A stretch of 64,000 nt of DNA from Lachnospiraceae bacterium MD308 (GTDB lineage: Bacteria > Bacillota > Clostridia > Lachnospirales > Lachnospiraceae), in contig KE159795.1 in NCBI GenBank assembly GCA_000403475.2, forward strand, positions 1,770,058 through 1,834,057. The letters are read 5' to 3'. Below are positions 1 to 64,000 of this stretch, one piece after another; position 1 is the first letter of the stretch, and each line of letters begins with the position of its first letter. A program made the translations under genes and the position numbers. The notes beneath the pieces are model-generated. The model was not told where the DNA came from. It was given only the letters and a program-made list of their open reading frames with translations, and ran no database searches.

Positions 1-362
1 TCCCGTTTATTTCAATATCATTATTATCGTTCCAATCATATTCATCTATATTCTGCAGCTCATCATACAAATTACTGTCCTCTATGAGATCACCGTTTCT
101 TATTATCCGTTTATCAAAAGCAGTAAAATTCTCCTCCGAAGGTACAATCTCCGCCTGCGGATAGCTGCCGAACCAGACACAATCCCATGTAACTTTTTGA
201 TCCGCTATCATATCGGGATCTTCTACAATCACCGGATTGTTTAAATTAGATACTGACAAAAGGGCTGGCTCCTGTGCATTTACAGCCCCCCCCCAACATA
301 CCGGCGCACATCACCGCTGTGAGAAACAGCGATGTCATATTACGCGTTACTTTACTTTTCAT
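1..362 (-). pseudogene. Secreted protein, N-terminal part, out of frame at a C9 tract (possible phase-OFF state)
   Basis: An ATG at 362 with a GGAGG site about 8 bases upstream begins a signal peptide (MKSKVTRNMTSLFLTAVMCAG). As written, the frame stops after about 38 codons, just past a run of nine G on the coding strand (286-294). With eight G the frame stays open to the window edge. It then gives a signal-peptidase-like site (VNA-QEP) followed by an exported domain containing VWFGSYPQAEI. That motif resembles the WFG-YPQ segments of DUF6273-type surface proteins common in Lachnospiraceae. The C-terminus lies outside the window. The break may be slipped-strand phase variation, true decay or a base-call error; the open frame after the tract argues against old decay. 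Function unknown; family resemblance is from memory. Confidence 0.6.
286..294 (-). repeat. Homopolymer tract C9 (G9 on the coding strand)
   Basis: Nine consecutive C lie inside the signal-peptide codons of the secreted protein. A single-base change restores a frame open to the edge of the window. Poly-G/C runs of this length are classical slipped-strand mispairing sites. Confidence 0.75.
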
Positions 363-416
363 CTTTCTTTCCTCCATTTCATAATAGCAAACATTCCAAA
401 TATTTAAGATAAGGAT

Positions 417-445
417 ATTATACTATAATCCAACTGCTATGTAAA
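417..445 (-). promoter_or_regulatory. Promoter of the secreted-protein gene
   Basis: Reading the minus strand, TTTACA (445-440), a 17-base spacer and TATAAT (422-417) lie 55 bases upstream of the ATG at 362. The gene therefore appears to have its own intact promoter although the frame is broken. Confidence 0.6.
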
Positions 446-481
446 TGCGGTCGGCTGAAAGAAAAAGAAATTGGAAGGTTT

Positions 482-536
482 AAAAAATACACCATCCCAG
501 CTTGCCTCCCACGAAGATTAAGCTTAAGATGGTGTA
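482..536 (-). terminator. Terminator of the dehydrogenase/transketolase operon
   Basis: Arms 488-496 and 528-536 pair over 9 bases (tacaccatc/gatggtgta). On the minus strand they are followed by six T (487-482). The hairpin sits downstream of the gene ending at 643 and would end that operon. The rest of 363-642 holds only the secreted-protein promoter and no visible gene. Confidence 0.55.
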
Positions 537-642
537 GTCCATACCATATTTGGGGTTCCATTTTCAGTTTTGCTGATGCTTTTCTCTATCCACAAGAACC
601 GTCTTTTTATGGTTAAAACAATTTCTGTAAAATCATATTTTG

Positions 643-1608
643 CTAATTTACAATGTTTTTAGGAGTACCATTTAAAAATTCCTGTAGATTAGACACCGCA
701 ATATCCATTAACCTTTTTCTGGATTCCTTCGGCGCCCAAGAAATATGCGGTGTGATCAAACAATTTTTAGCAGACAAAAGAGGATTATTATTTTTTATTG
801 GCTCCGCAGATACAACATCCAAACCCGCCGCCATTACTTTTCCGCTATTCAGCGCCTCTGCCAGATCTTCTTCTTCAATCAATTGTCCTCTGGAATTATT
901 CAGAATAATTACTCCATCTTTCATCTTAGCAATCGTTGACTTGTTGATTATTTTTTCTGTTTCTGGAAATAACGGACAATGTAAAGCAATAACGTCGGAT
1001 GCCGCAAATAATTCATCCAAATCGACATAACTGCATGTATCGGATTCCAGTTCTTTATTCTTGTATGAATCATAAGCAAGCACCTTCATGCCAAGAGCTT
1101 GTGCAATTTTTCCTGTAGCTTGCCCAATCCTCCCGTATCCTATTATCCCCATCGTTTTTCCGTCCAGTTCAATAAGTGGATAATCCCAGAAACACCAGTC
1201 TGGATTCTCTGCCCATTTCCCCTCATGAACTACCTTACTATGATAACCGATATGATGGCAGATTTCCAAAAGAAGCGCTATAGCAAACTGACCGACTGCT
1301 GCTGTTCCATAAGTAGGTATATTTGCTACCGGAATATTCTTTTTCTTTGCCGCCGCAATATCGACTACATTATAACCAGTTGCCAGTACTCCAACAAATT
1401 TCAAATTTATGCATTCTTCAAAAACTTTTTCAGGAAGAGGTGTTTTATTTGTATATACAATATCTGCATCTCCAATCCTTTCGATTACCTCTTCAATATC
1501 CGTAAGAGAAGTCCGGTCATATACTGTACACTCTCCCAAGGTTTCCAACCCTTTCCAGTCCAGATCTCCCGGATTTAAAGTATAACCGTCAAGTACAATT
1601 ATCTTCAT
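643..1608 (-). CDS. D-2-hydroxyacid dehydrogenase (glycerate dehydrogenase/hydroxypyruvate reductase type)
   Basis: A 321-residue NAD-dependent D-isomer 2-hydroxyacid dehydrogenase. It interconverts a 2-ketoacid and a D-2-hydroxyacid such as hydroxypyruvate and D-glycerate. Visible signatures are the Rossmann motif GYGRIG near residue 157, the catalytic Arg in NNSRG (about 240), Glu in SAEP (about 269) and His in TPHISW (about 288). The ATG at 1608 is preferred over the TTG just before it because GGAGG lies 8 bases upstream. It is the last gene of a minus-strand operon with the dehydrogenase at 1620 and a split transketolase. In that setting it may reduce or oxidise a small hydroxyacid made from the unknown substrate. 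The family is clear, the substrate is not. Confidence 0.88.
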   Translation of the reverse strand: MKIIVLDGYTLNPGDLDWKGLETLGECTVYDRTSLTDIEEVIERIGDADIVYTNKTPLPEKVFEECINLKFVGVLATGYNVVDIAAAKKKNIPVANIPTYGTAAVGQFAIALLLEICHHIGYHSKVVHEGKWAENPDWCFWDYPLIELDGKTMGIIGYGRIGQATGKIAQALGMKVLAYDSYKNKELESDTCSYVDLDELFAASDVIALHCPLFPETEKIINKSTIAKMKDGVIILNNSRGQLIEEEDLAEALNSGKVMAAGLDVVSAEPIKNNNPLLSAKNCLITPHISWAPKESRKRLMDIAVSNLQEFLNGTPKNIVN

Positions 1609-1619
1609 CAATTATCCTC

Positions 1620-2483
1620 CTATATTTGTGGATTTTCCGGGTGTAACATAGTTGCAATGACTTTATGCAGGACTTCATCCTTCCAAATCTCTTTCCAGTT
1701 CTCCCTCATGACAAGCCTGTTTCCAAGTGAAACAGCCACTTTACATGCATCTGATACCGGAGGATTCCCTGGTATGTATCCCAAAAAATTAGCTGACAAG
1801 TTATAAATATGTCCGGTAAGGAATGATACTGCCGCCTCTTTAGGAACTCCTCTCTTTTCCGCTTCCTCTACTGTCTCTGCCATAGCATATAAACAAGTCG
1901 CCCCCAAAAGTTCTACGAGAGTAGGTTCCAAAAATGCTATCTGTTCTGATGTCATAACGTAAGCATGTTCTACTGGTGCATACATCTGTTTTGCTACTTC
2001 CACACATTGTGCAAAGCGATCATCATCTCCCTGAATCTTTGACATTACAATATCCTGTTTTCCTCCGCATCCTCCAAACCTGTCCTGACGTGCTTCATAA
2101 GTATCCTGATCCAAGAAATAAGAAGGATGACATGGATGGGCAACGCCAAATGTGCAATCGCTCCTAAGAGTCAGTTCTTTTGCAACAGCAGCTGCCGGGT
2201 CCAATATAATAAATCCTGTTCCGGGTTTCAGCATCGGCACATAAATTGCTGATAACTTTCCAATCAATGTATCGGGAACCGCAAATACAACAACGTCTGA
2301 TTTTTTCAAGGCCTCCTCAACCGGTGCAGGTTCAAATCCTCTGTCTTTGATACTCTGTATACCTGATTCTGAAACTTCCACCATCAAAAGCTCAAATTCA
2401 TCAGGTTTTTTTGCCAGATTATTACTTGTCCTTGTTCCCATCTTACCGCCGGCTCCAATTACGCTTACTACAATTTTTCCCAT
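1620..2483 (-). CDS. NAD-binding 6-phosphogluconate dehydrogenase-like protein (D-apionate oxidoisomerase ApnO-like)
   Basis: A 287-residue oxidoreductase with an N-terminal dinucleotide site GAGGKMG (residues 10-16). The rest has an all-helical look, including the motif AHPCHPSYF and a long DPAAAVAKEL helix. This matches the family with a 6PGDH-type C-terminal domain that includes D-apionate oxidoisomerase and other sugar-acid dehydrogenases. It is too short for a classical 6-phosphogluconate dehydrogenase (about 470 residues). Start chosen at 2483 (AGAGAGG upstream); an in-frame Met at 2543 would add 20 residues without a good site. Operon context suggests oxidation of a branched or unusual sugar acid or a hydroxyacid, but no ApnO partner (lactonase, kinase, decarboxylase) is visible. 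The substrate is inference. Confidence 0.72.
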   Translation of the reverse strand: MGKIVVSVIGAGGKMGTRTSNNLAKKPDEFELLMVEVSESGIQSIKDRGFEPAPVEEALKKSDVVVFAVPDTLIGKLSAIYVPMLKPGTGFIILDPAAAVAKELTLRSDCTFGVAHPCHPSYFLDQDTYEARQDRFGGCGGKQDIVMSKIQGDDDRFAQCVEVAKQMYAPVEHAYVMTSEQIAFLEPTLVELLGATCLYAMAETVEEAEKRGVPKEAAVSFLTGHIYNLSANFLGYIPGNPPVSDACKVAVSLGNRLVMRENWKEIWKDEVLHKVIATMLHPENPQI

Positions 2484-2579
2484 TGTATATAACCTCTCTT
2501 CTATATATTTATATGTTTTGCTCGTCTCCATATCTGTAGTCATTCAGCCACCAAACAACCATTAGCAGTTAAATATAAT

Positions 2580-3515
2580 TTATTTCAAATTTTCTTCTAC
2601 TGTCTTTACAATGTTTTCTGGAGAAAATCCATATGCATCTGCAAGTTCTTTTGCTGGTCCAGATTCTCCAAACGTAGTAAGTCCCATTCTCTTTACATAT
2701 TTTGGATCGTTCTCTACGACCAACTTACTGATATACGCCCCCATACCGCCGTTTACATTATGATCTTCTACTGTCATGATTGTATTTACCTTGGCGATTG
2801 CCTCTAATATCTTCTGCGGATTATTTCCATATAAAATATTTACATCACCTACAGTTACATTAATCCCTTTTTCATTCAGAATCTCTGCTGCTTTCAGAAC
2901 ACGATCCAAAACAAAACCGCTGGAAAGCAAAAGCATATCGTTTCCATACTTTTTCAAAATGCGTATTCCTTCCTCACTGAATGGTGTTTCTATGTCGTAA
3001 ACATCAGTTTCTCTTCCACTTCCTGCACGCACATATACTGGACCGTTAATTTCTGCCGCCAGCTTTACTGCATGATAAGTCTGCGCTGCATCCGCCGGAG
3101 TAAAAATAGTATAATTAGGAATGTTGGAGAGAATACCAAGATCCTCATAAAACTGATGAGTAACGCCCTCTCTTTCTCCTCCAAGAATTCCTGAATTGAT
3201 TCCTACAAACTTTACATTCAAATCAGGATATGCCACGAATGTTCTCATTTGTTCACAGGCACGCATAGTAAGAAATCCTGCATAAGTACCTACAAACGGC
3301 GTTAATCCTGCTGCTGCCAAGCCCGCTGCAGTATCAACCGCGTTCTGTTCTGAAATTCCTACCTCTACATACTGATCGGGATGAACCTCGGCAAATTTTG
3401 TCGCGCGCATTGCTTTCAGCGAGTCTGGTGATACAAACATAATTTTGTCATTTTCTTCAGCTATATCTAAAAGCGCCTGTGCAAACGCTTCTCTTGTTCC
3501 TTTAAATCCTGCCAC
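2580..3515 (-). CDS. Transketolase, C-terminal subunit (split type)
   Basis: A 311-residue pyrimidine-binding plus C-terminal half of a thiamine-diphosphate transketolase. The catalytic Glu lies in VGISEQN (about residue 56), followed by DTAAGLAAAG. It begins with GTG at 3515 behind AGGAGG and shares one base with the stop of the N-terminal subunit, so the two halves are translationally coupled. Together they would move a two-carbon ketol unit between a ketose and an aldose. Split transketolases occur in central metabolism and also in dedicated routes such as apulose-4-phosphate transketolase AptAB. Co-transcription with two dehydrogenases and a shared GntR operator argues for a dedicated catabolic role here. 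That role is inference. Confidence 0.9.
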   Translation of the reverse strand: MAGFKGTREAFAQALLDIAEENDKIMFVSPDSLKAMRATKFAEVHPDQYVEVGISEQNAVDTAAGLAAAGLTPFVGTYAGFLTMRACEQMRTFVAYPDLNVKFVGINSGILGGEREGVTHQFYEDLGILSNIPNYTIFTPADAAQTYHAVKLAAEINGPVYVRAGSGRETDVYDIETPFSEEGIRILKKYGNDMLLLSSGFVLDRVLKAAEILNEKGINVTVGDVNILYGNNPQKILEAIAKVNTIMTVEDHNVNGGMGAYISKLVVENDPKYVKRMGLTTFGESGPAKELADAYGFSPENIVKTVEENLK

Positions 3516-4336
3516 TATAACGCACCTCCTAATACCTTTCTTGCCTCTTCATATTGTTCCTGTGTGGGAACTCCCTTATGCCATGCATTATTGTTCTCCA
3601 TATAAGGCACTCCCTTTCCCTTGATACAATCACAAACAATTACACTGGGTTTTCCCTTTGCATTCTTAGCATTTGATATCGCTTTTTGAATCTCCTCAAT
3701 ATTGTGCCCGTCAATTTCCTGCGCGTCCCAGCCAAACGCCTCAAACCGATCTTTAATATTATTAGCCCCGATTGTCTCTTCGATACTGCCGCCGCTCTGC
3801 CATCCATTCTTATCTACAAATACGATCAAATTGTCCAGATGATGTCCAGCTGCGGAATTGATTCCTTCCCAGCACACACCTTCTTGAAGCTCTCCATCTC
3901 CAGCAATAACAAATACATTGTAGTCTTTTCCAAGATATTTGCCTGCTATAGCCATTCCGGAACCAATAGATATTCCATTTCCCAAAGATCCTGATGTCAT
4001 ATCAACACCTTTTATTTTATTCATAACAGGGTGTCCCTGGAAGTTACTTCCCAACGCACGAAGCTGAAAATCTTCAACTTCTTCTCCGAAATACTCCTTT
4101 TTTGAAAGTGCCGCATAATAAATAGGGCAGGCATGTCCCTTTGACAAAATGAATCTGTCTCTGTCCTCCCAATCAGGGTTACTGGAATCAACTCTCATTT
4201 CATCAAAATATAATACAGACACAATATCAGCAATGGATAATGCCGGCCCCGGATGCCCGTCTTTTCCTTTATAAACCATTTCTACGGCGGTTAGGCGCAG
4301 ATCGTTGGCAATCTTTTTTAATTCTGCTGCGTTCAT
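3515..4336 (-). CDS. Transketolase, N-terminal (thiamine-diphosphate binding) subunit
   Basis: A 273-residue N-terminal half of a split transketolase. It holds the cofactor motif GDG-ELQEG (from about residue 146) and conserved substrate/cofactor His residues in KDGHPG (28), SKGHAC (68) and QGHP (102). It is the first gene of the operon, with AAGGAGGAG upstream of the ATG. The promoter is a canonical TTGACT-17-TATACA whose -10 lies inside a 31-bp palindrome, so transcription is almost certainly controlled by the GntR regulator encoded divergently. Partner of the C-terminal subunit at 2580-3515. The acceptor and donor sugars are unknown. Confidence 0.9.
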   Translation of the reverse strand: MNAAELKKIANDLRLTAVEMVYKGKDGHPGPALSIADIVSVLYFDEMRVDSSNPDWEDRDRFILSKGHACPIYYAALSKKEYFGEEVEDFQLRALGSNFQGHPVMNKIKGVDMTSGSLGNGISIGSGMAIAGKYLGKDYNVFVIAGDGELQEGVCWEGINSAAGHHLDNLIVFVDKNGWQSGGSIEETIGANNIKDRFEAFGWDAQEIDGHNIEEIQKAISNAKNAKGKPSVIVCDCIKGKGVPYMENNNAWHKGVPTQEQYEEARKVLGGAL

Positions 4337-4372
4337 ATGAACTCCTCCTTTTTATTTATTCAGATAAAACTA

Positions 4373-4426
4373 TATACATTAAACATCCGATGTTTAATGT
4401 ATACTATATTTGAGCTAAAAAGTCAA
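4373..4426 (-). promoter_or_regulatory. Promoter with a 31-bp palindromic operator (transketolase operon)
   Basis: On the minus strand: -35 TTGACT (4426-4421), 17-base spacer, -10 TATACA (4403-4398). The -10 forms one end of a perfect palindrome with 15-base arms around one central base (4373-4403; core TTAAACATC-N-GATGTTTAA). The same layout recurs at 9022-9069. A repressor bound here would block promoter opening. The divergent FadR-type GntR protein is the obvious candidate. Confidence 0.8.
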
Positions 4427-4454
4427 TAGATTTCAAAAAATATCTATTAATCGT

Positions 4455-4483
4455 TTGACGTTTTATATTTTTCCCGCTATAAT
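4455..4483 (+). promoter_or_regulatory. Promoter of the GntR regulator gene
   Basis: TTGACG (4455-4460), 17-base spacer, TATAAT (4478-4483), 67 bases before the regulator ATG. The nearest palindrome lies about 50 bases upstream, so autoregulation, if any, would be by looping or by competition with the divergent promoter. Confidence 0.65.
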
Positions 4484-4549
4484 ATTAACAAAATATAGGC
4501 TAGGTGTTTTATACTCTTTTATAGCTATATTGAAAGGATAGAGAAGTAT

Positions 4550-5251
4550 ATGAATAATTTATTTCAAGCAGCAAAAAGAGAATCCGCTGTTGATATTGTT
4601 GTAAATAGTATTAAACAGCTGTTAATAGACAGAAAACTTCTTCCGGGTGATAAGCTTCCCAACGAATTAGAAATTTCGGAAGGACTCAATGTAAGCCGCG
4701 GCTCCGTCCGGGAAGCAATGAAAATTTTGTCTGCATTTGGGTTAGTCGATATCCGAGTCGGCAACGGTACCTATGTCAGCGAAACACCTGACAGCAATTT
4801 GCTAGACTCTCTTCTTTTTACGTATTTTGTTACTAACCCCGATGTAAACAATCTTTATGAATTTCGGCAAATATTTGAAACCGATATTGTTGAACTTGTT
4901 ATTGATCACTTTGATGAAAATGAATGTCAAAGACGAGCTCTCGAAAAAAATCTAGAAGAACTGAAAGCTTTGATCAGCGCTAATGCTGATACTGACACAA
5001 TCTTTAAAAAAGATATGGAATTTCACCTCATTTTAGGCGAAGCCTGCTGTAACCCTCTGGCAGCACGAATCTACTATTTTGTTATCGACTCTCTCAAAGC
5101 TTCCATTTCTCATACACATACACGTCAAAAAGGTGAACTTGCGTATGAGGCACATACAAAAATATATAACATCATTCAGGGAAAACATTATGATAAGATT
5201 AAAGACTGTATTAAAAATTCTGTCGACATCTGGTATGAATTACAAAATTAA
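4550..5251 (+). CDS. GntR-family transcriptional regulator, FadR/FCD type
   Basis: A 233-residue regulator. An N-terminal winged helix-turn-helix (about residues 12-75, with NVSRGSVREAMKIL as recognition region and VGNGTYVSE as wing) is followed by an all-helical FCD effector domain with the usual metal/ligand positions (D-x3-FH in KKDMEFHLIL, and later His residues). FCD regulators usually bind carboxylates or sugar acids and repress neighbouring catabolic genes. Two promoters in this window carry the same palindrome beside their -10 box, one on each side of this gene, which fits local control of both operons. The ligand is probably the imported compound or an early intermediate; this is inference. 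Confidence 0.88.
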   Translation: MNNLFQAAKRESAVDIVVNSIKQLLIDRKLLPGDKLPNELEISEGLNVSRGSVREAMKILSAFGLVDIRVGNGTYVSETPDSNLLDSLLFTYFVTNPDVNNLYEFRQIFETDIVELVIDHFDENECQRRALEKNLEELKALISANADTDTIFKKDMEFHLILGEACCNPLAARIYYFVIDSLKASISHTHTRQKGELAYEAHTKIYNIIQGKHYDKIKDCIKNSVDIWYELQN

Positions 5252-5293
5252 AAATACATGCATCCGTAAGCCGAACGGATGCATGTATTTTTT
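5251..5293 (+). terminator. Terminator after the GntR gene
   Basis: Perfect 16-base arms (5251-5266 and 5275-5290, core tacatgcatccg/cggatgcatgta) with an 8-base loop and a T run. The A-rich left side means it can also stop transcription from the opposite direction. Confidence 0.8.
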
Positions 5294-5296
5294 AGT

Positions 5297-5455
5297 TTAC
5301 CGAAGGACTGCAGGTTTCGCTGTCTTTCTCTTCATCGGCATCTTTGCGTTAAGAACAACAATCGAAAAAATTTCCCCCAGCCCATTCACAAATATTCCCT
5401 GACTTCCCCAAAAAACACCTGCTAATATGATCAAAAAAGAACTTATTTTTTTCAT
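5297..5455 (-). pseudogene. Remnant of an EamA/DMT-family transporter (N-terminal fragment)
   Basis: A 52-residue reading frame with a GGAAGGA site. It begins MKKISSFLIILAGVFWGSQG and continues IFVNGL. This is the typical first membrane helix of EamA drug/metabolite exporters (GVxWGSxGIFV). After about 28 residues the similarity is lost and the frame ends in a basic tail, so about 250 residues of the usual 290-300 are missing. It lies just downstream of the symporter gene and was probably left by a deletion. It could still be translated as a one-helix peptide. Recognition is from the motif only. Confidence 0.5.
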
Positions 5456-5479
5456 TATATATATCCTTCCACAGACTGA

Positions 5480-6988
5480 CTAATACTTCTCTGGGAAGAA
5501 AATCTTTCCTGTTTTGTCATCGATAGGAGTCCCAAATTTATTTCCGATAACGAAGCAGATAAGGGCAACTGCTAATCCGATAATAATGTTGTGGAAAGAT
5601 CCAATGGAAATACCTAGCGCCATCGTAATACAATAAGAACTTAAGCCGCCGATTACACTGGCTATTGCCCCCACTTTGTTAGCCGCCTTCCAAAACAGCC
5701 CAAAAAGCATCGTCCAGAAGAACACTGTCTGCAAACCACCAAAAGCAAACATATTAATCCATACAATCAAATCCGGAGGATTAACTGCAATAATAACAGC
5801 TAAAATACCCATAACTGCCGTTACTGCAAAAGAAATCTTAGCTACCAGTTTCTGATTAGGTTCTTCCCTTTTTTCTGCTTTATAATGCAAGTACATATCT
5901 TTTACAATCGCAGAAGATCCTGCAATAAGCAGAGAAGATACAGTAGACATAGCTGCCGCCAAAGGCCCTATAATCGCCACGCCTCCAAGAATAGGAAACA
6001 TATAATTTACAACTACAACGGGAATAACGGTATCTGTAGATCCGTCGACAGTCGTAAAGAGTCCTCTGGACCATATACCAATGAGATGAATACCTATCAT
6101 CATAATTCCTACAACCACTGTTCCATAAATCATTGCTTTATGTACAGATTTAGTATCCTTGTACCCCAGACATCTTACCTGTGACTGAGGAAGCCCAATT
6201 GTGGTAAATCCGCACAAAAGCCACTGTGACAGATAAAGCTGGAATGGGATTCGGCCGCTGGCCCTTGGCTCCAGAAGATCAATCCCTTCTCCCGAAGCTA
6301 CTGCCTGGACAGACTGAGAAGAGATGCTTTCCATAATAGCATCAAGGTCTCCTCCTTTTTGAATTACTGCAATTCCAAGAAGAATCGTTCCTATAACCAT
6401 GACAATGGCACAGGCAGTATCTGTAATAGCAACTGCTGTAAATCCTCCAATAGTCGTATATACTACAACTACCGCTGCAAAAATCAGCAGGCCAATAGTA
6501 TAATCAAATCCTGTGCATGCTGCAAAAAGCTGCGCGCCTCCAATAAACTGGCTCACCATCTGAGTAGTAAAAAATATCAAAATAGTAGCTGCACAAATAT
6601 AAGACAAACCGTTCGATCTATATCTTGCTCTTAATACATCAATTACGGTTACAGAATCTGTCTTGCGCCCCACAATCGCCATCTTCTTGCCAAACACTCC
6701 CAGGATCAGGAATGCTGCGACAACATTAGAAGTAGCATAGTACACCCATCCAAATCCTGTCTCCCAGGCTTTTCCGGCTCCGCTCAAAAAAGAGCTGACA
6801 GAGCCATAAGTCGCTACCAATGTCATTGCTAATACAAAACCGCCCAGACTTCTTCCGCCGATAAAGTATTCCTTTGAAAAATTCTGCGCCTTAGCGTCGG
6901 CAGATTGCCTCTGTACATATATTCCAACTCCCATAAGTCCTGCAAAGAAAACAATTACAGGAATCAGTCTTAATACTGAATCATTCAT
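5480..6988 (-). CDS. Sodium:solute symporter family (SSS) transporter, PanF-like
   Basis: A 502-residue polytopic membrane protein with about 13 predicted helices. SSS hallmarks are the early segment YFIGGRSLGGFVLAMT, GSVSSFLSGAGKAWETG in helix 3, and the Na+-site region around SSLLIAGSSAIVKD. Start chosen at 6988 (GAGGAGG 7 bases upstream); longer in-frame starts run into the upstream gene. It overlaps the small membrane protein gene by 8 bases (ATGAATGA). The same pairing, a small YhdT protein followed by an SSS transporter, is known for sodium/pantothenate symport, so this is a PanF-type system. The cargo is probably the carboxylate or amide handled by the amidohydrolase. Specificity unknown. 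Confidence 0.88.
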   Translation of the reverse strand: MNDSVLRLIPVIVFFAGLMGVGIYVQRQSADAKAQNFSKEYFIGGRSLGGFVLAMTLVATYGSVSSFLSGAGKAWETGFGWVYYATSNVVAAFLILGVFGKKMAIVGRKTDSVTVIDVLRARYRSNGLSYICAATILIFFTTQMVSQFIGGAQLFAACTGFDYTIGLLIFAAVVVVYTTIGGFTAVAITDTACAIVMVIGTILLGIAVIQKGGDLDAIMESISSQSVQAVASGEGIDLLEPRASGRIPFQLYLSQWLLCGFTTIGLPQSQVRCLGYKDTKSVHKAMIYGTVVVGIMMIGIHLIGIWSRGLFTTVDGSTDTVIPVVVVNYMFPILGGVAIIGPLAAAMSTVSSLLIAGSSAIVKDMYLHYKAEKREEPNQKLVAKISFAVTAVMGILAVIIAVNPPDLIVWINMFAFGGLQTVFFWTMLFGLFWKAANKVGAIASVIGGLSSYCITMALGISIGSFHNIIIGLAVALICFVIGNKFGTPIDDKTGKIFFPEKY

Positions 6989-7277
6989 TTGTATCCTCCT
7001 CATCACTTTCCAAGTCAAAATCTTTAAATACAAATTTCAACAAATACACAACTCCTATAATTCCTGCAAACCAACAGCCAAAACTCCCTAGAATAAACCA
7101 TGCGGGCATTCCTAATATTGTCCAGCTGTTTCCAACTGATAAATATACGCCAAAACCTCCTGCCAGCCAGACGATAAATGCGATTGCACCCACAATCCAG
7201 GTTGCTTTAGCCTCTTTATTTATCTGAATAAACTTTTCTTTATAACTGAGCTCTTCCTTTTCTTTTTTAGTTTCCAT
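6981..7277 (-). CDS. Small YhdT-like (DUF997) membrane protein
   Basis: 98 residues. A charged N-terminal segment (about 1-23) is followed by two hydrophobic helices (about 26-48 and 55-82) and an acidic tail. The layout and the W/G-rich helices (GAIAFIVWLAGGFGVY) match the YhdT/DUF997 family, whose genes commonly sit directly before a PanF-type symporter, as here. It probably assists folding, stability or activity of the transporter. The ATG overlaps the last base of the amidohydrolase stop codon (TAATG) with GAGGTGAG upstream, indicating coupled translation. Confidence 0.75.
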   Translation of the reverse strand: METKKEKEELSYKEKFIQINKEAKATWIVGAIAFIVWLAGGFGVYLSVGNSWTILGMPAWFILGSFGCWFAGIIGVVYLLKFVFKDFDLESDEEDTNE

Positions 7278-8926
7278 TAGTTCTCACCTCGTTTATAATA
7301 AATCTCTCCGTCAATAATAGTGTAATCAACTTTTGTTTTTACGATATCTACCGGATCAATTGCTAAAATATCATCTGAAAACACTGTAAAATCAGCTAGT
7401 TTTCCTATCTCAATGCTTCCTTTGATATCATCTTCAAAACTGGCATACGCACCGTTTAACGTATAACAACGAATGGCTTCCAACATAGAAATTCTCTGTC
7501 CCGGTCCGCATACTTCACCAGTCCCCCTGTCTATACGGTTAACAGCTCCGTCCAATCCTGCTATTGCATCGCACGCTGCTGTCGGAGCATCACATCCGAT
7601 CGCCGGCCTTAGACCGGCATCTATAAAGCTTCTCAATGCGAATAAATAGTTAATGCGTTCTCCGAAATAACGATGATAATCACTGCCATTTAACGGAATA
7701 AAATGAGTATTGGCAACAGGAATAATTCCCATCGCTTTCATCCTTTGTATCAGATCATCATCCACAATTACGCAATGCTCGATTCTATGTCTGTGTTCTT
7801 CTGGTTTTCGGTAGTAATTTTTCAATGCTTTCTCATATCCCTCTACCATAAATTCAACTGCAAGATCACCTTCTGCGTGCGCCGTAGCCTGACAGTCATG
7901 TTTATTAATATAGTCAATATAGCCTGCAACCTCTTCCCGCTCCCATGATAGAATTCTTGGCAGGTCAGGATTGTGAGAGTAGGGTTCTCTGGTTGCCATG
8001 GTGGGACCGCTGCTTCCGCCGTCTACCATAAATTTACAACTTCCGATTCTAAACTGCTGATTCCCCAGTCCGGTATGAAATCCAAGATTCAAAAAGTGCT
8101 CGTTATCTTCTTTTGAAAAAGGTTTTCCGAAAATACTGTGAAGCATCATAAACTGTCTTGGTTTAAACCATCCATTTGCGGCCGCCTTAAACATCATACT
8201 GTATGCCGGTGCATCACATTCGCCGCAATCATGTACAGAAGTGATTCCGCCTTCTAAACATGCTTTATTCGCGCGTTCAATTGCATCTCTAAGTTCTTCG
8301 TCCGTATATTTTACCTTACTCCACAAATAAAATGCGCTCAAATCTCTTGTCAGTCCAGTAAATTTCCCGTCGATAACCTCTATCTCTCCCTCGCCAAATC
8401 TTTTGATGTCTTCCGGAGTTTTAATATCTCCAGCTGCTAATCCCAGCGTATTATATATGCACACATGCCCGCATGTTCGCATACACTGCACAGGATGCTC
8501 CGGAGCCGCATCATCCAGATCTTCCAATGTAACATGGCGTTTTTCCCTCAGCTTATTATTGTCATATCCCCACAGTTTAATCCAATTGCCTTTCGGAGTC
8601 GCTTTTGCTCTCTCTCGCACTAATGCTTTTATATCTTCAATACTTTTACATTTTGGATATGTGGCATCGATAATCGCTCCATTCATAAAACCGGATAAAA
8701 TGGGATGATAATGACTATCAATGAATCCCGGAGTCATGGCCCGGCCTTTTAAATCTAAAATCTCCGTGTTCTCATCTATCAAGCTTTTGATTTCTTCATT
8801 TGTACCAACAAATACAATTTTATTTTTCTTGATTCCAACAGCCTCGCAGATGTCATCTTGAGCGTTTACTGTAATAATTCGCCCATTAATAAACGCTTTA
8901 TCAATGTAAGAATAATCTAAAATCAT
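7277..8926 (-). CDS. Amidohydrolase, YtcJ/NfdA-like (Amidohydro_3)
   Basis: A 549-residue metal-dependent hydrolase. Metal-binding His residues are seen in FIDSHYHP (about 72 and 74), with further ligands expected in TAHAEGD and RIEHC, and a late Asp in GCDAPTA. An N-terminal beta-rich segment (AFINGRIITVN) and a C-terminal return strand (TVFSDD) complete the composite amidohydrolase fold. YtcJ-type enzymes hydrolyse amide, N-formyl or cyclic amide substrates; none can be named here. Start at 8926 is set by GGAGGAG; an earlier Met at 8956 lacks a site. First gene of the transporter operon under the second palindromic operator, so it likely acts soon after uptake. Confidence 0.85.
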   Translation of the reverse strand: MILDYSYIDKAFINGRIITVNAQDDICEAVGIKKNKIVFVGTNEEIKSLIDENTEILDLKGRAMTPGFIDSHYHPILSGFMNGAIIDATYPKCKSIEDIKALVRERAKATPKGNWIKLWGYDNNKLREKRHVTLEDLDDAAPEHPVQCMRTCGHVCIYNTLGLAAGDIKTPEDIKRFGEGEIEVIDGKFTGLTRDLSAFYLWSKVKYTDEELRDAIERANKACLEGGITSVHDCGECDAPAYSMMFKAAANGWFKPRQFMMLHSIFGKPFSKEDNEHFLNLGFHTGLGNQQFRIGSCKFMVDGGSSGPTMATREPYSHNPDLPRILSWEREEVAGYIDYINKHDCQATAHAEGDLAVEFMVEGYEKALKNYYRKPEEHRHRIEHCVIVDDDLIQRMKAMGIIPVANTHFIPLNGSDYHRYFGERINYLFALRSFIDAGLRPAIGCDAPTAACDAIAGLDGAVNRIDRGTGEVCGPGQRISMLEAIRCYTLNGAYASFEDDIKGSIEIGKLADFTVFSDDILAIDPVDIVKTKVDYTIIDGEIYYKRGEN

Positions 8927-9021
8927 TTTCTCCTCCTGTCTTATATATATTTTCAAAAAATCTGCTGCTTTTTATCCCATATTTTTTCCTCCTTACGTTT
9001 TTCGTCATTTTCCATATATAG

Positions 9022-9069
9022 TTAAACATCTGATGTTTAATGTATATCATATATCGTTGTTTTTGTCAA
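9022..9069 (-). promoter_or_regulatory. Promoter with palindromic operator (amidohydrolase-symporter operon)
   Basis: Minus strand: -35 TTGACA (9069-9064), 17-base spacer, -10 TATACA (9046-9041), directly followed by the palindrome ttaaacatc-t-gatgtttaa (9022-9040). Spacing and core are the same as at 4373-4426, so both operons should answer to the same GntR protein. Confidence 0.8.
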
Positions 9070-9882
9070 TATTATACTATTAAAAAATACTTTTTGCATT
9101 TTTATTGTTAATGATACCCCAAAACACCATAGAACTGTTTTATACAAACTGTCATTAGAATAATCAGCTTACTGTTACATAATTATCTGATGCACAGAAA
9201 AGGAAATCCCGTCCTCTGGACTCGTCCTATAAATGGGAAGAATCAATTATGCGGATAGAAAAAGACCATTGATCATACACTGTGCCAGTTCTTGAAATAT
9301 ACCGGTAAATATTAGGGGATATACTGGAAGAGATACATTATTATGTACACCATGACAGACTGGAATTAAGTCATATCCGAACAGAAACGAAAAAACAGGA
9401 TGGATATGAATGCGTACACCGCAGTAGATTCTTGTTATCACACAACATGGGGGAGCGCAGCTTTTCTAATTTCCTACGTCAGAACGAGGACAAGTGCAGG
9501 CAAATTTATACGAATAATATCGCACTTGGAAATGGAATGACTACAAGGGGGTTTAAGGTATCCATGTAAAAGTGCGTACAGAGGAAACGTATTAAGACAC
9601 AATATACGTTTAGAATGCTTGCAGAACATCGGCTGTGAAGGTATAATGGAAAGAGCAGAACCACTTTGCAGTTTACCAGCTTCTTCCGGAAAAGGAGAAA
9701 CGAATGGATAGAACTACAAGGCGAACGGCCGGACGTATGCTCTCCAGACCAGCTCAAGGAGCAGGACTTGTACGTTATTGTCCTCAAAGACATTAGGAAA
9801 TGGCAGTAATGGCGCTTGCGGACGAGCAGACAGTCCTTGGCAGAGTTATGGAACATCAGCAGAGATGGTCTGAACCAGGGTA
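9070..9882. other. Non-coding, probably decayed DNA
   Basis: About 0.8 kb with no reading frame that has a start, a site and a recognisable product. Several short plus-strand stretches look like broken coding sequence: open segments in shifting frames, such as one ending RMLSRPAQGAGL and one with LAELWNISRDGLN, interrupted by stops. I cannot assign them to a family. The region follows the amidohydrolase operon promoter and precedes the methyltransferase remnant. Confidence 0.45.
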
Positions 9883-10017
9883 TTGAATAACGATTTTGAA
9901 CTCAAAGCGGTGGAGGAAGCTAAACCGTCCGAAGACATGATGAATATTCCGGGAATGAAAGACGAATTACGCCGTCCAATGATGTTATTAGTAAAAGCCA
10001 GCAAAAAATACTCCTGA
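9883..10017 (+). pseudogene. C-terminal remnant of a class I SAM-dependent methyltransferase
   Basis: A 44-codon open tail without a proper start, reading FELKAVEEAKPSEDMM and then IPGMKDELRRPMMLLVKAS before a stop. This closely resembles the conserved end of small UbiE-type SAM methyltransferases of Firmicutes (GMxDExRRPMMLLVKA). An in-frame stop sits at 9871-9873 and no upstream SAM-binding motif is visible, so the gene is dead. Identification is by memory of the C-terminal motif. Confidence 0.45.
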
Positions 10018-10021
10018 ACAA

Positions 10022-10067
10022 TAAAAAGAAAAAGCATGTGCAGCAAAGCACACGCTTTTTCTTTTTA
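10022..10067. terminator. Bidirectional terminator at the end of the V-ATPase operon
   Basis: 20-base arms (10022-10041 and 10048-10067) with one mismatch and a 6-base loop. They are A-rich on one side and T-rich on the other, so the hairpin works in both directions. It lies 32 bases past the stop of subunit D. Confidence 0.8.
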
Positions 10068-10098
10068 TGATTATTAATTCATCAATCAAGCTTTCTCT

Positions 10099-10716
10099 TT
10101 ATTTTCCCTGCATCTTCTTAATCACCTTCAGCCTGGTAAACTCTTCGCGCTCTTTTTCTTCCAACGCATTATTAATCGTGTAGACCAGATTGGTATACAT
10201 AGGGATTGTAATATTTTTCAAGGCATTTGCCCGTTTCTGCGTCTTCTTGATATTGGCGGCAAGGCGGTAAGCAGAATTTTCCACTGTAGACAGCTTTACC
10301 GTAAGCTCCTTTACCTCCCGGAACGCCTCTCTTGCTATATCAATAGATTCCCCTGTGCTCCCGAAGGAATAGGTCAGCTTATTCTGCTTGGAATCATACT
10401 TAACATGAGGTATCTCGGTTCCCATGATACTCCGCGTCTGGATGACGATGGATTCCTCGATCGGCACCGTAAACGCCAGCTCCTGAACCTTGCTGATCCC
10501 CATATCTATATTGGCACGCTGCAGACATGTGTACGCACGAGTAAATGTTGTATCAATCTGTTCCTGTATGTCTTTCGCTTCGCTGATCAGACTCATCAGC
10601 TCTTTCAAAAGGATGTTCCTCTTCTTATCCATCAGTTCATATCCCTGACGGGCAAGCACCAGCGAGTTTTTTGCAAGCATCAGATTGCCTTTTGTTGGGA
10701 ACTCCCGCGGGTCCAT
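10099..10716 (-). CDS. ntpD: V-type ATPase subunit D (central stalk)
   Basis: 205 residues, close to the family length. The helical coiled-coil pattern (DPREFPTKGNLMLAKNSL at the start, LVARQGYELMDKKRNIL next, and two long C-terminal helices) is typical of the rotor shaft that sits in the A3B3 hexamer. The opening PTKGNLMLAK signature is diagnostic. It follows subunit B as usual, but instead of the normal short gap there are nearly 500 bases of tandem repeats, so its expression may differ from the rest of the operon. Start supported by GGAAGGTG before the ATG. Confidence 0.93.
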   Translation of the reverse strand: MDPREFPTKGNLMLAKNSLVLARQGYELMDKKRNILLKELMSLISEAKDIQEQIDTTFTRAYTCLQRANIDMGISKVQELAFTVPIEESIVIQTRSIMGTEIPHVKYDSKQNKLTYSFGSTGESIDIAREAFREVKELTVKLSTVENSAYRLAANIKKTQKRANALKNITIPMYTNLVYTINNALEEKEREEFTRLKVIKKMQGK

Positions 10717-10748
10717 ACGACACCTTCCTTTCTTTTATTGCACCCTTT

Positions 10749-11189
10749 GAACCTTCGAGCCTCCGGCTCTTCCGCCGTGACCTCCCGGCTTCGCCGCTCA
10801 GTCTCGTCGAAGCTGGTCATATCGGCTCTCTTCCGTTTCGAACCTTCGAGCCTTCGGCTCTCTCGACGTGACCTCCCGGCTTCGCCGCTCAGTCTCGTCG
10901 AAGCTGGTCATATCGGCTCTCTTCCGTTTCGAACCTTCGAGCCTTCGGCTCTCTCGACGTGACCTCCCGGCTTCGCCGCTCAGTCTCGTCGAAGCTGGTC
11001 ATATCGGCTCTCTTCCGTTTCGAACCTTCGAGCCTTCGGCTCTTCCGCCGTGACCTCGCGGCTCCGCCGCTCAGTCTCGTCGAAGCTGGTCATATCGGCT
11101 CTCTTCCGTTTCGAACCTTCGAGCCTTCGGCTCTTCCGCCGTGACCTCGCGGCTCCGCCGCTCAGTCTCGTCGAAGCTGGTCATATCGG
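10749..11189 (-). repeat. Five tandem 91-bp repeats in the V-ATPase operon (last copy 77 bp)
   Basis: Units begin at 10749, 10840, 10931, 11022 and 11113; the fifth stops at 11189. Three variants are visible: unit 1, units 2-3 and units 4-5. In the mRNA sense each unit holds small hairpins: gagcc-GAA-ggctc, cggc-GAA-gccg, and an outer tgacc/ggtca pairing. Differences between units keep the stems: loops change GAA to GGA, and in units 4-5 a base change adds a G-C pair (gcggc-GGA-gccgc). 91 is not a multiple of 3 and the plus-strand frames are mere translations of the repeat, so it is not coding. Probably transcribed between subunits B and D. Confidence 0.9.
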
Positions 11190-11221
11190 TGTTCGAATAA
11201 ACGCAGGCGTTTATTCGAACA
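11190..11221 (-). repeat. Perfect 15-bp stem-loop over the subunit B stop codon
   Basis: tgttcgaataaacgc (11190-11204) pairs with 11207-11221 across two bases. It covers the last codons and stop of subunit B and abuts the repeat array. No T run follows on the minus strand, so it is more likely an mRNA 3'-end stabiliser or processing site than a terminator. Confidence 0.75.
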
Positions 11222-12614
11222 TCGCTGCGCCCAGCGGTTCTTCACTTGGATAGTATATATCGAGCAGTTTTGTGTCGATTCTGTCGAGTTCTTCTCTGGG
11301 AAGGAGGTGTAGAAGTTCCCAGCCGAGATTCAACGTCTGCTCTATGGTCCTGTTTTCCGTCGGGCCCTGGCCGATATAGCGTTTCTCGAATTCTAAACCG
11401 AACTGCAGGTATTTTTTATCTAACGGCGCCAATTCATCTTCGCCGATAACGGATGCAAGATTTCTTGCTTCTCCTACTTTTGCATAAGCGGAGAAAAGCT
11501 GGTTTGCGAGGCTCTGATGATCCTCTCTTGTGTATCCCGCTCCGATTCCGTCCTTCATCAGACGTGAAAGTGACGGCAGGATACTGATGGGCGGATAGAC
11601 AGACTGCCCATGAAGGTTTCTGTCCAGTACGATCTGCCCTTCTGTGATATACCCGGTCAAATCTGGGATGGGGTGGGTGATGTCGTCATTGGGCATCGTA
11701 AGGATTGGGAGCTGCGTCACGGAGCCGAGAGAGTCTTCCACGATTCCCGCACGCTCATAAATCGTCGCAAGCTCACTGTACAGATATCCCGGATAACCTT
11801 TTCTTGAAGGAATCTCTCCTCGTGAGGACGACACTTCACGCATGGCCTCTGCAAAAGAGGTCATATCTGTCAGTATAACGAGAATATGCATGTTACATTC
11901 GAATGCAAGATATTCTGCAACCGTCAGGGCAACTTTCGGCGTGATCAGACGTTCTACCACCGGATCATTCGCCAGATTAAGGAACATACATACATGGTCG
12001 GAAACCCCGCTCTCCTCAAAGGTCTTACGGAAGAACTCCGCAACATCGTGCTTAACGCCCATAGCTCCGAACACGATAGCGAATTCCTCCTGTGAATCAT
12101 CGCCCAGAGACGCCTGCTTTACAATCTGTGCCGCAAGCTGATCGTGAGGCAGACCATTTCCGGAAAAGATCGGGAGCTTCTGGCCGCGAATCAGCGTCGT
12201 CAGGCCATCGATTGCTGAGATTCCGGTACGGATATAGTTTCTTGGGTACTCCCTCTTCACTGGATTGAGGGGAAGGCCGTTTACATTGCGGCGCTCCTCC
12301 GCCATCACAGAGCCAAGCCCGTCGATGGGAACTCCCACTCCGTTAAATGTACGCCCCAGCATATCCGCCGATACCGGTACTTCCATCGGATGCCCTGTAA
12401 GCTTTGTATGCGTATTCTGGAGAGACATATTGTCCGTCCCCTCGAATACCTGAATGACCGCCCGCTCATTGTCCAGCTCCACGATACGGCCCATTTTCTT
12501 AATATTTCCATCAACAACAAACTCAACAATCTCATCGAAAAATGCTTCCTGCACACCCTCGAGCACCACAAGAGGCCCGTTAATATTGCTGAGTCCAAGA
12601 TATTCTATTCCCAT
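11211..12614 (-). CDS. ntpB: V-type ATPase subunit B (regulatory hexamer subunit)
   Basis: 467 residues, the usual size. Non-catalytic nucleotide-binding subunit that alternates with A in the V1 head. Seen: N-terminal beta-barrel start EYLGLSNINGPLVVLEGV, the degenerate P-loop region FSGNGLPHDQLAAQI (no GKT, as expected for B), and the SVYPPISILPSLSRLM segment typical of B subunits. Starts 15 bases after subunit A. The stop codon lies in a perfect stem-loop followed by the 91-bp repeats. Confidence 0.95.
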   Translation of the reverse strand: MGIEYLGLSNINGPLVVLEGVQEAFFDEIVEFVVDGNIKKMGRIVELDNERAVIQVFEGTDNMSLQNTHTKLTGHPMEVPVSADMLGRTFNGVGVPIDGLGSVMAEERRNVNGLPLNPVKREYPRNYIRTGISAIDGLTTLIRGQKLPIFSGNGLPHDQLAAQIVKQASLGDDSQEEFAIVFGAMGVKHDVAEFFRKTFEESGVSDHVCMFLNLANDPVVERLITPKVALTVAEYLAFECNMHILVILTDMTSFAEAMREVSSSRGEIPSRKGYPGYLYSELATIYERAGIVEDSLGSVTQLPILTMPNDDITHPIPDLTGYITEGQIVLDRNLHGQSVYPPISILPSLSRLMKDGIGAGYTREDHQSLANQLFSAYAKVGEARNLASVIGEDELAPLDKKYLQFGLEFEKRYIGQGPTENRTIEQTLNLGWELLHLLPREELDRIDTKLLDIYYPSEEPLGAAMFE

Positions 12615-12629
12615 ATTAACACTCCTCTC

Positions 12630-14402
12630 CTACGCATTCTTGTCGATAATCTTATTGTAATATGAATCAATATGCAGCTTATACATATCTAACATCTGCA
12701 AGTTGTCATTTGGCACATCATACTTTATGGCAATCACCTTCTCGAAGATTCCCTCGGATTTCAGCACAGACATAGGCATTCCCATAGCAATCAGCTTCCG
12801 GCAGGTCTTGAACAGATAGAGGATAACGTCCATCATCTTGAACTGCTTTTCCATAGATACACATGTATCATCTTTGTGGAAGGCATTCTGCTGCAGGAAC
12901 CCAAGCCGGATTACTTTCGCAATCTCAAGCGTCAGCTTTTGGTCGTCCGGAAGCACGTCCGCACCGATTAGCTTAACGATTTCCATCAGGCTGCTCTCCT
13001 GGCTTAAGATGGACATGATCCGATTCCGGTAATCTAAGAACTTCGGTGATACATTGTCTGAGTACCATCCGCTCAAATCGTTCAAATACTCGCTGTAGCT
13101 GGTAAGCCAGTGAATCGCCGGGAAATGCCTCGAATATGCCAGAGACTTGTCAAGTCCCCAAAAGCACCGGACAAACCTCTTTGTATTCTGTGTGACCGGC
13201 TCGGAGAAATCACCGCCCTGGGGGGATACCGCCCCGATAATGGAGACAGAACCCGTCTCGCCGTTTAATGTCTGCATCATTCCTGCACGCTCGTAGAACG
13301 CCGAAAGCCTCGATGCCAGATATGCAGGGAATCCTTCCTCTGCCGGCATCTCCTCCAGACGTCCGGAAAGCTCACGCAGCGCCTCCGCCCACCGGGAAGT
13401 AGAATCTGCCATAATCGCCACATCATAGCCCATGTCCCGGTAATACTCTGCCAGAGTAAGCCCGGTGTAGATTGACGCCTCACGGGCAGCCACCGGCATA
13501 TTGGATGTGTTGGCAATCAGCGTCGTCCGGTCCATCAGCGGGTTCCCGGACTTCGGGTCAACCAGCTCACCGAACTCCTCAAGAACCTGCGTCATCTCAT
13601 TTCCGCGCTCTCCGCATCCGATATAGATGATGATATCCGCATCCGACCATTTGGCAATCTGATGCTGGGTCATAGTCTTTCCTGTCCCGAATCCTCCCGG
13701 AATCGCTGCCGTTCCGCCTTTGGCGATTGGAAACATCGTATCCAGAATACGCTGCCCGGTTACCAGCGGAACACTGGCCGGATATCTTTTATGCACCGGC
13801 CTTGGCACCCGAATCGGCCAGTGCTGGGTCATAGTAATCTCTTTTCTTGTTCCGTCCGGAAGCTCCAGCACGAGCAGCGTGTCATTAATCGTATACTGCC
13901 CGTCAGGCTTTACTTCCACAACCATTCCCTCCACCTGAGGTGGAATCATACATTTGTGGACAATCGCACGTGTCTCAGGCACCTCGGCGAATATCGTCCC
14001 GCCGTGTAAGAATTCTCCCTCAGCCACCGTCATATGTGTATCCCAGAGCTTAGATGTATCCAGGGAGTCCACGCTGACACCTCTGGTGATAAATGCGCCG
14101 CCGCTCTCACCAATCTTTTCCAAAGGGCGCTCAATTCCGTCGAAAATATTGTTGAGTATCCCGGGAGCCAGCGTAACAGATACCGCGTCCCCCGTCGCCT
14201 CAACCTCCTCTCCCGGTTTAAGCCCCGAAGTCTCCTCATAGACCTGAATCGTCGTCACATCTTTGTCAAGAGAGATAACCTCCCCGACCAGTTTTTCCTT
14301 TCCTACATGAACCATCTCTGACATCTTAAATCCGGTCTTCCCTTTCAGATAGATAACGGGACCGTTAATGCCGTAAATTGCTTCAATTTTCCTGCTATCC
14401 AA
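12630..14402 (-). CDS. ntpA: V-type ATPase subunit A (catalytic)
   Basis: 590 residues from a TTG start at 14402, preferred because AGGAGG lies 8 bases upstream and the length matches the family (about 588-592). A GTG/ATG extension would run into subunit E without a site. Overlaps the subunit E stop by 8 bases. Catalytic Walker A PGGFGTGKT (about 235-243), GER loop in GCGERGNEM with the catalytic Glu near 265, Walker B-like VAIMADSTSRWAEALRE, and the A-specific bulge domain between about 110 and 190. Hydrolyses or makes ATP in the V1 head. Confidence 0.95.
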   Translation of the reverse strand: MDSRKIEAIYGINGPVIYLKGKTGFKMSEMVHVGKEKLVGEVISLDKDVTTIQVYEETSGLKPGEEVEATGDAVSVTLAPGILNNIFDGIERPLEKIGESGGAFITRGVSVDSLDTSKLWDTHMTVAEGEFLHGGTIFAEVPETRAIVHKCMIPPQVEGMVVEVKPDGQYTINDTLLVLELPDGTRKEITMTQHWPIRVPRPVHKRYPASVPLVTGQRILDTMFPIAKGGTAAIPGGFGTGKTMTQHQIAKWSDADIIIYIGCGERGNEMTQVLEEFGELVDPKSGNPLMDRTTLIANTSNMPVAAREASIYTGLTLAEYYRDMGYDVAIMADSTSRWAEALRELSGRLEEMPAEEGFPAYLASRLSAFYERAGMMQTLNGETGSVSIIGAVSPQGGDFSEPVTQNTKRFVRCFWGLDKSLAYSRHFPAIHWLTSYSEYLNDLSGWYSDNVSPKFLDYRNRIMSILSQESSLMEIVKLIGADVLPDDQKLTLEIAKVIRLGFLQQNAFHKDDTCVSMEKQFKMMDVILYLFKTCRKLIAMGMPMSVLKSEGIFEKVIAIKYDVPNDNLQMLDMYKLHIDSYYNKIIDKNA

Positions 14403-14982
14403 TTCCCGTACCTCCTCCGAATACAAACTTCTGGTATTCCCGCTCAATAGCGCCCTTAAAGGCGTGATCGATCAAGATATTCCGTTCATGGACTACTGTG
14501 CGGATTCCGCCGATAAAGTCTTCCTTGCTCACCGTAACCGTAACCCCTGTATGTTCTTCTAAATATTCCTTCTTGTCTTCATCCGTCGGGTTAATGTATA
14601 TGGTCATGGCAGCGCCATTTGCAAACTTTGCGGCATTTTCAATATATTTTATGAGAAGGCGCTTATATTCCTCTGTCTTCATATAATCCTGCAGAATCTC
14701 TTCCACTTCGCGGAATAATTGTTTTTTCAGCCTCTTTTGCGTCTTCCCGTATTCCTGCTTCATGTCAAGCTGCGCTTTGGAGGCTGACATATTAAGCTGG
14801 TGTCTGATGTTCGTCTGCTCTGCTTTGATTCTGTTCTCCGCTTGTCTTCTGGCCTCTGTTTCATGCTGCTCATAGATGGTCATCAGAGCTTTTTTGTGCT
14901 GCCAGATAATCGTATTGCCCTGCGCCCTGGCTTCTGTCATGGCAGACGACTGCAGACGCGCAATTTTGTCTTCTATATTCAT
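14395..14982 (-). CDS. ntpE: V-type ATPase subunit E (peripheral stalk)
   Basis: 195 residues from the ATG at 14982 (AAGG 8 bases upstream; a GTG at 14991 is an alternative). The long charged N-terminal coiled coil (about 5-100, rich in Gln, Lys, Glu and Arg) followed by a compact alpha/beta C-terminal domain fits subunit E, which pairs with the small G/H subunit as stator stalk. Sits between F and A as in other clostridial operons. Confidence 0.9.
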   Translation of the reverse strand: MNIEDKIARLQSSAMTEARAQGNTIIWQHKKALMTIYEQHETEARRQAENRIKAEQTNIRHQLNMSASKAQLDMKQEYGKTQKRLKKQLFREVEEILQDYMKTEEYKRLLIKYIENAAKFANGAAMTIYINPTDEDKKEYLEEHTGVTVTVSKEDFIGGIRTVVHERNILIDHAFKGAIEREYQKFVFGGGTGIG

Positions 14983-14998
14983 GCGTGTCACCTTCTTT

Positions 14999-15307
14999 TT
15001 ACAGTTTTAATCCGATAGCTTCATTTACATAAGACGTGATAAAATCTTTTTTACGGCCGGTACCGTGTCTGTCCGGGATTTCAATCAGGAGCGGGAACGT
15101 ACGCTCAAGCTTGATCTCATTTAAAAGATCCGGGAACTCCCTTCCGAACTTCTCTGTCAGAAGGATGATTCCCACATTTTTATCATCCATGGCCGTCTCT
15201 AACTCTTTCCGAAGCTCCTCCCGCTCATGGACCACCACGCCGTCAACTCCCGCAAGGCGCATACCGGTAAGTGTATCGACATTATCACTAATCAGATACA
15301 TCTTCAT
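14999..15307 (-). CDS. ntpF: V-type ATPase subunit F (central stalk)
   Basis: 102 residues, the size of bacterial/archaeal subunit F. CheY-like alternating strands and helices (MYLISDNVDTLTGMRLAGV, VGIILLTEKFG, PLLIEIPDRHG) match the family. Binds subunit D in the rotor. One base separates it from the stop of subunit K. Symbol usage differs between species (NtpG in the E. hirae naming). Confidence 0.88.
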   Translation of the reverse strand: MKMYLISDNVDTLTGMRLAGVDGVVVHEREELRKELETAMDDKNVGIILLTEKFGREFPDLLNEIKLERTFPLLIEIPDRHGTGRKKDFITSYVNEAIGLKL

Positions 15308-15308
15308 C

Positions 15309-15740
15309 CTACAACCTACCTATAATCATGAAAGAAATAATCAATCCGTAAAGACACACACCTTCCGCAAGACCTACAAAGATCAGAGATTTACCAAGAG
15401 CACTTGGATCTTCGCTGATAGCGCCAAGAGCTGCACTTGCCGCACTTGCTACGGCGATACCGCCGCCCACACAGGAAAGCCCGGTAGAAAGAGCTGCCGC
15501 CAGATAACCGAAACCAGTCGCGCTTCCCGCTGCGCCTGCCGCCTCTGCCGCCTGTACCGGTGCTCCTGCAAATAACATGATTCCCGCCACAAGAAATGCT
15601 CCAAAGAAGAAGAATACATTCGTTGCCAGTGTTTTTTTATAACGTTTTTTGTTCTTTTCTCCGATCAGGAAATAGCCGAACGGAATGATAATGCTAAGTA
15701 TTAAAGCTGCGATTAATAATAATTTTACTGTCAGTGTCAT
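15309..15740 (-). CDS. ntpK: V-type ATPase membrane rotor subunit K (c ring)
   Basis: 143 residues with four hydrophobic helices (about 4-26, 42-60, 74-100, 118-140). The last two form the standard c-type hairpin: Gly/Ala-rich GGGIAVASAASAALGAI and a helix with the ion-carrying Glu in GLAEGVCLYGL (Glu126). The first hairpin is unlike a c hairpin: it has a basic loop EKNKKRYKK and no acidic residue, so only one ion site per protomer is expected. No Gln is seen next to the Glu in the membrane, which weakly favours protons over sodium; that is inference. Confidence 0.9.
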   Translation of the reverse strand: MTLTVKLLLIAALILSIIIPFGYFLIGEKNKKRYKKTLATNVFFFFGAFLVAGIMLFAGAPVQAAEAAGAAGSATGFGYLAAALSTGLSCVGGGIAVASAASAALGAISEDPSALGKSLIFVGLAEGVCLYGLIISFMIIGRL

Positions 15741-15785
15741 GATTTTAATCCTCCTTATATTTAACTCTTACGTCCTTTTTATATT

Positions 15786-17720
15786 CTACTCTTTACCCTG
15801 ATTATTGAATGGCTTGAACTCCCGTCCGGAGCCGCTGTAAAATCGGCTGAACAGCTCATAATACTCAAGCCTTAATACCTGTATCCCGACAACCAACCCT
15901 TCCAGTGCGCATACAATAATATTCCCGATAATAACTCCGGCCCAGTTCGTATGGCCTGCCGTCACTCCCGACAGCATCAGCACTACCTCCATCATGGCTG
16001 CGTGGCTGACTGCAAACGCGCCGATACGCACATAGGAGATCGTGTTGGAAAAATAACTCAGCATCGTCTCAAACAGTTCGAAGAATCCCTGAATCAAGAA
16101 CATTCCCTTGCTTCCCTCCATCTTCTTATGCTTTTTCTCTACCAGATTGGTAAGCGGCTCTTTAAACAGGAACAAAAGCACCGGCACGCCGAGGAACAAC
16201 GCCAGCAGAGCATTTCCCGGAGTCTTATGCCCTGTCATATACAATACAATCGTGGCAATCAAAAATCCGTAGAACACAAGTCCCGCCACACCATTGTGGG
16301 AAAACCATATATTTCCGGTATCATGCGCCCGCACTGCATTGATAATCTGGAAAATCATTACCAATATATTCAAAGCCATCCCAAATGCAATTGCGATGAC
16401 AAACACGGTGTTAAGCTGCCCGATAAACGGAAGATCTGTCATCGCTTCCGTCGGCCTGAGCCACCGGGCCTCTATGATATCCTCAAACCCGAAGATACTC
16501 CCGAACATAAATCCGAAAAATGCAGAAAACAATCCGGCAACGGATATAATCCCCGCAAGGTTCATCTTCTTCGTGATATACAATAAGCCTCCTCCTGCAA
16601 ACAGGCAAAGTCCCTGCCCCACATCTCCGAACATCGCCCCGAAGATGAAGGTGTAAGTCAGCGCCACAAAAACTGTCGGGTCCATCTCATCGTGAGAGGG
16701 CAGTCCGTACATCCGGATAAACATCTCAAACGGCTTGAAAAGCTTCGGATTCTTAAGCTCTGTAGGCGGATCGCCGAAGAATTTCTCCCTGTCCTCTTCC
16801 ACTACGATGAACACCCGGTTATCATCCTTCGTCTCTTTCAGAAGCTTCTCAACATTCTCCTCGCTCATCCATCCGCAGAGAACATAGTTATCTTCCTGCT
16901 CATCTCCGCTTACTCTGGCGGCCGACCTTCGGACGTCGAAGTTATTAGAAAGCTCCTGCAAACGCTTCTGCGTCCCTAAAAGCTGCGGCGCATGACCGGC
17001 AACGAGCTTCTTTATCTCGTCTTTAACTTCGTCGATCTTTCTTGTCGTCTCTTTTATATCATTCTGGAGACTCGTGCATGCTTCCTCCGGCGTACCGATG
17101 TATTCCATCGGGATACGAATCCGCTCAAAATGCAGGGAACGGAAAATCGCATCCGCCTTTCCCACATCCGCATTGGCCGCAAAATAACAGCCGTATACAT
17201 AGTTTTCGTTCTGCGCAGCCTCGATAAAGACCGCATCCAAATCATCATACAGATATTTCCCAAGCCTCTGGTAGTAATCAACTGCCATCCGGCCGAACCG
17301 TACCTGCATGAATTTGTAATGCAGCACTTTCTCAAGCTCTACCTCCATGGAACTAAACGGCTCCAGTATGCTGAACTTCTCTGTCAGCAGGTCATTTTTC
17401 TTCTTTAACAGCTCTTTTTTCTCCTGCAAATCCACATAGCTGCTGTTGATTTCACGGACAAGTGAAAACATATCCTCTGTTGAGAGCGTGCGGTCTACCT
17501 CGTAGTCCTTTCCCTCCAGCAGCGATACGAACTGCTCCGTTCTTGCCAGCGGCTCTTTATATGGATTCACCTCGACAAACGGAAGAAGATTGTCTGTTGT
17601 CCGAAGCTCTGTAATCGCATTTTCGAGCTGCATTGCGTATTTTGACAAATACACATCGCACACACGGTCAATGTCTGTCCTCGGACCGCTGATGCTGAGA
17701 AACTTCATCTTTACAATCAT
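15786..17720 (-). CDS. ntpI: V-type ATPase subunit I (stator membrane subunit a)
   Basis: 644 residues. The N-terminal half is cytoplasmic and coiled-coil-rich (about 1-330); the C-terminal half has about seven to eight membrane helices. Diagnostic segments: FGAMFGDVGQG, FGFMFGSIFGFED, and SYVRIGAFAVSHAAMM, in which the Arg is the conserved residue that faces the ring Glu during ion transfer. Start at 17720 is set by AGGAGG and the ATGA overlap with subunit C; an earlier Met at 17780 lies inside that gene. Confidence 0.93.
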   Translation of the reverse strand: MIVKMKFLSISGPRTDIDRVCDVYLSKYAMQLENAITELRTTDNLLPFVEVNPYKEPLARTEQFVSLLEGKDYEVDRTLSTEDMFSLVREINSSYVDLQEKKELLKKKNDLLTEKFSILEPFSSMEVELEKVLHYKFMQVRFGRMAVDYYQRLGKYLYDDLDAVFIEAAQNENYVYGCYFAANADVGKADAIFRSLHFERIRIPMEYIGTPEEACTSLQNDIKETTRKIDEVKDEIKKLVAGHAPQLLGTQKRLQELSNNFDVRRSAARVSGDEQEDNYVLCGWMSEENVEKLLKETKDDNRVFIVVEEDREKFFGDPPTELKNPKLFKPFEMFIRMYGLPSHDEMDPTVFVALTYTFIFGAMFGDVGQGLCLFAGGGLLYITKKMNLAGIISVAGLFSAFFGFMFGSIFGFEDIIEARWLRPTEAMTDLPFIGQLNTVFVIAIAFGMALNILVMIFQIINAVRAHDTGNIWFSHNGVAGLVFYGFLIATIVLYMTGHKTPGNALLALFLGVPVLLFLFKEPLTNLVEKKHKKMEGSKGMFLIQGFFELFETMLSYFSNTISYVRIGAFAVSHAAMMEVVLMLSGVTAGHTNWAGVIIGNIIVCALEGLVVGIQVLRLEYYELFSRFYSGSGREFKPFNNQGKE

Positions 17721-18763
17721 TGAGTCACACCTCCTAAGTATCCTGATATATCTCTTGAAGATAAGCCGTAGCGAATACATTCAAGCGCACTTATTATTTT
17801 TCGGATTTCTCCTTCTTTTAAAAACAGATATGCGTTAATGGTGGCAACTGAATACGGGTTGCGCCTCCTGTCTGCCAGGTAAGCCGCCTCCAGAATATTC
17901 CTGCACTGGCGTTCCAGCATACGTCCCTCGTCAAATGAAAGCTTTTTTCCGTATCTTGTAAGTCCCACCTGCTTTATGAACTCCTCAACTGAAGGAGCTT
18001 CCACCAGCGCCTTGAACTCCTCCTTGCTGAACCGGTACTGAATCGGAATCATCATCGCGTAGATATCCGTCGGCAGCATATTATAATACTTTTTCGCCCG
18101 GTAAATCCATTGCAGATTCGTCAGGTCGATACGTATACCGTAATCCCTGATAAAAAGCTCCCGTTCCTTCCCCTTGAGAAGCCGTTTTTCATCACGCCAC
18201 ATCATAGAAAAATAGTAAAGCTCCAGTGTAAGGTCGTAGTCAAACAAGGTTGCGGCGCCCGATTCCCTCAATGTCTGGAGCGGCGAGTAATACTCTGTGC
18301 CTTTAAGATTATCAATTAATTCCTCGACGTTCTTCGACTGCACAAGCTTACTGACGGACAACTGAGAATATTTATCAAACACCTCTTTTTTATAGTCAAT
18401 GTCGAACGGGATTTCATAGTGGTTAAACACGATCCTGAGACAATAGTTAATCAGGTCGATTTCATATCTCTTCCAGTATGTCTTTAAAAATTTCTTCTGC
18501 TCCATGCCCACAAACCGGAAAATCTTCATATAATCGTCGTAAAATGACTGCGTCAGAACCTTTTCCACATTTCCTCTGTGGTAAAGTGCTGCGTCCATCC
18601 GATTGATATATTTTGTGTACGCCGGCTTCTCCTTCAGGAACTCTATCACTTCCGGAACAGCCCTGAGATTCGCGATACTTTCAAAATCCACATTCGTCAG
18701 AAGCTTCGCCTGCATGGCGCGTATCTTCGTCGTAATGCCGCTGTACGTCCTAAGATTCCCCAT
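17717..18763 (-). CDS. ntpC: V-type ATPase subunit C (d-type socket subunit)
   Basis: 348 residues, the normal length, almost entirely helical with the threefold repeat pattern of subunit C/d, which couples the D/F shaft to the membrane ring. The start MGNLRTYSGITTKIRAMQ and the motif ELYYFSMMWRDEKRLL fit the family. Five bases after the G/H subunit and overlapping subunit I by four bases, so clearly in the same operon. Confidence 0.9.
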   Translation of the reverse strand: MGNLRTYSGITTKIRAMQAKLLTNVDFESIANLRAVPEVIEFLKEKPAYTKYINRMDAALYHRGNVEKVLTQSFYDDYMKIFRFVGMEQKKFLKTYWKRYEIDLINYCLRIVFNHYEIPFDIDYKKEVFDKYSQLSVSKLVQSKNVEELIDNLKGTEYYSPLQTLRESGAATLFDYDLTLELYYFSMMWRDEKRLLKGKERELFIRDYGIRIDLTNLQWIYRAKKYYNMLPTDIYAMMIPIQYRFSKEEFKALVEAPSVEEFIKQVGLTRYGKKLSFDEGRMLERQCRNILEAAYLADRRRNPYSVATINAYLFLKEGEIRKIISALECIRYGLSSRDISGYLGGVTQ

Positions 18764-18767
18764 AAGC

Positions 18768-19079
18768 CTACACCTCTAATATCTGCTTCAAAATTTCTTT
18801 TGCATATTCTGTATGGTGCTGTGCAAACTCTGCTTCCAGATTGTCAATCGTATCCCTGTGTTTCCGACGTTCTTCTTCAAGCACCTGTTCCATCTTCTTA
18901 CTACCCTCTGCCCGGATGGTCTCAAGCTGTTCGTTCACTTCTTCATTCAGCTTCCGGTCAAATTCGTCTCGCTGTGCCTGAATCTTTCGTTCTTCCTCGA
19001 ATTTCTGCTTCTCGGCATTTTCAACGATTGCCTCCGCTGTCTCTTCAATTTCTGCAAGTCTTTTAATAATTGAGTCCAT
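18768..19079 (-). CDS. V-type ATPase subunit G/H (peripheral stalk coiled coil)
   Basis: 103 residues. From residue 5 nearly the whole protein is a charged heptad coiled coil (long runs of Glu, Lys, Gln, Arg). This is the expected partner of subunit E in the stator stalk. First gene of the operon. The 140 bases upstream are AT-rich and should hold the promoter, but no box pair stands out clearly enough to call. Confidence 0.8.
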   Translation of the reverse strand: MDSIIKRLAEIEETAEAIVENAEKQKFEEERKIQAQRDEFDRKLNEEVNEQLETIRAEGSKKMEQVLEEERRKHRDTIDNLEAEFAQHHTEYAKEILKQILEV

Positions 19080-19221
19080 ATGACACCCCCATCCACCTTC
19101 TGTACAATATAGTAAAACCTACGCTATCAATAATACACTTTTTTTTGCAAATTTCCATAGTTAAATTTAATAAATTTTTTATTTTTTTTGTGCAATTTTA
19201 CATGGTTTTATAGACATGAAA

Positions 19222-20214
19222 TTATAATTTTTCTAAGACACCACTAAAGCTTTGAAATATATTGTCAATATTATAATTCAGCACATAATCCGGCGGATGC
19301 TTCGGAAGCATTATAGATTTCAACCTTTCCCCTTTGGGTTTTCTTCCATAAGAAAATTTATAACGATTATTGGTAATACAATGAGCGTAAAATAATTTCT
19401 CCTGTAAACTCATACTACGCTTTGGTATTAAAGCCGATACATCACTGTTGGGAACAAATTCAAATGTTGACACATACGAAAATGTATGACTGCCTTGCCC
19501 GTTTGTCGAAACATACAATGTATTCACAGGAAATATCTTTTCACCCGGTACAGCATTCTTATTCACATACGCACCAATGCTTGTCTCTTGTCTGTAGGAT
19601 GGCCTGATATATGGTATCCAGTTTATATTTTTCTTGATTTCACTTCTAATTACCTGTGACGAAGCCAGACCATTAATAACATGAAATATTGATTTAAGCG
19701 GAACTGTTTTATCTTCCCATACATATTTCGTATCTGTCGTTGGAAAATCCACTTGCATAAGCAAATTTTCACCATATGTTTTCATAGAAAAATTATGTAC
19801 AAAATCCGGAACGCAGTCTAATACAGGTATTTTTAAATCAGATAAAGAAGAATTTGCCTGTCTTCCATAGCTATATTTATATCGATTCTGCCGTATGCAA
19901 TGGCAATAATACAGTTTCACAGCATTACTCATCTTCACGCGAGGAGTTAACACCATAACATGAAAACCTGTATAAAACGGACTTATCTGTAAAAATGTTT
20001 CCAGTACGCTTCCTCCAACAGCAACCGTAATTAGCCCTGCCGGGAATGGTTCTGCCAGAGGCGTCCTTTCTACTCTTGCAGATACTCCGTTCCTTTTTGC
20101 AGTTCTGGATATAAAATTAATCCCATTTATATTTTTATTCAAATAGATCAGTTCGAAAGAGTTACCATATTGAACATCAAATAATGTACTAACTTTACAT
20201 GTTTTCACTCCCAT
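19222..20214 (-). CDS. DNA specificity subunit of a BcgI-like (type IIB) restriction-modification system
   Basis: 330 residues built as two similar halves. Each half ends in a matching segment (about CIRQNRYKYSYGR in the first, CITNNRYKFSYGR in the second), followed by a conserved proline-containing stretch (DLKIPVLD / SIMLPKHP). That is the two-target-recognition-domain layout of specificity subunits such as BcgB (about 340 residues) or HsdS. It should read two half-sites and position the large subunit. Start at 20214 has AGGGG nine bases upstream; ATG at 20223 is possible. Overlaps the large-subunit gene by 20 bases. Sequence specificity cannot be read by eye. Confidence 0.78.
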   Translation of the reverse strand: MGVKTCKVSTLFDVQYGNSFELIYLNKNINGINFISRTAKRNGVSARVERTPLAEPFPAGLITVAVGGSVLETFLQISPFYTGFHVMVLTPRVKMSNAVKLYYCHCIRQNRYKYSYGRQANSSLSDLKIPVLDCVPDFVHNFSMKTYGENLLMQVDFPTTDTKYVWEDKTVPLKSIFHVINGLASSQVIRSEIKKNINWIPYIRPSYRQETSIGAYVNKNAVPGEKIFPVNTLYVSTNGQGSHTFSYVSTFEFVPNSDVSALIPKRSMSLQEKLFYAHCITNNRYKFSYGRKPKGERLKSIMLPKHPPDYVLNYNIDNIFQSFSGVLEKL

Positions 20215-22057
20215 TATCTTCATCCCCTTCCGCAGCCCCCGACATATCCATCATATTAAACATCAGATATTTTTTAACGGTATTTTCGAAATCATCAAAA
20301 GTAATTTTGCTGTAGTCCGTTTCCATGTACGCCTCAACACACCACTCATCTTTTGCAGTAACTTCTCGCATTAAACTGAATCCATCTATAACTTCACGAT
20401 TCCTAAACGCAGTAACCCAGCTTTCTTTTATATCGTCCCATGTATGTTTTGCATCAATACGGCCTTTATTCTTCATTTTGATAAATCCATCATCCCTGCA
20501 ATATGCAAACCATGTTTTTTTACCTTTAGGGTGCGGCTTTTGTGCTGTGATGATAACCGCGCAGGTAACCGTATTCACTTTAGAATTATGGAATAATTCT
20601 TCAGGCATTGATAAAACGGCTTCCAAAGTATGTTTTTCCAAAATTCTATTTTTTAAATTTTCAGCAATAACGGTTTTTTCAATCACGCAGCTGAGCGGAA
20701 TGATTGCAATACAAGTACCGCCTGATTCCAAAGCGCTCAGATTATTCAATATAAACTCAAATTCCTCTATATCTGAAGCTTTTGTTTTGTATGGCGGATT
20801 AAGTAATCCAACCGTAGGCTTAAATCTTTCTATAACATCATTTATTTCCTCGAAACAATCACCCCAATAAATATTCGTTCTTCCGTCCCGATGAATAAAC
20901 ATATTGGAAATAAGCAGAGTGTATATATCATCTTGAAACTCTATACCAATAAGTTGTTCGCTTTTAATATCCTTTTCCTTCTTTTTATCACCCTTGGCAT
21001 CAATTAGCATTCTTTTCATAGCACTGATAAGAAATCCGCCGGTACCGCAGCAATTATCAAGAATAACACTATTTTTATCTACCTCGGCTAATTCCGCAAA
21101 CAACTCCGTAATATGCGGCGGAGTCAGGACAATACCCAGTCCCTTATCATTATTGGCATAACGTAAAAATTCTATATAAAATTGACTGACCGTATCAACA
21201 TATTTATGCGTTATCATAAATCCGTTAATTTCGTCATCAATTTCATCAATTAAATCCTCAAGAAATTTTTTCCCGTCTTTCTTATCTGTCAATGTCGGAT
21301 TTGTTTTAATAAATGTAAACGCATGTGTTAATACATCAATTTTTCTTTGCGGAATGTCTCCCGTCGATAATTGACCATCAATAGCAGTATACAAAGCGCT
21401 CACAAGCTGCCCAACCCTTTCGTGCTTTTTGTATCCTGCCTTAAATGCATGATCCTTAAGCGCAATAAGGATGCCGCTGATCAGTAAAGCTCTCTGTGAT
21501 TCCTTAATTTTTTTTGCATGTAAAGTTTCATTCAGGGTCTTCGTATAAGCAATAAGCTTTGCATAGTCTTGATTAAATTTATAATTGCTCTGTTTTATTC
21601 CTTCAAAATACTCGTCAATAGTTAATATCTTATCGTCAAAAATCGGATAAGCCACCTTGTCCTCTTTCAACTGCAGATAGTGATTTATCCGCAATCTGTT
21701 ATCTTCCTCCCCGCTGATCCCTATAGCTAACACATCAAATTCTTTCGCCAGAAAAGAAGCATACAGCAAAGAGCCGTCTACAGCATAGTCTGCATAATTG
21801 TCCTTTGTTTCACTAATATGTTTATTTATGTCAGCTTTTGCTTCAACAACTATGACGAATTCCGGATACTTCCTGGAATATATTATAAAATCCGGGCGTC
21901 CGTTCTTATTCCCCCGTTTTGATGCATTTTTTAATAATTTATCAATTTTGGCGTTATCACTTTTTTGTTCTTCGATTATAATATCCGCGTCATCATAATA
22001 ATCCAATGTTCTTAATCGTTCTCTGAAAATAGTAGAAGTCTTTGTTTCATTAAACAT
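20195..22057 (-). CDS. BcgI-like restriction-modification subunit: nuclease fused to N6-adenine methyltransferase
   Basis: 620 residues, close to BcgA (about 637). N-terminal PD-(D/E)xK nuclease signature: RPDFIIY (PD at 55-56) then VVEAKAD (Glu72-x-Lys74). A helical middle region leads to a type I-like gamma-class methyltransferase: TPPHITELFAEL, SAM motif DNCCGTGGFL (from about 334) and catalytic NPPY (420-423). One polypeptide thus carries cutting and methylation, and the next gene supplies specificity, which points to type IIB/IIG rather than type I (no HsdR translocase). Start at 22057 overlaps the HTH gene by 8 bases; the earlier Met at 22183 lies inside it. No frameshift seen, so probably active. 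Confidence 0.82.
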   Translation of the reverse strand: MFNETKTSTIFRERLRTLDYYDDADIIIEEQKSDNAKIDKLLKNASKRGNKNGRPDFIIYSRKYPEFVIVVEAKADINKHISETKDNYADYAVDGSLLYASFLAKEFDVLAIGISGEEDNRLRINHYLQLKEDKVAYPIFDDKILTIDEYFEGIKQSNYKFNQDYAKLIAYTKTLNETLHAKKIKESQRALLISGILIALKDHAFKAGYKKHERVGQLVSALYTAIDGQLSTGDIPQRKIDVLTHAFTFIKTNPTLTDKKDGKKFLEDLIDEIDDEINGFMITHKYVDTVSQFYIEFLRYANNDKGLGIVLTPPHITELFAELAEVDKNSVILDNCCGTGGFLISAMKRMLIDAKGDKKKEKDIKSEQLIGIEFQDDIYTLLISNMFIHRDGRTNIYWGDCFEEINDVIERFKPTVGLLNPPYKTKASDIEEFEFILNNLSALESGGTCIAIIPLSCVIEKTVIAENLKNRILEKHTLEAVLSMPEELFHNSKVNTVTCAVIITAQKPHPKGKKTWFAYCRDDGFIKMKNKGRIDAKHTWDDIKESWVTAFRNREVIDGFSLMREVTAKDEWCVEAYMETDYSKITFDDFENTVKKYLMFNMMDMSGAAEGDEDNGSENM

Positions 22058-22385
22058 TATACGTTTGCATCCTTTCTCTGAGCATTGATATTTCACTTTC
22101 GTTATTAAAAAGATATTCAAAAATATCTTTGGGAATCTCCCCTCTGCCTGCTGCTGTCCTGTTATAAAATTCTTCTTTTCCATTTCCGGACAATCCCAAA
22201 ACAGAAATAATCTTCTCCTGCATCTCCGGTGCTGGCGGCTTTACTCTGCCGTTAAACAAATCATAAAGATATGTTCTGGAAACATTAATAAGTTTTGCAA
22301 ATTCAGATTGTGAAAACCCACGTTCTTTTATTAAACTGGCAAGGTAAATCCCGTAACCGTCCTGAGCATGCATCTGCTTTTCCAT
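22050..22385 (-). CDS. Small XRE-family HTH regulator (candidate controller of the restriction system)
   Basis: 111 residues. Helix-turn-helix at about 18-50: GFSQSEFAKLINVSRTYLYDLFNGR. A short helical tail (NNESEISMLRERMQTYN) may serve dimerisation. It is the first gene of the restriction operon and overlaps the nuclease/methyltransferase gene by 8 bases, the usual place for a C (controller) protein. A half-palindrome just downstream of the operon -10 box is a possible binding site. GAGGTG precedes the ATG. Family clear; role as controller is inferred from position. Confidence 0.75.
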   Translation of the reverse strand: MEKQMHAQDGYGIYLASLIKERGFSQSEFAKLINVSRTYLYDLFNGRVKPPAPEMQEKIISVLGLSGNGKEEFYNRTAAGRGEIPKDIFEYLFNNESEISMLRERMQTYNV

Positions 22386-22414
22386 ATTATCACCTCACTG
22401 CGCTTTGTAAGTCT

Positions 22415-22461
22415 GTAAGCTAACTGGCTTACACTGTATCATTTATTGCTTAATCTGTCAA
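22415..22461 (-). promoter_or_regulatory. Promoter and possible operator of the restriction-modification operon
   Basis: Minus strand: TTGACA (22461-22456), 17-base spacer, TACAGT (22438-22433). Immediately downstream is gtaagc-N6-gcttac (22415-22432), an inverted repeat positioned to let a regulator block the polymerase. A second, separate inverted repeat acaagt-taa-acttgt lies at 22501-22515, towards trmB. Confidence 0.6.
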
Positions 22462-22483
22462 CAAAACACTTAAGTTTTTTCGT

Positions 22484-22512
22484 TTGACATCTCCCGCCAA
22501 ACAAGTTAAACT
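22484..22512 (+). promoter_or_regulatory. Promoter of trmB
   Basis: TTGACA (22484-22489), 17-base spacer, TAAACT (22507-22512), diverging from the restriction operon promoter. The -10 lies inside the inverted repeat acaagt-taa-acttgt. Confidence 0.5.
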
Positions 22513-22567
22513 TGTACCCGAAATGCTTATAGTGGTTCTATATTTTAAAGAAAAGGAGCGCTTTAAT

Positions 22568-23239
22568 ATGAGACTGAGAAATATTCCAAGGGCTGACGCA
22601 GTCTTAGACGCCTGTCCTCTTGTCGTAAAAGAACCAGTTGCCTGCCGCGGAAAATGGAATACAGATATTTTCCAAAACGAGCATCCCATTCACATTGAGA
22701 TTGGCATGGGGAAGGGACAATTCCTGCTGACCCTTGCCGCGCAGAATCCCCAGGTCAATTACATCGGCATCGAGCGCTATTCCAGCGTCCTTTTAAGAGC
22801 CGTGGAAAAGTTAGAAGCACCCCTTGATGCAAGAAATCTGCGTTTTCTATGCATAGACGCCACTACACTTACGGATATCTTCTCACCCGGAGAAGTCAGG
22901 CGCATCTATCTTAATTTTTCCGATCCGTGGCCCAAAGCACGCCACGCCAGAAGACGCCTCACTTCAAAAGAATATTTCTCCCGCTATGACCGCGTGCTCG
23001 CATCCGGCGGCCAAGTGGAATTCAAGACAGATAACCGGGGACTTTTTGACTTTTCTGTTGAGCAGCTAGAAACCTCCGACCTTTGGGAGCTTACGGCCTG
23101 CACTTATGACCTGCATCATGACGGCTTGATGAATGAGGGCAATGTCATGACCGAATATGAAGAAAAATTCTCCTCTCTCGGCAATCCCATCTGCAAATTG
23201 ATTGCAGGACGTAAATCTGACCGGCATATATGCATATAA
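22568..23239 (+). CDS. trmB: tRNA (guanine-N7-)-methyltransferase
   Basis: 223 residues. Makes m7G46 in the variable loop of tRNA with SAM. Seen: SAM motif HIEIGMGKGQFLLTLA, NYIGIERYSSVLLRAV, and the catalytic/structural block YLNFSDPWPKARHARRRLT typical of TrmB. Late motif FKTDNRGLFDFS also fits. Start at 22568 has AAGGAG upstream; an earlier start at 22484 would put the promoter inside the gene. Followed closely by a small ORF and a thioredoxin gene on the same strand. Confidence 0.93.
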   Translation: MRLRNIPRADAVLDACPLVVKEPVACRGKWNTDIFQNEHPIHIEIGMGKGQFLLTLAAQNPQVNYIGIERYSSVLLRAVEKLEAPLDARNLRFLCIDATTLTDIFSPGEVRRIYLNFSDPWPKARHARRRLTSKEYFSRYDRVLASGGQVEFKTDNRGLFDFSVEQLETSDLWELTACTYDLHHDGLMNEGNVMTEYEEKFSSLGNPICKLIAGRKSDRHICI

Positions 23240-23270
23240 TAGTAAAGAATAAAGATTTCCGGAGGTATTT

Positions 23271-23423
23271 ATGAAACTGGGATTCATGAAAAGATGGCGC
23301 TACAGATGCTATAAATCTGCCTATTTAAAAAAACACCGGAACCACAGGTTCTGCTGTGTCTGCAGTTCTCTCCGGGAAGTTTGCGAAATATTGAATTCTA
23401 ATATAAACTTCCGGAACAAATAA
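23271..23423 (+). CDS. Small basic cysteine-rich protein (50 residues)
   Basis: A short frame with a perfect GGAGGT site seven bases before the ATG. The product has a basic N-terminal half (MKRWRYRCYKSAYLKKHRN) followed by FCCVCSSLREVC, so five cysteines in all, four of them clustered. It sits 31 bases after trmB and 15 before a thioredoxin gene on the same strand. The cluster could bind zinc or be a thioredoxin client; I recognise no family. Strong site and position make translation likely, function is unknown. Confidence 0.55.
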   Translation: MKLGFMKRWRYRCYKSAYLKKHRNHRFCCVCSSLREVCEILNSNINFRNK

Positions 23424-23438
23424 GAAAGGTTGAGATAC

Positions 23439-23765
23439 ATGCTGCATCTTACAGCAAAAAATTTTTCTATGGAAATAAATAAAAGTTCTTTACCTGTCGT
23501 CGTCATGTTTTACGCCGCGTGGTGCGGCAAATGCGCCATGATGAAGCCGCTTGTAGAAGACATGGAGCCTTCCTACAAAAACCGTGTTCTGTTTTGCGAG
23601 GTTGAAGTAGACGAATCAGCAGGGCTTGCCGACAGATACAACGCAACGTCTATCGTTCCTACATTTGCCTTTTTCCAAAACGGCAGACTCCTCGGAGAGC
23701 TACACGGCGTGATGGAAGATACGACCCTTGAGAAGCATATACAAAAAATATTCAGAAATTGTTAA
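23439..23765 (+). CDS. Thioredoxin family protein
   Basis: 108 residues, single thioredoxin fold. Active site AAWCGKC with the flanking VVVMFYA strand, then the cis-Pro loop SIVPTFAFF. The WCGKC (rather than WCGPC) centre and short length are seen in thioredoxin-like proteins of clostridia. Dithiol-disulfide exchange in the cytoplasm; no signal peptide. ATG at 23439 has GAAAGG nine bases upstream; a TTG nine bases earlier is less likely. Probably co-transcribed with trmB and the small Cys protein. Confidence 0.88.
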   Translation: MLHLTAKNFSMEINKSSLPVVVMFYAAWCGKCAMMKPLVEDMEPSYKNRVLFCEVEVDESAGLADRYNATSIVPTFAFFQNGRLLGELHGVMEDTTLEKHIQKIFRNC

Positions 23766-23854
23766 GACGGTTTTTCTTTTCAAACCGGAATGCCTGTGCT
23801 ATATTATGAATGAGGTTTATAAATAATAAGAATTAATAAAGGGGAGTTTTTAGT

Positions 23855-25177
23855 ATGAGAAAATTTCAATTAAAAGTACCGCAGCGCGCTTCGCGCTGTA
23901 TCAAGAAAAGCCTTCCTGTCTTTATGGCGGCAGCACTGATATGCGGCAGCGTACCGATGGTTGCGAAGGCTGACAGCGCTAAAGTTGTTACACTTGGCGC
24001 TAATCTGTCCGATGAACAGAAGTCTTCGATGTATGAATACTTCGGGACCACTGCGGACGAAGTTGACACGATTGAAGTAACCAATCAGGATGAACGCAAA
24101 TATATGGAAGGTATTGCCACTGAAGCTCAGATTGGCAAAAAGACCTATAGCTGTTCTTATGTTGAGCCGACACAAAAAGGCGGGATTCAGGTTAAAGTCG
24201 CGAACCTTACGTTTGTGACAAGCTCCATGATTGCCAGCACCCTTCTCACCTCCGGCGTAGAAAACTGCAACGTTGTTGCAGCTTCCCCTATCGAGGTGTC
24301 CGGAACCGGCGCCCTGACCGGAATCATGATGGCTTATGAGTCTGCCAGCGGCGAAGAACTAAGCGAAGAACAAAAAGCAGCCGCTACCGAAGAACTTGTC
24401 ACCACAGGCGAACTAGCTGACGACATCGGACAGCAGCAGGCGTCCGACCTTATGAATCAGGTAAAACAGGAAGTAATCGAAGAAAACCTCACCGACGAAG
24501 GTAAAATCGAGGATACCGTAAAAGATAACGCAAAAAAAGCCGGTGTTGAACTTACCGATGAACAGATTGCCCAGATTGTCTCTCTTATGCAGAATATTGC
24601 CCAGTACGACTACGATGTCAAGGCACTGCAGAAAACGTTGGAGAATTTAGAAGGCAAAGAGGAAGGCTTCTTTTCTAAGCTTGTCAATACATTTACCGGA
24701 TTTTTCGGCGGCGGAGATGACAAAGGCGGTATCATCAACAGCACGAACGACCAGATTCTCGGTGACAATGCAATCATCGACAGCACCTTAGACGGTATAA
24801 AAGACAAAGTAAACAAAGACAGTGTAAGCTCTGACGAAGGCGAAGGCTTCTTTGATAAGATTTCCAATTTCTTTAAAGGTATCTTCGGAGGAAACAAGAC
24901 AGCCGATGCCTCCGATGAGCAGACAGAAGATCCGGCTTTGGAAGACAATGCAGACGGAACTGCTTCGGAGGATACTCTGACACCCCAGGGCAATGATAAT
25001 TCGGAGGAGCCTGTTGGTTCTGATGACCCGGAGAATTCCCTTGGCGAAGACAGCGAAGATCCGCTGCAAAACGGGCATGACGGCGACGCCGGGCTCGACG
25101 CGAATGATTCTGATGACCCATTGCAAAACGGGCATGACGGCGATGCCGATTCTGACGCAGCAGGCGAAACTGAATAA
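23855..25177 (+). CDS. Secreted DUF1002 protein with acidic repeat tail
   Basis: 440 residues. Signal peptide to about residue 40 (KKSLPVFMAAALICGS then AKA-D). DUF1002 (YpuA-like) domain about 41-270, containing the family's GALTGIMMAYESASG segment. Two amphipathic blocks follow (EEGFFSKLVNTFTGFFGGG and GEGFFDKISNFFKGIFGG). The tail is rich in Asp/Glu/Ser/Gly with two near-identical copies of DPLQNGHDGDA. No sortase motif or membrane anchor. The family is widespread in clostridia but its job is unknown. The acidic repeats might bind calcium; that is speculation. GGGGAG before the ATG. Confidence 0.85.
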   Translation: MRKFQLKVPQRASRCIKKSLPVFMAAALICGSVPMVAKADSAKVVTLGANLSDEQKSSMYEYFGTTADEVDTIEVTNQDERKYMEGIATEAQIGKKTYSCSYVEPTQKGGIQVKVANLTFVTSSMIASTLLTSGVENCNVVAASPIEVSGTGALTGIMMAYESASGEELSEEQKAAATEELVTTGELADDIGQQQASDLMNQVKQEVIEENLTDEGKIEDTVKDNAKKAGVELTDEQIAQIVSLMQNIAQYDYDVKALQKTLENLEGKEEGFFSKLVNTFTGFFGGGDDKGGIINSTNDQILGDNAIIDSTLDGIKDKVNKDSVSSDEGEGFFDKISNFFKGIFGGNKTADASDEQTEDPALEDNADGTASEDTLTPQGNDNSEEPVGSDDPENSLGEDSEDPLQNGHDGDAGLDANDSDDPLQNGHDGDADSDAAGETE

Positions 25178-25193
25178 CCCACATAATAATGCA

Positions 25194-25257
25194 AAAACTC
25201 TGCAGACAGAAGTCTGGCTTTATAGCCGCTTCCAACTGCAGAGTTTTGATTTTTAAT
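25194..25257. terminator. Shared terminator between the DUF1002 gene and pepD
   Basis: 12-base arms aaaactctgcag (25194-25205) and ctgcagagtttt (25236-25247) around a second small hairpin, with a T run on the plus strand and A on the other side, so it can serve both convergent genes. Confidence 0.75.
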
Positions 25258-25266
25258 TGATTAGCC

Positions 25267-26700
25267 TTACTTTGACAACGTTTTTAGAAGCTCTGTCAGA
25301 TACACCCACATGCGGGAGACGGATTCTTTTGAAACCTTTTCGTTTACGGAATGTACATCAAACAAATCTGGACCGATTGAAATAATATCCATTCCCGGTT
25401 TTTTTGCATCCCAGTATCCACACTCCAGGCCTGCATGAATTGCCGCCACTTCCGCCTTCTTCTGAAACAATTTTTCATATAATACCATTGCAGTGTCACG
25501 AAGCGGCGACTCTTTACGATATTGCCAGCCAGGATAATCGCTTTCAAAAATACAGTTGTCACAATAATCATTCGCAATAATCTGTATCTTATCCCTGAGC
25601 ATATATTTCTGTGACGCCACGGAGCTTCTGACAGACATCAGCAGAGTTAATTTCCCATCTTTAAAGGTCAGTGAACCGAGATTCATGGAAGTCTCAATCA
25701 GTCCCTCTATTGCAAAGGAATATCCTGACACACCATACGGAAGAAGCATCAAGGCATTATATAGATCTGTCTGATATTTTTCCGTATATACTTTTGCCCC
25801 CGCTGTCGCTTTCTCTTCCAAAAGTTCAAAATGAACCGAATCTGTATATTGCAGCTCTTCCTGAAATATTTTTTCTATCTCTCTCAGTTTTGTTTTCACT
25901 GCTTCCAGCTCTTTTGGTTTTACATAGAGACAAACACTTGCATGATTCGCGATTGCATTTGCCTTACCTGGTGCATCTAATGCACTGATGCGAACCGGAA
26001 GTTCTTTTAATAACCAGAGAAGTCTTCCCAGAAGCGCAATAGCATTTCCAAGCCCCATTCCGATGTTGATGCCTGAATGCCCTCCCGCCAGACCTCTGAA
26101 TATTACTTTCAGAGGAATTCTTTCATCTTCCAGGCTCTCTGTCTCAATGTTCCATATCATTCTGCAGCGCAGCCCTCCGGCACAGCTCGTATAAAAAACT
26201 CCCTCTTCCTCAGAATCCAGATTGATGAATCTAGTTCCCTTTAAAGAAGCAATATCGATCATATCCGCCCCGACCAATCCTACTTCTTCTTTTACGGTAA
26301 ATACAATCTCCAAGTCAGGATGTTCTAAATCATCACTGTCAAGAATCGCCAGACAATATGCAATCGCAATTCCATTGTCAGCTCCAAGCGATGTCCCATC
26401 GGCAAAATAATACTCTTCATTTTCTTTTACTTCAATTCCGTCTTCATATATATGGCCACTGCTGCTTTCTTTTACATAGACCATATCAAGATGCCCCTGA
26501 AGAATCACTGGTTCGCCCGCATCAGAAACCTTTGCCGGTTTCCGAATAATCAGATTATAATCTTGATCCCGCGTCACAGAAAGTCCTCTTTCCCTGGCAA
26601 ATCTTGTAATATACTCACTGACTGCTTTTTCATCTCCTGATGCCCTTGGAATGGAACAGATCTTCTTAAAATACGAAATTACTTTTTCTATCTGAGCCAT
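25267..26700 (-). CDS. pepD: Aminoacyl-histidine dipeptidase (peptidase M20C, PepD)
   Basis: 477 residues, cytosolic zinc dipeptidase. Metal and catalytic motifs: QGHLDMVYV (His70, Asp72), DGTSLGADNGIAIAY, TVKEEVGLVGA (general-base Glu), INLDSEE and HAGLECGY near the end. Length and order match PepD (about 480-490). It releases amino acids from Xaa-His and other dipeptides. Last gene of a minus-strand cluster with an OPT transporter and an M29-type enzyme, which suggests it finishes breakdown of imported peptides. Confidence 0.93.
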   Translation of the reverse strand: MAQIEKVISYFKKICSIPRASGDEKAVSEYITRFARERGLSVTRDQDYNLIIRKPAKVSDAGEPVILQGHLDMVYVKESSSGHIYEDGIEVKENEEYYFADGTSLGADNGIAIAYCLAILDSDDLEHPDLEIVFTVKEEVGLVGADMIDIASLKGTRFINLDSEEEGVFYTSCAGGLRCRMIWNIETESLEDERIPLKVIFRGLAGGHSGINIGMGLGNAIALLGRLLWLLKELPVRISALDAPGKANAIANHASVCLYVKPKELEAVKTKLREIEKIFQEELQYTDSVHFELLEEKATAGAKVYTEKYQTDLYNALMLLPYGVSGYSFAIEGLIETSMNLGSLTFKDGKLTLLMSVRSSVASQKYMLRDKIQIIANDYCDNCIFESDYPGWQYRKESPLRDTAMVLYEKLFQKKAEVAAIHAGLECGYWDAKKPGMDIISIGPDLFDVHSVNEKVSKESVSRMWVYLTELLKTLSK

Positions 26701-26750
26701 AATTCTCCTACTCTCTCTTTCTTGCTTTCTCCCTGATACATCTGTATCTG

Positions 26751-28346
26751 TTACACAAACATCTTGATCAGACTTGAGAAAAAGCTGAATAATCCATCCC
26801 CGGCAATCAGTCCGGCATCACGGCAATTCATAAATTCATCACCAATAATTTTGCGAATGATGACGGCAATAACAACACCGATACCATAGATTGGGTTATT
26901 GATCAAAAGACCCGTTGCCAGCAATACGCCAAACATATACTTTCTTCCGACAATCTGAATGACTGCACCCGGAACTGCCCAGATTGCCAATTCTTTCAGA
27001 AGCGCCATGTTGCTTCCCATCTGCGCTGTCGTCGCAAACACAGTACTAGTTGCAGGAATCAAGCCATCCTTCATAGTCATATCTGCAAACAAGATTACAA
27101 CAATGATTCCAATGAACGCGCCAAGCATCTCTATAAACACCTGCTGCTTTCTTCCATATATCTCATGTTCCGGATTCTTGCTTTTTCCACGGATAATCCA
27201 CCCCGTCTTTAAATCATAGCCCATATCTGCAAAGCATGGTCCTACGGAGCTGATATACCCGGTCAGAACTGCTACTGCGATTGGCGGAAATCCCATCAGC
27301 ACGCCAATTGTCATAAAAATGGTTGTAACTGCAAATCCAGGAAACCATCCGGAATACATCGCAGCTTTTCCGATGATAATCATAGATGCCACGGATGCAA
27401 ATGCTGTCCAGATTATCCAAAGCACAATCTTCGACGGTGACATCTCTGTAAAGAGCCCGCAGATTGCACCTACAAATATCCCGCCGCCCATGTGTACAAC
27501 CAGCGCAGTTATCACAGTCTTCCTTGTCTTAGAGCCGGGGACTGTCAGGCTTTCTTCCGCCTGCATATCTGCTGATTTTGACTTTTTCGATTCGGAAGAA
27601 CTCTGGTAAATAGAGACAACCGACTGTAACAGTGCGATTAATCCTGCACCTACCATAAATCCCTGCGGGATATTTGTCGTCCCTATATCAAATCCAGTAA
27701 ACGGCATACAATATCCCCGTATCAAAAGCCCAATTCCAAGCGCCAACATAGATACAATATTGGCAATAAATACGATACCGACAGCTCCGACCGGAAGTTT
27801 AAAGATACTGCCCACTATACCGACAACAATACCCTGAATCACTCGTTTCGCTTTATCTCCGCCTTCATCTCCCGCCTCAAGGACTTCTGCGGTAGCCACT
27901 CCGGGCGCCCACGCTTCTTTCGCCGGAAAAATCGGAGAATCAAACAGGGCGCCAACTGTGTAAACCGAGAACACCGTTCCAAAGATGCACCCAACCGCCA
28001 TCGGAAAGATAGCTTTTGTCTCTCCCATTACAAACAGGATTGCGACTGCGACAAACGCACAGTTTGCCGCTGAAAATCCTGCACCGGATACGATTGTCTG
28101 AATATAATTCTGTCTTTCCAGACTTTTAAAGTTACTAAACAATGACATCGGAATTTTCGAGACTAACATTGCAAATACCGCACCTAAAATCGAGGTGTTA
28201 GCTGATACGCCAACCTTTCCCATAATCTGCATACAGATAATACCTGACAGGAAAGCCAGTACGGCACCAAAAATGATAGTCATCGGTTCCGAAAAACGGA
28301 TTTTTTCAAATGTATTTTTCTCATCTTTTACTTTTTTATTTTCCAT
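26751..28346 (-). CDS. OPT-family oligopeptide transporter
   Basis: 531 residues with about 12-14 membrane helices. The segment FPAKEAWAPGVATAEVLEAG and the early FSANTSILGAVFAML-like Gly/Ala-rich helices are typical of bacterial OPT (oligopeptide transporter) proteins. A cytoplasmic loop (about 245-275, SSSESKKSKSADMQAEES) is charged and Ser-rich. Uses an ion gradient, not ATP. Neighbour genes for a dipeptidase and an M29-like enzyme suggest import of peptides or peptide-like compounds. Iron-chelate cargo is the other option in the family. Confidence 0.88.
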   Translation of the reverse strand: MENKKVKDEKNTFEKIRFSEPMTIIFGAVLAFLSGIICMQIMGKVGVSANTSILGAVFAMLVSKIPMSLFSNFKSLERQNYIQTIVSGAGFSAANCAFVAVAILFVMGETKAIFPMAVGCIFGTVFSVYTVGALFDSPIFPAKEAWAPGVATAEVLEAGDEGGDKAKRVIQGIVVGIVGSIFKLPVGAVGIVFIANIVSMLALGIGLLIRGYCMPFTGFDIGTTNIPQGFMVGAGLIALLQSVVSIYQSSSESKKSKSADMQAEESLTVPGSKTRKTVITALVVHMGGGIFVGAICGLFTEMSPSKIVLWIIWTAFASVASMIIIGKAAMYSGWFPGFAVTTIFMTIGVLMGFPPIAVAVLTGYISSVGPCFADMGYDLKTGWIIRGKSKNPEHEIYGRKQQVFIEMLGAFIGIIVVILFADMTMKDGLIPATSTVFATTAQMGSNMALLKELAIWAVPGAVIQIVGRKYMFGVLLATGLLINNPIYGIGVVIAVIIRKIIGDEFMNCRDAGLIAGDGLFSFFSSLIKMFV

Positions 28347-28375
28347 GTTTTCTCCCTTTAGGGTTTCTCAAAGTT

Positions 28376-29440
28376 TTAATATCCTGCTACACCAATTTTC
28401 TTACAGATTGCTGTCAATTCGGGATCTATATACTTTCCATTTTCCTCAATCGCGGTTCCATCCAGGATAATAGAAGGTTTAGAAACAACACCGTCTGTGT
28501 GGGATGCCGCTGTCCAATAACTTCCGCGGATCATCTTTCCCTGGCTTCCGATACCAAATTCCATACAACCAAAGATTCTTTCGTCTTCTACAATTCGACC
28601 CGTCGCTTTGCTCACCCCAGGATTGAAGCCCAGAGAATAATGGGCAAGCCTGAACATATTGGGATCGTCAAAGGAATGCAGCCATGCACTGAATCTTTCC
28701 GCATCTTTGCCGCCTTCGATTTTTGTAACGATTCCTTTTTCAAGCGTCAACTCTACATTACCAGACAGAATCCCCATATCTGTCGGCGGGAATATCGCTG
28801 CATCAAACACCAGCTTTCCATTGATGGTCTCCTCAATCGGACACCAGCTTATCTGTCCGCACATCATGAACGGATATCCCTTGAATGTAGCCAGTTGTCC
28901 CGAATGGCGAACCAGCCTGCCTTCGTTCTTTGCAGTCAGATATGTACCGTTATTATCTTTAATAATAATATCATTGGCTGCTTCCATCTTCGCTTTTAAC
29001 GCTTCCCCAAGTTCTACAACACCGGCAACATCCACTCTTCCGATGCAATTAACAATCATTGTCACGTCCATGCCAGTTAGGTTGATATAGCGACACCCAA
29101 AGTCAATTGCCTTTCTCCAGGACTCGCATAGCATGATAGACGAATAAGACAATTCAATCCACACATCCGCTACCGCCACTGCATTTCCCAGCGGAGCGAC
29201 TGGCTCTGCATACGCTTTCTCATTGGTTGGAACATACACCAGCACCGGGTTTGCCCCTACGATATAAGCCGCATTCATGATTGCATCAAGAACTCTTTTA
29301 TCTGTAGATGTGTCTCCCGTCACTACAACATTTTCACCCGGTTCTATTAACATCATTTCCTTCACAAGCTTATATGCTGCTTTATTTACCTCATATGCTA
29401 AATAATCCGGTGCCATTTCAATTCCGATTGGGTATTCCAT
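28376..29440 (-). CDS. M29 aminopeptidase/NicX-like metalloprotein
   Basis: 354 residues from the ATG at 29440 (AAGGAGA upstream; the Met at 29512 lacks a site). The N-terminal Rossmann-like part (EPGENVVVTGDTSTDKRVLDA) and a C-terminal metal-binding part with FGIGSQGKM and YWTAASHTDGV resemble the group that joins thermophilic aminopeptidases (AmpS) and 2,5-dihydroxypyridine dioxygenase NicX. Proteins of this type often lie next to OPT transporters and AroM. Likely a leucyl-aminopeptidase-like hydrolase acting on the imported compound, but the active site cannot be assigned by eye. Confidence 0.7.
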   Translation of the reverse strand: MEYPIGIEMAPDYLAYEVNKAAYKLVKEMMLIEPGENVVVTGDTSTDKRVLDAIMNAAYIVGANPVLVYVPTNEKAYAEPVAPLGNAVAVADVWIELSYSSIMLCESWRKAIDFGCRYINLTGMDVTMIVNCIGRVDVAGVVELGEALKAKMEAANDIIIKDNNGTYLTAKNEGRLVRHSGQLATFKGYPFMMCGQISWCPIEETINGKLVFDAAIFPPTDMGILSGNVELTLEKGIVTKIEGGKDAERFSAWLHSFDDPNMFRLAHYSLGFNPGVSKATGRIVEDERIFGCMEFGIGSQGKMIRGSYWTAASHTDGVVSKPSIILDGTAIEENGKYIDPELTAICKKIGVAGY

Positions 29441-29527
29441 AATAAATATCTCCTTCTCTATTTTATTTTCTGGCTTTTTCGAAAAATCCTTTATTTGTCT
29501 TGATAATATCACAAAATTCTTTTAAAA

Positions 29528-29560
29528 TGAAATCATATTATTTTATAGTCCGATAAGCTT
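29528..29560. promoter_or_regulatory. LysR-type operator box, copy 1 (upstream of the M29-OPT-PepD operon)
   Basis: Contains TTAT-N6-ATAA (29543-29556) inside a 33-base block that matches the block at 31295-31327 at 24 positions. Lies between the LysR gene and the divergent operon, the normal place for a LysR site. Confidence 0.6.
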
Positions 29561-29607
29561 AGATTATACAGATAATTGACAAAAAACTTAGATAGGAGTT
29601 ATAGAAA

Positions 29608-30513
29608 ATGCTAGATTTAAGACTGGATACCTTCCTGTCCTTATGCGAAACTCGGAATTACACAAAAACAGCCAATCTGATCAATATTACACAGCCGGCA
29701 GTCACACAGCATATTAAGTATCTTGAGGGATATTATGAGACAAAGCTTTTATACTACGATGAGAAGCGCCGACTGCACCTGACTGAACACGGAAAACTGC
29801 TGCGCGCATATGCGCAGACAGTGAAAGCCGATTCTACAATAATTGAAAGGATGTTAAAGGCCCCTGCCGACCATCCCGATGAATTGAAACTTGGCACCCT
29901 GACAACTACCGGGGAATCTCTTGTCCCGCATATGATTGCCGAATATCTTAACAAGTATCCAGACAAAAAAGTCAGCATGTACCTTGGCGAATCTGATGAT
30001 CTTTTACAGCAATTAAAAACGGGACGGATACAGTTCTGTATCATAGATACGTACTGTCCGCCCACTGAATACGAAAGTTATGAACTTTTTGAAGCCGATA
30101 CAATCTGTATCTGTTCCCCCGCCCATCCACTGGCCGGAAAGACTGTCGACTTCGAAGAATTAAATGATTATCGCTTAATATTCCGCGAGAACGATACCAA
30201 TTCGCATCGCAATCTGAGAGGTATCCTGCATACACATAATCAGGACATCAATAATTTCAGAACCTATGTGGAGATTGGTACCGTCACCTCAATACAGCAA
30301 ATGGTCATGGAAAATACCGGGATATCCTTTGTCTACCATTTTATAGCACAAAAAAATTTGGATAACGGCTCTTTAAGTCAGATTTATATACGTAACTTTT
30401 CGTCCCATGCCATGTTCAACTTCGTATGGCTAAGGAACAGCTTTTTCGAATCTGCGAACCGGCAATTTCTGGATGTCTGTAAGGAAATGCTGCCTTCCTG
30501 CTTCCCGGAATAA
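29608..30513 (+). CDS. LysR-family transcriptional regulator
   Basis: 301 residues, standard LysR length. N-terminal winged HTH (about 1-60: TKTANLINITQPAVTQHIKYLE), then a two-lobed effector domain (about 90-295). Divergent from the M29-like gene, with GATAGGAG before the ATG. Two copies of a TTAT-N6-ATAA box, one in this divergent region and one before aroM, suggest it controls both the peptide operon and aroM. The ligand is unknown. Confidence 0.9.
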   Translation: MLDLRLDTFLSLCETRNYTKTANLINITQPAVTQHIKYLEGYYETKLLYYDEKRRLHLTEHGKLLRAYAQTVKADSTIIERMLKAPADHPDELKLGTLTTTGESLVPHMIAEYLNKYPDKKVSMYLGESDDLLQQLKTGRIQFCIIDTYCPPTEYESYELFEADTICICSPAHPLAGKTVDFEELNDYRLIFRENDTNSHRNLRGILHTHNQDINNFRTYVEIGTVTSIQQMVMENTGISFVYHFIAQKNLDNGSLSQIYIRNFSSHAMFNFVWLRNSFFESANRQFLDVCKEMLPSCFPE

Positions 30514-30551
30514 ATCTCTCTGGTCAGCTTAATCCCCTGCGATAAAGCACT

Positions 30552-31223
30552 TTAAAAATCCAGCAATTCACTAACCGTCCTTGCCAAAACTGTCCTGCAC
30601 AAAAGGACTGGTTTTTTGGCAACGGACGCAACCATCTGTTTTGCTTCTCTGCTGTATCCAATGCAGTCCATAACAATCAAGTCCGCATCGGTCTCTCTTG
30701 CTTTTTCTGCCGCTGTCTGAACCTCTTTTGCATCTCCGTAAGGATTGGCCGGTATCGGTGTGACCTTTTTCACAATCGGCCCCCACTGGTCATAAGCCTG
30801 CTTAACCTGTTCCTCATCCGGAGTAATCACAACAATATTGGAATCTTTGCTCAGCGCCGCAGCCAGTCCATTTAAGAGTTTGGCCGGATATATAACAGGC
30901 ACCTTCGCCTTGAATACATCCGGAAAAGTTCCGGCGCACAATACCATAATGAGTGACACTTTTTGCTCCTCAAGCCTTTCAATACACTCCTGCATCCGCT
31001 TTAGAATAAAGCTCTTCCCGAACTTTGCAAATGTACCGTCATTTAACCTGGAAACAAGCACATAGTCCCCCTCTTCGGGCTTCATCTGCATAATCTGCTC
31101 CCGTGTCAAGCCATCTAACGCACCCGCCTGTATCAACTCAGTGTTCTCCGGAAAAATAGGAAGAATATCCGGCGTTACGTCTACTCTTGGTGACTGTCCG
31201 ATTGTAACTGCTCCAATTTTCAT
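30552..31223 (-). CDS. AroM family protein
   Basis: 223 residues. The start KIGAVTIGQSPRVDVTPDIL and the motif VMDCIGYS are typical of AroM, a protein of unknown activity first seen beside aroL in E. coli and often found next to amino-acid racemase-like or OPT transporter genes. The fold looks like the Asp/Glu racemase superfamily (VLCAGTFP with a Cys near residue 98). Separate promoter with its own LysR-type box. Convergent with the LysR gene. Confidence 0.85.
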   Translation of the reverse strand: MKIGAVTIGQSPRVDVTPDILPIFPENTELIQAGALDGLTREQIMQMKPEEGDYVLVSRLNDGTFAKFGKSFILKRMQECIERLEEQKVSLIMVLCAGTFPDVFKAKVPVIYPAKLLNGLAAALSKDSNIVVITPDEEQVKQAYDQWGPIVKKVTPIPANPYGDAKEVQTAAEKARETDADLIVMDCIGYSREAKQMVASVAKKPVLLCRTVLARTVSELLDF

Positions 31224-31294
31224 ATTGTGTCTGCACCTCCATTCAATTTTTATAGTTCTTTATGGGTTGATTTTATCACAGAAAAATCACAATA

Positions 31295-31327
31295 TGAAAT
31301 CACTATAATTTATAACCTGATAAGCCC
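31295..31327. promoter_or_regulatory. LysR-type operator box, copy 2 (upstream of aroM)
   Basis: TTAT-N6-ATAA at 31310-31323 in a 33-base block similar to 29528-29560 and in the same orientation relative to the downstream minus-strand gene (about 70 versus 90 bases before the start codon). Confidence 0.6.
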
Positions 31328-31379
31328 TGTTTATATTCGGGAACTGGTTGTCAAAAATCATTTTTTATCTTTTAACCTA

Positions 31380-31487
31380 TTATACAGTACTTCTTCTTCC
31401 CCCGTTGTTTTTTCTTCCCAGCACTAAATGATATTCTATATCCAACAGTTTTCTGAATGCCTTCACACAATCATACACATTATGCAT
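31380..31487 (-). pseudogene. Fragment resembling a PBECR4-type nuclease domain start
   Basis: A 35-codon frame (MHNVYDCVKAFRKLLDIEYH, then LVLGRKN) with GAGGGAAG upstream. The DIEYHLVLGRK pattern is like the beginning of PBECR4-type domains of phage or mobile-element proteins, but the rest is missing. The remaining bases of the 335-base gap between aroM and the AlbA_2 gene show only the LysR box and nothing else I can name. Low certainty; it might also be chance. Confidence 0.3.
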
Positions 31488-31558
31488 CAAACTTCCCTCT
31501 TTTTCCTCTGTAAACAGGAAAGCTCGTGAGGCACTGCCCTCTGGCACAACACCTTATT

Positions 31559-33001
31559 TCAACACTTTGACACCATATCAGGATTCGTCTTATAATACAC
31601 AGCACGCGAAAGCTTACTCTTTTCTAAGTATCCATTCACCTCAAGGTTTCCCAATATCTGCTTTCTAAGATATGTGGAATCACTAATACCTAAGTACTTA
31701 GCTATCTCCGAAACCTTATGAGCTTGATAATAGCAGAATGATAATACCTTTTCATCAAGCTCAGTACCTTCCGGGACCGGAACAAATGTAAGTATCGGCA
31801 CGCTGTTGTCTTCAACGCCATTAACATATGTCAGATCCGGGAGCACCAGAGTAAAATGATCCGAAGAAGAATAGATATACGGCTTATGAATCTCATCTGC
31901 GGTTTCATATTCTTCTGTAATCTTATCGAATCCGGTTCCTGCTGCTTCCATTACATTGCAGCCTACAAGTACATTTGTAATCAGTTCATTTCTTCTTTTT
32001 GATATAATTCCAGACAAATCGTATGTCTTTCCAAACTTCTCTCCTCTGTAAAATCCTCCGGGAGAAGATATTTCCAACCGATCCTTAAACATATCCACTT
32101 GAATTTGAGTCCCGTCCAGATAATAGTCCCGATGTGCAATGGCATTGATCACTCCTTCGAATAGAGCACGTTTCGGATATGCATCAATATTTTTTCTTAC
32201 ATCGTTCAATTTGACCATAGAGTGATTCATTCTCTGATTTACAAAATCCATGATATAGCTGATTGTAGATGTTATATTTCCATTAAATCTGTTTATTGTT
32301 ACAATTCTCTCGCTGCCTTTATTAAAGCCATTGAATACCGAACATTGAACTTCTGTCTTTTTGTCTTTGTAATCATCCAGAAATAAGGCTGCTCCATTCA
32401 GCAGATATCCTTCTTCATCATAGAATCCCATTGACTGCAAAGCTTTTTCTTTGAGTTCCCTCCCCTCATTATGCTCCCTGTAAAAGTCCCGCAGCATAGA
32501 AAACTTCTCAGGATTATACTTTACATCTGAAACTAACACATCATACTGAGTATTTTTACTTTTAATACTCATTTCGATTATCTCTTCATATGTTGCGCCG
32601 TTTGTAAATCCGTCTCTTCTCATAAAAATGGAAGGTATATTCTTATATTTTAAAATCACCGGTTTTACCAAAGATTCCGGAACCGTAACCCTGATAATAA
32701 AACGCTCGCTGTTCCTTATATCATACCTGACAAATGAAATCTTCATCTGCGGCCTGGGAGTCAGATGGTCATTTACCTGATTGTTAAAATAATTCCGCTC
32801 ATTATCTGCCGCATTCCTGTCAAATCCAATCAGCTTGTTCGTCTTATCTTCTACGCCAATATAAAACTCCCCACCTGAAGCATTCGCAAAACCAGCAATG
32901 GTTTTGAGCCACCCAATAACATCCTCCCTGTTCAGCATGCTTTTACATTCAAATTTGTCGCTCTCCAATATTACATCCTCTATAATTTCTTCCAAATACA
33001 T
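31559..33001 (-). CDS. AlbA_2/Schlafen-type DNA-binding and ATP-binding regulator
   Basis: 480 residues. The N-terminal AlbA_2 domain (about 10-135) has FECKSMLNREDVIGWLKTIAGFANASGGEFYIGV, here cited in part: ECKSM and FANASGGEFYIGV are the hallmarks. A central GHKL-like ATPase segment follows (GVINAIAHRDYY, RLEISSPGGF, AAGTGFDKI). The C-terminal winged helix is about 410-465 (KVSEIAKYLGISDSTYLRKQ). Such proteins act as transcription regulators or in phage defence. The leader holds an array of TTGAAGT repeats. ATG at 33001 is preferred over the upstream TTG. Probable autoregulator; target unknown. Confidence 0.8.
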   Translation of the reverse strand: MYLEEIIEDVILESDKFECKSMLNREDVIGWLKTIAGFANASGGEFYIGVEDKTNKLIGFDRNAADNERNYFNNQVNDHLTPRPQMKISFVRYDIRNSERFIIRVTVPESLVKPVILKYKNIPSIFMRRDGFTNGATYEEIIEMSIKSKNTQYDVLVSDVKYNPEKFSMLRDFYREHNEGRELKEKALQSMGFYDEEGYLLNGAALFLDDYKDKKTEVQCSVFNGFNKGSERIVTINRFNGNITSTISYIMDFVNQRMNHSMVKLNDVRKNIDAYPKRALFEGVINAIAHRDYYLDGTQIQVDMFKDRLEISSPGGFYRGEKFGKTYDLSGIISKRRNELITNVLVGCNVMEAAGTGFDKITEEYETADEIHKPYIYSSSDHFTLVLPDLTYVNGVEDNSVPILTFVPVPEGTELDEKVLSFCYYQAHKVSEIAKYLGISDSTYLRKQILGNLEVNGYLEKSKLSRAVYYKTNPDMVSKC

Positions 33002-33022
33002 AAAACCACCCTTATTCAAATT

Positions 33023-33107
33023 ACTTCAATTTTACTTCAATGTAACTTCAAAGTCAACTTCAATGTAACTTCAAACACACTTCAGTTCATGTTGAAGTAA
33101 CTGAAGT
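33023..33107. repeat. Iteron array: six acttcaa/acttcag direct repeats plus two inverted copies
   Basis: Copies on the plus strand start at 33023, 33034, 33045, 33057, 33068 and 33080 (spacing 11, 11, 12, 11, 12). Inverted copies ttgaagt and ctgaagt start at 33092 and 33101. One helical turn per repeat implies a row of protein sites on one face of the DNA. It lies directly upstream of the AlbA_2-type regulator gene. Confidence 0.85.
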
Positions 33108-33215
33108 ATTCCGCACATATTAATATTTATACCATCTTAATCAGTTGTATATATAAGCAATATGACTTATAATTAGAGACATGGAGAGTACGTACCAGAA
33201 AGGAGGCTATCACCC

Positions 33216-33350
33216 ATGCCGGACATGATTACTTTAGACCAGATTCCAAGACAGCGGAAGAAAAGGCATAGTCGGAATATGCCTTTTCTTCTGGTTAATA
33301 TTCAATATCCTCTTCTTTCCCAATCACCGCCCCATTTCTCTTTTATTTAG
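33216..33350 (+). CDS. Short ORF with strong ribosome site (44 codons), possible leader or remnant
   Basis: AAAGGAGG lies 10 bases before the ATG. The product starts MPDMITLDQIPRQRKKRHSR. The first residues (MITLDQIP) resemble the start of FeoA-like small proteins, but the rest does not, and a 12-bp hairpin lies inside the frame. It may be the 5' end of a lost gene closed by a terminator, or a leader peptide. The remaining bases of the 33002-33364 gap hold the iteron array and nothing else identifiable. Confidence 0.35.
   Translation: MPDMITLDQIPRQRKKRHSRNMPFLLVNIQYPLLSQSPPHFSFI
33258..33290 (+). terminator. Hairpin inside the short ORF
   Basis: aagaaaaggcat (33258-33269) pairs perfectly with atgccttttctt (33279-33290) over a 9-base loop. 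The right arm ends T-rich. It looks like an intrinsic terminator or attenuator on the plus strand and could also stop minus-strand transcripts. Confidence 0.5.
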
Positions 33351-33364
33351 CACCCGAAAGACCT

Positions 33365-34288
33365 TTATATATCATGATACTTTGCCGACACATGCCCTGG
33401 TCTTGCAATCCGCAGGATATCGTACCACTGCTCCCTGCTCATCTTATATTCCAGCGCCTTTACCGCCCGGAGCACCCGCTCCTTCTTTCCGGTTCCCGTC
33501 ACCGGTATCACTTTTACCGGAAGCCGGTACAGCCATGCGTAAAGCACTTCATCTATCGTCTCTGCTCCAAGCTCTTCCTGTATTTCCCGTAATACTTTTA
33601 CGATTTCAAAATCCTCTCTGCTTAGATTTTTCCTGTACAATTCCCCTCCGCAGGCAGGAGAATATGCCATCAACGGCATTTTTCTGCGCAGTGCATCTTC
33701 CTGCGTACCGTCCGCCAGAAAATCCATGCATTTTACACTCATTTTAATCTGATTTGTCACAATCGGTATATCCGTATATGCCTTCAGAGCAGCAATTTGT
33801 TCCGGCAGGAAGTTAGACAGTCCAAAGTTGTTAACCTTCCCTTCCTTTTGCAGCGTTTCCATTGCATCCGCCATTTCGCCGGGCTCCATCAAGGGGCAGG
33901 GGCGATGGATGAGATACAGCTCCACAGATTCCACGCCAAGCCTTTTCAGCGAAGCCTCACACGCTGATATCAGATAATCCTTTGACAGATTATAGGATTC
34001 ACTGACAAAATACGGTCTGCGCAGTTTATCATACACGATCCCGCCCTTTGTGATGATTTCTACTTTATCCCGCAACGACGGCTCTAACCGCAGCATTTCC
34101 CCAAAAAGCACTTCACAGCCTCCATTTCCGTAGATGTCCGCAAAGTCATATGTAGTCAGCCCCAGTTCAAGATATTCTTTTACGCGTTCCGATAATCTCT
34201 TAGCATCCAGCCCCCACTCCAGCAGGTTCATCATCCCGACAGCCACCGGGGCAACTGATAGCTTATCGCCAAAATTCACTCTGTCCAT
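33365..34288 (-). CDS. Aldo/keto reductase
   Basis: 307 residues, (beta/alpha)8 oxidoreductase. Catalytic tetrad visible: Asp48 and Tyr53 in TTYDFADIYG, Lys81 in ITKGG, His128 in YLIHRP. C-terminal cofactor loop VIPVTGTGKKERV. NADPH-dependent reduction of an aldehyde or ketone, perhaps a sugar carbonyl. Last gene of the sugar cluster. ATG at 34288 behind GAGAGGCGG; the GTG just before is less likely. Confidence 0.88.
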   Translation of the reverse strand: MDRVNFGDKLSVAPVAVGMMNLLEWGLDAKRLSERVKEYLELGLTTYDFADIYGNGGCEVLFGEMLRLEPSLRDKVEIITKGGIVYDKLRRPYFVSESYNLSKDYLISACEASLKRLGVESVELYLIHRPCPLMEPGEMADAMETLQKEGKVNNFGLSNFLPEQIAALKAYTDIPIVTNQIKMSVKCMDFLADGTQEDALRRKMPLMAYSPACGGELYRKNLSREDFEIVKVLREIQEELGAETIDEVLYAWLYRLPVKVIPVTGTGKKERVLRAVKALEYKMSREQWYDILRIARPGHVSAKYHDI

Positions 34289-34309
34289 CACATCCGCCTC
34301 TCTTTCTTT

Positions 34310-35170
34310 TTATAATATATTGTGTGCCAGCAGGCGCATCTTGTGCTCCGCATAAGACGCCAGATCTTCATATGCTTTCGCATACAGGTTCACAACCGAA
34401 TATCCGAAGCCTTCTTTTGTCTGTACGTCTGCCGTCGCCTTGCCTACTGTCTTGACCAGATCCGTAGCCAGATTCAGCTTTGTGATTCCGTAATTGACTG
34501 CCTCAGCCACCTTCTCCTCCGGTGTTCCTGAGCCGCCATGCATAACCAGAGGTATGGATACCTTCTCTGAGATTTTCTTAAGCCTTGGTATATTAATCTT
34601 AGGCGGAAAACGATATTCCCCATGCACTGTTCCGATAGACAGTGCCAGAATATCAACTCCTGTCTGCTCTGCAAAACGCTTTGCCTCGTCCGGATCTGTC
34701 TGCATTGCCTCCGCCTCGTCAACAGACAGCTTTTGTTCGCATCCCGCAATCCTTCCCAGCTCTCCTTCCACTGAAACCCCTGCTTTATGTGCGTACTCAA
34801 CCACCTTCGCTGTCCGTTCTACATTCTCATTAAATTCATACGCGGACGCGTCGATCATTACGGACTTAAATCCGGCCTCAATCGCGCGCTTGATATTTTC
34901 AAATTCCCGGAAGTGATCTGCATGGAGGATAACCGGAACGTCCACATTCTCCGCAATCGTCCTTGCCGCTGCAACTGCATTTTTCTCTCCTCCAAAAAAC
35001 TTAACTTCCGCATCACCGATGATATACAGCATCGGAAGCCCCAGCTTCTGCGCCACGTCGGCAATGGTTCTTCCATAGGCGTAAGTCCACAGACAGAATC
35101 CGCCCAGTGCATACTTCCTTTCTCTGGCATCCTCCAGATATTCTTTTAATGATCTTAGCTCCTTAGACAT
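34310..35170 (-). CDS. Class II (zinc) ketose-bisphosphate aldolase
   Basis: 286 residues. Class II signatures: ILHADHF (catalytic Asp and zinc His), VEGELGRIAG, SIGTVHGEY (zinc His), VMHGGSGTP (zinc His) and TKLNLATD. Cleaves fructose-, tagatose- or a related ketose-1,6- or 1-phosphate to a triose pair. Directly downstream of a PfkB kinase in the same operon, the classic kinase-aldolase pair for a ketose phosphate route. The actual sugar is not readable. Confidence 0.92.
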   Translation of the reverse strand: MSKELRSLKEYLEDARERKYALGGFCLWTYAYGRTIADVAQKLGLPMLYIIGDAEVKFFGGEKNAVAAARTIAENVDVPVILHADHFREFENIKRAIEAGFKSVMIDASAYEFNENVERTAKVVEYAHKAGVSVEGELGRIAGCEQKLSVDEAEAMQTDPDEAKRFAEQTGVDILALSIGTVHGEYRFPPKINIPRLKKISEKVSIPLVMHGGSGTPEEKVAEAVNYGITKLNLATDLVKTVGKATADVQTKEGFGYSVVNLYAKAYEDLASYAEHKMRLLAHNIL

Positions 35171-35194
35171 AATATCTTTATTCTCCTTTTCTTT

Positions 35195-36139
35195 TTATTC
35201 ATTTTCAAGCAGCGCCAGAACTTGCGCTCTGTCTTTCAGCGCTGTTACAGCTCCCATCTTCGTCACACTGACTGCTGCAACTGCATTGGCATAACGTGCC
35301 GCTTCCCACAGATCCATTCCCTCCGTCAGACCTGCCATAAACCCTCCGACAAAATTGTCTCCGGCTCCCGTGGTATCAACCACTTCTTTTGGATGGAAGG
35401 ACGGTACGAGTTCTGCCCTTTTACCATCCGACACATAGCACCCTTCATCCCCAAGCTTTATGATGACATTTTTACAACCCTTGTCCAAAAGTTTCTCCGC
35501 CATGTCCGCCGGATTCTCTTCCTGCACCAGATAATGCGCTTCCACATAGCTCGGTATAAAGTAATCGATCAGCCAAAGATTCTTAAACACGATCTCTCTT
35601 CCCTGTTTAAAGGAATCGCTGGCGCAATCCGCAACTGTGAGCGCCCCCGCTTCCCTTGCCCTTTTCAGTATGACTGAGACTCCTTCCGAGTCCAGACCTT
35701 TCAGGAAGAAAAAGCTCCCATAGCTTACAATCCTCGCCTGTGTTACCAGATCAAGACAAAAGTCCTTAAGGCTCAGGCTTTGGTTATTGCTGCCCGCCAC
35801 TCCAAGAAAATGACGCGTTCCGTCCGGTTTTACAAGTGCAAAGGTAAGGGACATGGTATCTTCTTTTGAATGTATGACATGGGCGGTGTCTACCCCCGCT
35901 TTTTCAAGCTCCCTCATAACATACTCACTGAATGTATCTTCGCATACCTTTCCTGCAACCGCAGTGCGGCATCCCAGGCGGGATGCGATAATCGTCTGCG
36001 TCACTGCCGCACCGCCGGGGGACACCCCCGCTTCCTCAAGTAAGGTCGTATCTCTCGTAAACACCGTTTCATCAACTGTCCGCAGAATCATATCGTATGC
36101 CATTGTTCCAATAGCGACGATATCATATTTCTTATCCAT
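35195..36139 (-). CDS. PfkB-family carbohydrate kinase
   Basis: 314 residues, ribokinase-like. N-terminal sugar-site GGAAVTQTIIASRLG with GKVCEDTF, C-terminal catalytic DTTGAGDNFVGGF (general base Asp near 261), and the ATP-site block KLGDEGCY. Phosphorylates a sugar or sugar phosphate with ATP. Placed just before the aldolase, it may act like 1-phosphofructokinase or tagatose-6-phosphate kinase. Start at 36139 follows GGAAAGGGAG; the Met at 36157 is less likely. Confidence 0.9.
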   Translation of the reverse strand: MDKKYDIVAIGTMAYDMILRTVDETVFTRDTTLLEEAGVSPGGAAVTQTIIASRLGCRTAVAGKVCEDTFSEYVMRELEKAGVDTAHVIHSKEDTMSLTFALVKPDGTRHFLGVAGSNNQSLSLKDFCLDLVTQARIVSYGSFFFLKGLDSEGVSVILKRAREAGALTVADCASDSFKQGREIVFKNLWLIDYFIPSYVEAHYLVQEENPADMAEKLLDKGCKNVIIKLGDEGCYVSDGKRAELVPSFHPKEVVDTTGAGDNFVGGFMAGLTEGMDLWEAARYANAVAAVSVTKMGAVTALKDRAQVLALLENE

Positions 36140-36168
36140 AGCACACTCCCTTTCCATTTGGCGGGCAG

Positions 36169-37107
36169 TTACATGATCGGGTATCCTGCCGCCAGATAAA
36201 TGTTATACCAGTCCTCATATGTCAGCTCGATATCGCAAGCCCTGCAACAGTCACGAAAACGTTCTTTTTTCGTTGTGCCGCACACTACCTGCATCCCGGC
36301 AGGATGACGCAGAATCCACGCAACGGCGATGGTCGTCTTATTTACATCATATTTATCTGCAATCTTTTGCATTGCGTCATTTACTTCCCGGTAATCCGGG
36401 TTATCAATAAATGTGCCGTCAATAAATCCATGCTGGAACGGAGACCATGCCTGTATCGTGATATCCTTAAGCCGGCAGTAATTCAGGACGCCTAAGTCCC
36501 GGTCAACCGCATAGAATTCATGGTTATTCGTCGCTATCTGCTGTACGCACATATCCGCATGGGCGATGCCAAACTGCATCTGGTTCACCTCAATCGGTAC
36601 GCTGCAGTATTTCTGAAGCAGCTCGATACCATACGGCACATCGTTACTCACGCCAAAGTGAAGAACCTTTCCCTCTTTCTTCATAATCTCAAATGCCTCT
36701 GCCACCTCTTCCGGCCGGAACAGCGCGTCTGCCCGGTGGAGAAGAAAATAGTCCAGATGATCCGTCTGCATACGCGACAGCGAGCGATCGAGCGTCTTTA
36801 GCAGATGCTCTTTCGAATAATTGTGATAAGGCCTTCCGTCAGGATAAAAGGTAATGCCGCCCTTAGACTGCAATACCAATCTGTCACGCAGTCCGGGATT
36901 TTCCGACAATGTCTTCCCGATGATTCTCTCAACCAGACCTTCCGGCTTGCCGTAGCAATTTGCGGTATCGATAAAGTTCGTACCATTTTCCATCGCATTT
37001 TCAAACATAGCCGCCACTTCCTTTGCAGACAGTGTATCAAAGCGCATTGTCCCCTGGATGATTGCCGGAACCGGAATCTTATTCTGTCCAAGATTGATTG
37101 TTTTCAT
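36169..37107 (-). CDS. Aldo/keto reductase
   Basis: 312 residues. Catalytic residues Asp47 and Tyr52 (NFIDTANCYG), Lys82 (LQSKGG), His124 (FLLHRAD). Cofactor loop VVCGTTKKERF. Similar in layout to the enzyme at 33365 but clearly diverged from it. Two reductases bracketing a kinase and an aldolase suggest redox conversion of the imported sugar, for example aldose to polyol or a keto-sugar step. Substrate unknown. Good ribosome site (GAGGTA) upstream. Confidence 0.88.
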   Translation of the reverse strand: MKTINLGQNKIPVPAIIQGTMRFDTLSAKEVAAMFENAMENGTNFIDTANCYGKPEGLVERIIGKTLSENPGLRDRLVLQSKGGITFYPDGRPYHNYSKEHLLKTLDRSLSRMQTDHLDYFLLHRADALFRPEEVAEAFEIMKKEGKVLHFGVSNDVPYGIELLQKYCSVPIEVNQMQFGIAHADMCVQQIATNNHEFYAVDRDLGVLNYCRLKDITIQAWSPFQHGFIDGTFIDNPDYREVNDAMQKIADKYDVNKTTIAVAWILRHPAGMQVVCGTTKKERFRDCCRACDIELTYEDWYNIYLAAGYPIM

Positions 37108-37131
37108 ATGATACCTCCTCGTATAATAATT

Positions 37132-37962
37132 TTAATTTTTTACAGCCCCGGCTGTCATGCCGGAGATAAAATACTTCTGGAAAAACAGCGCGATCACGAT
37201 TACGGGCAGCGAGCCCAAGATGCTCATCGCCATGATCTGATTCCATTCAAATGCATATTGTCCCATAAGCGACGCAATTCCGATGGGAACAGTGCGCGTC
37301 GCATTCGTCTTCGTGAGTGTCAGCGCATACAGATACTCATTCCAGCACTGGATAAATGTATATAAGCCTACCGAAACAAGTCCCGGCAGACAGGACGGCA
37401 CCAACACCCGCCACAGTGCCATAAAGCGTGAACCGCCGTCGATTAACACTGCCTCGTCAAGCTCCTTTGGCAATGTATTAAGATATCCTGTCAGCATAAG
37501 AATCGCATACGGCAGTGTAAATACCACATAAGTCAATACAAGCGCCGCATAAGTATCATAAAGCCTAAGCTGCACCACAAGGACCAGATACGGAATCAGC
37601 AGCGTAATAGGCGGCACCGCCTGGACACTGATGATGATCGTATTCAGAATCTTCTTTCCCGGAAACGAAAAACGGCTGAAACTGTAGGACGCAAGCAGCG
37701 CGATCAGAAGCGTCAGTGCCACAACGATTGCCGCGATACCATAAGAGTTAATGAAAAACCGCACCTTTTCTGAATCCATCAAGACCGCCATATAGGCTCC
37801 AAAGCTAAAGCTTTCATCCACTAGCTTCGGCGGCACCGCAAAAATATTCTGATTTGCTTTCAATGAACTAGAGACCAGCCATAAGATCGGGAGCCCCGAA
37901 AATAAAGCTGCTATAACCATACCTGTCCACAGCATAATCCGTTTTACTAAGCTCGTTCTCAT
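37132..37962 (-). CDS. ABC sugar transporter permease (MalG type)
   Basis: 276 residues, six membrane helices. The EAA loop DEAVLIDGGSRFMALWRVLV that contacts the ATPase is present, and the protein ends in the family's ISGMTAGAVKN motif. Inner-membrane half of a CUT1 importer together with the gene at 37975. No ATPase gene lies in the cluster, so a shared MsmX/MsmK-type ATPase elsewhere is expected. Confidence 0.93.
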   Translation of the reverse strand: MRTSLVKRIMLWTGMVIAALFSGLPILWLVSSSLKANQNIFAVPPKLVDESFSFGAYMAVLMDSEKVRFFINSYGIAAIVVALTLLIALLASYSFSRFSFPGKKILNTIIISVQAVPPITLLIPYLVLVVQLRLYDTYAALVLTYVVFTLPYAILMLTGYLNTLPKELDEAVLIDGGSRFMALWRVLVPSCLPGLVSVGLYTFIQCWNEYLYALTLTKTNATRTVPIGIASLMGQYAFEWNQIMAMSILGSLPVIVIALFFQKYFISGMTAGAVKN

Positions 37963-37974
37963 AATCTCCCCTCC

Positions 37975-38883
37975 CTAATCTTCTCTCGTCTGGTTCCTTA
38001 CATAGAAAACAGCAAGGACGATACATGCCAGCAAAATAATCACCGCAGCCGCAGAAGCTTTTGAATACTGATAATTTGTAAACGCCATCTGATAGACATA
38101 CGTACTCATCATCTCTGTTGCATGAGACGGCCCTCCCGCGGTAAGCAGCCAGATGAGCGAGAAATTCTGCGTTGTCCAGATGAAATCCAGCATCGCGATA
38201 CTGATCAGAATCGGCTTTAACTGCGGAAGCGTGATATAAAGGAAGCTCTGCACTGAGGACGCTCCGTCGATACTTGCCGCCTCGTATAAATCCGAGGAAA
38301 TACCCTGCAATCCCGCCAGAATACTGATCATATAAAACGGATAACCCGCCCATATGTTGATAAAGGTCAGCACCCAGAATACAATCCCCCGGTCGCTGAG
38401 CCATTCAACCGTCCCTCCTGTAATATGAAAATTGGTCAGCAGAAAATTGATAACGCCATTGGGATTCAGCAAAAGCTTCCATAGTATAGCTATGACTGTC
38501 GCATTGAACATCCACGGGAGCATATATATGACGCGGAATACCGCTTTTATCCATCCGGCCACACATTTCGCATTGACCATAAGCGCCAGCGCCATTCCTA
38601 TGACCATATGGAATATTACGTTCATCACCACAAATATGACCGTATTTTTCATCGACCCGATAAAAACCGTATCTGACAGGACTGTTTTATAGTTTTCAAT
38701 CCCGACCCAGTGCGACTCCGATGTAACCAGAACATTGTCAAAAAAAGAATACCCTATCACTAAGATGATCGGAAGGAACAGCAACGCAGAAATCATAAGC
38801 ATCACAGGTGTCAGATAGGCATAAGGCACAAGCTTTTTCCAAAAATAAGTTTTGGGATAATCCCTTTTTTCTGTAATCTTCAA
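37975..38883 (-). CDS. ABC sugar transporter permease (MalF type)
   Basis: 302 residues from a TTG at 38883, the first start compatible with a ribosome site (AAAGGAG, spacing long at 12 bases). The frame is open further, but extension runs through a perfect stem-loop at 38939-38973. Six helices. EAA loop EAASIDGASSVQSFLYITLP present. Works with the MalG-type permease 12 bases downstream and the binding lipoprotein upstream. Confidence 0.88.
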   Translation of the reverse strand: MKITEKRDYPKTYFWKKLVPYAYLTPVMLMISALLFLPIILVIGYSFFDNVLVTSESHWVGIENYKTVLSDTVFIGSMKNTVIFVVMNVIFHMVIGMALALMVNAKCVAGWIKAVFRVIYMLPWMFNATVIAILWKLLLNPNGVINFLLTNFHITGGTVEWLSDRGIVFWVLTFINIWAGYPFYMISILAGLQGISSDLYEAASIDGASSVQSFLYITLPQLKPILISIAMLDFIWTTQNFSLIWLLTAGGPSHATEMMSTYVYQMAFTNYQYSKASAAAVIILLACIVLAVFYVRNQTRED

Positions 38884-38938
38884 TTGTATGAACAACTCCT
38901 TTTTACTCTTTAGATTCTTTTGGCAAAAGCTCCTTATT

Positions 38939-38973
38939 ATAGATTTGGCGCACAAACTGTGCGCCAAATCTAT
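38939..38973 (-). repeat. 16-bp perfect stem-loop between the binding-protein and permease genes
   Basis: atagatttggcgcaca (38939-38954) pairs with 38958-38973 over a 3-base loop. No T run follows on the minus strand. Such hairpins after a binding-protein gene usually protect its mRNA 3' end and lower downstream permease expression. Confidence 0.75.
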
Positions 38974-39006
38974 CACAATTAAAGGACTCTTATTCGAAAA
39001 ATTTTC

Positions 39007-40302
39007 TTATTTATATGCTGCGTTAAACTCCTTTTGCACGTGTTCCATCATCTCATCTGCCGTCTTGTAATCTCCATCGATATACATAACCAGATCCTCA
39101 TCCAGCACACGCATCAGCGCTTCTGCCGTCGGCAATGAATAGAACTCCGCTTTTCCGGTTGTAGTCTTATAGATGTCACAGATTGCTTTAAATGCATCGG
39201 AATCATCCTCGTAAACCGGCTCCGACGTTGTATTTACCGCAAATCCGCCTGCATGTACGCTTAAGTCTGCATTTACATCTTTCCCCAACAGATATGTGAT
39301 GAACTGTGCCGCCTCCTTCGGATGCTCACTGTTCTTTGCGATACCGCACGCCCAGTTATTCGAACGCATGAAGCTCTCTCCGCTGTAGCTGTCCTCGTGA
39401 GGCATATTGATATAGGTAACATCCATATCCAGAGCCTGCTCGCGGATGTTTGTCAGATGCGCAACAGAATCCGCCATAAACGCCACACGTCCGTTCACAA
39501 ACTCTTCTACCTTATCGGCGTCTGTCATGGTGTACATGCCCGGCGTAACAACCTTGTTGTCAAACAGAGATTTGAAAAATTCCGCTGTCTTGACAAATGT
39601 ATCATTTCCCGCAAGGAACGGTTTCCCCTCTTCCGTCAGGATAGAACAGCCCGAATTCCAGGCGAAGGCTGCAAAGTATTCCATACACGTTGCATTATCT
39701 GTACTCATATTCATGGCAAACCCATATACATTCTCATCAGGCTTTGTCACTTTCTTACATACATCAAGAAATTCCGTCCATGTCTCCGGCATCTTGGTAA
39801 CGCCTGCGTCTTTCAGTATGCCTCTGTTGACTGCCATCAGACACGGAAAGTTTACCAACGGCTGTGCATAAACCGTACCGTTCACGGATGTCTGTACCGA
39901 GATATCTCCGGTATCAAAGCCAATCTGGCCGAACAGGTCATTCATATCCATGAGCATCCCCTGTGTTGCGTAATCATAAATCCAACTGCCGTCCAGCGCA
40001 ACAACATCCGCCATCGTTCCTGCAACAGCACTTGCCTGCAGCTGTGTCTTGGTATCTGCGTAAGGGTTACTTAAAAGCTTAACTTTTATCCCGGTTTCTT
40101 CATAAAAGCTGTCACACACGCTCTGCAGATATCCTTCTTCCATCTCATTGTCAAACCATTGCTGAAACTCAATCTCTACACTGTCCCCTGACGTCTCTCC
40201 CGAACCCTCAGATGCTTTCTTTGTGTCCCCATTGCCCGCGCATCCCAGGATCATACTGACTGTCATTGCAACGACCAACAACATTGCTCCTGCTTTTTTC
40301 AT
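39007..40302 (-). CDS. Sugar ABC transporter substrate-binding lipoprotein (family 1)
   Basis: 431 residues. Lipoprotein signal MKKAGAMLLVVAMTVSMILG-C (lipobox MILGC), a short Ser/Gly/Glu linker, then a two-lobed solute-binding domain of the MalE/UgpB class (SNPYADTKTQLQASAVAG, GRVAFMADS, FMRSNNWACGIAK). Tethered outside the membrane to deliver a mono- or oligosaccharide to the permeases. First gene of the minus-strand sugar operon, with its own strong promoter. Confidence 0.93.
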   Translation of the reverse strand: MKKAGAMLLVVAMTVSMILGCAGNGDTKKASEGSGETSGDSVEIEFQQWFDNEMEEGYLQSVCDSFYEETGIKVKLLSNPYADTKTQLQASAVAGTMADVVALDGSWIYDYATQGMLMDMNDLFGQIGFDTGDISVQTSVNGTVYAQPLVNFPCLMAVNRGILKDAGVTKMPETWTEFLDVCKKVTKPDENVYGFAMNMSTDNATCMEYFAAFAWNSGCSILTEEGKPFLAGNDTFVKTAEFFKSLFDNKVVTPGMYTMTDADKVEEFVNGRVAFMADSVAHLTNIREQALDMDVTYINMPHEDSYSGESFMRSNNWACGIAKNSEHPKEAAQFITYLLGKDVNADLSVHAGGFAVNTTSEPVYEDDSDAFKAICDIYKTTTGKAEFYSLPTAEALMRVLDEDLVMYIDGDYKTADEMMEHVQKEFNAAYK

Positions 40303-40348
40303 GTTTTTCCTCCTTTTCTTTCTTTTCCGTTTTATTTGTTATAATGAT

Positions 40349-40377
40349 ATTATATTTTCATAATTATTATTTGTCAA
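40349..40377 (-). promoter_or_regulatory. Promoter of the sugar operon
   Basis: Minus strand: TTGACA (40377-40372), 17-base spacer, TATAAT (40354-40349), a full consensus match. The motif tattttca at 40353-40360 overlaps the spacer and recurs before the kinase and RpiR genes; it may be the RpiR site. Confidence 0.7.
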
Positions 40378-40502
40378 GTAATTTTATTTTTAATTATTTT
40401 CTCTTATTTCCCACGCAAAATATGTTATATAACTATTTTGCTGAATTTTCCGGCATTATTTATTGCATTTATTTTCAAATTAATTATTTTATATAAAAAT
40501 TA

Positions 40503-40531
40503 TTGCAAATAAATTTTCTTTATTTTATAAT
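40503..40531 (+). promoter_or_regulatory. Promoter of the ADP-dependent-type kinase gene
   Basis: TTGCAA (40503-40508), 17-base spacer, TATAAT (40526-40531), 44 bases before the start codon at 40576, which follows AAAGGAGG. It faces away from the sugar operon promoter. Confidence 0.6.
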
Positions 40532-40575
40532 ATAATAAAATTTTATACAGTAATTTCTCAGAAAAGGAGGATGCA

Positions 40576-41799
40576 ATGAAAAATCATATTGCTGCTGCAT
40601 TTCAAAATACCGTTGACTTTGAGTTAAAGTGGGATACGACTATCCTGGAATCTCTTATCAGACAGCACCGTATATCCCAATCCGAAATCCAGAGCAACCG
40701 CTCCATCCAATCCGAGCGAGACCTAATCATCACGCTCCTTGCACACATGGCAGAAGGAAGCGGAAGCGAATGTCTCGCCGCTTCCAGCCAGATCACCCGC
40801 TCATTCGCCTCACATTTCCCCTATGATATAACCCTCGGAGGAACCGCGGTACGCGCGGCTATGGCAATCGAGAAGATCGGATACCGCAGCACCATCCATG
40901 CCTGCAGCCTCAATCGCCACTTTTGCCGCCTCATACCGAAAGCTGTTTCCTGGGTATCTGGCGTGCCGGATGAAGGCGATGATTTCCACCCCCATGTGAT
41001 TGTCCAGTATCCTGCAAATATCCGCATCCATATTAACGATATTGACTTTACCACACGCAATCCAAACCGAGTTATCTTCGCCTACGACCCGCCAAGCATG
41101 CGGCTGGAAATCAGCGATGCCTTCGCCGAAGAACTTTCCTGCGCAAACGTATTTCTCATTGCCAGTTATAACATTATCAAGGACAAAAATATATTAAAAA
41201 ACCGGCTTCAAAAAACCTTAAGCTTCATTAATGCTTTGCCGCCCCTGCATACGGTGATCATGGAGGATGGACGTTTTGAAGATCCTCATATGCGTAAACT
41301 TGTTACGGAAACCCTTGCGCCTCAGATTGATATTTTCAGCATGAACGAGGATGAGCTGCAGGACAGATTCGGATGCCGCATCAATATATTAAATCCCGCC
41401 GAAGCTCTTGCAGCGATCCAGACAGTATACAACCAACTCCAGGTTCCAACCCTTGTATGCCACACCTCCCACTGGGCGCTTAGTTACGGCAGACAGACTC
41501 CGTCAATCAGCAATGCTCTTAAAAGCGGAATCTGCATGGCGTCCACACGTTTCCAATTCGGAGATGACTACAACAAAGACCGCTACAAGCAATCCCAAGA
41601 GCTTCCTGCGAGCAAAAAAGGCGCAGCCTTTTGCGAATCTCTTTCGACTCTTTCTGCCGACAGACCTTTCTACGCTCTTCCGGCCAAAGATCTTTCTTCC
41701 GTAGCCCGTCCGCACACCATCGGACTCGGAGATGCCTTTATCGGAGGTATGCTCCCGCAATTGCTGCCCGAGTCAGCACATAAGAGCGCATATATTTAG
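40576..41799 (+). CDS. ADP-dependent phosphofructokinase/glucokinase family protein
   Basis: 407 residues. Ribokinase-fold members of the ADP-PFK/GK family are recognised by GGTAVRAAMAIEKIG near residue 88 (sugar site), FSMNEDELQ (NEDEL, 257-261), the VCHTSHWAL segment (about 294) and the catalytic GLGDAFIGG (Asp386). Known members, mainly archaeal, phosphorylate glucose or fructose-6-phosphate with ADP. The length is a little below the archaeal 450-480. It is transcribed away from the ABC operon, so it probably phosphorylates the imported sugar. ADP use cannot be proved from sequence. Confidence 0.75.
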   Translation: MKNHIAAAFQNTVDFELKWDTTILESLIRQHRISQSEIQSNRSIQSERDLIITLLAHMAEGSGSECLAASSQITRSFASHFPYDITLGGTAVRAAMAIEKIGYRSTIHACSLNRHFCRLIPKAVSWVSGVPDEGDDFHPHVIVQYPANIRIHINDIDFTTRNPNRVIFAYDPPSMRLEISDAFAEELSCANVFLIASYNIIKDKNILKNRLQKTLSFINALPPLHTVIMEDGRFEDPHMRKLVTETLAPQIDIFSMNEDELQDRFGCRINILNPAEALAAIQTVYNQLQVPTLVCHTSHWALSYGRQTPSISNALKSGICMASTRFQFGDDYNKDRYKQSQELPASKKGAAFCESLSTLSADRPFYALPAKDLSSVARPHTIGLGDAFIGGMLPQLLPESAHKSAYI

Positions 41800-41809
41800 T
41801 ATTTAAAAA

Positions 41810-41863
41810 AAATAAAACCTTATTCATGCCGTTGTAATCTAACAACATGAATAAGGTTTTTTA
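41810..41863. terminator. Bidirectional terminator between the kinase and RpiR genes
   Basis: Perfect 15-base arms (41814-41828 and 41846-41860, core ccttattcatg/catgaataagg), A-rich on the left and T-rich on the right; serves both convergent genes. Confidence 0.85.
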
Positions 41864-41864
41864 G

Positions 41865-42773
41865 TTATTTCAATCTTTTTTCATCCACCAGCGCCAGCGT
41901 ATCATAATACCGTCCTAAAAAGGATTCATCCTTCCTCATCACACACATGAGGTAAAGACTGTCAATAACGGAATACTGCGGCATATTCTCCGAGCCAGGT
42001 TCATAGCAAGTCGATTGACTCTGGTTGGAAAAACTTCCGTAATTAAATCCTGTCATAATCGATATGTCCGCCGCCTGATTTACCGGCGAGCCCTTCACCC
42101 CGGTAATCGCAACCGTCTGAATACCCCTTTCACCTGCGTGCCTGAGACATTCTGTTACAGGAGACGAATATCCCATATTACTGATTCCCACAACAAGATC
42201 TCCCGGCCGCGCCATGCCCACACCCGACACCATATTCTGGAAATCTCCAAAACAATTGCACAGCACTCCCAGCATACGAAACCGCAGACATGCACTCTGC
42301 GCCGCCAAAAAAGAATGTCCCTCCCCCATAAACAATACCTGACGGGCCTCAAGGATTGTCTCCGCCACCTTTTCCATTAAGTCAAAATCCAAAAGGGACA
42401 GGGTATCATTAAGCATCTCCACTTCACTTCCAATCACATACCGGCATACGCTTTCCGCATCCCGGCTGTTCGGAAATCCGCCAGCATATAATACCGTCTG
42501 GCCCGACAAAAGCCCCTTTTCTCCATTCTGCTCATCTTCGAATGACTCCTGTATTGCCCGCAAAAACGTCTTATAATTTTCGAACCCCAAAGTACGCACA
42601 AACCTTGTCACCGTCGCATTGCTGACCCTGCTTTTTTCTGCCAGCATGCCTATAGTATAACCTCCGCGCTTTGGCGGACTTTCCAGCAAAACATCCGCAA
42701 TTCTCTTCATTGCAGGATTCATCTGAATGTAATTAGCTTTAATCGCTAAAAACGGATTTACATTCTCCTTCAT
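41865..42773 (-). CDS. MurR/RpiR-family transcriptional regulator
   Basis: 302 residues. N-terminal HTH_6 domain (about 5-80: MLAEKSRVSNATVTRFVRTLGFENYKTF, cited in part as SRVSNATVTRFVRTLG) and C-terminal SIS sugar-phosphate-binding domain (about 125-265: ARQVLFMGEGHSFLAAQ, GVGMARPGDLVVGISNMG). Typically senses a phosphosugar and controls nearby sugar genes. Position at the end of the cluster and the shared TATTTTCA motif upstream suggest it controls the transporter operon and the kinase. Confidence 0.9.
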   Translation of the reverse strand: MKENVNPFLAIKANYIQMNPAMKRIADVLLESPPKRGGYTIGMLAEKSRVSNATVTRFVRTLGFENYKTFLRAIQESFEDEQNGEKGLLSGQTVLYAGGFPNSRDAESVCRYVIGSEVEMLNDTLSLLDFDLMEKVAETILEARQVLFMGEGHSFLAAQSACLRFRMLGVLCNCFGDFQNMVSGVGMARPGDLVVGISNMGYSSPVTECLRHAGERGIQTVAITGVKGSPVNQAADISIMTGFNYGSFSNQSQSTCYEPGSENMPQYSVIDSLYLMCVMRKDESFLGRYYDTLALVDEKRLK

Positions 42774-43155
42774 ATCTGCACCTGTTTCTTTCTTTTTTAA
42801 TCTCCCTCATATACAGCAATATATTTTCATTATAGATTGTTCTCCAGAAAAAATCAATTATTATATAATAATTTTAAAATTATATTTTCATATATACAAG
42901 CTATTCTGAAATTATAATCATCTCTCAGTTTCGTCTTTCACCTGAAAACCGCTATATTTCGCGACGTATTTATATGCAAATCTCTGTTCTCTGGAAATTA
43001 TTTACTCAAATCCACACTTATATGTAAATAGAATTTTAAGCACAAGAAAAATTATTTTCATGCATAGGATATTTCATGTTAGCAAATGCAAAACGGGCAG
43101 CAATTTTTCAATTACATGCCCGCCTCTCTTTTCATTTAACAGGATTATGTAAAAA
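42774..43155. other. Intergenic region: RpiR promoter side and MCP terminator
   Basis: AT-rich, no gene seen. Holds several TATTTTCA-like motifs (near 42823, 42882 and 43055) and, at 43088-43123, the hairpin that ends the chemotaxis gene. Confidence 0.5.
43088..43123 (-). terminator. Terminator of the chemotaxis protein gene
   Basis: Arms cgggca (43094-43099) and tgcccg (43117-43122) with an inner aatt/aatt pairing; on the minus strand followed by TTTT. Confidence 0.5.
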
Positions 43156-44829
43156 CTACCTGCGTGTACCGTTAAGCTCAAAGGATTTCATCAAATTCTT
43201 GAGCAGACCTGCCTGCGACGATAATTGCTCACTGGCAGCCGCACATTCCTCACTTGTTGCGGAGTTCGTCTGGACAACATTCGATATCTGCCCGATTCCA
43301 TCTGTAACTTGCTCAATCGCTTTCGTCTGTTTTTCCACTGCCTCCACAACAAACGCCACCTTCGTTGTTACATTTCCGGCAATCTGGCTTGTTTTTTCCA
43401 GAGATTCCGTAACTCTGTTCACTGCCTCTCCGCCTTCAGCGACAGTCGCAATCGAACTTTCAATCAACTCTTTCGTCGCCTTAGTCGCTTCCTCTGACTT
43501 AGCAGCCAAATTGCTGACCTCATCAGCAACTACTGCAAAGCCTTTGCCGGCAGTACCCGCTCTTGCCGCTTCAACCGCTGCATTCAGAGCAAGAATGTTA
43601 ATCTGGAAAGCAATATTTTCAATAGTTGCAATAATCGTACTAATCTTCTTAGAAGAATCCGATATACGCCCCATAGCCTCATTCAAATCTTTCACATAAT
43701 CAATACTGATGCCCAACTGTGCTCCTGCCCGGTCAACATACTGTCCCGCTTCTTCAGCGGCGGCAGTTGTCCGCCGTGCACTCTCCGATATATCCGCAAT
43801 CGTAGCAGAAATCTCCTGAATAGAACTCGCCTGCTGCGTAGCCCCCTGAGCCATAGACTGCGCGCTGCTGGACACATTATCAGAACCGGATGACACCTGT
43901 CCTGCACTTGCCGCTATCTGCCCCATCGTATGATTCAGCCCGGATTGAATCTTATCCAGAGATACCTTGATAGAATGAAAATCACCCATATATTCCTGAC
44001 GGGCGCTCTCCGTCAGATTACCTTTTGCAATGGAATCCAGCACGTCAGTAATCTCGCCAATATATGCCCTCAGGCGATGAGTCGTATCTTCAAAAATCTG
44101 ACCCAGCATCCCGATTTCATCATTTGACCGAAAGCAGACCTGTACTTCTCTGCCATTAGATATCCCAAGATCACCCATCTCCAGGCGCTTTGCAACTTCT
44201 GTAATCTCTCCCATCGGATCGGATACTCTCTTTTTTAGATATCCCACCAAAAATACAGCACACAGAGCAATCGCGATCAAACTCAATCCGCTTGCCCAGA
44301 TAATAACACTGAATGTCTCTTCATTAACAGCAGCCATAGATATTCCGGCAAAGATCAGACCGTTAATCTGTCCATTCTCCCCTTTTGTGGGAACATAAGA
44401 ACACAGGTAATCCGTCCCCAAAATATCCGCTTCTCCCACATATGCCTGCCCCTTCTGAAGCACAATCTCATTCAGCTCAGAAGACAGCTTGGTTCCTACT
44501 ACACGTTCTCCATCCTTGGTCACCGTACTGTACGCCCGGGTATCACCTTCAAAAATTGTAAATTCACAGTCCATGCTGCTCTTCAACTCATCCAAAAGCT
44601 GATTGACATCGTCTCCCCGGGATAAACGCTCAAGCTCACGGGCAAGTATATTCGTACCGTTTGTACAACGTTCTTCCTGCATCCTCGTAATCAGGGATTT
44701 AAACATAAAGACGCAAATTGTCATAGCCAACACAAAAGAAACTACCTGCATAACCGCTACAACACGCCCTACTTTTCCCCCGATACTTCTGTACTTTTTT
44801 TCTTTTCCAGCCGTCTGCCCTTTTTTCAT
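43156..44829 (-). CDS. Methyl-accepting chemotaxis protein
   Basis: 557 residues from the ATG at 44829 (CAGGAGGAG upstream). TM1 about 23-45, an extracellular single-Cache-like sensor (about 46-175, with VGTKLSSELNEIVLQKGQ), TM2 about 178-202, HAMP about 203-255, then the long signalling coiled coil with the hairpin tip region NILALNAAVEAARAGTAGKGF (cited in part: ALNAAVEAARAG), which binds CheA and CheW. No chemotaxis or flagellar genes are nearby. The signal sensed is unknown. Confidence 0.93.
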   Translation of the reverse strand: MKKGQTAGKEKKYRSIGGKVGRVVAVMQVVSFVLAMTICVFMFKSLITRMQEERCTNGTNILARELERLSRGDDVNQLLDELKSSMDCEFTIFEGDTRAYSTVTKDGERVVGTKLSSELNEIVLQKGQAYVGEADILGTDYLCSYVPTKGENGQINGLIFAGISMAAVNEETFSVIIWASGLSLIAIALCAVFLVGYLKKRVSDPMGEITEVAKRLEMGDLGISNGREVQVCFRSNDEIGMLGQIFEDTTHRLRAYIGEITDVLDSIAKGNLTESARQEYMGDFHSIKVSLDKIQSGLNHTMGQIAASAGQVSSGSDNVSSSAQSMAQGATQQASSIQEISATIADISESARRTTAAAEEAGQYVDRAGAQLGISIDYVKDLNEAMGRISDSSKKISTIIATIENIAFQINILALNAAVEAARAGTAGKGFAVVADEVSNLAAKSEEATKATKELIESSIATVAEGGEAVNRVTESLEKTSQIAGNVTTKVAFVVEAVEKQTKAIEQVTDGIGQISNVVQTNSATSEECAAASEQLSSQAGLLKNLMKSFELNGTRR

Positions 44830-44867
44830 CTCTGCTCCTCCTGCCATTCAATATGCTCAAAAATATT

Positions 44868-44900
44868 GAAAAAGGCTTTCCGAGACAAACGGAAAGCCTT
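44868..44900 (-). terminator. Terminator of tuf
   Basis: aaggctttccg (44872-44882) and cggaaagcctt (44890-44900) form an 11-bp stem with a 7-base loop; T run on the minus strand. Lies 18 bases beyond the tuf stop. Confidence 0.85.
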
Positions 44901-44917
44901 CATATAATCAGTTCTGA

Positions 44918-46105
44918 TTACTCAAGAATCTTAGCAACTGTACCAGAACCTACTGTACGTCCACCCTCACGGATAGCGAAACGAAGACCCTGCTCCATAG
45001 CAACCGGATGAATCAGCTCTGCTGTGATCTCTACGTTATCACCAGGCATGCACATCTCGATACCGTCTGGAAGGTTGCAGATACCTGTTACGTCTGTTGT
45101 TCTGAAGTAGAACTGCGGACGATAGTTGTTGAAGAATGGTGTATGACGGCCACCCTCGTCTTTTGTCAGAACGTAAACCTGTCCTGTGAACTTTGTATGA
45201 CATGTTACAGAACCCGGTTTAACAAGACACTGACCTCTCTCGATCTCTGTTCTCTGAACACCACGAAGAAGAGCGCCGATGTTATCACCTGCCTGAGCCT
45301 CGTCAAGCAGCTTACGGAACATCTCAACACCTGTTACAACTGTTTTTCTCTTATCCTCATGGATACCGATAATCTCCACTTCATCATTTACATGAAGAGT
45401 ACCACGCTCTACTCTACCAGTAGCAACTGTTCCACGTCCTGTGATAGAGAATACGTCCTCTACAGGCATAAGGAACGGCTGGTCTGTAGCACGCTGCGGA
45501 TCTGGAACGAAAGAGTCAACTGTCTCCATAAGCTCCATGATCTTGTCGCCCCACTCGCTCTGCGGATCCTCAAGAGCCTTAAGTGCGGAACCCTGGATAA
45601 TCGGGCATCCCTCGAACTCATACTCCTCAAGAACTTCTGTAATCTCCATCTCTACCAGCTCAAGAAGCTCCTCATCGTCTACCATGTCGCATTTGTTCAT
45701 GAATACTACGATGTAAGGAACGCCTACCTGACGGGACAGAAGGATGTGCTCTTTTGTCTGAGCCATAACACCGTCTGTAGCAGCTACTACGAGGATAGCG
45801 CCGTCCATCTGAGCAGCACCAGTGATCATGTTCTTAACGTAGTCAGCATGTCCCGGGCAGTCAACGTGAGCATAGTGACGGTTAGCTGTCTCATACTCAA
45901 CGTGAGCTGTGGAGATTGTGATTCCACGCTCTCTCTCTTCCGGAGCCTTGTCGATGTTATCGAATGCTACTGCTGCGTTACCTTCTACTCTCTCAGACAG
46001 AACCTTTGTGATTGCTGCTGTAAGAGTTGTCTTACCATGGTCAACGTGGCCGATGGTACCAATATTACAATGTGGTTTAGTTCTTTCAAATTTAGCTTTT
46101 GCCAT
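44918..46105 (-). CDS. tuf: Elongation factor Tu
   Basis: 395 residues, full length. G1 GHVDHGKT (about 19-26), G3 DCPGH (about 81-85), G4 NKCD (about 136-139), then domains II and III with the typical ending [11 protein letters not shown]. Delivers aminoacyl-tRNA to the ribosome using GTP. Last gene of the str operon here but with its own promoter. Strong codon bias produces a spurious long antisense frame. Confidence 0.98.
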
Positions 46106-46178
46106 TATGAATATCCTCCTTAATTTTCAGCGCCATTTATGGCATAATTATAATTTTACGTTTGCTCGGCTAACTTTG

Positions 46179-46207
46179 ATTATATTTCAAATCATACAGT
46201 TTTTCAA
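46179..46207 (-). promoter_or_regulatory. Promoter of tuf
   Basis: Minus strand: TTGAAA (46207-46202), 17-base spacer, TATAAT (46184-46179), located in the 118-base gap after fusA. A small gccat-aa-atggc hairpin lies in the leader at 46132-46143. Confidence 0.65.
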
Positions 46208-46223
46208 GCCTTTTCTTATTTCT

Positions 46224-48341
46224 TTAAGCATTTTTATTTGACAGTACCTTCTCCTGAACAGATTTCGGTACCGGCTCATATTTTTCAAAGAACATGGAGT
46301 AGTTTCCGCGTCCCTGTGTCCTGGAACGAAGGTCTGTAGAGTAGCCGAACATCTCGGAAAGCGGCACGTATCCACGCACAATCTTTCCTCCGCCTAAGTC
46401 GTCCATACCTTCGATACGTCCGCGCCGTGAGTTGATGTCGCCGATTACATCGCCCATATACTCTTCCGGCATCGTAACCTCAACCTTCATGATAGGCTCA
46501 AGAAGTATCGGATCAGCTTTCTTCATGGCATCCTTGAATGCAAGAGAACCTGCAATGTGGAATGCCATCTCGCTGGAGTCTACCTCATGGTAGGAGCCGT
46601 CGTAGACATTTGCCTTAACGCCCACAACCGGGAATCCGCCGAGGATACCTGCCTGCATAGCCTCCTCGATACCTTCGCCGATCTTCGGAATGTATTCCTT
46701 CGGAATCGCTCCGCCGACTACGGTAGATTCGAACTTGAACAGCTCCTCGCCGTTGGCATCCATTGGCTCAAATTTAACTTTACAGTGCCCGTACTGTCCG
46801 CGTCCGCCAGACTGCTTCGCGTACTTACTGTCAACGTCAACCGCCTTTGTAAACGCCTCTTTATAAGCAACCTGAGGCGCGCCTACATTTGCCTCTACCT
46901 TGAACTCACGCAGAAGTCTGTCCACGATAATCTCAAGGTGCAGCTCGCCCATTCCGGCGATAATCGTCTGGCCTGTCTCCTGGTCAGTGTGCGCGCGGAA
47001 TGTCGGGTCTTCCTCTGCAAGTTTTGCAAGGGATTCTCCAAGCTTGCCCTGGGATGCCTTCGTCTTAGGCTCGATTGCAAGCTCGATAACCGGCTCAGGG
47101 AACTCCATGGATTCCAGAATAACCGGATGCTGTTCATCACAGAGTGTATCACCTGTAGATGTAAACTTGAATCCGATCGCTGCCGCGATATCTCCGGAAT
47201 ATACTTTGTCAAGCTCCTGCCTCTTGTTGGCATGCATCTGAAGGATACGTCCGACACGCTCTTTCTTTCCTTTTGATGCATTCAGCACATAAGAACCGGA
47301 ATTCATAGTACCGGAATACACTCTGAAGTATGCCAGCTTACCTACAAACGGGTCTGTCATGATCTTGAATGCCAGCGCTGAGAAAGGCTCTTCATCGGAA
47401 GAATGCCTTACCATTTCATTTCCATCCTCATCAACACCCTGAATCGGCGGGATGTCAAGCGGGGACGGCATAAATTCAACCACAGCGTCCAAAAGTTTCT
47501 GAACTCCTTTGTTCCTGTAAGCTGTTCCGCAGCATACCGGAACCGCTGTACATTCACAGGTGGCTTTCCTTAACACTGCTTTTAATTCATCAACTGACGG
47601 CTCTTCCCCTTCCAGGTATGCCATCATCAGATCATCGTCTAACTCGCAGATCTTCTCGACCAGCTCCGTGCGGTAAAGCTCCGCGTCATCCGCCATGTCT
47701 TCCGGAATATCTACGATCGCGATATCATCTCCCTTATCGTCATTGTAAAGATAAGCCTTCATCTCAAAAAGGTCGACGATTCCTTTAAACTCGTCTTCTT
47801 TTCCGATTGGAAGCTGAATGCAGATCGCATTCTTGCCCAATCTGGTCTTAATCTGTTCTACTGCACCATAGAAATTGGCTCCTAAGATATCCATCTTGTT
47901 GATAAATGCCATTCTCGGTACATTGTATGTGTCAGCCTGACGCCACACATTTTCTGACTGCGGCTCAACTCCGCCTTTTGCACAAAATACGCCCACTGCG
48001 CCGTCAAGCACACGAAGCGAACGCTCTACCTCTACTGTAAAGTCAACGTGTCCCGGAGTATCAATGATATTGATACGGTGCTCTAGCGCACCCTCCTTCG
48101 GCTTACAGTTCTCCTGCAGCGTCCAGTGACATGTTGTAGCCGCGGAAGTGATCGTTATACCTCTCTCCTGTTCCTGAGCCATCCAGTCCATGGTAGCAGT
48201 ACCTTCGTGAGTATCACCAATTTTGTGATTAACACCGGTATAATATAAGATACGCTCAGTTGTTGTTGTTTTACCAGCATCAATATGAGCCATAATACCG
48301 ATATTTCTCGTCCTTTCTAATGGGTATTCTCTTCCTGCCAT
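46224..48341 (-). CDS. fusA: Elongation factor G
   Basis: 705 residues. G1 [15 protein letters not shown] near residue 17, G3 DTPGHVDF, G4 NKMD, then the later EF-G domains ([11 protein letters not shown], domain IV with its [21 protein letters not shown] region). Catalyses ribosomal translocation with GTP. Ten bases after rpsG, so co-transcribed in the str operon. Confidence 0.98.
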
Positions 48342-48350
48342 TATTGCCTC

Positions 48351-49120
<770 letters not shown>

Positions 49121-49534
49121 TTACTTTTTCGGCCTCTTAGCGCCATATTTGGAGCGCGCCTGTCTTCTCTTGGCAACACCTGCTGTATCAAGTGTTCCTC
49201 TAACGATATGGTAACGTGTACCTGGAAGGTCTTTTACCCTTCCTCCACGAATCAGGACAACGCTATGCTCCTGAAGGTTGTGTCCTTCGCCCGGGATATA
49301 GCTTGTAACCTCGATACCGTTAGAAAGGCGTACCCTGGCAATCTTTCTCAGCGCTGAGTTCGGCTTCTTCGGTGTAGCTGTCTTAACTGCTGTGCACACG
49401 CCTCTCTTCTGCGGAGCAGACTCATCTGTCGCTCTCTTTCTCAGGGAGTTGTAGCCTTTCTGGAGTGCCGGAGCTGTAGACTTCTTTACTGCTGTCTGAC
49501 GTCCTTTTTTTACTAACTGGTTAAATGTTGGCAT
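49121..49534 (-). CDS. rpsL: 30S ribosomal protein S12
   Basis: 137 residues from ATG at 49534 behind AGGAGG. Decoding-centre protein. Carries the 13-residue insertion usual in Firmicutes relative to E. coli. The Lys residues that set streptomycin sensitivity are unchanged (Lys56 in [11 protein letters not shown], Lys101 in GGRVKDLPG). First gene of the str operon, with its own promoter and a hairpin at the mRNA 5' end. Confidence 0.97.
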
Positions 49535-49586
49535 TCTTTTCACCTCCTACGATAATAATAAGTTGCAATTCATCTGTATGAATAAA

Positions 49587-49615
49587 TGCATGGAGACACA
49601 ATGCATCTCCATGCA
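49587..49615 (-). promoter_or_regulatory. Stem-loop at the predicted 5' end of the rpsL mRNA
   Basis: 10-bp perfect stem (tgcatggaga/tctccatgca) with a 9-base loop, starting a few bases after the expected transcription start. A 5'-terminal hairpin commonly protects mRNA from decay. It could also act as terminator of the upstream gene. Confidence 0.5.
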
Positions 49616-49624
49616 CGCTAGATT

Positions 49625-49653
49625 AGTTTATTACGATTTTACGCCGTTGTCAA
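49625..49653 (-). promoter_or_regulatory. Promoter of the rpsL-rpsG-fusA operon
   Basis: Minus strand: TTGACA (49653-49648), 17-base spacer, TAAACT (49630-49625), about 90 bases before the rpsL start. Confidence 0.65.
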
Positions 49654-49691
49654 GGGCTTTATTGCGTTTTCCACCTGTTTTTACAGCGTTT

Positions 49692-51050
49692 TTAACCTTT
49701 CTGTTTCTCGAAGAAATTATCAACGCTCTTCTTGATCTCTTCAGGTTTCATCGTCTTAAGGAGATACCCTGCCGGTTTCAGCGGAACAATCTTTTGAATA
49801 CTCTCCTTATCTCCTCTTCCCGTCAGGAAAATAACCGGAATATCAGCAGTTTCTTCCTCCGCGCGGATCATGTCAAGCACCTGCCTTCCGTCGCATACCG
49901 GCATCTCATAGTCAAGAAGCACAAGGTCGGGTCTGTTGAGGGTCATGCTTCGAATCGCCGCCATTCCTGACTGAGCAAGACCGACTTCATAATCTTTCTC
50001 CAGGAGCTGCTTGATGGCCTGGCGCATGAGGCCGGAATCATCTACCACAAGCACTTTCTTTTTCTTCTGGTGCACTGCTTTTTCAACCATATTTCTCTCA
50101 AGATACTTTTCAATCTCTTCCATGGCGTTCTCAACCTTGATATTTGTGCCAACGCCCTTCTCCACAAGATGCGGCGCGCTTACACAAAAAGCAAAATATC
50201 CCATTCCCGTATCAAGCAAAAGACTGAACTGCAATTTTTTCTTATCAATCACCTGTTGGAACTGTTCATAATTCAAAAGATTTTCCGCCTTTATCTTACG
50301 CAGGTCTGCAGACGGGAAATACCTCTTAAGCTTCTCCACAAACTGTCTCGCCGCATACCTTGTTGCATTTATAACCATGGAGTCTACTTTACTCGTCTTC
50401 GTTTCTATCATCTTTCCAACGGTATTAAGAAGCAGCCTTTCCTCAAAAACGAGAATAATTTCCCATTCTCCTCCTTCATCCGCTTCGTATTCCAAGCGGT
50501 AATAGATTCCGTCTCCAAACTTCTCTCCGCCATACTGCTTGCTGATAATATGCGCTTTCAACCGGAACATATCGTAGATCAGATGAGTGATTGCCTCTCC
50601 CATAGACGCCTGCTCTTCATCCGGCAAAAGCTCTCCCCACTTACTCTCGCCCTCTCCTACAATGGCAAGGTCTTCCGTGAGTGTATGACCAATGAGCCAT
50701 CCTGTGCATACGCCCAGGAAATGATTGACAGCTGCCACGGAATACCCCGTCTGCTCTAATTCCCATTCAAGCTGCGGCAGCGTAACATCTCTAAAATTAT
50801 CATGGAGACGCTTGTGCGTCGTATAACCTCCGTATCTGATGGATTTCATGTACTCTTCTTCTTCTGTAAAATGTTTCATCGCATGAGCCTTGAAAAACTT
50901 AATCCCTTCATCACAAATCCACTGATGCTTCTCCGGATTCTCACCAAACCTGATCATCTTGTTCATGATGCCGAATAGCTTTTGATGCTCTTTGTCAATG
51001 TGGTCAACGCCAATATTAAACCGTTCGTTCCATGTCAATTGCTCTTCCAT
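49692..51050 (-). CDS. Bacteriohemerythrin-receiver fusion protein
   Basis: 452 residues. Hemerythrin domain about 1-135 with the complete iron-ligand set: His22, His60-x3-Glu64, His79-x3-His83 and His122-x4-Asp127. A middle domain (about 145-300) of unclear family, CheX-like in pattern. C-terminal response-regulator receiver (about 331-452): DD at 336-337, phosphoacceptor Asp379 in LLDYEMP, Thr in FLTGRG and the conserved Lys in GYLLK. Could sense O2 or NO and link to a two-component or chemotaxis pathway. No kinase nearby. ATG at 51050 follows GGAGG. Confidence 0.85.
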   Translation of the reverse strand: MEEQLTWNERFNIGVDHIDKEHQKLFGIMNKMIRFGENPEKHQWICDEGIKFFKAHAMKHFTEEEEYMKSIRYGGYTTHKRLHDNFRDVTLPQLEWELEQTGYSVAAVNHFLGVCTGWLIGHTLTEDLAIVGEGESKWGELLPDEEQASMGEAITHLIYDMFRLKAHIISKQYGGEKFGDGIYYRLEYEADEGGEWEIILVFEERLLLNTVGKMIETKTSKVDSMVINATRYAARQFVEKLKRYFPSADLRKIKAENLLNYEQFQQVIDKKKLQFSLLLDTGMGYFAFCVSAPHLVEKGVGTNIKVENAMEEIEKYLERNMVEKAVHQKKKKVLVVDDSGLMRQAIKQLLEKDYEVGLAQSGMAAIRSMTLNRPDLVLLDYEMPVCDGRQVLDMIRAEEETADIPVIFLTGRGDKESIQKIVPLKPAGYLLKTMKPEEIKKSVDNFFEKQKG

Positions 51051-51411
51051 CTTATATTCCTCCAAATCATTCTATATAATAATTTTTTAATTCCAGACAG
51101 ATAAGACATCTTCAATCCAGCAAAATTTGCGCAAAAAAAGAGCCTGCTCCTCCAAACTTACTGCTTCTAACCGCCCTGAATAAAACACGCTCTTATAAAT
51201 TCATGTCCGCCTTGGTTTCCGCACTGCAAATTGCTCTCAAATCTTGAAACAGGGTTTCCTCTACATGTTTTATTTCAAAGAACAATGTCTACGCATTGAT
51301 GCTGTGAAAGTAAAATTGTTACTACCGTGTCTGTTATTATAATATTAAGCAATTGTCTATAGCGTACCATAAGCGACGCAAAAATTCAACTGATTTTACC
51401 AAATTTACCAT
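51051..51411. other. Intergenic region without a recognisable gene
   Basis: About 360 bases between the hemerythrin fusion and glf. No frame with a site and no clear hairpin-plus-T run. It should contain the promoter of the hemerythrin gene, but I see no convincing box pair. Confidence 0.4.
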
Positions 51412-52515
51412 CTATTTACCAAGCTCAGCCCTGCACTTTTTAAGCGCCGATGCAATCACTGCATCCATGTCATAATACCGGTATTCTCCGAGCCTCCCCC
51501 CGAAGATAACCTTTTCCTCGGATGCCGACAGATTCTTATATTCTTCATATAATTTCATGTTCTTTTCGTCGTTAACCGGATAATAAGGATCATCTCCCAC
51601 TTTCCATTCCGAGCTGTACTCCCGGCTGATCACAGTCTTAGGCTGCGCGCCGAACTCAAACCACTTGTGCTCGATGATGCGTGTCCACGGTGTCCCGGCA
51701 TCCGTGTAATTCACCGCCGCATTCCCCTGGAAATTCGGTTTATCAAGAACCTCCGTCTCGAATCTCACTGACCGGTACTCAAGCACACCCAGCTTATATC
51801 CAAAATAGGCGTCAATAGCACCCGTATATACCACCTTGTCAGCCAGCGCGTCAAGTTCCTTCTTTTCCGCCAAATAATCCACACCAAGACGGACTTCTGC
51901 TCCTTCCAGCATATTTGACACCATCTTCGTATATCCGCCCTGCGGAATACCCTGATACAGCGCATTAAAATAATTGTTATCAAATGTCAGGCGCACCGGC
52001 AGCCTCTTAATAATGAAAGCCGGCAGTTCACAACAAGGCCTTCCCCACTGTTTCTCCGTATACCCCTTTATCAGTTTTTCGTAGATGTCCGTTCCTACAA
52101 GGCTGATTGCCTGCTCCTCCAGGTTTTTAGGCTCTGAGACTCCTGCCGCGCGTTTCTGTTCTTCAATCTTTGCCGCCGCCTCTTCCGGTGTCACCACACC
52201 CCACATCTTGTTGAACGTGTACATATTAAATGGAAGTGAATAAAGCTCGCCCCTGTAATTCGCCACAGGAGAGTTAGTGAATCGATTAAACTCTGCAAAC
52301 CGGTTTACATACTCCCAAACCTCTTTATTGTTCGTGTGAAAAATATGCGCGCCGTACTTGTGTACATTGATATCCTCGACCTCTTCTGTATACACATTTC
52401 CCGCGATATGGTCTCTTCTGTCAATCACCAGAACCTTTTTCCCCGCATTCTTCGCCTCGTGGGCAAAAACCGCCCCGTAAAGCCCTGCTCCGACTACCAA
52501 ATAATCATACTTCAT
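51412..52515 (-). CDS. glf: UDP-galactopyranose mutase
   Basis: 367 residues. FAD-binding N-terminus DYLVVGAGLYGAVFAHEA and RRDHIAGN, then the active-site region KWFEFGAQPKTVISREY and late GRLGEYRYYDMD. Interconverts UDP-galactopyranose and UDP-galactofuranose for surface glycans. Its neighbours are not glycan genes, so it probably serves a pathway encoded elsewhere. Twelve bases downstream of the HD-domain gene and likely co-transcribed. Confidence 0.95.
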   Translation of the reverse strand: MKYDYLVVGAGLYGAVFAHEAKNAGKKVLVIDRRDHIAGNVYTEEVEDINVHKYGAHIFHTNNKEVWEYVNRFAEFNRFTNSPVANYRGELYSLPFNMYTFNKMWGVVTPEEAAAKIEEQKRAAGVSEPKNLEEQAISLVGTDIYEKLIKGYTEKQWGRPCCELPAFIIKRLPVRLTFDNNYFNALYQGIPQGGYTKMVSNMLEGAEVRLGVDYLAEKKELDALADKVVYTGAIDAYFGYKLGVLEYRSVRFETEVLDKPNFQGNAAVNYTDAGTPWTRIIEHKWFEFGAQPKTVISREYSSEWKVGDDPYYPVNDEKNMKLYEEYKNLSASEEKVIFGGRLGEYRYYDMDAVIASALKKCRAELGK

Positions 52516-52527
52516 ACTCTTTCCTTT

Positions 52528-53091
52528 CTACAGCCCAAGCTGGTCCGCAATCGCTGTCATCTCCTCTAATGCTACATCAATCAAATCATCAAGGCTCAAT
52601 CCCGTGAACTCAATCATCTCCATGTAATCTCTGTTAGCTCCCTTAGCAAACCGCAGTTCATTGAACCGTTTCATCACGGATTTATGCTTTACACTGGCAA
52701 CCTTTTTATCCGGATAAATCTGTGCCACCGCTTTCACAAAGCCGCTCATGGGGTCTGCTGCCAGTATGGCATACTGAAGCGCCGTCTTCGCCTTCGTCCC
52801 ATTCTTCGGATTATGCGCACAGATAGCGTCGAACAGCGTCTTATCCTCAATGCCCTCTTTCCTTAATATCTCCGCAGAAGTCGGGCCATGTACACTCATA
52901 TCATTCTGCCAGTCGCACTGCTCTTCATCAAGGTCATGAAGAAGTCCCACGATTCCCCAATACTCCACGTCATCCGGCGCAAGCTTTTTTGCAAGCCCTC
53001 TCATAATCGCTTCTACAGCATAGGAGTGAGTGATATAATTCTCACCCTTCATATATTTCATCAAAATATCATGTGCCTGTTCCCTGTTCAT
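52528..53091 (-). CDS. HD-domain hydrolase
   Basis: 187 residues. HD motif LLHDLDEEQCD (about 50-60) preceded by a His in HSYAVEA, with further metal-ligand candidates in FDAICAHNP. Probable metal-dependent phosphohydrolase acting on a nucleotide or similar phosphate ester; this type is common in clostridia. Function not defined. Confidence 0.82.
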   Translation of the reverse strand: MNREQAHDILMKYMKGENYITHSYAVEAIMRGLAKKLAPDDVEYWGIVGLLHDLDEEQCDWQNDMSVHGPTSAEILRKEGIEDKTLFDAICAHNPKNGTKAKTALQYAILAADPMSGFVKAVAQIYPDKKVASVKHKSVMKRFNELRFAKGANRDYMEMIEFTGLSLDDLIDVALEEMTAIADQLGL

Positions 53092-53184
53092 CCCTGTATT
53101 TCCTCCTGTAATTCTATATCCTTATTATCATAACATTACATAACATGAAGGTCAAACGTCATTTTAATCCTGCTGCATCCGCTA

Positions 53185-54414
53185 TCAATACAGCATCCTC
53201 TCAATCTCTTCGCTGTCAATATTGTCCTTTGTCATCCAGACATACCCGGTATCAATATTTGCTTCATTTGCCATTCCGAGCGCTGCCCTTGCTGCCGCTA
53301 TGACAGACGCATACCCCATACCATAGGGGTTCTGTACAATAAGTCCCGCAATTTCGCCTTCTTTCACAGCCCGCGCTTCCTCTTCATCTGCATCGTAACC
53401 AATCACCGATATCCCGGACACAGACCGGCGCTTTATCCCTTCCACCGCCAGGACAACCGTCTCCCCGTTTGTGGCATAGCACCCCTTCATATTCGGATGC
53501 TTTTTCAAAATGTAATCTATAATATTATCCCTGGTTACATCCTCCTCCTTAATTCTCTCTTCCTCCGCCAGCTCTGTTCCCGAAGGTTCTTCATCGTCAA
53601 GCCGATAGAGCCCTTTATTGACCTCATCAGAGACACTTTTTTTCATCTCATCTAAGCGGTACGCCCCCGCCACCGTCATATTCGGATATTCTTTTTTCAA
53701 TGTTTCCGCAAATACCCGCTCCCTGACATCAGCAGTCTTTGACTTGGAGTCATGAGAAAAAATCACAATCTCTCCTTCCTCCCCCACGGCCTTTGCCATA
53801 TGCCGCGCCGCCTCACTTGCAGACGCCTCATTATCTGTTGACACCATTGCCATCAGCCCTTTGTAATCACTTCCCGAATCAAATGCGACAACCGGGATAT
53901 TATTCTCCGCCGCCAAATCAAACTGCACCTCGCAAGCATTTGCATCAGTAATAGCTATAGCCACGGCAACAGGATATCTTGCCAGCTCTTCGTCCAGGAT
54001 ATTCACCTGCTCGTCAACGCTTTCCGCCTCCAAAGGGCCGTTATATGTCACTTTAACCTTATCTCCGCCTTTGTACCCTAATGTTTTATTAATATCCTCT
54101 GCCGCCTGCTCTGCTCCTTTTTTTACCTCGTTCCAGAATGCCTTTCCTTCCGATTTACCAATCACCGAGATATACGCGCCTTTCTCCAGCGCAAGTCCAT
54201 CCGCATTATTGTAAGCTGACGGCTCAATCACATCCAGCTTCGGCTGATACTCTTTCTTCTTTACATCCACATCCCTTTCCGTTTCTTCAACCTGTTCTGT
54301 TTTTTCTGTAGTCTGTTCTGTCTTTTCCTCTTTTGGACTGTTCCCCGAAGAACAGGCACCAAGCACCAAAGACAGGCACAGTACGCCTGCTATAATGTAT
54401 TTTCTCATTTTCAT
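53185..54414 (-). CDS. Sugar-binding lipoprotein, type I periplasmic-binding fold (Peripla_BP_4)
   Basis: 409 residues. Lipoprotein signal KYIIAGVLCLSLVLG-AC (lipobox), a Glu/Thr/Lys-rich linker, then a ribose/xylose-binding-protein-like fold (ISVIGKSEGKAFWNEVKKG, GLMAMVSTDNEASA, IVQNPYGMGYASV). No permease or ATPase gene is adjacent, so it may feed a transporter elsewhere or act as sensor component. The ligand cannot be inferred. Confidence 0.88.
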   Translation of the reverse strand: MKMRKYIIAGVLCLSLVLGACSSGNSPKEEKTEQTTEKTEQVEETERDVDVKKKEYQPKLDVIEPSAYNNADGLALEKGAYISVIGKSEGKAFWNEVKKGAEQAAEDINKTLGYKGGDKVKVTYNGPLEAESVDEQVNILDEELARYPVAVAIAITDANACEVQFDLAAENNIPVVAFDSGSDYKGLMAMVSTDNEASASEAARHMAKAVGEEGEIVIFSHDSKSKTADVRERVFAETLKKEYPNMTVAGAYRLDEMKKSVSDEVNKGLYRLDDEEPSGTELAEEERIKEEDVTRDNIIDYILKKHPNMKGCYATNGETVVLAVEGIKRRSVSGISVIGYDADEEEARAVKEGEIAGLIVQNPYGMGYASVIAAARAALGMANEANIDTGYVWMTKDNIDSEEIERMLY

Positions 54415-54615
54415 AATTCTCCCATCTATTCTGTATTCTTAATATGCCAACCAACACTATACACTAATTTCATGAAAAAATGTTGAAAATTTTCTTAAGA
54501 TTCACATACAACATTTACACATAACGATTTTTTCCTTGTATATTTCGCGTTTTTGTATTATGATAGACACAGGCAAAATTTTATGCCAAACATCTTATAA
54601 AGGAGGTACATACCT

Positions 54616-54786
54616 ATGGCATTCAAAATTAATGATGGATGTGTAGCTTGTGGTGCTTGCGCTGGGTCTTGTCCAATCGGCGCTATCGTAGAAGGCGACG
54701 GAAAGTACGAAATCAACGCTGACGAGTGTGTTGATTGCGGTACTTGTGCAGCTCAGTGCCCAACAGGAGCTATCGAAGAGGCATAA
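54616..54786 (+). CDS. 2[4Fe-4S] ferredoxin (clostridial type)
   Basis: 56 residues. Two CxxCxxCxxxCP clusters: CVACGACAGSCPIG and CVDCGTCAAQCPTG, the full eight cysteines. Small soluble low-potential electron carrier for fermentative reactions such as pyruvate:ferredoxin oxidoreductase and hydrogenase. AAGGAGG lies upstream of the ATG. Monocistronic, with a terminator-like hairpin 25 bases after the stop. Confidence 0.96.
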   Translation: MAFKINDGCVACGACAGSCPIGAIVEGDGKYEINADECVDCGTCAAQCPTGAIEEA

Positions 54787-54810
54787 GAGTTTCAATCGAA
54801 TACAAACCCA

Positions 54811-54856
54811 AAAAGCATTGTCTGATTCCATTTGGTTCCGGCAATGTTTTTTATTT
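54811..54856 (+). terminator. Terminator of the ferredoxin gene
   Basis: aaaagcattg (54811-54820) pairs with caatgtttt (54842-54850) with one bulge, followed by a T run. Confidence 0.5.
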
Positions 54857-54952
54857 TCTTCCGACTTGTTTTGACTTAATTTTCATTTCAGACGTGTTAT
54901 GATAAGTTCGCCGTAACGGACAAGCTATCACAATAAGGGGGAATTTCCAGCG

Positions 54953-55309
54953 ATGAACAAAGCATTAGAACAACTAAAACGCGAGACAAAGGATGACACC
55001 CGGCTGTTTGATTGTATCAAAGAACTCTATGAACAAGGGATTCCATATGCCGAACTAAAAGCACTGATTCCAGACCTTAAGCGCACCCGCGACCAGCTGC
55101 ACTTTAAACGGATGCTGCAGAACAACAACGAAGTATTACTGCAGATGATCAGCGAAGAGATGTCCTTCCTTCTGGATGCGAAGGAACGCCAGGAAGAAGA
55201 AGAATTCAAAAAGCTGGACCAGCTCATCAGACAACAGCAATCCTTTCGGAAATCTGCCGCCGAGAGCGGACCAGCCTCTTTACTGAAAAAGTTATTCCTG
55301 CCTGCTTAA
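54953..55309 (+). CDS. Hypothetical helical protein (118 residues)
   Basis: Highly charged, all-helical prediction with a long coiled coil near residues 60-100 (EEMSFLLDAKERQEEEEFKK). The start LEQLKRETKDDTRLFDCIKELYEQGIP and the Arg-rich middle give no family I know. Site AAGGGGGAA before the ATG. Its last 18 bases overlap the 3' end of dnaB on the other strand. The codons look coding, the function is unknown. Confidence 0.6.
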   Translation: MNKALEQLKRETKDDTRLFDCIKELYEQGIPYAELKALIPDLKRTRDQLHFKRMLQNNNEVLLQMISEEMSFLLDAKERQEEEEFKKLDQLIRQQQSFRKSAAESGPASLLKKLFLPA

Positions 55310-56632
55310 ATTTGCAAACTTCGTATAATCTGCAAGCCAGGCCAAATCCACGGTCCCTATGGGACCGTTTCTTTGTTTCGCAATTATAATCTCTGCCTGC
55401 TTCTTCTTCTCACTGTCCTTATTATAGTATTCATCACGATATATGAACATCACCACATCCGCATCCTGCTCAATCGCCCCAGACTCACGCAAGTCAGAAA
55501 GCATGGGACGTTTGTCCGGCCGGGATTCCACTGCACGACTCAACTGCGAGAGCGCGACAACCGGAACATTAAGTTCTCTGGCAAGGGCTTTCAGCGAACG
55601 GGATATCTCCGATATCTCCTGCTGTCTGGACTCAGAACGCCCCCCTGCACTTCCGGACATCAACTGCAAATAATCGATAATGATAAGCTGTATATCCAGT
55701 TCCAGCTTATATTTTCGGCATTTGGAACGAAGCTCTGATACAGAGATTCCGGGAGTATCGTCAATAACCATATTAGACCTCCCGACAATACCCGCCCCCT
55801 CGATCAACTTCTCCCAGTCTGAATCCTTGAGATTCCCGGTACGAAGCGCCTGCGAATCCACTTGGGATTCCAATGCAAACAGACGATTTACCAACTGCTC
55901 CTTGGACATCTCAAGGCTGAATATCGCAACGCCTTTTTCCTTTTTAAAAGCAACATACTGCGCAATATTTAATACAAACGCTGTCTTTCCCATAGACGGC
56001 CTTGCCGCAACCAATACCAGATCCGAGGGCTGAAGCCCCGACAATTTATAATCCAAATCTATGAATCCCGTGGGAATCCCCGTCACAACCCCTTTGCTTT
56101 TTGCCGCTTTCTCAATACGCTCAAGGGCATTAAGCACAACCTGCTTAATAGGAACATATTCCCCGCTGTTACGCCTCTGCAAAAGTTCAAATACAGACTT
56201 TTCGGTACTTTCTAAAATCGCAGGAAGCGCTTCTTTTCCTGCGTAACATGTATTGGCTATCTCTTCATTTAATTTAATCAGCCTGCGCATCATGGCTTTA
56301 TCCGAAACAATCCCTGCATGATACTTAACATTTACCGAGGTTGATACAATATCCAGAATATCCCTCATAAATTCCAGGCTTGCAACCTCCGGCGGAACTT
56401 CTTTTTCTTTCAGACGCTCCTTGAGCGTAATCAGGTCTACCGGACTTCCCTCATTGAACATCTCTACAATAGCATCAAATATGACGCCGTATGCATTTTG
56501 ATAAAAATCCTGACCGCCGATAATTTCAGATGCCGCAAGAATCGCATCTTTATCCATCAGCATGGCGCCAATAACAGATTGTTCCGCTTCTACACTGTGG
56601 GGCATAACTCTTTTAATGAGCGCCTCTTCCAT
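55292..56632 (-). CDS. dnaB: Replicative DNA helicase DnaB
   Basis: 446 residues. N-terminal DnaG-interacting domain (about 10-110), then RecA-like helicase with Walker A RPSMGKT (about 211-217), Walker B-type LIIIDYLQLM and the DnaB motif LSQLSRAVESRPDKRP. Hexameric helicase at the replication fork. ATG at 56632 follows AGGAGG; the TTG before it is unlikely. Follows rplI and gdpP in the usual Firmicutes order. Confidence 0.97.
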   Translation of the reverse strand: MEEALIKRVMPHSVEAEQSVIGAMLMDKDAILAASEIIGGQDFYQNAYGVIFDAIVEMFNEGSPVDLITLKERLKEKEVPPEVASLEFMRDILDIVSTSVNVKYHAGIVSDKAMMRRLIKLNEEIANTCYAGKEALPAILESTEKSVFELLQRRNSGEYVPIKQVVLNALERIEKAAKSKGVVTGIPTGFIDLDYKLSGLQPSDLVLVAARPSMGKTAFVLNIAQYVAFKKEKGVAIFSLEMSKEQLVNRLFALESQVDSQALRTGNLKDSDWEKLIEGAGIVGRSNMVIDDTPGISVSELRSKCRKYKLELDIQLIIIDYLQLMSGSAGGRSESRQQEISEISRSLKALARELNVPVVALSQLSRAVESRPDKRPMLSDLRESGAIEQDADVVMFIYRDEYYNKDSEKKKQAEIIIAKQRNGPIGTVDLAWLADYTKFANLSRQE

Positions 56633-56644
56633 CAATTGTTCCTC

Positions 56645-57094
56645 CTACGCTTCCTCTGTTACATTAACCGTAAGCTCTGCCGTTACCTTCGGATGAAGTT
56701 TCACCGGGACTTTGAATGTCCCAAGCGCCTTAATCGCGTCTTTAAGCACAATCTTTTTCTTGTCAATCTCCAGATTCATCTGGGTCTTCACTTCCGCAGC
56801 TATTTCCTTGGAAGAGACAGAGCCAAACGCCTTCCCTCCCTCTCCGGTTTTAATCGACACCTCAATCTTTCCGGCCTCAATCTTAGCCCCAAGCTCTTTC
56901 GCCGCTTCATACTGCTCCTGCGCCTGTTTATCGTCATTCGCTTTCTTAAGCTTCAAATCATTGAGGTTTTTTGAATTCGCTTCTACGCCTTTATTTTTCT
57001 TCAAGATAAAGTTTCTGGCGTAACCATCGCTAACCTCTACAATCTCACCTTTTTTTCCAAGAGACTTCACGTCCTCTTTCAAAATTACTTTCAT
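56645..57094 (-). CDS. rplI: 50S ribosomal protein L9
   Basis: 149 residues, the family length. N-terminal MKVILKEDVKSLGKKGEIVEV and GYARNFILKKN are diagnostic; a long central helix links to the C-terminal domain. One base after gdpP and 12 before dnaB, so translated from the same message. Confidence 0.97.
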   Translation of the reverse strand: MKVILKEDVKSLGKKGEIVEVSDGYARNFILKKNKGVEANSKNLNDLKLKKANDDKQAQEQYEAAKELGAKIEAGKIEVSIKTGEGGKAFGSVSSKEIAAEVKTQMNLEIDKKKIVLKDAIKALGTFKVPVKLHPKVTAELTVNVTEEA

Positions 57095-59152
57095 CTATAT
57101 ATCCCCTTTCTCCAACATAAGTTTTATTACTCTCTTCACTTCAGCCACCGCCCTGTCAATGTCTGTATGGTCAAACTGTGCACCCGCCGCATTGATATGG
57201 CCGCCGCCGCCGAGCTTTTCCATAATTACCTGTACATTTGCCTCATCGATAGAACGAGCGCTCACATAGATTCTGCCATTATAGACAGTAAGCACAAAAG
57301 ATGCCTTTATCTCATTAATCTCCAACAACTCATTGGCCGCCTGCGCGCCGAGAATCGTAGGGCTCTCTACATTAGAGCAAAGATTTTTCGCAATCGCATA
57401 TTTCTCACAGAATACCTCTGCGCTGCTGATAATAGCAGCCTTCACCTGGTAGGATTCCATATCGTCCCTGAACATCTTCTTTACCAGAGTAATATCCGCC
57501 CCGCATCTTCTTAAAAATGCAGCCGCCTCAAAAGTACGTACTCCTGTCCGATAGGCAAAATTATTCGTATCAATCATAATTCCGGCGTAAAGGCTGCTCG
57601 CCTCGAGCTTCGGAATCTTGATATCATCCACAATGTATTGAAGAACCTCCGATATCATCTCACACGCCGAGGACGCATATGGCTCAATGTACGACAGAAC
57701 CGCATTCTCAATATTGTCCGCGCTCTGTCTGTGGTGATCAAGGACAACAACAGTCTTGCTAATCTTAAGCAATCCTTCGCACTCCGTCATCATCGGGCGA
57801 TTCGTATCTACAACAATCACCATGGAACTCTCACTCGCCATTTCCAGAGCTTCCGAAGATGTAAGAAACAAGTCTTCCGGATAATCCGGATTATTCTCAT
57901 AGGCACTGTATAGCGGACGAAGGGATGCAGACACCTCATTAATCACGATATGCGCTTTCTTTTCCAACATTCTCGCCGCACGATACACACCGATTGCAGC
58001 CCCTAACGCATCTACATCTGTAAGCTTATGTCCCATGACAAATATCTCGTCTTTCACCGTCATAAACTCACGAAGCGCCTCCGCCTTCACTCTGGCTTTC
58101 ACACGGGTATTCTTAGCAGTCTGCTCCCGCTTTCCGCCGTAATACGTGATTCCGCCGCAATCTTTGATTACCGCCTGGTCGCCGCCCCTGGCAAGAGCAA
58201 GATCTATCGCCACACGCGCATAATTATAGCTCTGCGAGTAAGCATTGCCGCTGAGACCAAGCCCGATACTTAATGTCGCCGGAATGCTGTTTCCAATATT
58301 GATAGACTTAACATCCTCAAGCAAAGAAAACTTATCATTCTCCAGCTCCTTAAAGCCGACTTTCTGAATCGCGATAAAATACTTATCGTTCTCCATCTTG
58401 CGGACAATCCCGTTCACCCTCGAAATATACTGGTTAATCTTTCGATCAACCAGCGCAATCAAGAGAGACTGCCTTACTTCCTCTACGCTGTCTATCACTT
58501 CATCATAATTATCAATGTAAATAAGCCCGGCAACAAGTCTTTGCTCCTCGCTGGCGCGGATATATCGGTTAAGCTCCGTCACATCCTGAAGATACACAAC
58601 GATAAAATATTCCCGTCCCCCGGGAAGCTCCATAAGACGTTCCGTTTCATTAAACCCTTCTACAGATACTTTTCTGAGTTCTGCCTTATATTCTTTATCC
58701 TCATAATAGACATCCATCTCTACGATGTCATTCTCTTCTTTCGGGAAAATACTGGAATTAAGCTCCGGCACAAGCTTGCTGATATAGATATCCCCGACAC
58801 GTTTTCCCAAAATCTGCTCAAACTGCTCATTCAACCAGACAATCTTCCCATTTTCCAAAAGAATGGCATAAGGAAGCGCCAGCTCCTTAAGCAGCGTATT
58901 CTGCACAATCCCATACTGAGCCGCAAATTCTACCAGATCCTTTAAAATCCCGGCGCGGCCATACAGGTACAGATATATAAGCATCCCTATATAAACAATA
59001 ACAAAAATCAACATCACCGCACCGGCGCGGCGGTCAATCCCATATATCCATACATTCACCGCAATGAGCAACACCGCCATAACCATCGGAAGCTGCATAT
59101 ACAATCTGAGCTGCCCCTTAAGGTGCACTTGATTCTCCTGCTTTTTCTTCAT
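57095..59152 (-). CDS. gdpP: Cyclic-di-AMP phosphodiesterase (GdpP family)
   Basis: 685 residues from the Met at 59152. Two membrane helices (about 17-37 and 44-64), a PAS-like domain (about 80-170), a degenerate GGDEF domain (about 200-330) lacking the GGDEF signature, then DHH/DHHA1 phosphoesterase: GHKLTDVDALGAA (His375, Asp379, Asp381), VVDTN, LDHHRQSADN (DHH at 472-474) and GGGGHINAAGAQF near the end. Degrades c-di-AMP to pApA and thereby sets potassium and osmotic balance. The start could also lie 12-19 codons earlier. Confidence 0.92.
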   Translation of the reverse strand: MKKKQENQVHLKGQLRLYMQLPMVMAVLLIAVNVWIYGIDRRAGAVMLIFVIVYIGMLIYLYLYGRAGILKDLVEFAAQYGIVQNTLLKELALPYAILLENGKIVWLNEQFEQILGKRVGDIYISKLVPELNSSIFPKEENDIVEMDVYYEDKEYKAELRKVSVEGFNETERLMELPGGREYFIVVYLQDVTELNRYIRASEEQRLVAGLIYIDNYDEVIDSVEEVRQSLLIALVDRKINQYISRVNGIVRKMENDKYFIAIQKVGFKELENDKFSLLEDVKSINIGNSIPATLSIGLGLSGNAYSQSYNYARVAIDLALARGGDQAVIKDCGGITYYGGKREQTAKNTRVKARVKAEALREFMTVKDEIFVMGHKLTDVDALGAAIGVYRAARMLEKKAHIVINEVSASLRPLYSAYENNPDYPEDLFLTSSEALEMASESSMVIVVDTNRPMMTECEGLLKISKTVVVLDHHRQSADNIENAVLSYIEPYASSACEMISEVLQYIVDDIKIPKLEASSLYAGIMIDTNNFAYRTGVRTFEAAAFLRRCGADITLVKKMFRDDMESYQVKAAIISSAEVFCEKYAIAKNLCSNVESPTILGAQAANELLEINEIKASFVLTVYNGRIYVSARSIDEANVQVIMEKLGGGGHINAAGAQFDHTDIDRAVAEVKRVIKLMLEKGDI

Positions 59153-59222
59153 GATTCTATCAACCTTTTCCCTATGACTTCTTCTCATGCCCTTGGCTGG
59201 CAAAAGCACACACTTCTTATCT

Positions 59223-59250
59223 ATTATATCACTTTTCTGTGTTAATGCAA
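59223..59250 (-). promoter_or_regulatory. Promoter of gdpP-rplI-dnaB
   Basis: Minus strand: TTGCAT (59250-59245), 16-base spacer, TATAAT (59228-59223), about 70 bases before the gdpP start. Confidence 0.6.
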
Positions 59251-59317
59251 GCCGAGGGCCCCGAGTGGCAACAAAATTAAGATTTTAAGAAAAGCAGCCA
59301 TGAAGCGTCTGTGCACT

Positions 59318-59357
59318 ATAAAAGCCCCGCCCTGCAGACTTCTCTGCAAAACGGGGT
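59318..59357 (-). terminator. Terminator of the galE operon
   Basis: Arms 59325-59337 and 59344-59356 (ccccgccctgcag and ctgcaaaacgggg, imperfect) with a 6-base loop; T-rich on the minus strand. About 20 bases after the galE stop. Confidence 0.6.
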
Positions 59358-59376
59358 CAAGCCCTCAAAAACTCTC

Positions 59377-60396
59377 TTATGCTTTGTATCCGTCCGGATT
59401 CTGGGACTGCCATCTCCATGAATCCTCACACATCTCATCAAGCCCTCTCTCTGCTTTCCATCCAAGCACCCTAAGGGCCTTTGCCGGGTCCGCATAGCAC
59501 ATAGCGATATCCCCTTCTCTTCTCGGCTTAATCTCATACGGAAGTTCTCTTTTGCACGCCTTAGAAAACGCCTTTACCATATCAAGAACAGAATATCCGA
59601 TACCCGTTCCAAGGTTGATAATATCAAGTCCCGGATTTGTCAGAATATAATCAATCGCCTTTACATGGCCAATCGCAAGGTCAACAACATGGATGTAATC
59701 ACGAACGCCCGTTCCATCCGGCGTATCATAATCATCCCCAAACACGCCAAGCTTTTCAAGCTTTCCTACTGCCACCTGCGTAATATACGGCATCAGGTTA
59801 TTCGGAATCCCTTTTGGATCTTCTCCGATACGTCCGCTCTTATGCGCTCCCACAGGGTTGAAGTAACGCAAAAGGATTACGTTCCACTCCGGGTCTGCTT
59901 TCTGAAGGTCTGTCATGATCTGCTCCATCATAGATTTTGTCCATCCGTATGGATTCGTACACTGTCCCTTCGGGCATTCCTCTGTAATCGGAATAATCTC
60001 CGGACTTCCGTATACGGTAGCAGAAGAGCTGAATACAATATTCTTCACTCCTACTGTTCTCATCACATCCATAAGCGTAAGTGTCCCGTTAATATTGTTG
60101 CGGTAATATTCTAATGGCTTTCTCACCGATTCGCCCACAGCCTTAAGCGCCGCACAGTGAATTACTGCGTCAATCGCCTCTGCTTTAAACATCTCCGTGA
60201 GTTTCGCTGCGTCCAGTACATCTCCCTCATAGAATTTCACAGATTTACCGGTAAGCTCTTCTACTCTCTTAAGCGATTCCACTGATGAATTGGACAGATT
60301 GTCATAAACAACAACCTCATATCCTGTGTTTAAAAGCTCCAAAGCGGTATGGCTTCCGATGTATCCCGCTCCTCCGGTAATTAATACTTTTGCCAT
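59377..60396 (-). CDS. galE: UDP-glucose 4-epimerase
   Basis: 339 residues. NAD motif [18 protein letters not shown], catalytic Ser/Thr and Tyr in SSSATVYG and the Tyr-x3-Lys in [12 protein letters not shown], and the substrate loop [17 protein letters not shown]. Interconverts UDP-glucose and UDP-galactose (or the GlcNAc/GalNAc forms). Forms an operon-like group with a hexosamine-kinase-like gene and a nucleotidyltransferase, the last three steps of the galacto-N-biose/lacto-N-biose route. Confidence 0.96.
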
Positions 60397-60436
60397 CTTT
60401 AATCCCTCCTGACCTGCCTAACGGTATCAAACCTTC

Positions 60437-61561
60437 CTACGTCAAGCTTTTATTATATTTTTCTATGATTCCTTCCATAGTATACCACTTGCGCTCCATA
60501 TCTTCAACCAGTTTAAACTGCGTACGGCTCCGGTCCAGATTATGAGCTTCCCTGTGTATCTTAAAATAGGTATCGCCCTGCAAATAATCCGTCAAAAACC
60601 GCATGCCGCACTCAAAAGTCATCACCTTCGCGCCCATGGGCATCAACTCGATCTCTTTCCTTGTAAGCTTGCCGCCGCACCCTTCTATATATCCTTTTGC
60701 ATACAGCTCAAAAAGCTCCATGCTGCAGGACACTTTACTTAAGTCCGTCTCATCCTCTGCCGCCGTACTTGCGCCAAAGCGTATAGAATCTCCAAAATCA
60801 TTTACCGCCAGACCAGGCATAACCGTATCCAGATCAATCACGCAGATCCCTTTTCCCGTCTTATTATCAATCATGATATTATTGAGCTTTGTATCATTAT
60901 GCGTAACCCTTAAAGGAATCTCTCCGCGGCTTAAAAGATCGGCAAAATAATTTGCCACGTCCTCTCTGTCCAACACAAATTGTATCTCATCTTTCACCTT
61001 AGACGCCCGGCCCACAACATCTTTCTTCACCGTCTCTTTAAACACCTGAAAACGTGCCTTTGTATCGTGAAACCCTTCAATCGTCTCATAGAGTGTCTCT
61101 GCCGGATAATCTGCAAGAAGCCGCTGGAAGTTACCGAAAGCCACCGCACTCTGGTAAAAATGCTCCGACTTTTCCACCTTATCATAACTCGTTGCATCGG
61201 TGATAAATTTGTAAGATCTCCAGTAATCCCCAAGCGAATCTATATAGTAGGGTTTCCCGTCGACTGCCGGTATCACATTCAACGTTTCCCGTTCCGGGTC
61301 CCCTCCATGCTCCACTATCTTTTTGCGAAGATGCAACGTCACGCCGGTAATATTCTCCATAAGCTCTACAGGCTTTGCAAAGACAGTTTTATTCATTCTC
61401 TGAAGAATAATATTACTGTTTCCCATCTCCGGCAGATTGAACTTAAGCAGATAAGTATCATTAATATGGCCGCTCCCGTAAGGCATGTCGTCAATCAGCT
61501 CTCCATCATACTGAAAATGCTTTATCACTTCAGCTCTTCGTTCTTTGGTTACCTGCGCCAT
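60437..61561 (-). CDS. Aminoglycoside-phosphotransferase-fold sugar kinase (N-acetylhexosamine 1-kinase, NahK-like)
   Basis: 374 residues. Kinase-like fold with the catalytic loop VTHNDTKLNNIMID (Asp and Asn), then the metal Asp in CVIDLDTVMPGLA and a following DFGDSIRFGAS. The opening YGSGHINDTYLL replaces the Gly loop. This matches NahK/LnpB, which makes GlcNAc-1-P or GalNAc-1-P from the free sugar. The ATG overlaps the preceding stop (TAATG) with GGGAGG upstream. Between galE and the uridylyltransferase-like gene, the role as anomeric kinase is well supported. Confidence 0.82.
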   Translation of the reverse strand: MAQVTKERRAEVIKHFQYDGELIDDMPYGSGHINDTYLLKFNLPEMGNSNIILQRMNKTVFAKPVELMENITGVTLHLRKKIVEHGGDPERETLNVIPAVDGKPYYIDSLGDYWRSYKFITDATSYDKVEKSEHFYQSAVAFGNFQRLLADYPAETLYETIEGFHDTKARFQVFKETVKKDVVGRASKVKDEIQFVLDREDVANYFADLLSRGEIPLRVTHNDTKLNNIMIDNKTGKGICVIDLDTVMPGLAVNDFGDSIRFGASTAAEDETDLSKVSCSMELFELYAKGYIEGCGGKLTRKEIELMPMGAKVMTFECGMRFLTDYLQGDTYFKIHREAHNLDRSRTQFKLVEDMERKWYTMEGIIEKYNKSLT

Positions 61562-62487
61562 TATCTGTCCTCCCATAAATTCTCAGGATACAACTCCCTG
61601 TCCTTCATTTCCTGAATCGCGGCCGCCACAACCGGCTTATCCTCTTTGTAAGTCATACCGTACCATTTGTCCGCAGACTCCAGTACCGCCACCGTCGCTT
61701 TGCCTTCCTCCACCAGCTCACTTACCACTGCCGGAAGAAAATACTCGCATTTCCCTGGATTTTCCGCAATCCCTTTGTCGAGAAATGCCGGGAATCTATC
61801 CTTAAGCTCCTTTAAGATACTATTCGTAAAGCCCCACATATTCATGGATACGATGGTCTCCGCCGAAACCGGAATCCACGTTTCCCCGTCATCCTCTGTA
61901 TAAGCGATACCGCCGTCTCTCTTCTCAATGCGGGTTCTCTCATGGATTGCCACAAGCTCTCCCTGCTCATTCATATCACAGATGCCCCGCGCAACATGAC
62001 CATTGTCCGTCACAGTATTGCCCAGCTTATACCCAACCATCGTATAGCGGTACTTTTCGTCGTCTTTATGGGACGCAAGATAATCATAAATCAGCTTAAA
62101 TGCCTCCGACCCGTAATAATCATCTGCATTGATAACGGCAAACGGACCGTCAACCGCCTGAATGCAGCTAAGTATCGCATGCCCTGTTCCCCACGGTTTT
62201 GTCCTGCCTTCCGGCACTGCATATCCTTCCGGGATATTGTCGACTTCCTGGAAAACATAATCCACTTCCATATATTTTGAAATTCTGTCTCCCACAGCTT
62301 CCTTAAAGTCCGCCTCATTTTCCTTCTTTATAATAAATACTACTTTCTCAAATCCGGCTTTCCTTGCATCATACATAGAAAAATCCATGATAATATGCCC
62401 TTCTCCATCTACCGGATCGATCTGCTTAAGCCCTCCATAACGGCTTCCCATTCCTGCTGCCATAATAACTAATACCGGTTTATCCAT
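61561..62487 (-). CDS. Sugar-1-phosphate nucleotidyltransferase (UDP-hexose pyrophosphorylase-like)
   Basis: 308 residues. Nucleotidyltransferase motif VIMAAGMGSRYGGLKQIDPV, then metal Asp in FAVINADDYYG, and a later YEDDGETW-type loop. The GYKLGNTVTDNGHVARG block fits enzymes that join a sugar-1-phosphate to a nucleoside triphosphate. Smaller than bacterial GalU family members with extra domains. Likely activates hexosamine-1-P (from the kinase) with UTP so that GalE can epimerise it. Substrate inferred from neighbours. Confidence 0.82.
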   Translation of the reverse strand: MDKPVLVIMAAGMGSRYGGLKQIDPVDGEGHIIMDFSMYDARKAGFEKVVFIIKKENEADFKEAVGDRISKYMEVDYVFQEVDNIPEGYAVPEGRTKPWGTGHAILSCIQAVDGPFAVINADDYYGSEAFKLIYDYLASHKDDEKYRYTMVGYKLGNTVTDNGHVARGICDMNEQGELVAIHERTRIEKRDGGIAYTEDDGETWIPVSAETIVSMNMWGFTNSILKELKDRFPAFLDKGIAENPGKCEYFLPAVVSELVEEGKATVAVLESADKWYGMTYKEDKPVVAAAIQEMKDRELYPENLWEDR

Positions 62488-62547
62488 TGCTCTACCTCCA
62501 ATGCTAAATTTTCCTATATGATTCTATCACAAAACCATATGAAAAGG

Positions 62548-62590
62548 AAAGCTTATCCACCTCTTTTTCACAAAGGCCCGGATAAGCTTA
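62548..62590 (-). terminator. Hairpin after the ABC permease gene
   Basis: aagcttatcc (62549-62558) pairs with ggataagctt (62580-62589). The minus-strand run after it is only partly T, so it may be a partial terminator that lets some transcription continue into the downstream genes. Confidence 0.5.
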
Positions 62591-62603
62591 ACCCCCTCTT
62601 TTT

Positions 62604-63437
62604 CTAACCTTTTACACCGCCGGATGTAAGTCCCGCAACCAGATGTTTCTCAATTGCAAGGAACAGAACGACAACCGGGATTGTCGCAAACAATGATGTT
62701 GCAAACAAATACTGCCACTGGATAAAGTTGAATCCGTAAAATACATTGATGCCGACAGTTATCGGTTTGAATACATCTGTAGAAATCAATGTAAGTGCAA
62801 TTGTATACTCATTCCATGCATTGATAAACACGAAAATCAATGTGGTGATGATACCAGGCGCAGCCATCGGGAGCAATACTTTAATCAACGCTCTTATTGT
62901 TCCGCAGCCGTCAATCTTCGCAGCCTGCTCCATCTCCGGGGAAATTCCCATAAATGTACCGCGGAGCAGCCAGATTGCGAATGCCTGATTAAACGCCGCA
63001 TTCAGCAGAATAAGCCCCAGTATTGTATCATTGAGATCAATATTGACCATCATCCTGTAGATACCTACCAAAAGGACTACCGGAGAGAACATCTGACTCA
63101 TAATTACAGCGCCCATGAAAATACCTTTTCCTTTGAATTTCATACGGGCAAGGGCATAAGCTGCCGGAATACCACACAGAATTGCAAGCAGTGTAGCGCC
63201 TCCTGCAATCACTATAGAGTTAGTCAGATACTTGAATACCGGCGCTGCCGTCCATATATCACTAAAGTTCGACCACCGCCATACCTCCGGAAGAATATGA
63301 TCTATCGCATACATCTCTTTCTTATCTTTAAGCGCCGTAATAAACATAACCAGATAAGGATACAGAATTATGATACAGAGGATTACGACAAACACATACA
63401 GGAGTACTGTCTGCCATGATTTTCTTTTTGACGACAT
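62604..63437 (-). CDS. ABC sugar transporter permease (MalG type)
   Basis: 277 residues, six helices. EAA loop EQAAKIDGCGTIRALIKVLL present; ends in VAGLTSGGVKG. Pairs with the MalF-type permease one base upstream. Position before the nucleotidyltransferase-NahK-galE group suggests import of galacto-N-biose/lacto-N-biose or a similar glycan piece. No ATPase gene seen. Confidence 0.93.
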   Translation of the reverse strand: MSSKRKSWQTVLLYVFVVILCIIILYPYLVMFITALKDKKEMYAIDHILPEVWRWSNFSDIWTAAPVFKYLTNSIVIAGGATLLAILCGIPAAYALARMKFKGKGIFMGAVIMSQMFSPVVLLVGIYRMMVNIDLNDTILGLILLNAAFNQAFAIWLLRGTFMGISPEMEQAAKIDGCGTIRALIKVLLPMAAPGIITTLIFVFINAWNEYTIALTLISTDVFKPITVGINVFYGFNFIQWQYLFATSLFATIPVVVLFLAIEKHLVAGLTSGGVKG

Positions 63438-64000
63438 TTAACTCTCCTCCTCTCCGCGAAGTGACAGAAACATATAAATGCTGGCACAGAACGCTAAAAT
63501 CACAAAACCAATAACGGACACAGCAGCAGCGTGACCGCCCTTGCCATCCGTAAATGACAACTTATACAAATATGTAACAAGAGTATGCGTCTGATCTGCC
63601 GGAGCTCCTTTGGAAATCGTCCAGACAATTGGGAAAGAGTTAAATACGTAAATAATATTTAACACGGTCGAAACTGTCAAACTCGGCGCTACCAAAGGAA
63701 GCGTAATCTTAAACATCTTCTGCCAGAAGCTGGCACCGTCTACCGACGCAGATTCATATAATGAGCCGTCAATACTTTGCAGACCTGACAGCACACAGAA
63801 CGTAACAAACGGGAATGTAACAAATATACCCACCCAGCATTCCCACGCAAACATGGCTCCTGCTGTTTCTGTCCAGTTTACAAAAGCGTCAATCAGCCCA
63901 ATCTTCTTTAAAAGAATATTCAATGAGCCGTAGTCCGCATTAATAATATATTTCCAGATAACCGACTGAATAATAAGAGCAGTCGCCCACGGAAAAATAA
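63438..64000 (-). CDS. ABC sugar transporter permease (MalF type), N-terminus outside the window
   Basis: The frame is open through the right edge (…PWATALIIQSVIWKYI at the edge), so the gene is cut by the window rather than starting at an internal TTG/ATG near 63923. Contains the EAA loop ESASVDGASFWQKMFKITLP and the typical C-terminal helices. Partner of the MalG-type permease directly downstream. Binding protein and possibly a phosphorylase gene should lie beyond the edge. Confidence 0.9.
   Translation of the reverse strand, partial: IFPWATALIIQSVIWKYIINADYGSLNILLKKIGLIDAFVNWTETAGAMFAWECWVGIFVTFPFVTFCVLSGLQSIDGSLYESASVDGASFWQKMFKITLPLVAPSLTVSTVLNIIYVFNSFPIVWTISKGAPADQTHTLVTYLYKLSFTDGKGGHAAAVSVIGFVILAFCASIYMFLSLRGEEES

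Follow-up and report, generated by a model that had tools for sequence, protein, structure and literature searches.

Stem-loops at processed 3' ends of transcripts have been described in Clostridium cellulolyticum; 28 of 33 carry no U-run, the upstream transcript is found at a higher level, and the processed operons include that of the F-type ATPase (PMC4423207). SLOFE, a predictor based on such stem-loops, names ATP synthases (PMC8219983). The structured element described here, located between the ntpB and ntpD genes of Lachnospiraceae bacterium MD308, resembles these stem-loops of selective RNA processing and stabilisation (SRPS) of Clostridium in being a stable non-terminator stem-loop at the 3' end of a gene in an operon for a multi-subunit complex, a group that includes an F-type ATPase (PMC4423207, PMC8219983). 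It differs from them in being a multi-helix RNA that is conserved and has relatives built on the same plan elsewhere.

Another close system is the Clostridiales-1 RNA (RF01699); Table 1 of Weinberg et al. 2010 rates it as a probable RNA for which cis-regulation and a riboswitch nature are both improbable (PMC2864571). In Rfam, Clostridiales-1 is typed as 'Gene; sRNA'. The features seen in RF01699 are a closing stem, a long hairpin H1 with a GCUUGC apex, a hairpin H2 with UGAG...CGAA, and a hairpin H3. Within the portions of the literature available, a search found no published function for RF01699 and no tie of this family to the V-ATPase; a search on a hairpin between ntpB and ntpD returned nothing.

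BOX, ERIC and bcr elements are modular intergenic repeats. The element of the ntpB/ntpD junction (hereafter, the B-D junction) is similar to them in having dispersed structured relatives and a tandemly repeated inner module. The differences are that no second site of the B-D sub-type was found in the MD308 genome, and that pairing is kept at one operon position.

Layout of the array at the ntpB/ntpD junction

The window, i.e., the whole 64,000-nt stretch of MD308 DNA that was analysed, contains a minus-strand V-ATPase operon with the gene order C-I-K-F-E-A-B-D, as assigned from gene position and NCBIfam matches. A, B and D score above a curated NCBIfam cut-off for subunits of V-type ATP synthases, and the upstream genes E, F, K, I and C on the same strand match their NCBIfam families below the cut-offs. 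The nearest named relatives are Lachnospiraceae. In addition, a second, distant homologue of subunit D (27% identity) is encoded in the MD308 genome (G000:C3:168394-168996, minus strand) and is perhaps part of a second V-type ATPase operon.

According to Tandem Repeats Finder, positions 10749-11189 of the window form a repeat with a period of 91, 4.8 copies, 97% matches and 0% indels (score 805). This tandem array (10749..11189, minus strand) is in the sense orientation to the operon and lies between the genes of the V-type ATPase subunits B (ntpB, 11211..12614, minus strand) and D (ntpD, 10099..10716, minus strand). The first-pass annotation had proposed five 91-bp repeats that separate these two subunits. 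The NCBIfam-supported genes on both flanks confirm the separation, and the number of copies is indeed five, with the correction that four of them are 91 nt long and one is 77 nt long.

The 77-nt copy is the first one on the RNA (minus) strand and lies directly 3' of the long hairpin H1 (11176..11235, minus strand), which starts inside ntpB. The left arm of H1 consists of the last ntpB codons, including the stop codon, and thus encodes the C-terminal tail of subunit B; in the predicted fold, the UAA stop codon (11211..11213, minus strand) is paired within H1. The H1 apex reads CCUG in the window, CUUG in the congeners G002, G004 and G005, and CGUG in G001. Only the first copy is accompanied by H1. 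Each copy has, in the 5' to 3' direction of the RNA, H2, a hairpin with a tandem GA/GA internal loop, and then H3. The conserved core hairpin H2 (GACUGAGC ... GCGARGUC) is located at 11136..11175 in copy 1 and at 11045..11084, 10954..10993, 10863..10902 and 10772..10811 in copies 2, 3, 4 and 5, respectively (all minus strand). H3, which in copy 1 (11121..11133, minus strand) has the form GAGCC-GAA-GGCUC, occupies positions 11030-11042, 10939-10951, 10848-10860 and 10757-10769 in copies 2-5 (minus strand); its loop is GGA in copy 5 and GAA otherwise. The H2 loop varies between GGA and GAA among the copies, and copies 1-2 have an extra G-C pair. Such stem differences had been read beforehand as a sign of selection on RNA structure; they are present, but too few to show selection by themselves.

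Each copy ends with GGUUC (11113..11117, minus strand, in copy 1). This motif can pair with the GAGCC of its own unit, as in the unit folds, or with that of the following unit, as in the long fold; the GAGCC partners are located at 11097-11101, 11006-11010, 10915-10919 and 10824-10828 (minus strand). Both H1 plus H2 of copy 1 (folding z = -6.4, 0 of 200 shuffles as stable) and the whole array (z = -6.5, 0 of 100 shuffles as stable) are more stable than shuffled sequences. A CRISPR array was rejected, as the repeat units abut and have no spacers, and a coding repeat was rejected because 91 is not a multiple of 3. Two further short tandem repeats were seen in the window, at 33015-33075 and 54282-54327, with units of 11 bp and 21 bp, respectively.

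Relatives at the same junction and conservation of pairing

A search of the MD308 genome with the unit DNA, as had been suggested for the repeat, found the array only and no near copies elsewhere. The sole off-array match of model R1 in this genome had an E-value of 2.85. R2 (a core model) and R3 (a model trained on B-D elements), both trained on bearers, likewise detected nothing but the array at the thresholds applied; of the first-look candidates, 15 of 1126 were scored for R2 and 10 of 595 for R3. As no second significant site was found in the MD308 genome, a dispersed repeat of the REP/MITE type was rejected for this sub-type. Among the bearers, those examined with R2 or R3 showed the sub-type at the B-D site only; for G002 and G004, the DNA unit was the sole query. 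The exact pattern GACTGAGC..GCGAAGTC is absent from the MD308 genome because its copies do not read GCGAAGTC. With GCGARGTC instead, the pattern occurs in 7 of 299 family genomes, at the B-D junction in five and elsewhere in G044 and G048. R2 matched 12 of 397 genomes, 8 at the B-D junction and G148, G157, G261 and G271 elsewhere; R3 matched 15 of 387, 9 at the B-D junction and G038, G148, G157, G263, G343 and G376 elsewhere.

Altogether, the element is present at the same B-D junction and in the sense orientation in 13 genomes from 7 genera, in 1, 2, 3 or 5 copies. Six genomes of the MD308 genus contain five copies (MD308), three (G002), one each (G001, G004, G005) and none (G003), and these relatives support the supposition that copy number may vary. 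The bearers outside the genus, found by the pattern search, by R2 and R3 and from named loci, are G166, G197, G205 (2 copies), G273, G371 (2 copies), G439, G394 and Merdimonas faecis, whose locus L054 wholly contains L245 (G438); the two loci were therefore counted as one bearer. G394 and G439 were recovered by R3, and neither was in its training set.

In G003 (L013), the B-D gap is 27 nt long and the element is absent; as judged by eye, the end of ntpB leads into what seems to be left of the last hairpin. In this genome, the tail of ntpB is EEPKDRGF vs. EEPLGAAMFE-like in the bearers. The element is also absent from G040, a congener of G394. The 29 other B-D junctions range from an overlap to a gap of 111 nt. 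No element was found in these 29 gaps by the structural descriptor introduced below; in 27 of the loci (L052 and L053 not included), R2 gave no match, and R3 gave a single match with an E-value of 2. The earlier statement that other operons have almost no gap at this place is mostly right, the exceptions being several Mediterraneibacter-type loci (L058, L059, L061, L064, L069, L070, L074 and others), whose nominal B-D gaps are about 0.3-2.3 kb; some of these gaps look coding by eye. Since gaps of such length occur, the B-D junction tolerates insertions. As for L168 (G304), with a gap of 111 nt, a long hairpin was seen by eye right after the ntpB stop codon, with no H2; it is perhaps a decayed element.

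A tree of B+D sequences was constructed with 40 rows, including L052 and L053; the rows of MD308, G002 and G205 represent the best BLAST segment only (539-596 aa), and those of L043 and G359 are identical. On this tree, the 11 bearers then known require 6 changes, of which well-supported branches force no fewer than 5, vs. a mean of 9.7 in shuffles (3 of 500 as low). The origin of the bearers as one clade is thus unsupported, and the 6 changes imply either one gain with losses or several gains.

The pairing of the element was analysed in the alignment A4 of 11 first copies. Two-sided changes were found in 15 of 26 pairs (shuffles: mean 8.0, sd 1.5, 0 of 500 as high), and the covariation score was 0.426 vs. 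0.237 in shuffles. The share of cells paired was 89.2% vs. 27.1-43.3% for slid partners, a comparison that favours the A4 structure because this structure was written after inspection of the folds and the alignment of the same sequences. One of the five covariation measures, the number of further pair types, showed no excess (23 vs. 23.1 in shuffles). In the upper H1 helix, all 6 pairs have two-sided changes. The H2 core is nearly invariant, H1 stems otherwise having diverged; the alignment A3 (22 rows), which bears on the evidence for this core, includes 3 antisense matches. The two-sided changes across genera support the first-pass proposal of selection on RNA structure, and pairing among homologous copies, named beforehand as the point on which that proposal could fail, is preserved. 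Beyond that proposal, the element starts inside ntpB and includes the stop codon of that gene, has same-site relatives in 7 genera and follows the Clostridiales-1 plan.

Four H1 pairs change on both sides among the five congeners that bear the element. The left partner is coding at three of the four, and one of these three is paired in only 3 of 5 congeners. The third residue from the end of ntpB is Met, Ala, Ala, Ser or Thr in these genomes, and residues near the ntpB end change jointly with the opposite, non-coding arm of H1. Taken together, the joint two-sided changes and the varied ntpB residues suggest that RNA pairing constrains the last ntpB codons at least as much as the protein does.

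A closing stem, P1, was also considered. In the minimum-energy folds, GAACC of the ntpB codons (11236..11240, minus strand), its possible left arm, pairs with GGUUC of the last copy in the window and with GGUUC of the sole copy in G001 and G005. Strict pairing of the ntpB end with the sequence 3' of H2 reaches 15 bp and 16 bp in G371 and Merdimonas, which none of 1000 shuffles attained in either case. It amounts to 7 bp in G205, G166 and G273 (46, 91 and 33 of 1000 shuffles, respectively) and to 5-6 bp, not above chance, in the other six loci, those of the MD308 genus included. P1 is clearly above chance only in G371 and Merdimonas, and is no more than a possible feature of B-D elements in general.

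These data bear on the reading of the element as a translation-responsive switch, which appears quite improbable. Because the stop codon lies in H1, ribosomes finishing ntpB would melt H1 (and P1), so that formation of H1/P1 would report ntpB translation and set the expression of ntpD. In agreement with this, folding predictions place the stop codon in a paired part of H1 for every one of the 11 first copies (in G001, two bases out of three), the amino acids at the ntpB end change together with the opposite arm, and the ntpB end has the long P1 pairing in G371 and Merdimonas. Such a switch is at odds with the chance-level P1 of the MD308 genus and with the predicted state of the ntpD ribosome site, which is unpaired in the MD308 fold and, in several congeners, is bound to early codons of ntpD rather than to the element. 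The search for an alternative structure of ntpD gave none.

Kinship with the Clostridiales-1 RNA

At the gathering threshold, no Rfam family matched the window. RF01699, with a gathering score of 48 bits, gave no match at E<=5 in positions 10600-11350, none at E<=1 in seven other B-D loci or in L142 and L151, and none at E<=5 in L233 and L246. A match of RydC to the array (E 4.3) was rejected as due to chance.

The plan of the B-D element is nevertheless that of Clostridiales-1: the order H1-H2-H3 (within a closing stem in Clostridiales-1, and a possible one in B-D elements), the CUUG apex of H1 (in 7 of 11 B-D first copies, according to the descriptor) and H2 with the tandem GA/GA mismatch. 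The distance from the apex to the GA motif is 44-46 nt in B-D elements vs. 39-45 nt in RF01699, and the H3 triloop is GAA in the MD308 genus and GAA or AAA in the canonical RF01699 copies read. The B-D element differs from Clostridiales-1 in occupying one operon site in the sense orientation only, with a stop codon within H1. In addition, short inner loops and a conserved GAC/GUC stem mark its H2, it lacks the outer H3 stem as well as the TGATG/CATCA closing stem, and the array contains tandem units without H1 and is not recognised by the Rfam model.

The shared plan was formulated as a descriptor, namely, a CUUG-capped hairpin followed 38-48 nt on by a tandem-GA hairpin. It marks 7 of 11 element gaps with exact CUUG, 9 of 11 with C..G, and 0 of 29 other B-D gaps, its limits having been chosen after both groups had been seen and later narrowed. 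In the MD308 array, the apex is CCUG and the distance is 44; the two elements missed are those of G001, with a short apical stem, and G166, with a broken inner pair. In shuffles, the descriptor occurred in 0 of 500 per locus, except once with 1 of 500. It marks 30 of 40 RF01699 loci, i.e., 27 of 35 distinct elements, as 5 of the 40 loci repeat an element already included, and also L191 (3008), which is below the Rfam gathering call. In 1.14 Mb of background (both strands counted), a single place was found, L107, itself RF01699. This copy (L107:3606-3778, plus strand; 135.4 bits) is canonical and is located directly 3' of ntpD in another lineage.

Profile matches link the two groups only through intermediates. 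On canonical RF01699, R3 gave at-site matches in 2 of 40 loci, weak ones with E-values of 0.0035 and 0.034. R2 gave none in 34 loci, and it was rejected as a bridge to canonical RF01699. An unassigned place apart from the RF01699 copy of its locus, L208:2758-2828 (plus strand), was matched by both R3 (22.8 bits, E 3.8e-4) and R2 (19.1 bits). Both R3 and RF01699 match elements of G157, G148 and G343, and only those of G157 exceed the Rfam cut-off. The dispersed elements of G157 are matched by R2, and R3 gave full-length matches in 6 of the 7 G157 loci given (E 3e-9 to 1.4e-4). RF01699 scores 60.1 bits in L145 and 51.7 bits in L155, both over the cut-off, and 45.1 bits in L159, under it, with no match at E<=1 in L152; the R3 E-values for L145, L155, L159 and L152 are 2e-8, 2.7e-7, 2.2e-5 and 3.2e-9, respectively. 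The elements of G343 (RF01699 37.9 bits, R3 E 7.6e-4) and G148 (32.7 bits, 1e-4) are under the Rfam cut-off. The dispersed elements of the G157 loci L145, L152, L155, L159, L181 and L183 are intermediate between RF01699 and the B-D sub-type; two units lie in tandem, 80 bp apart, in L155, and L145 and L152 are located beside tRNA genes. Considering the same plan and the intermediates, but scant direct model matches, the B-D element is, judging by sequence comparison, a divergent, locus-fixed sub-type of Clostridiales-1-like RNA and not an RF01699 member by the Rfam rule.

RF01699 is dispersed, with several copies in many Lachnospiraceae genomes. At E<=0.01, it was detected in 164 of 299 sampled genomes of this family, 130 of them with a score over the cut-off, and in none of the 14 control genomes; scoring was limited to nine candidates per genome, so that the numbers of copies are minimum values. 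The MD308 genome has at least 3 canonical copies at E<=0.01, the best at G000:C4:102934-103087. The gene orientations around 29 high-scoring RF01699 loci were distributed as 8, 7, 6 and 5, with 3 having one side unknown, according to crude longest-ORF gene calls in 29 of 30 loci (L198 omitted); the near-equal numbers are as expected of dispersed repeats. In the congener G005, the canonical copies L216 and L217 have TGATG...CATCA ends, and a downstream hairpin GGGGTCAAAA..TTTTGACCCC repeats and complements the left arm of H1, as seen by eye; this may represent either MITE-like ends or an alternative fold.

As for the amplification of H2, inspection by eye of the G148 locus L236 showed a single H1 and, after it, two or more tandem-GA (H2-type) units, the layout of the window array, with no ntpB or ntpD beside; similar tandem-GA units were seen by eye in L148 of the same genome. 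Given this layout in G148, the window is probably not the only place where the H2 module was amplified.

The multi-copy nature and unbiased orientation of RF01699, together with these tandem units away from ntpB/ntpD, speak for a neutral or selfish relic, i.e., an old insertion of a dispersed Clostridiales-1-type repeat that expanded and contracted by slippage and has no operon function. The patchy presence of the element and its loss in G003 point in the same direction. Against this stand the H1 and H2 pairing kept across genera by two-sided changes despite the divergence of H1 stems, the near-invariant H2 core, and the exclusively sense orientation at the B-D site. Weighing these, we consider such a relic unlikely, albeit a serious candidate.

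Possible role in the V-ATPase operon

In the V-ATPase complex, subunits A and B are present in three copies each and subunit D in one. The first-pass annotation had offered tuning of D relative to A and B, or a platform for a small RNA or a protein, as possible roles, and both remain conjectural. The reading that we tentatively prefer, at somewhat less than even confidence, is that a divergent RF01699-type RNA became fixed in the sense orientation at the ntpB/ntpD junction in part of the Lachnospiraceae, with its H2-H3 module amplified to five copies in MD308, and serves as a cis-acting device that stabilises the message and decouples A/B from D. At the 3' end of the C-I-K-F-E-A-B message, the array would form an intercistronic structure of very high stability and, after a putative processing step, may shield the upstream RNA from 3'-to-5' exonucleases. 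It would also separate ntpD from translational coupling with ntpB. As a result, D may be made at a lower level than A and B, both the direction and the size of this effect being presumed, and extra copies would strengthen the exonuclease barrier in a dose-dependent manner.

The consensus scan of positions 9900-11400 found no terminator-like site on the operon strand; the only such site is on the opposite strand, at 10037. The Shine-Dalgarno-like sequence AAGGAAGG of ntpD (10723..10730, minus strand) lies outside the array. Both facts argue for read-through of the array and translation of D from its own site. A stable stem-loop at a gene 3' end inside an operon, with no terminator U-run, is one feature of SRPS stem-loops, which are further marked by a processing site and a higher level of upstream transcript, and the element has this form. 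On the other side, the element is dispensable, being lost in G003 and absent from G040, and its presence on the B+D tree is patchy, which speaks against the preferred reading.

An internal, possibly partial, transcription terminator between B and D would have a precedent in Ruminiclostridium, where few-U internal terminators set the ratios of ABC importer components (PMC9045158). An intrinsic terminator was rejected for positions 9900-11400, where no GC-rich stem with a U-run was found on the transcribed strand, and no U-rich sequence follows H1 and H2 in the window. This makes termination at the junction highly improbable.

The conserved tandem GA core, repeated five times, and the Rfam type of Clostridiales-1 would fit a binding platform or a source of processed small RNA, whose ligand, a protein or a partner RNA, would attach to the tandem G.A loops of H2, each copy adding sites. 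We regard this as very unlikely: there is no known partner, and promoter-like sites in 9900-11400 number 2 vs. 1.0 (sd 1.0) in shuffled sequences, with one on the operon strand (11278-11250).

A bolder reading, speculative and unlikely as a whole, is that a mobile-looking orphan RNA has been co-opted as the 3' structure of ntpB, adjustable in dose, sensitive to ribosomes and holding the stop codon, where the H2-H3 copy number would act as a dial of the subunit ratio and selection on RNA would shape the C-terminus of the protein. If true, this would provide a genetic handle on Clostridiales-1 function. A sub-type fixed beside genes of known stoichiometry, in a genus whose genomes carry 0, 1, 3 and 5 copies, represents a natural experiment, and the combination of fixed site, known stoichiometry and copy-number spread makes the function of an RF01699-type RNA testable. 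The locus also appears to be an instance of RNA pairing that has moulded the final codons of a core subunit of the ATPase.
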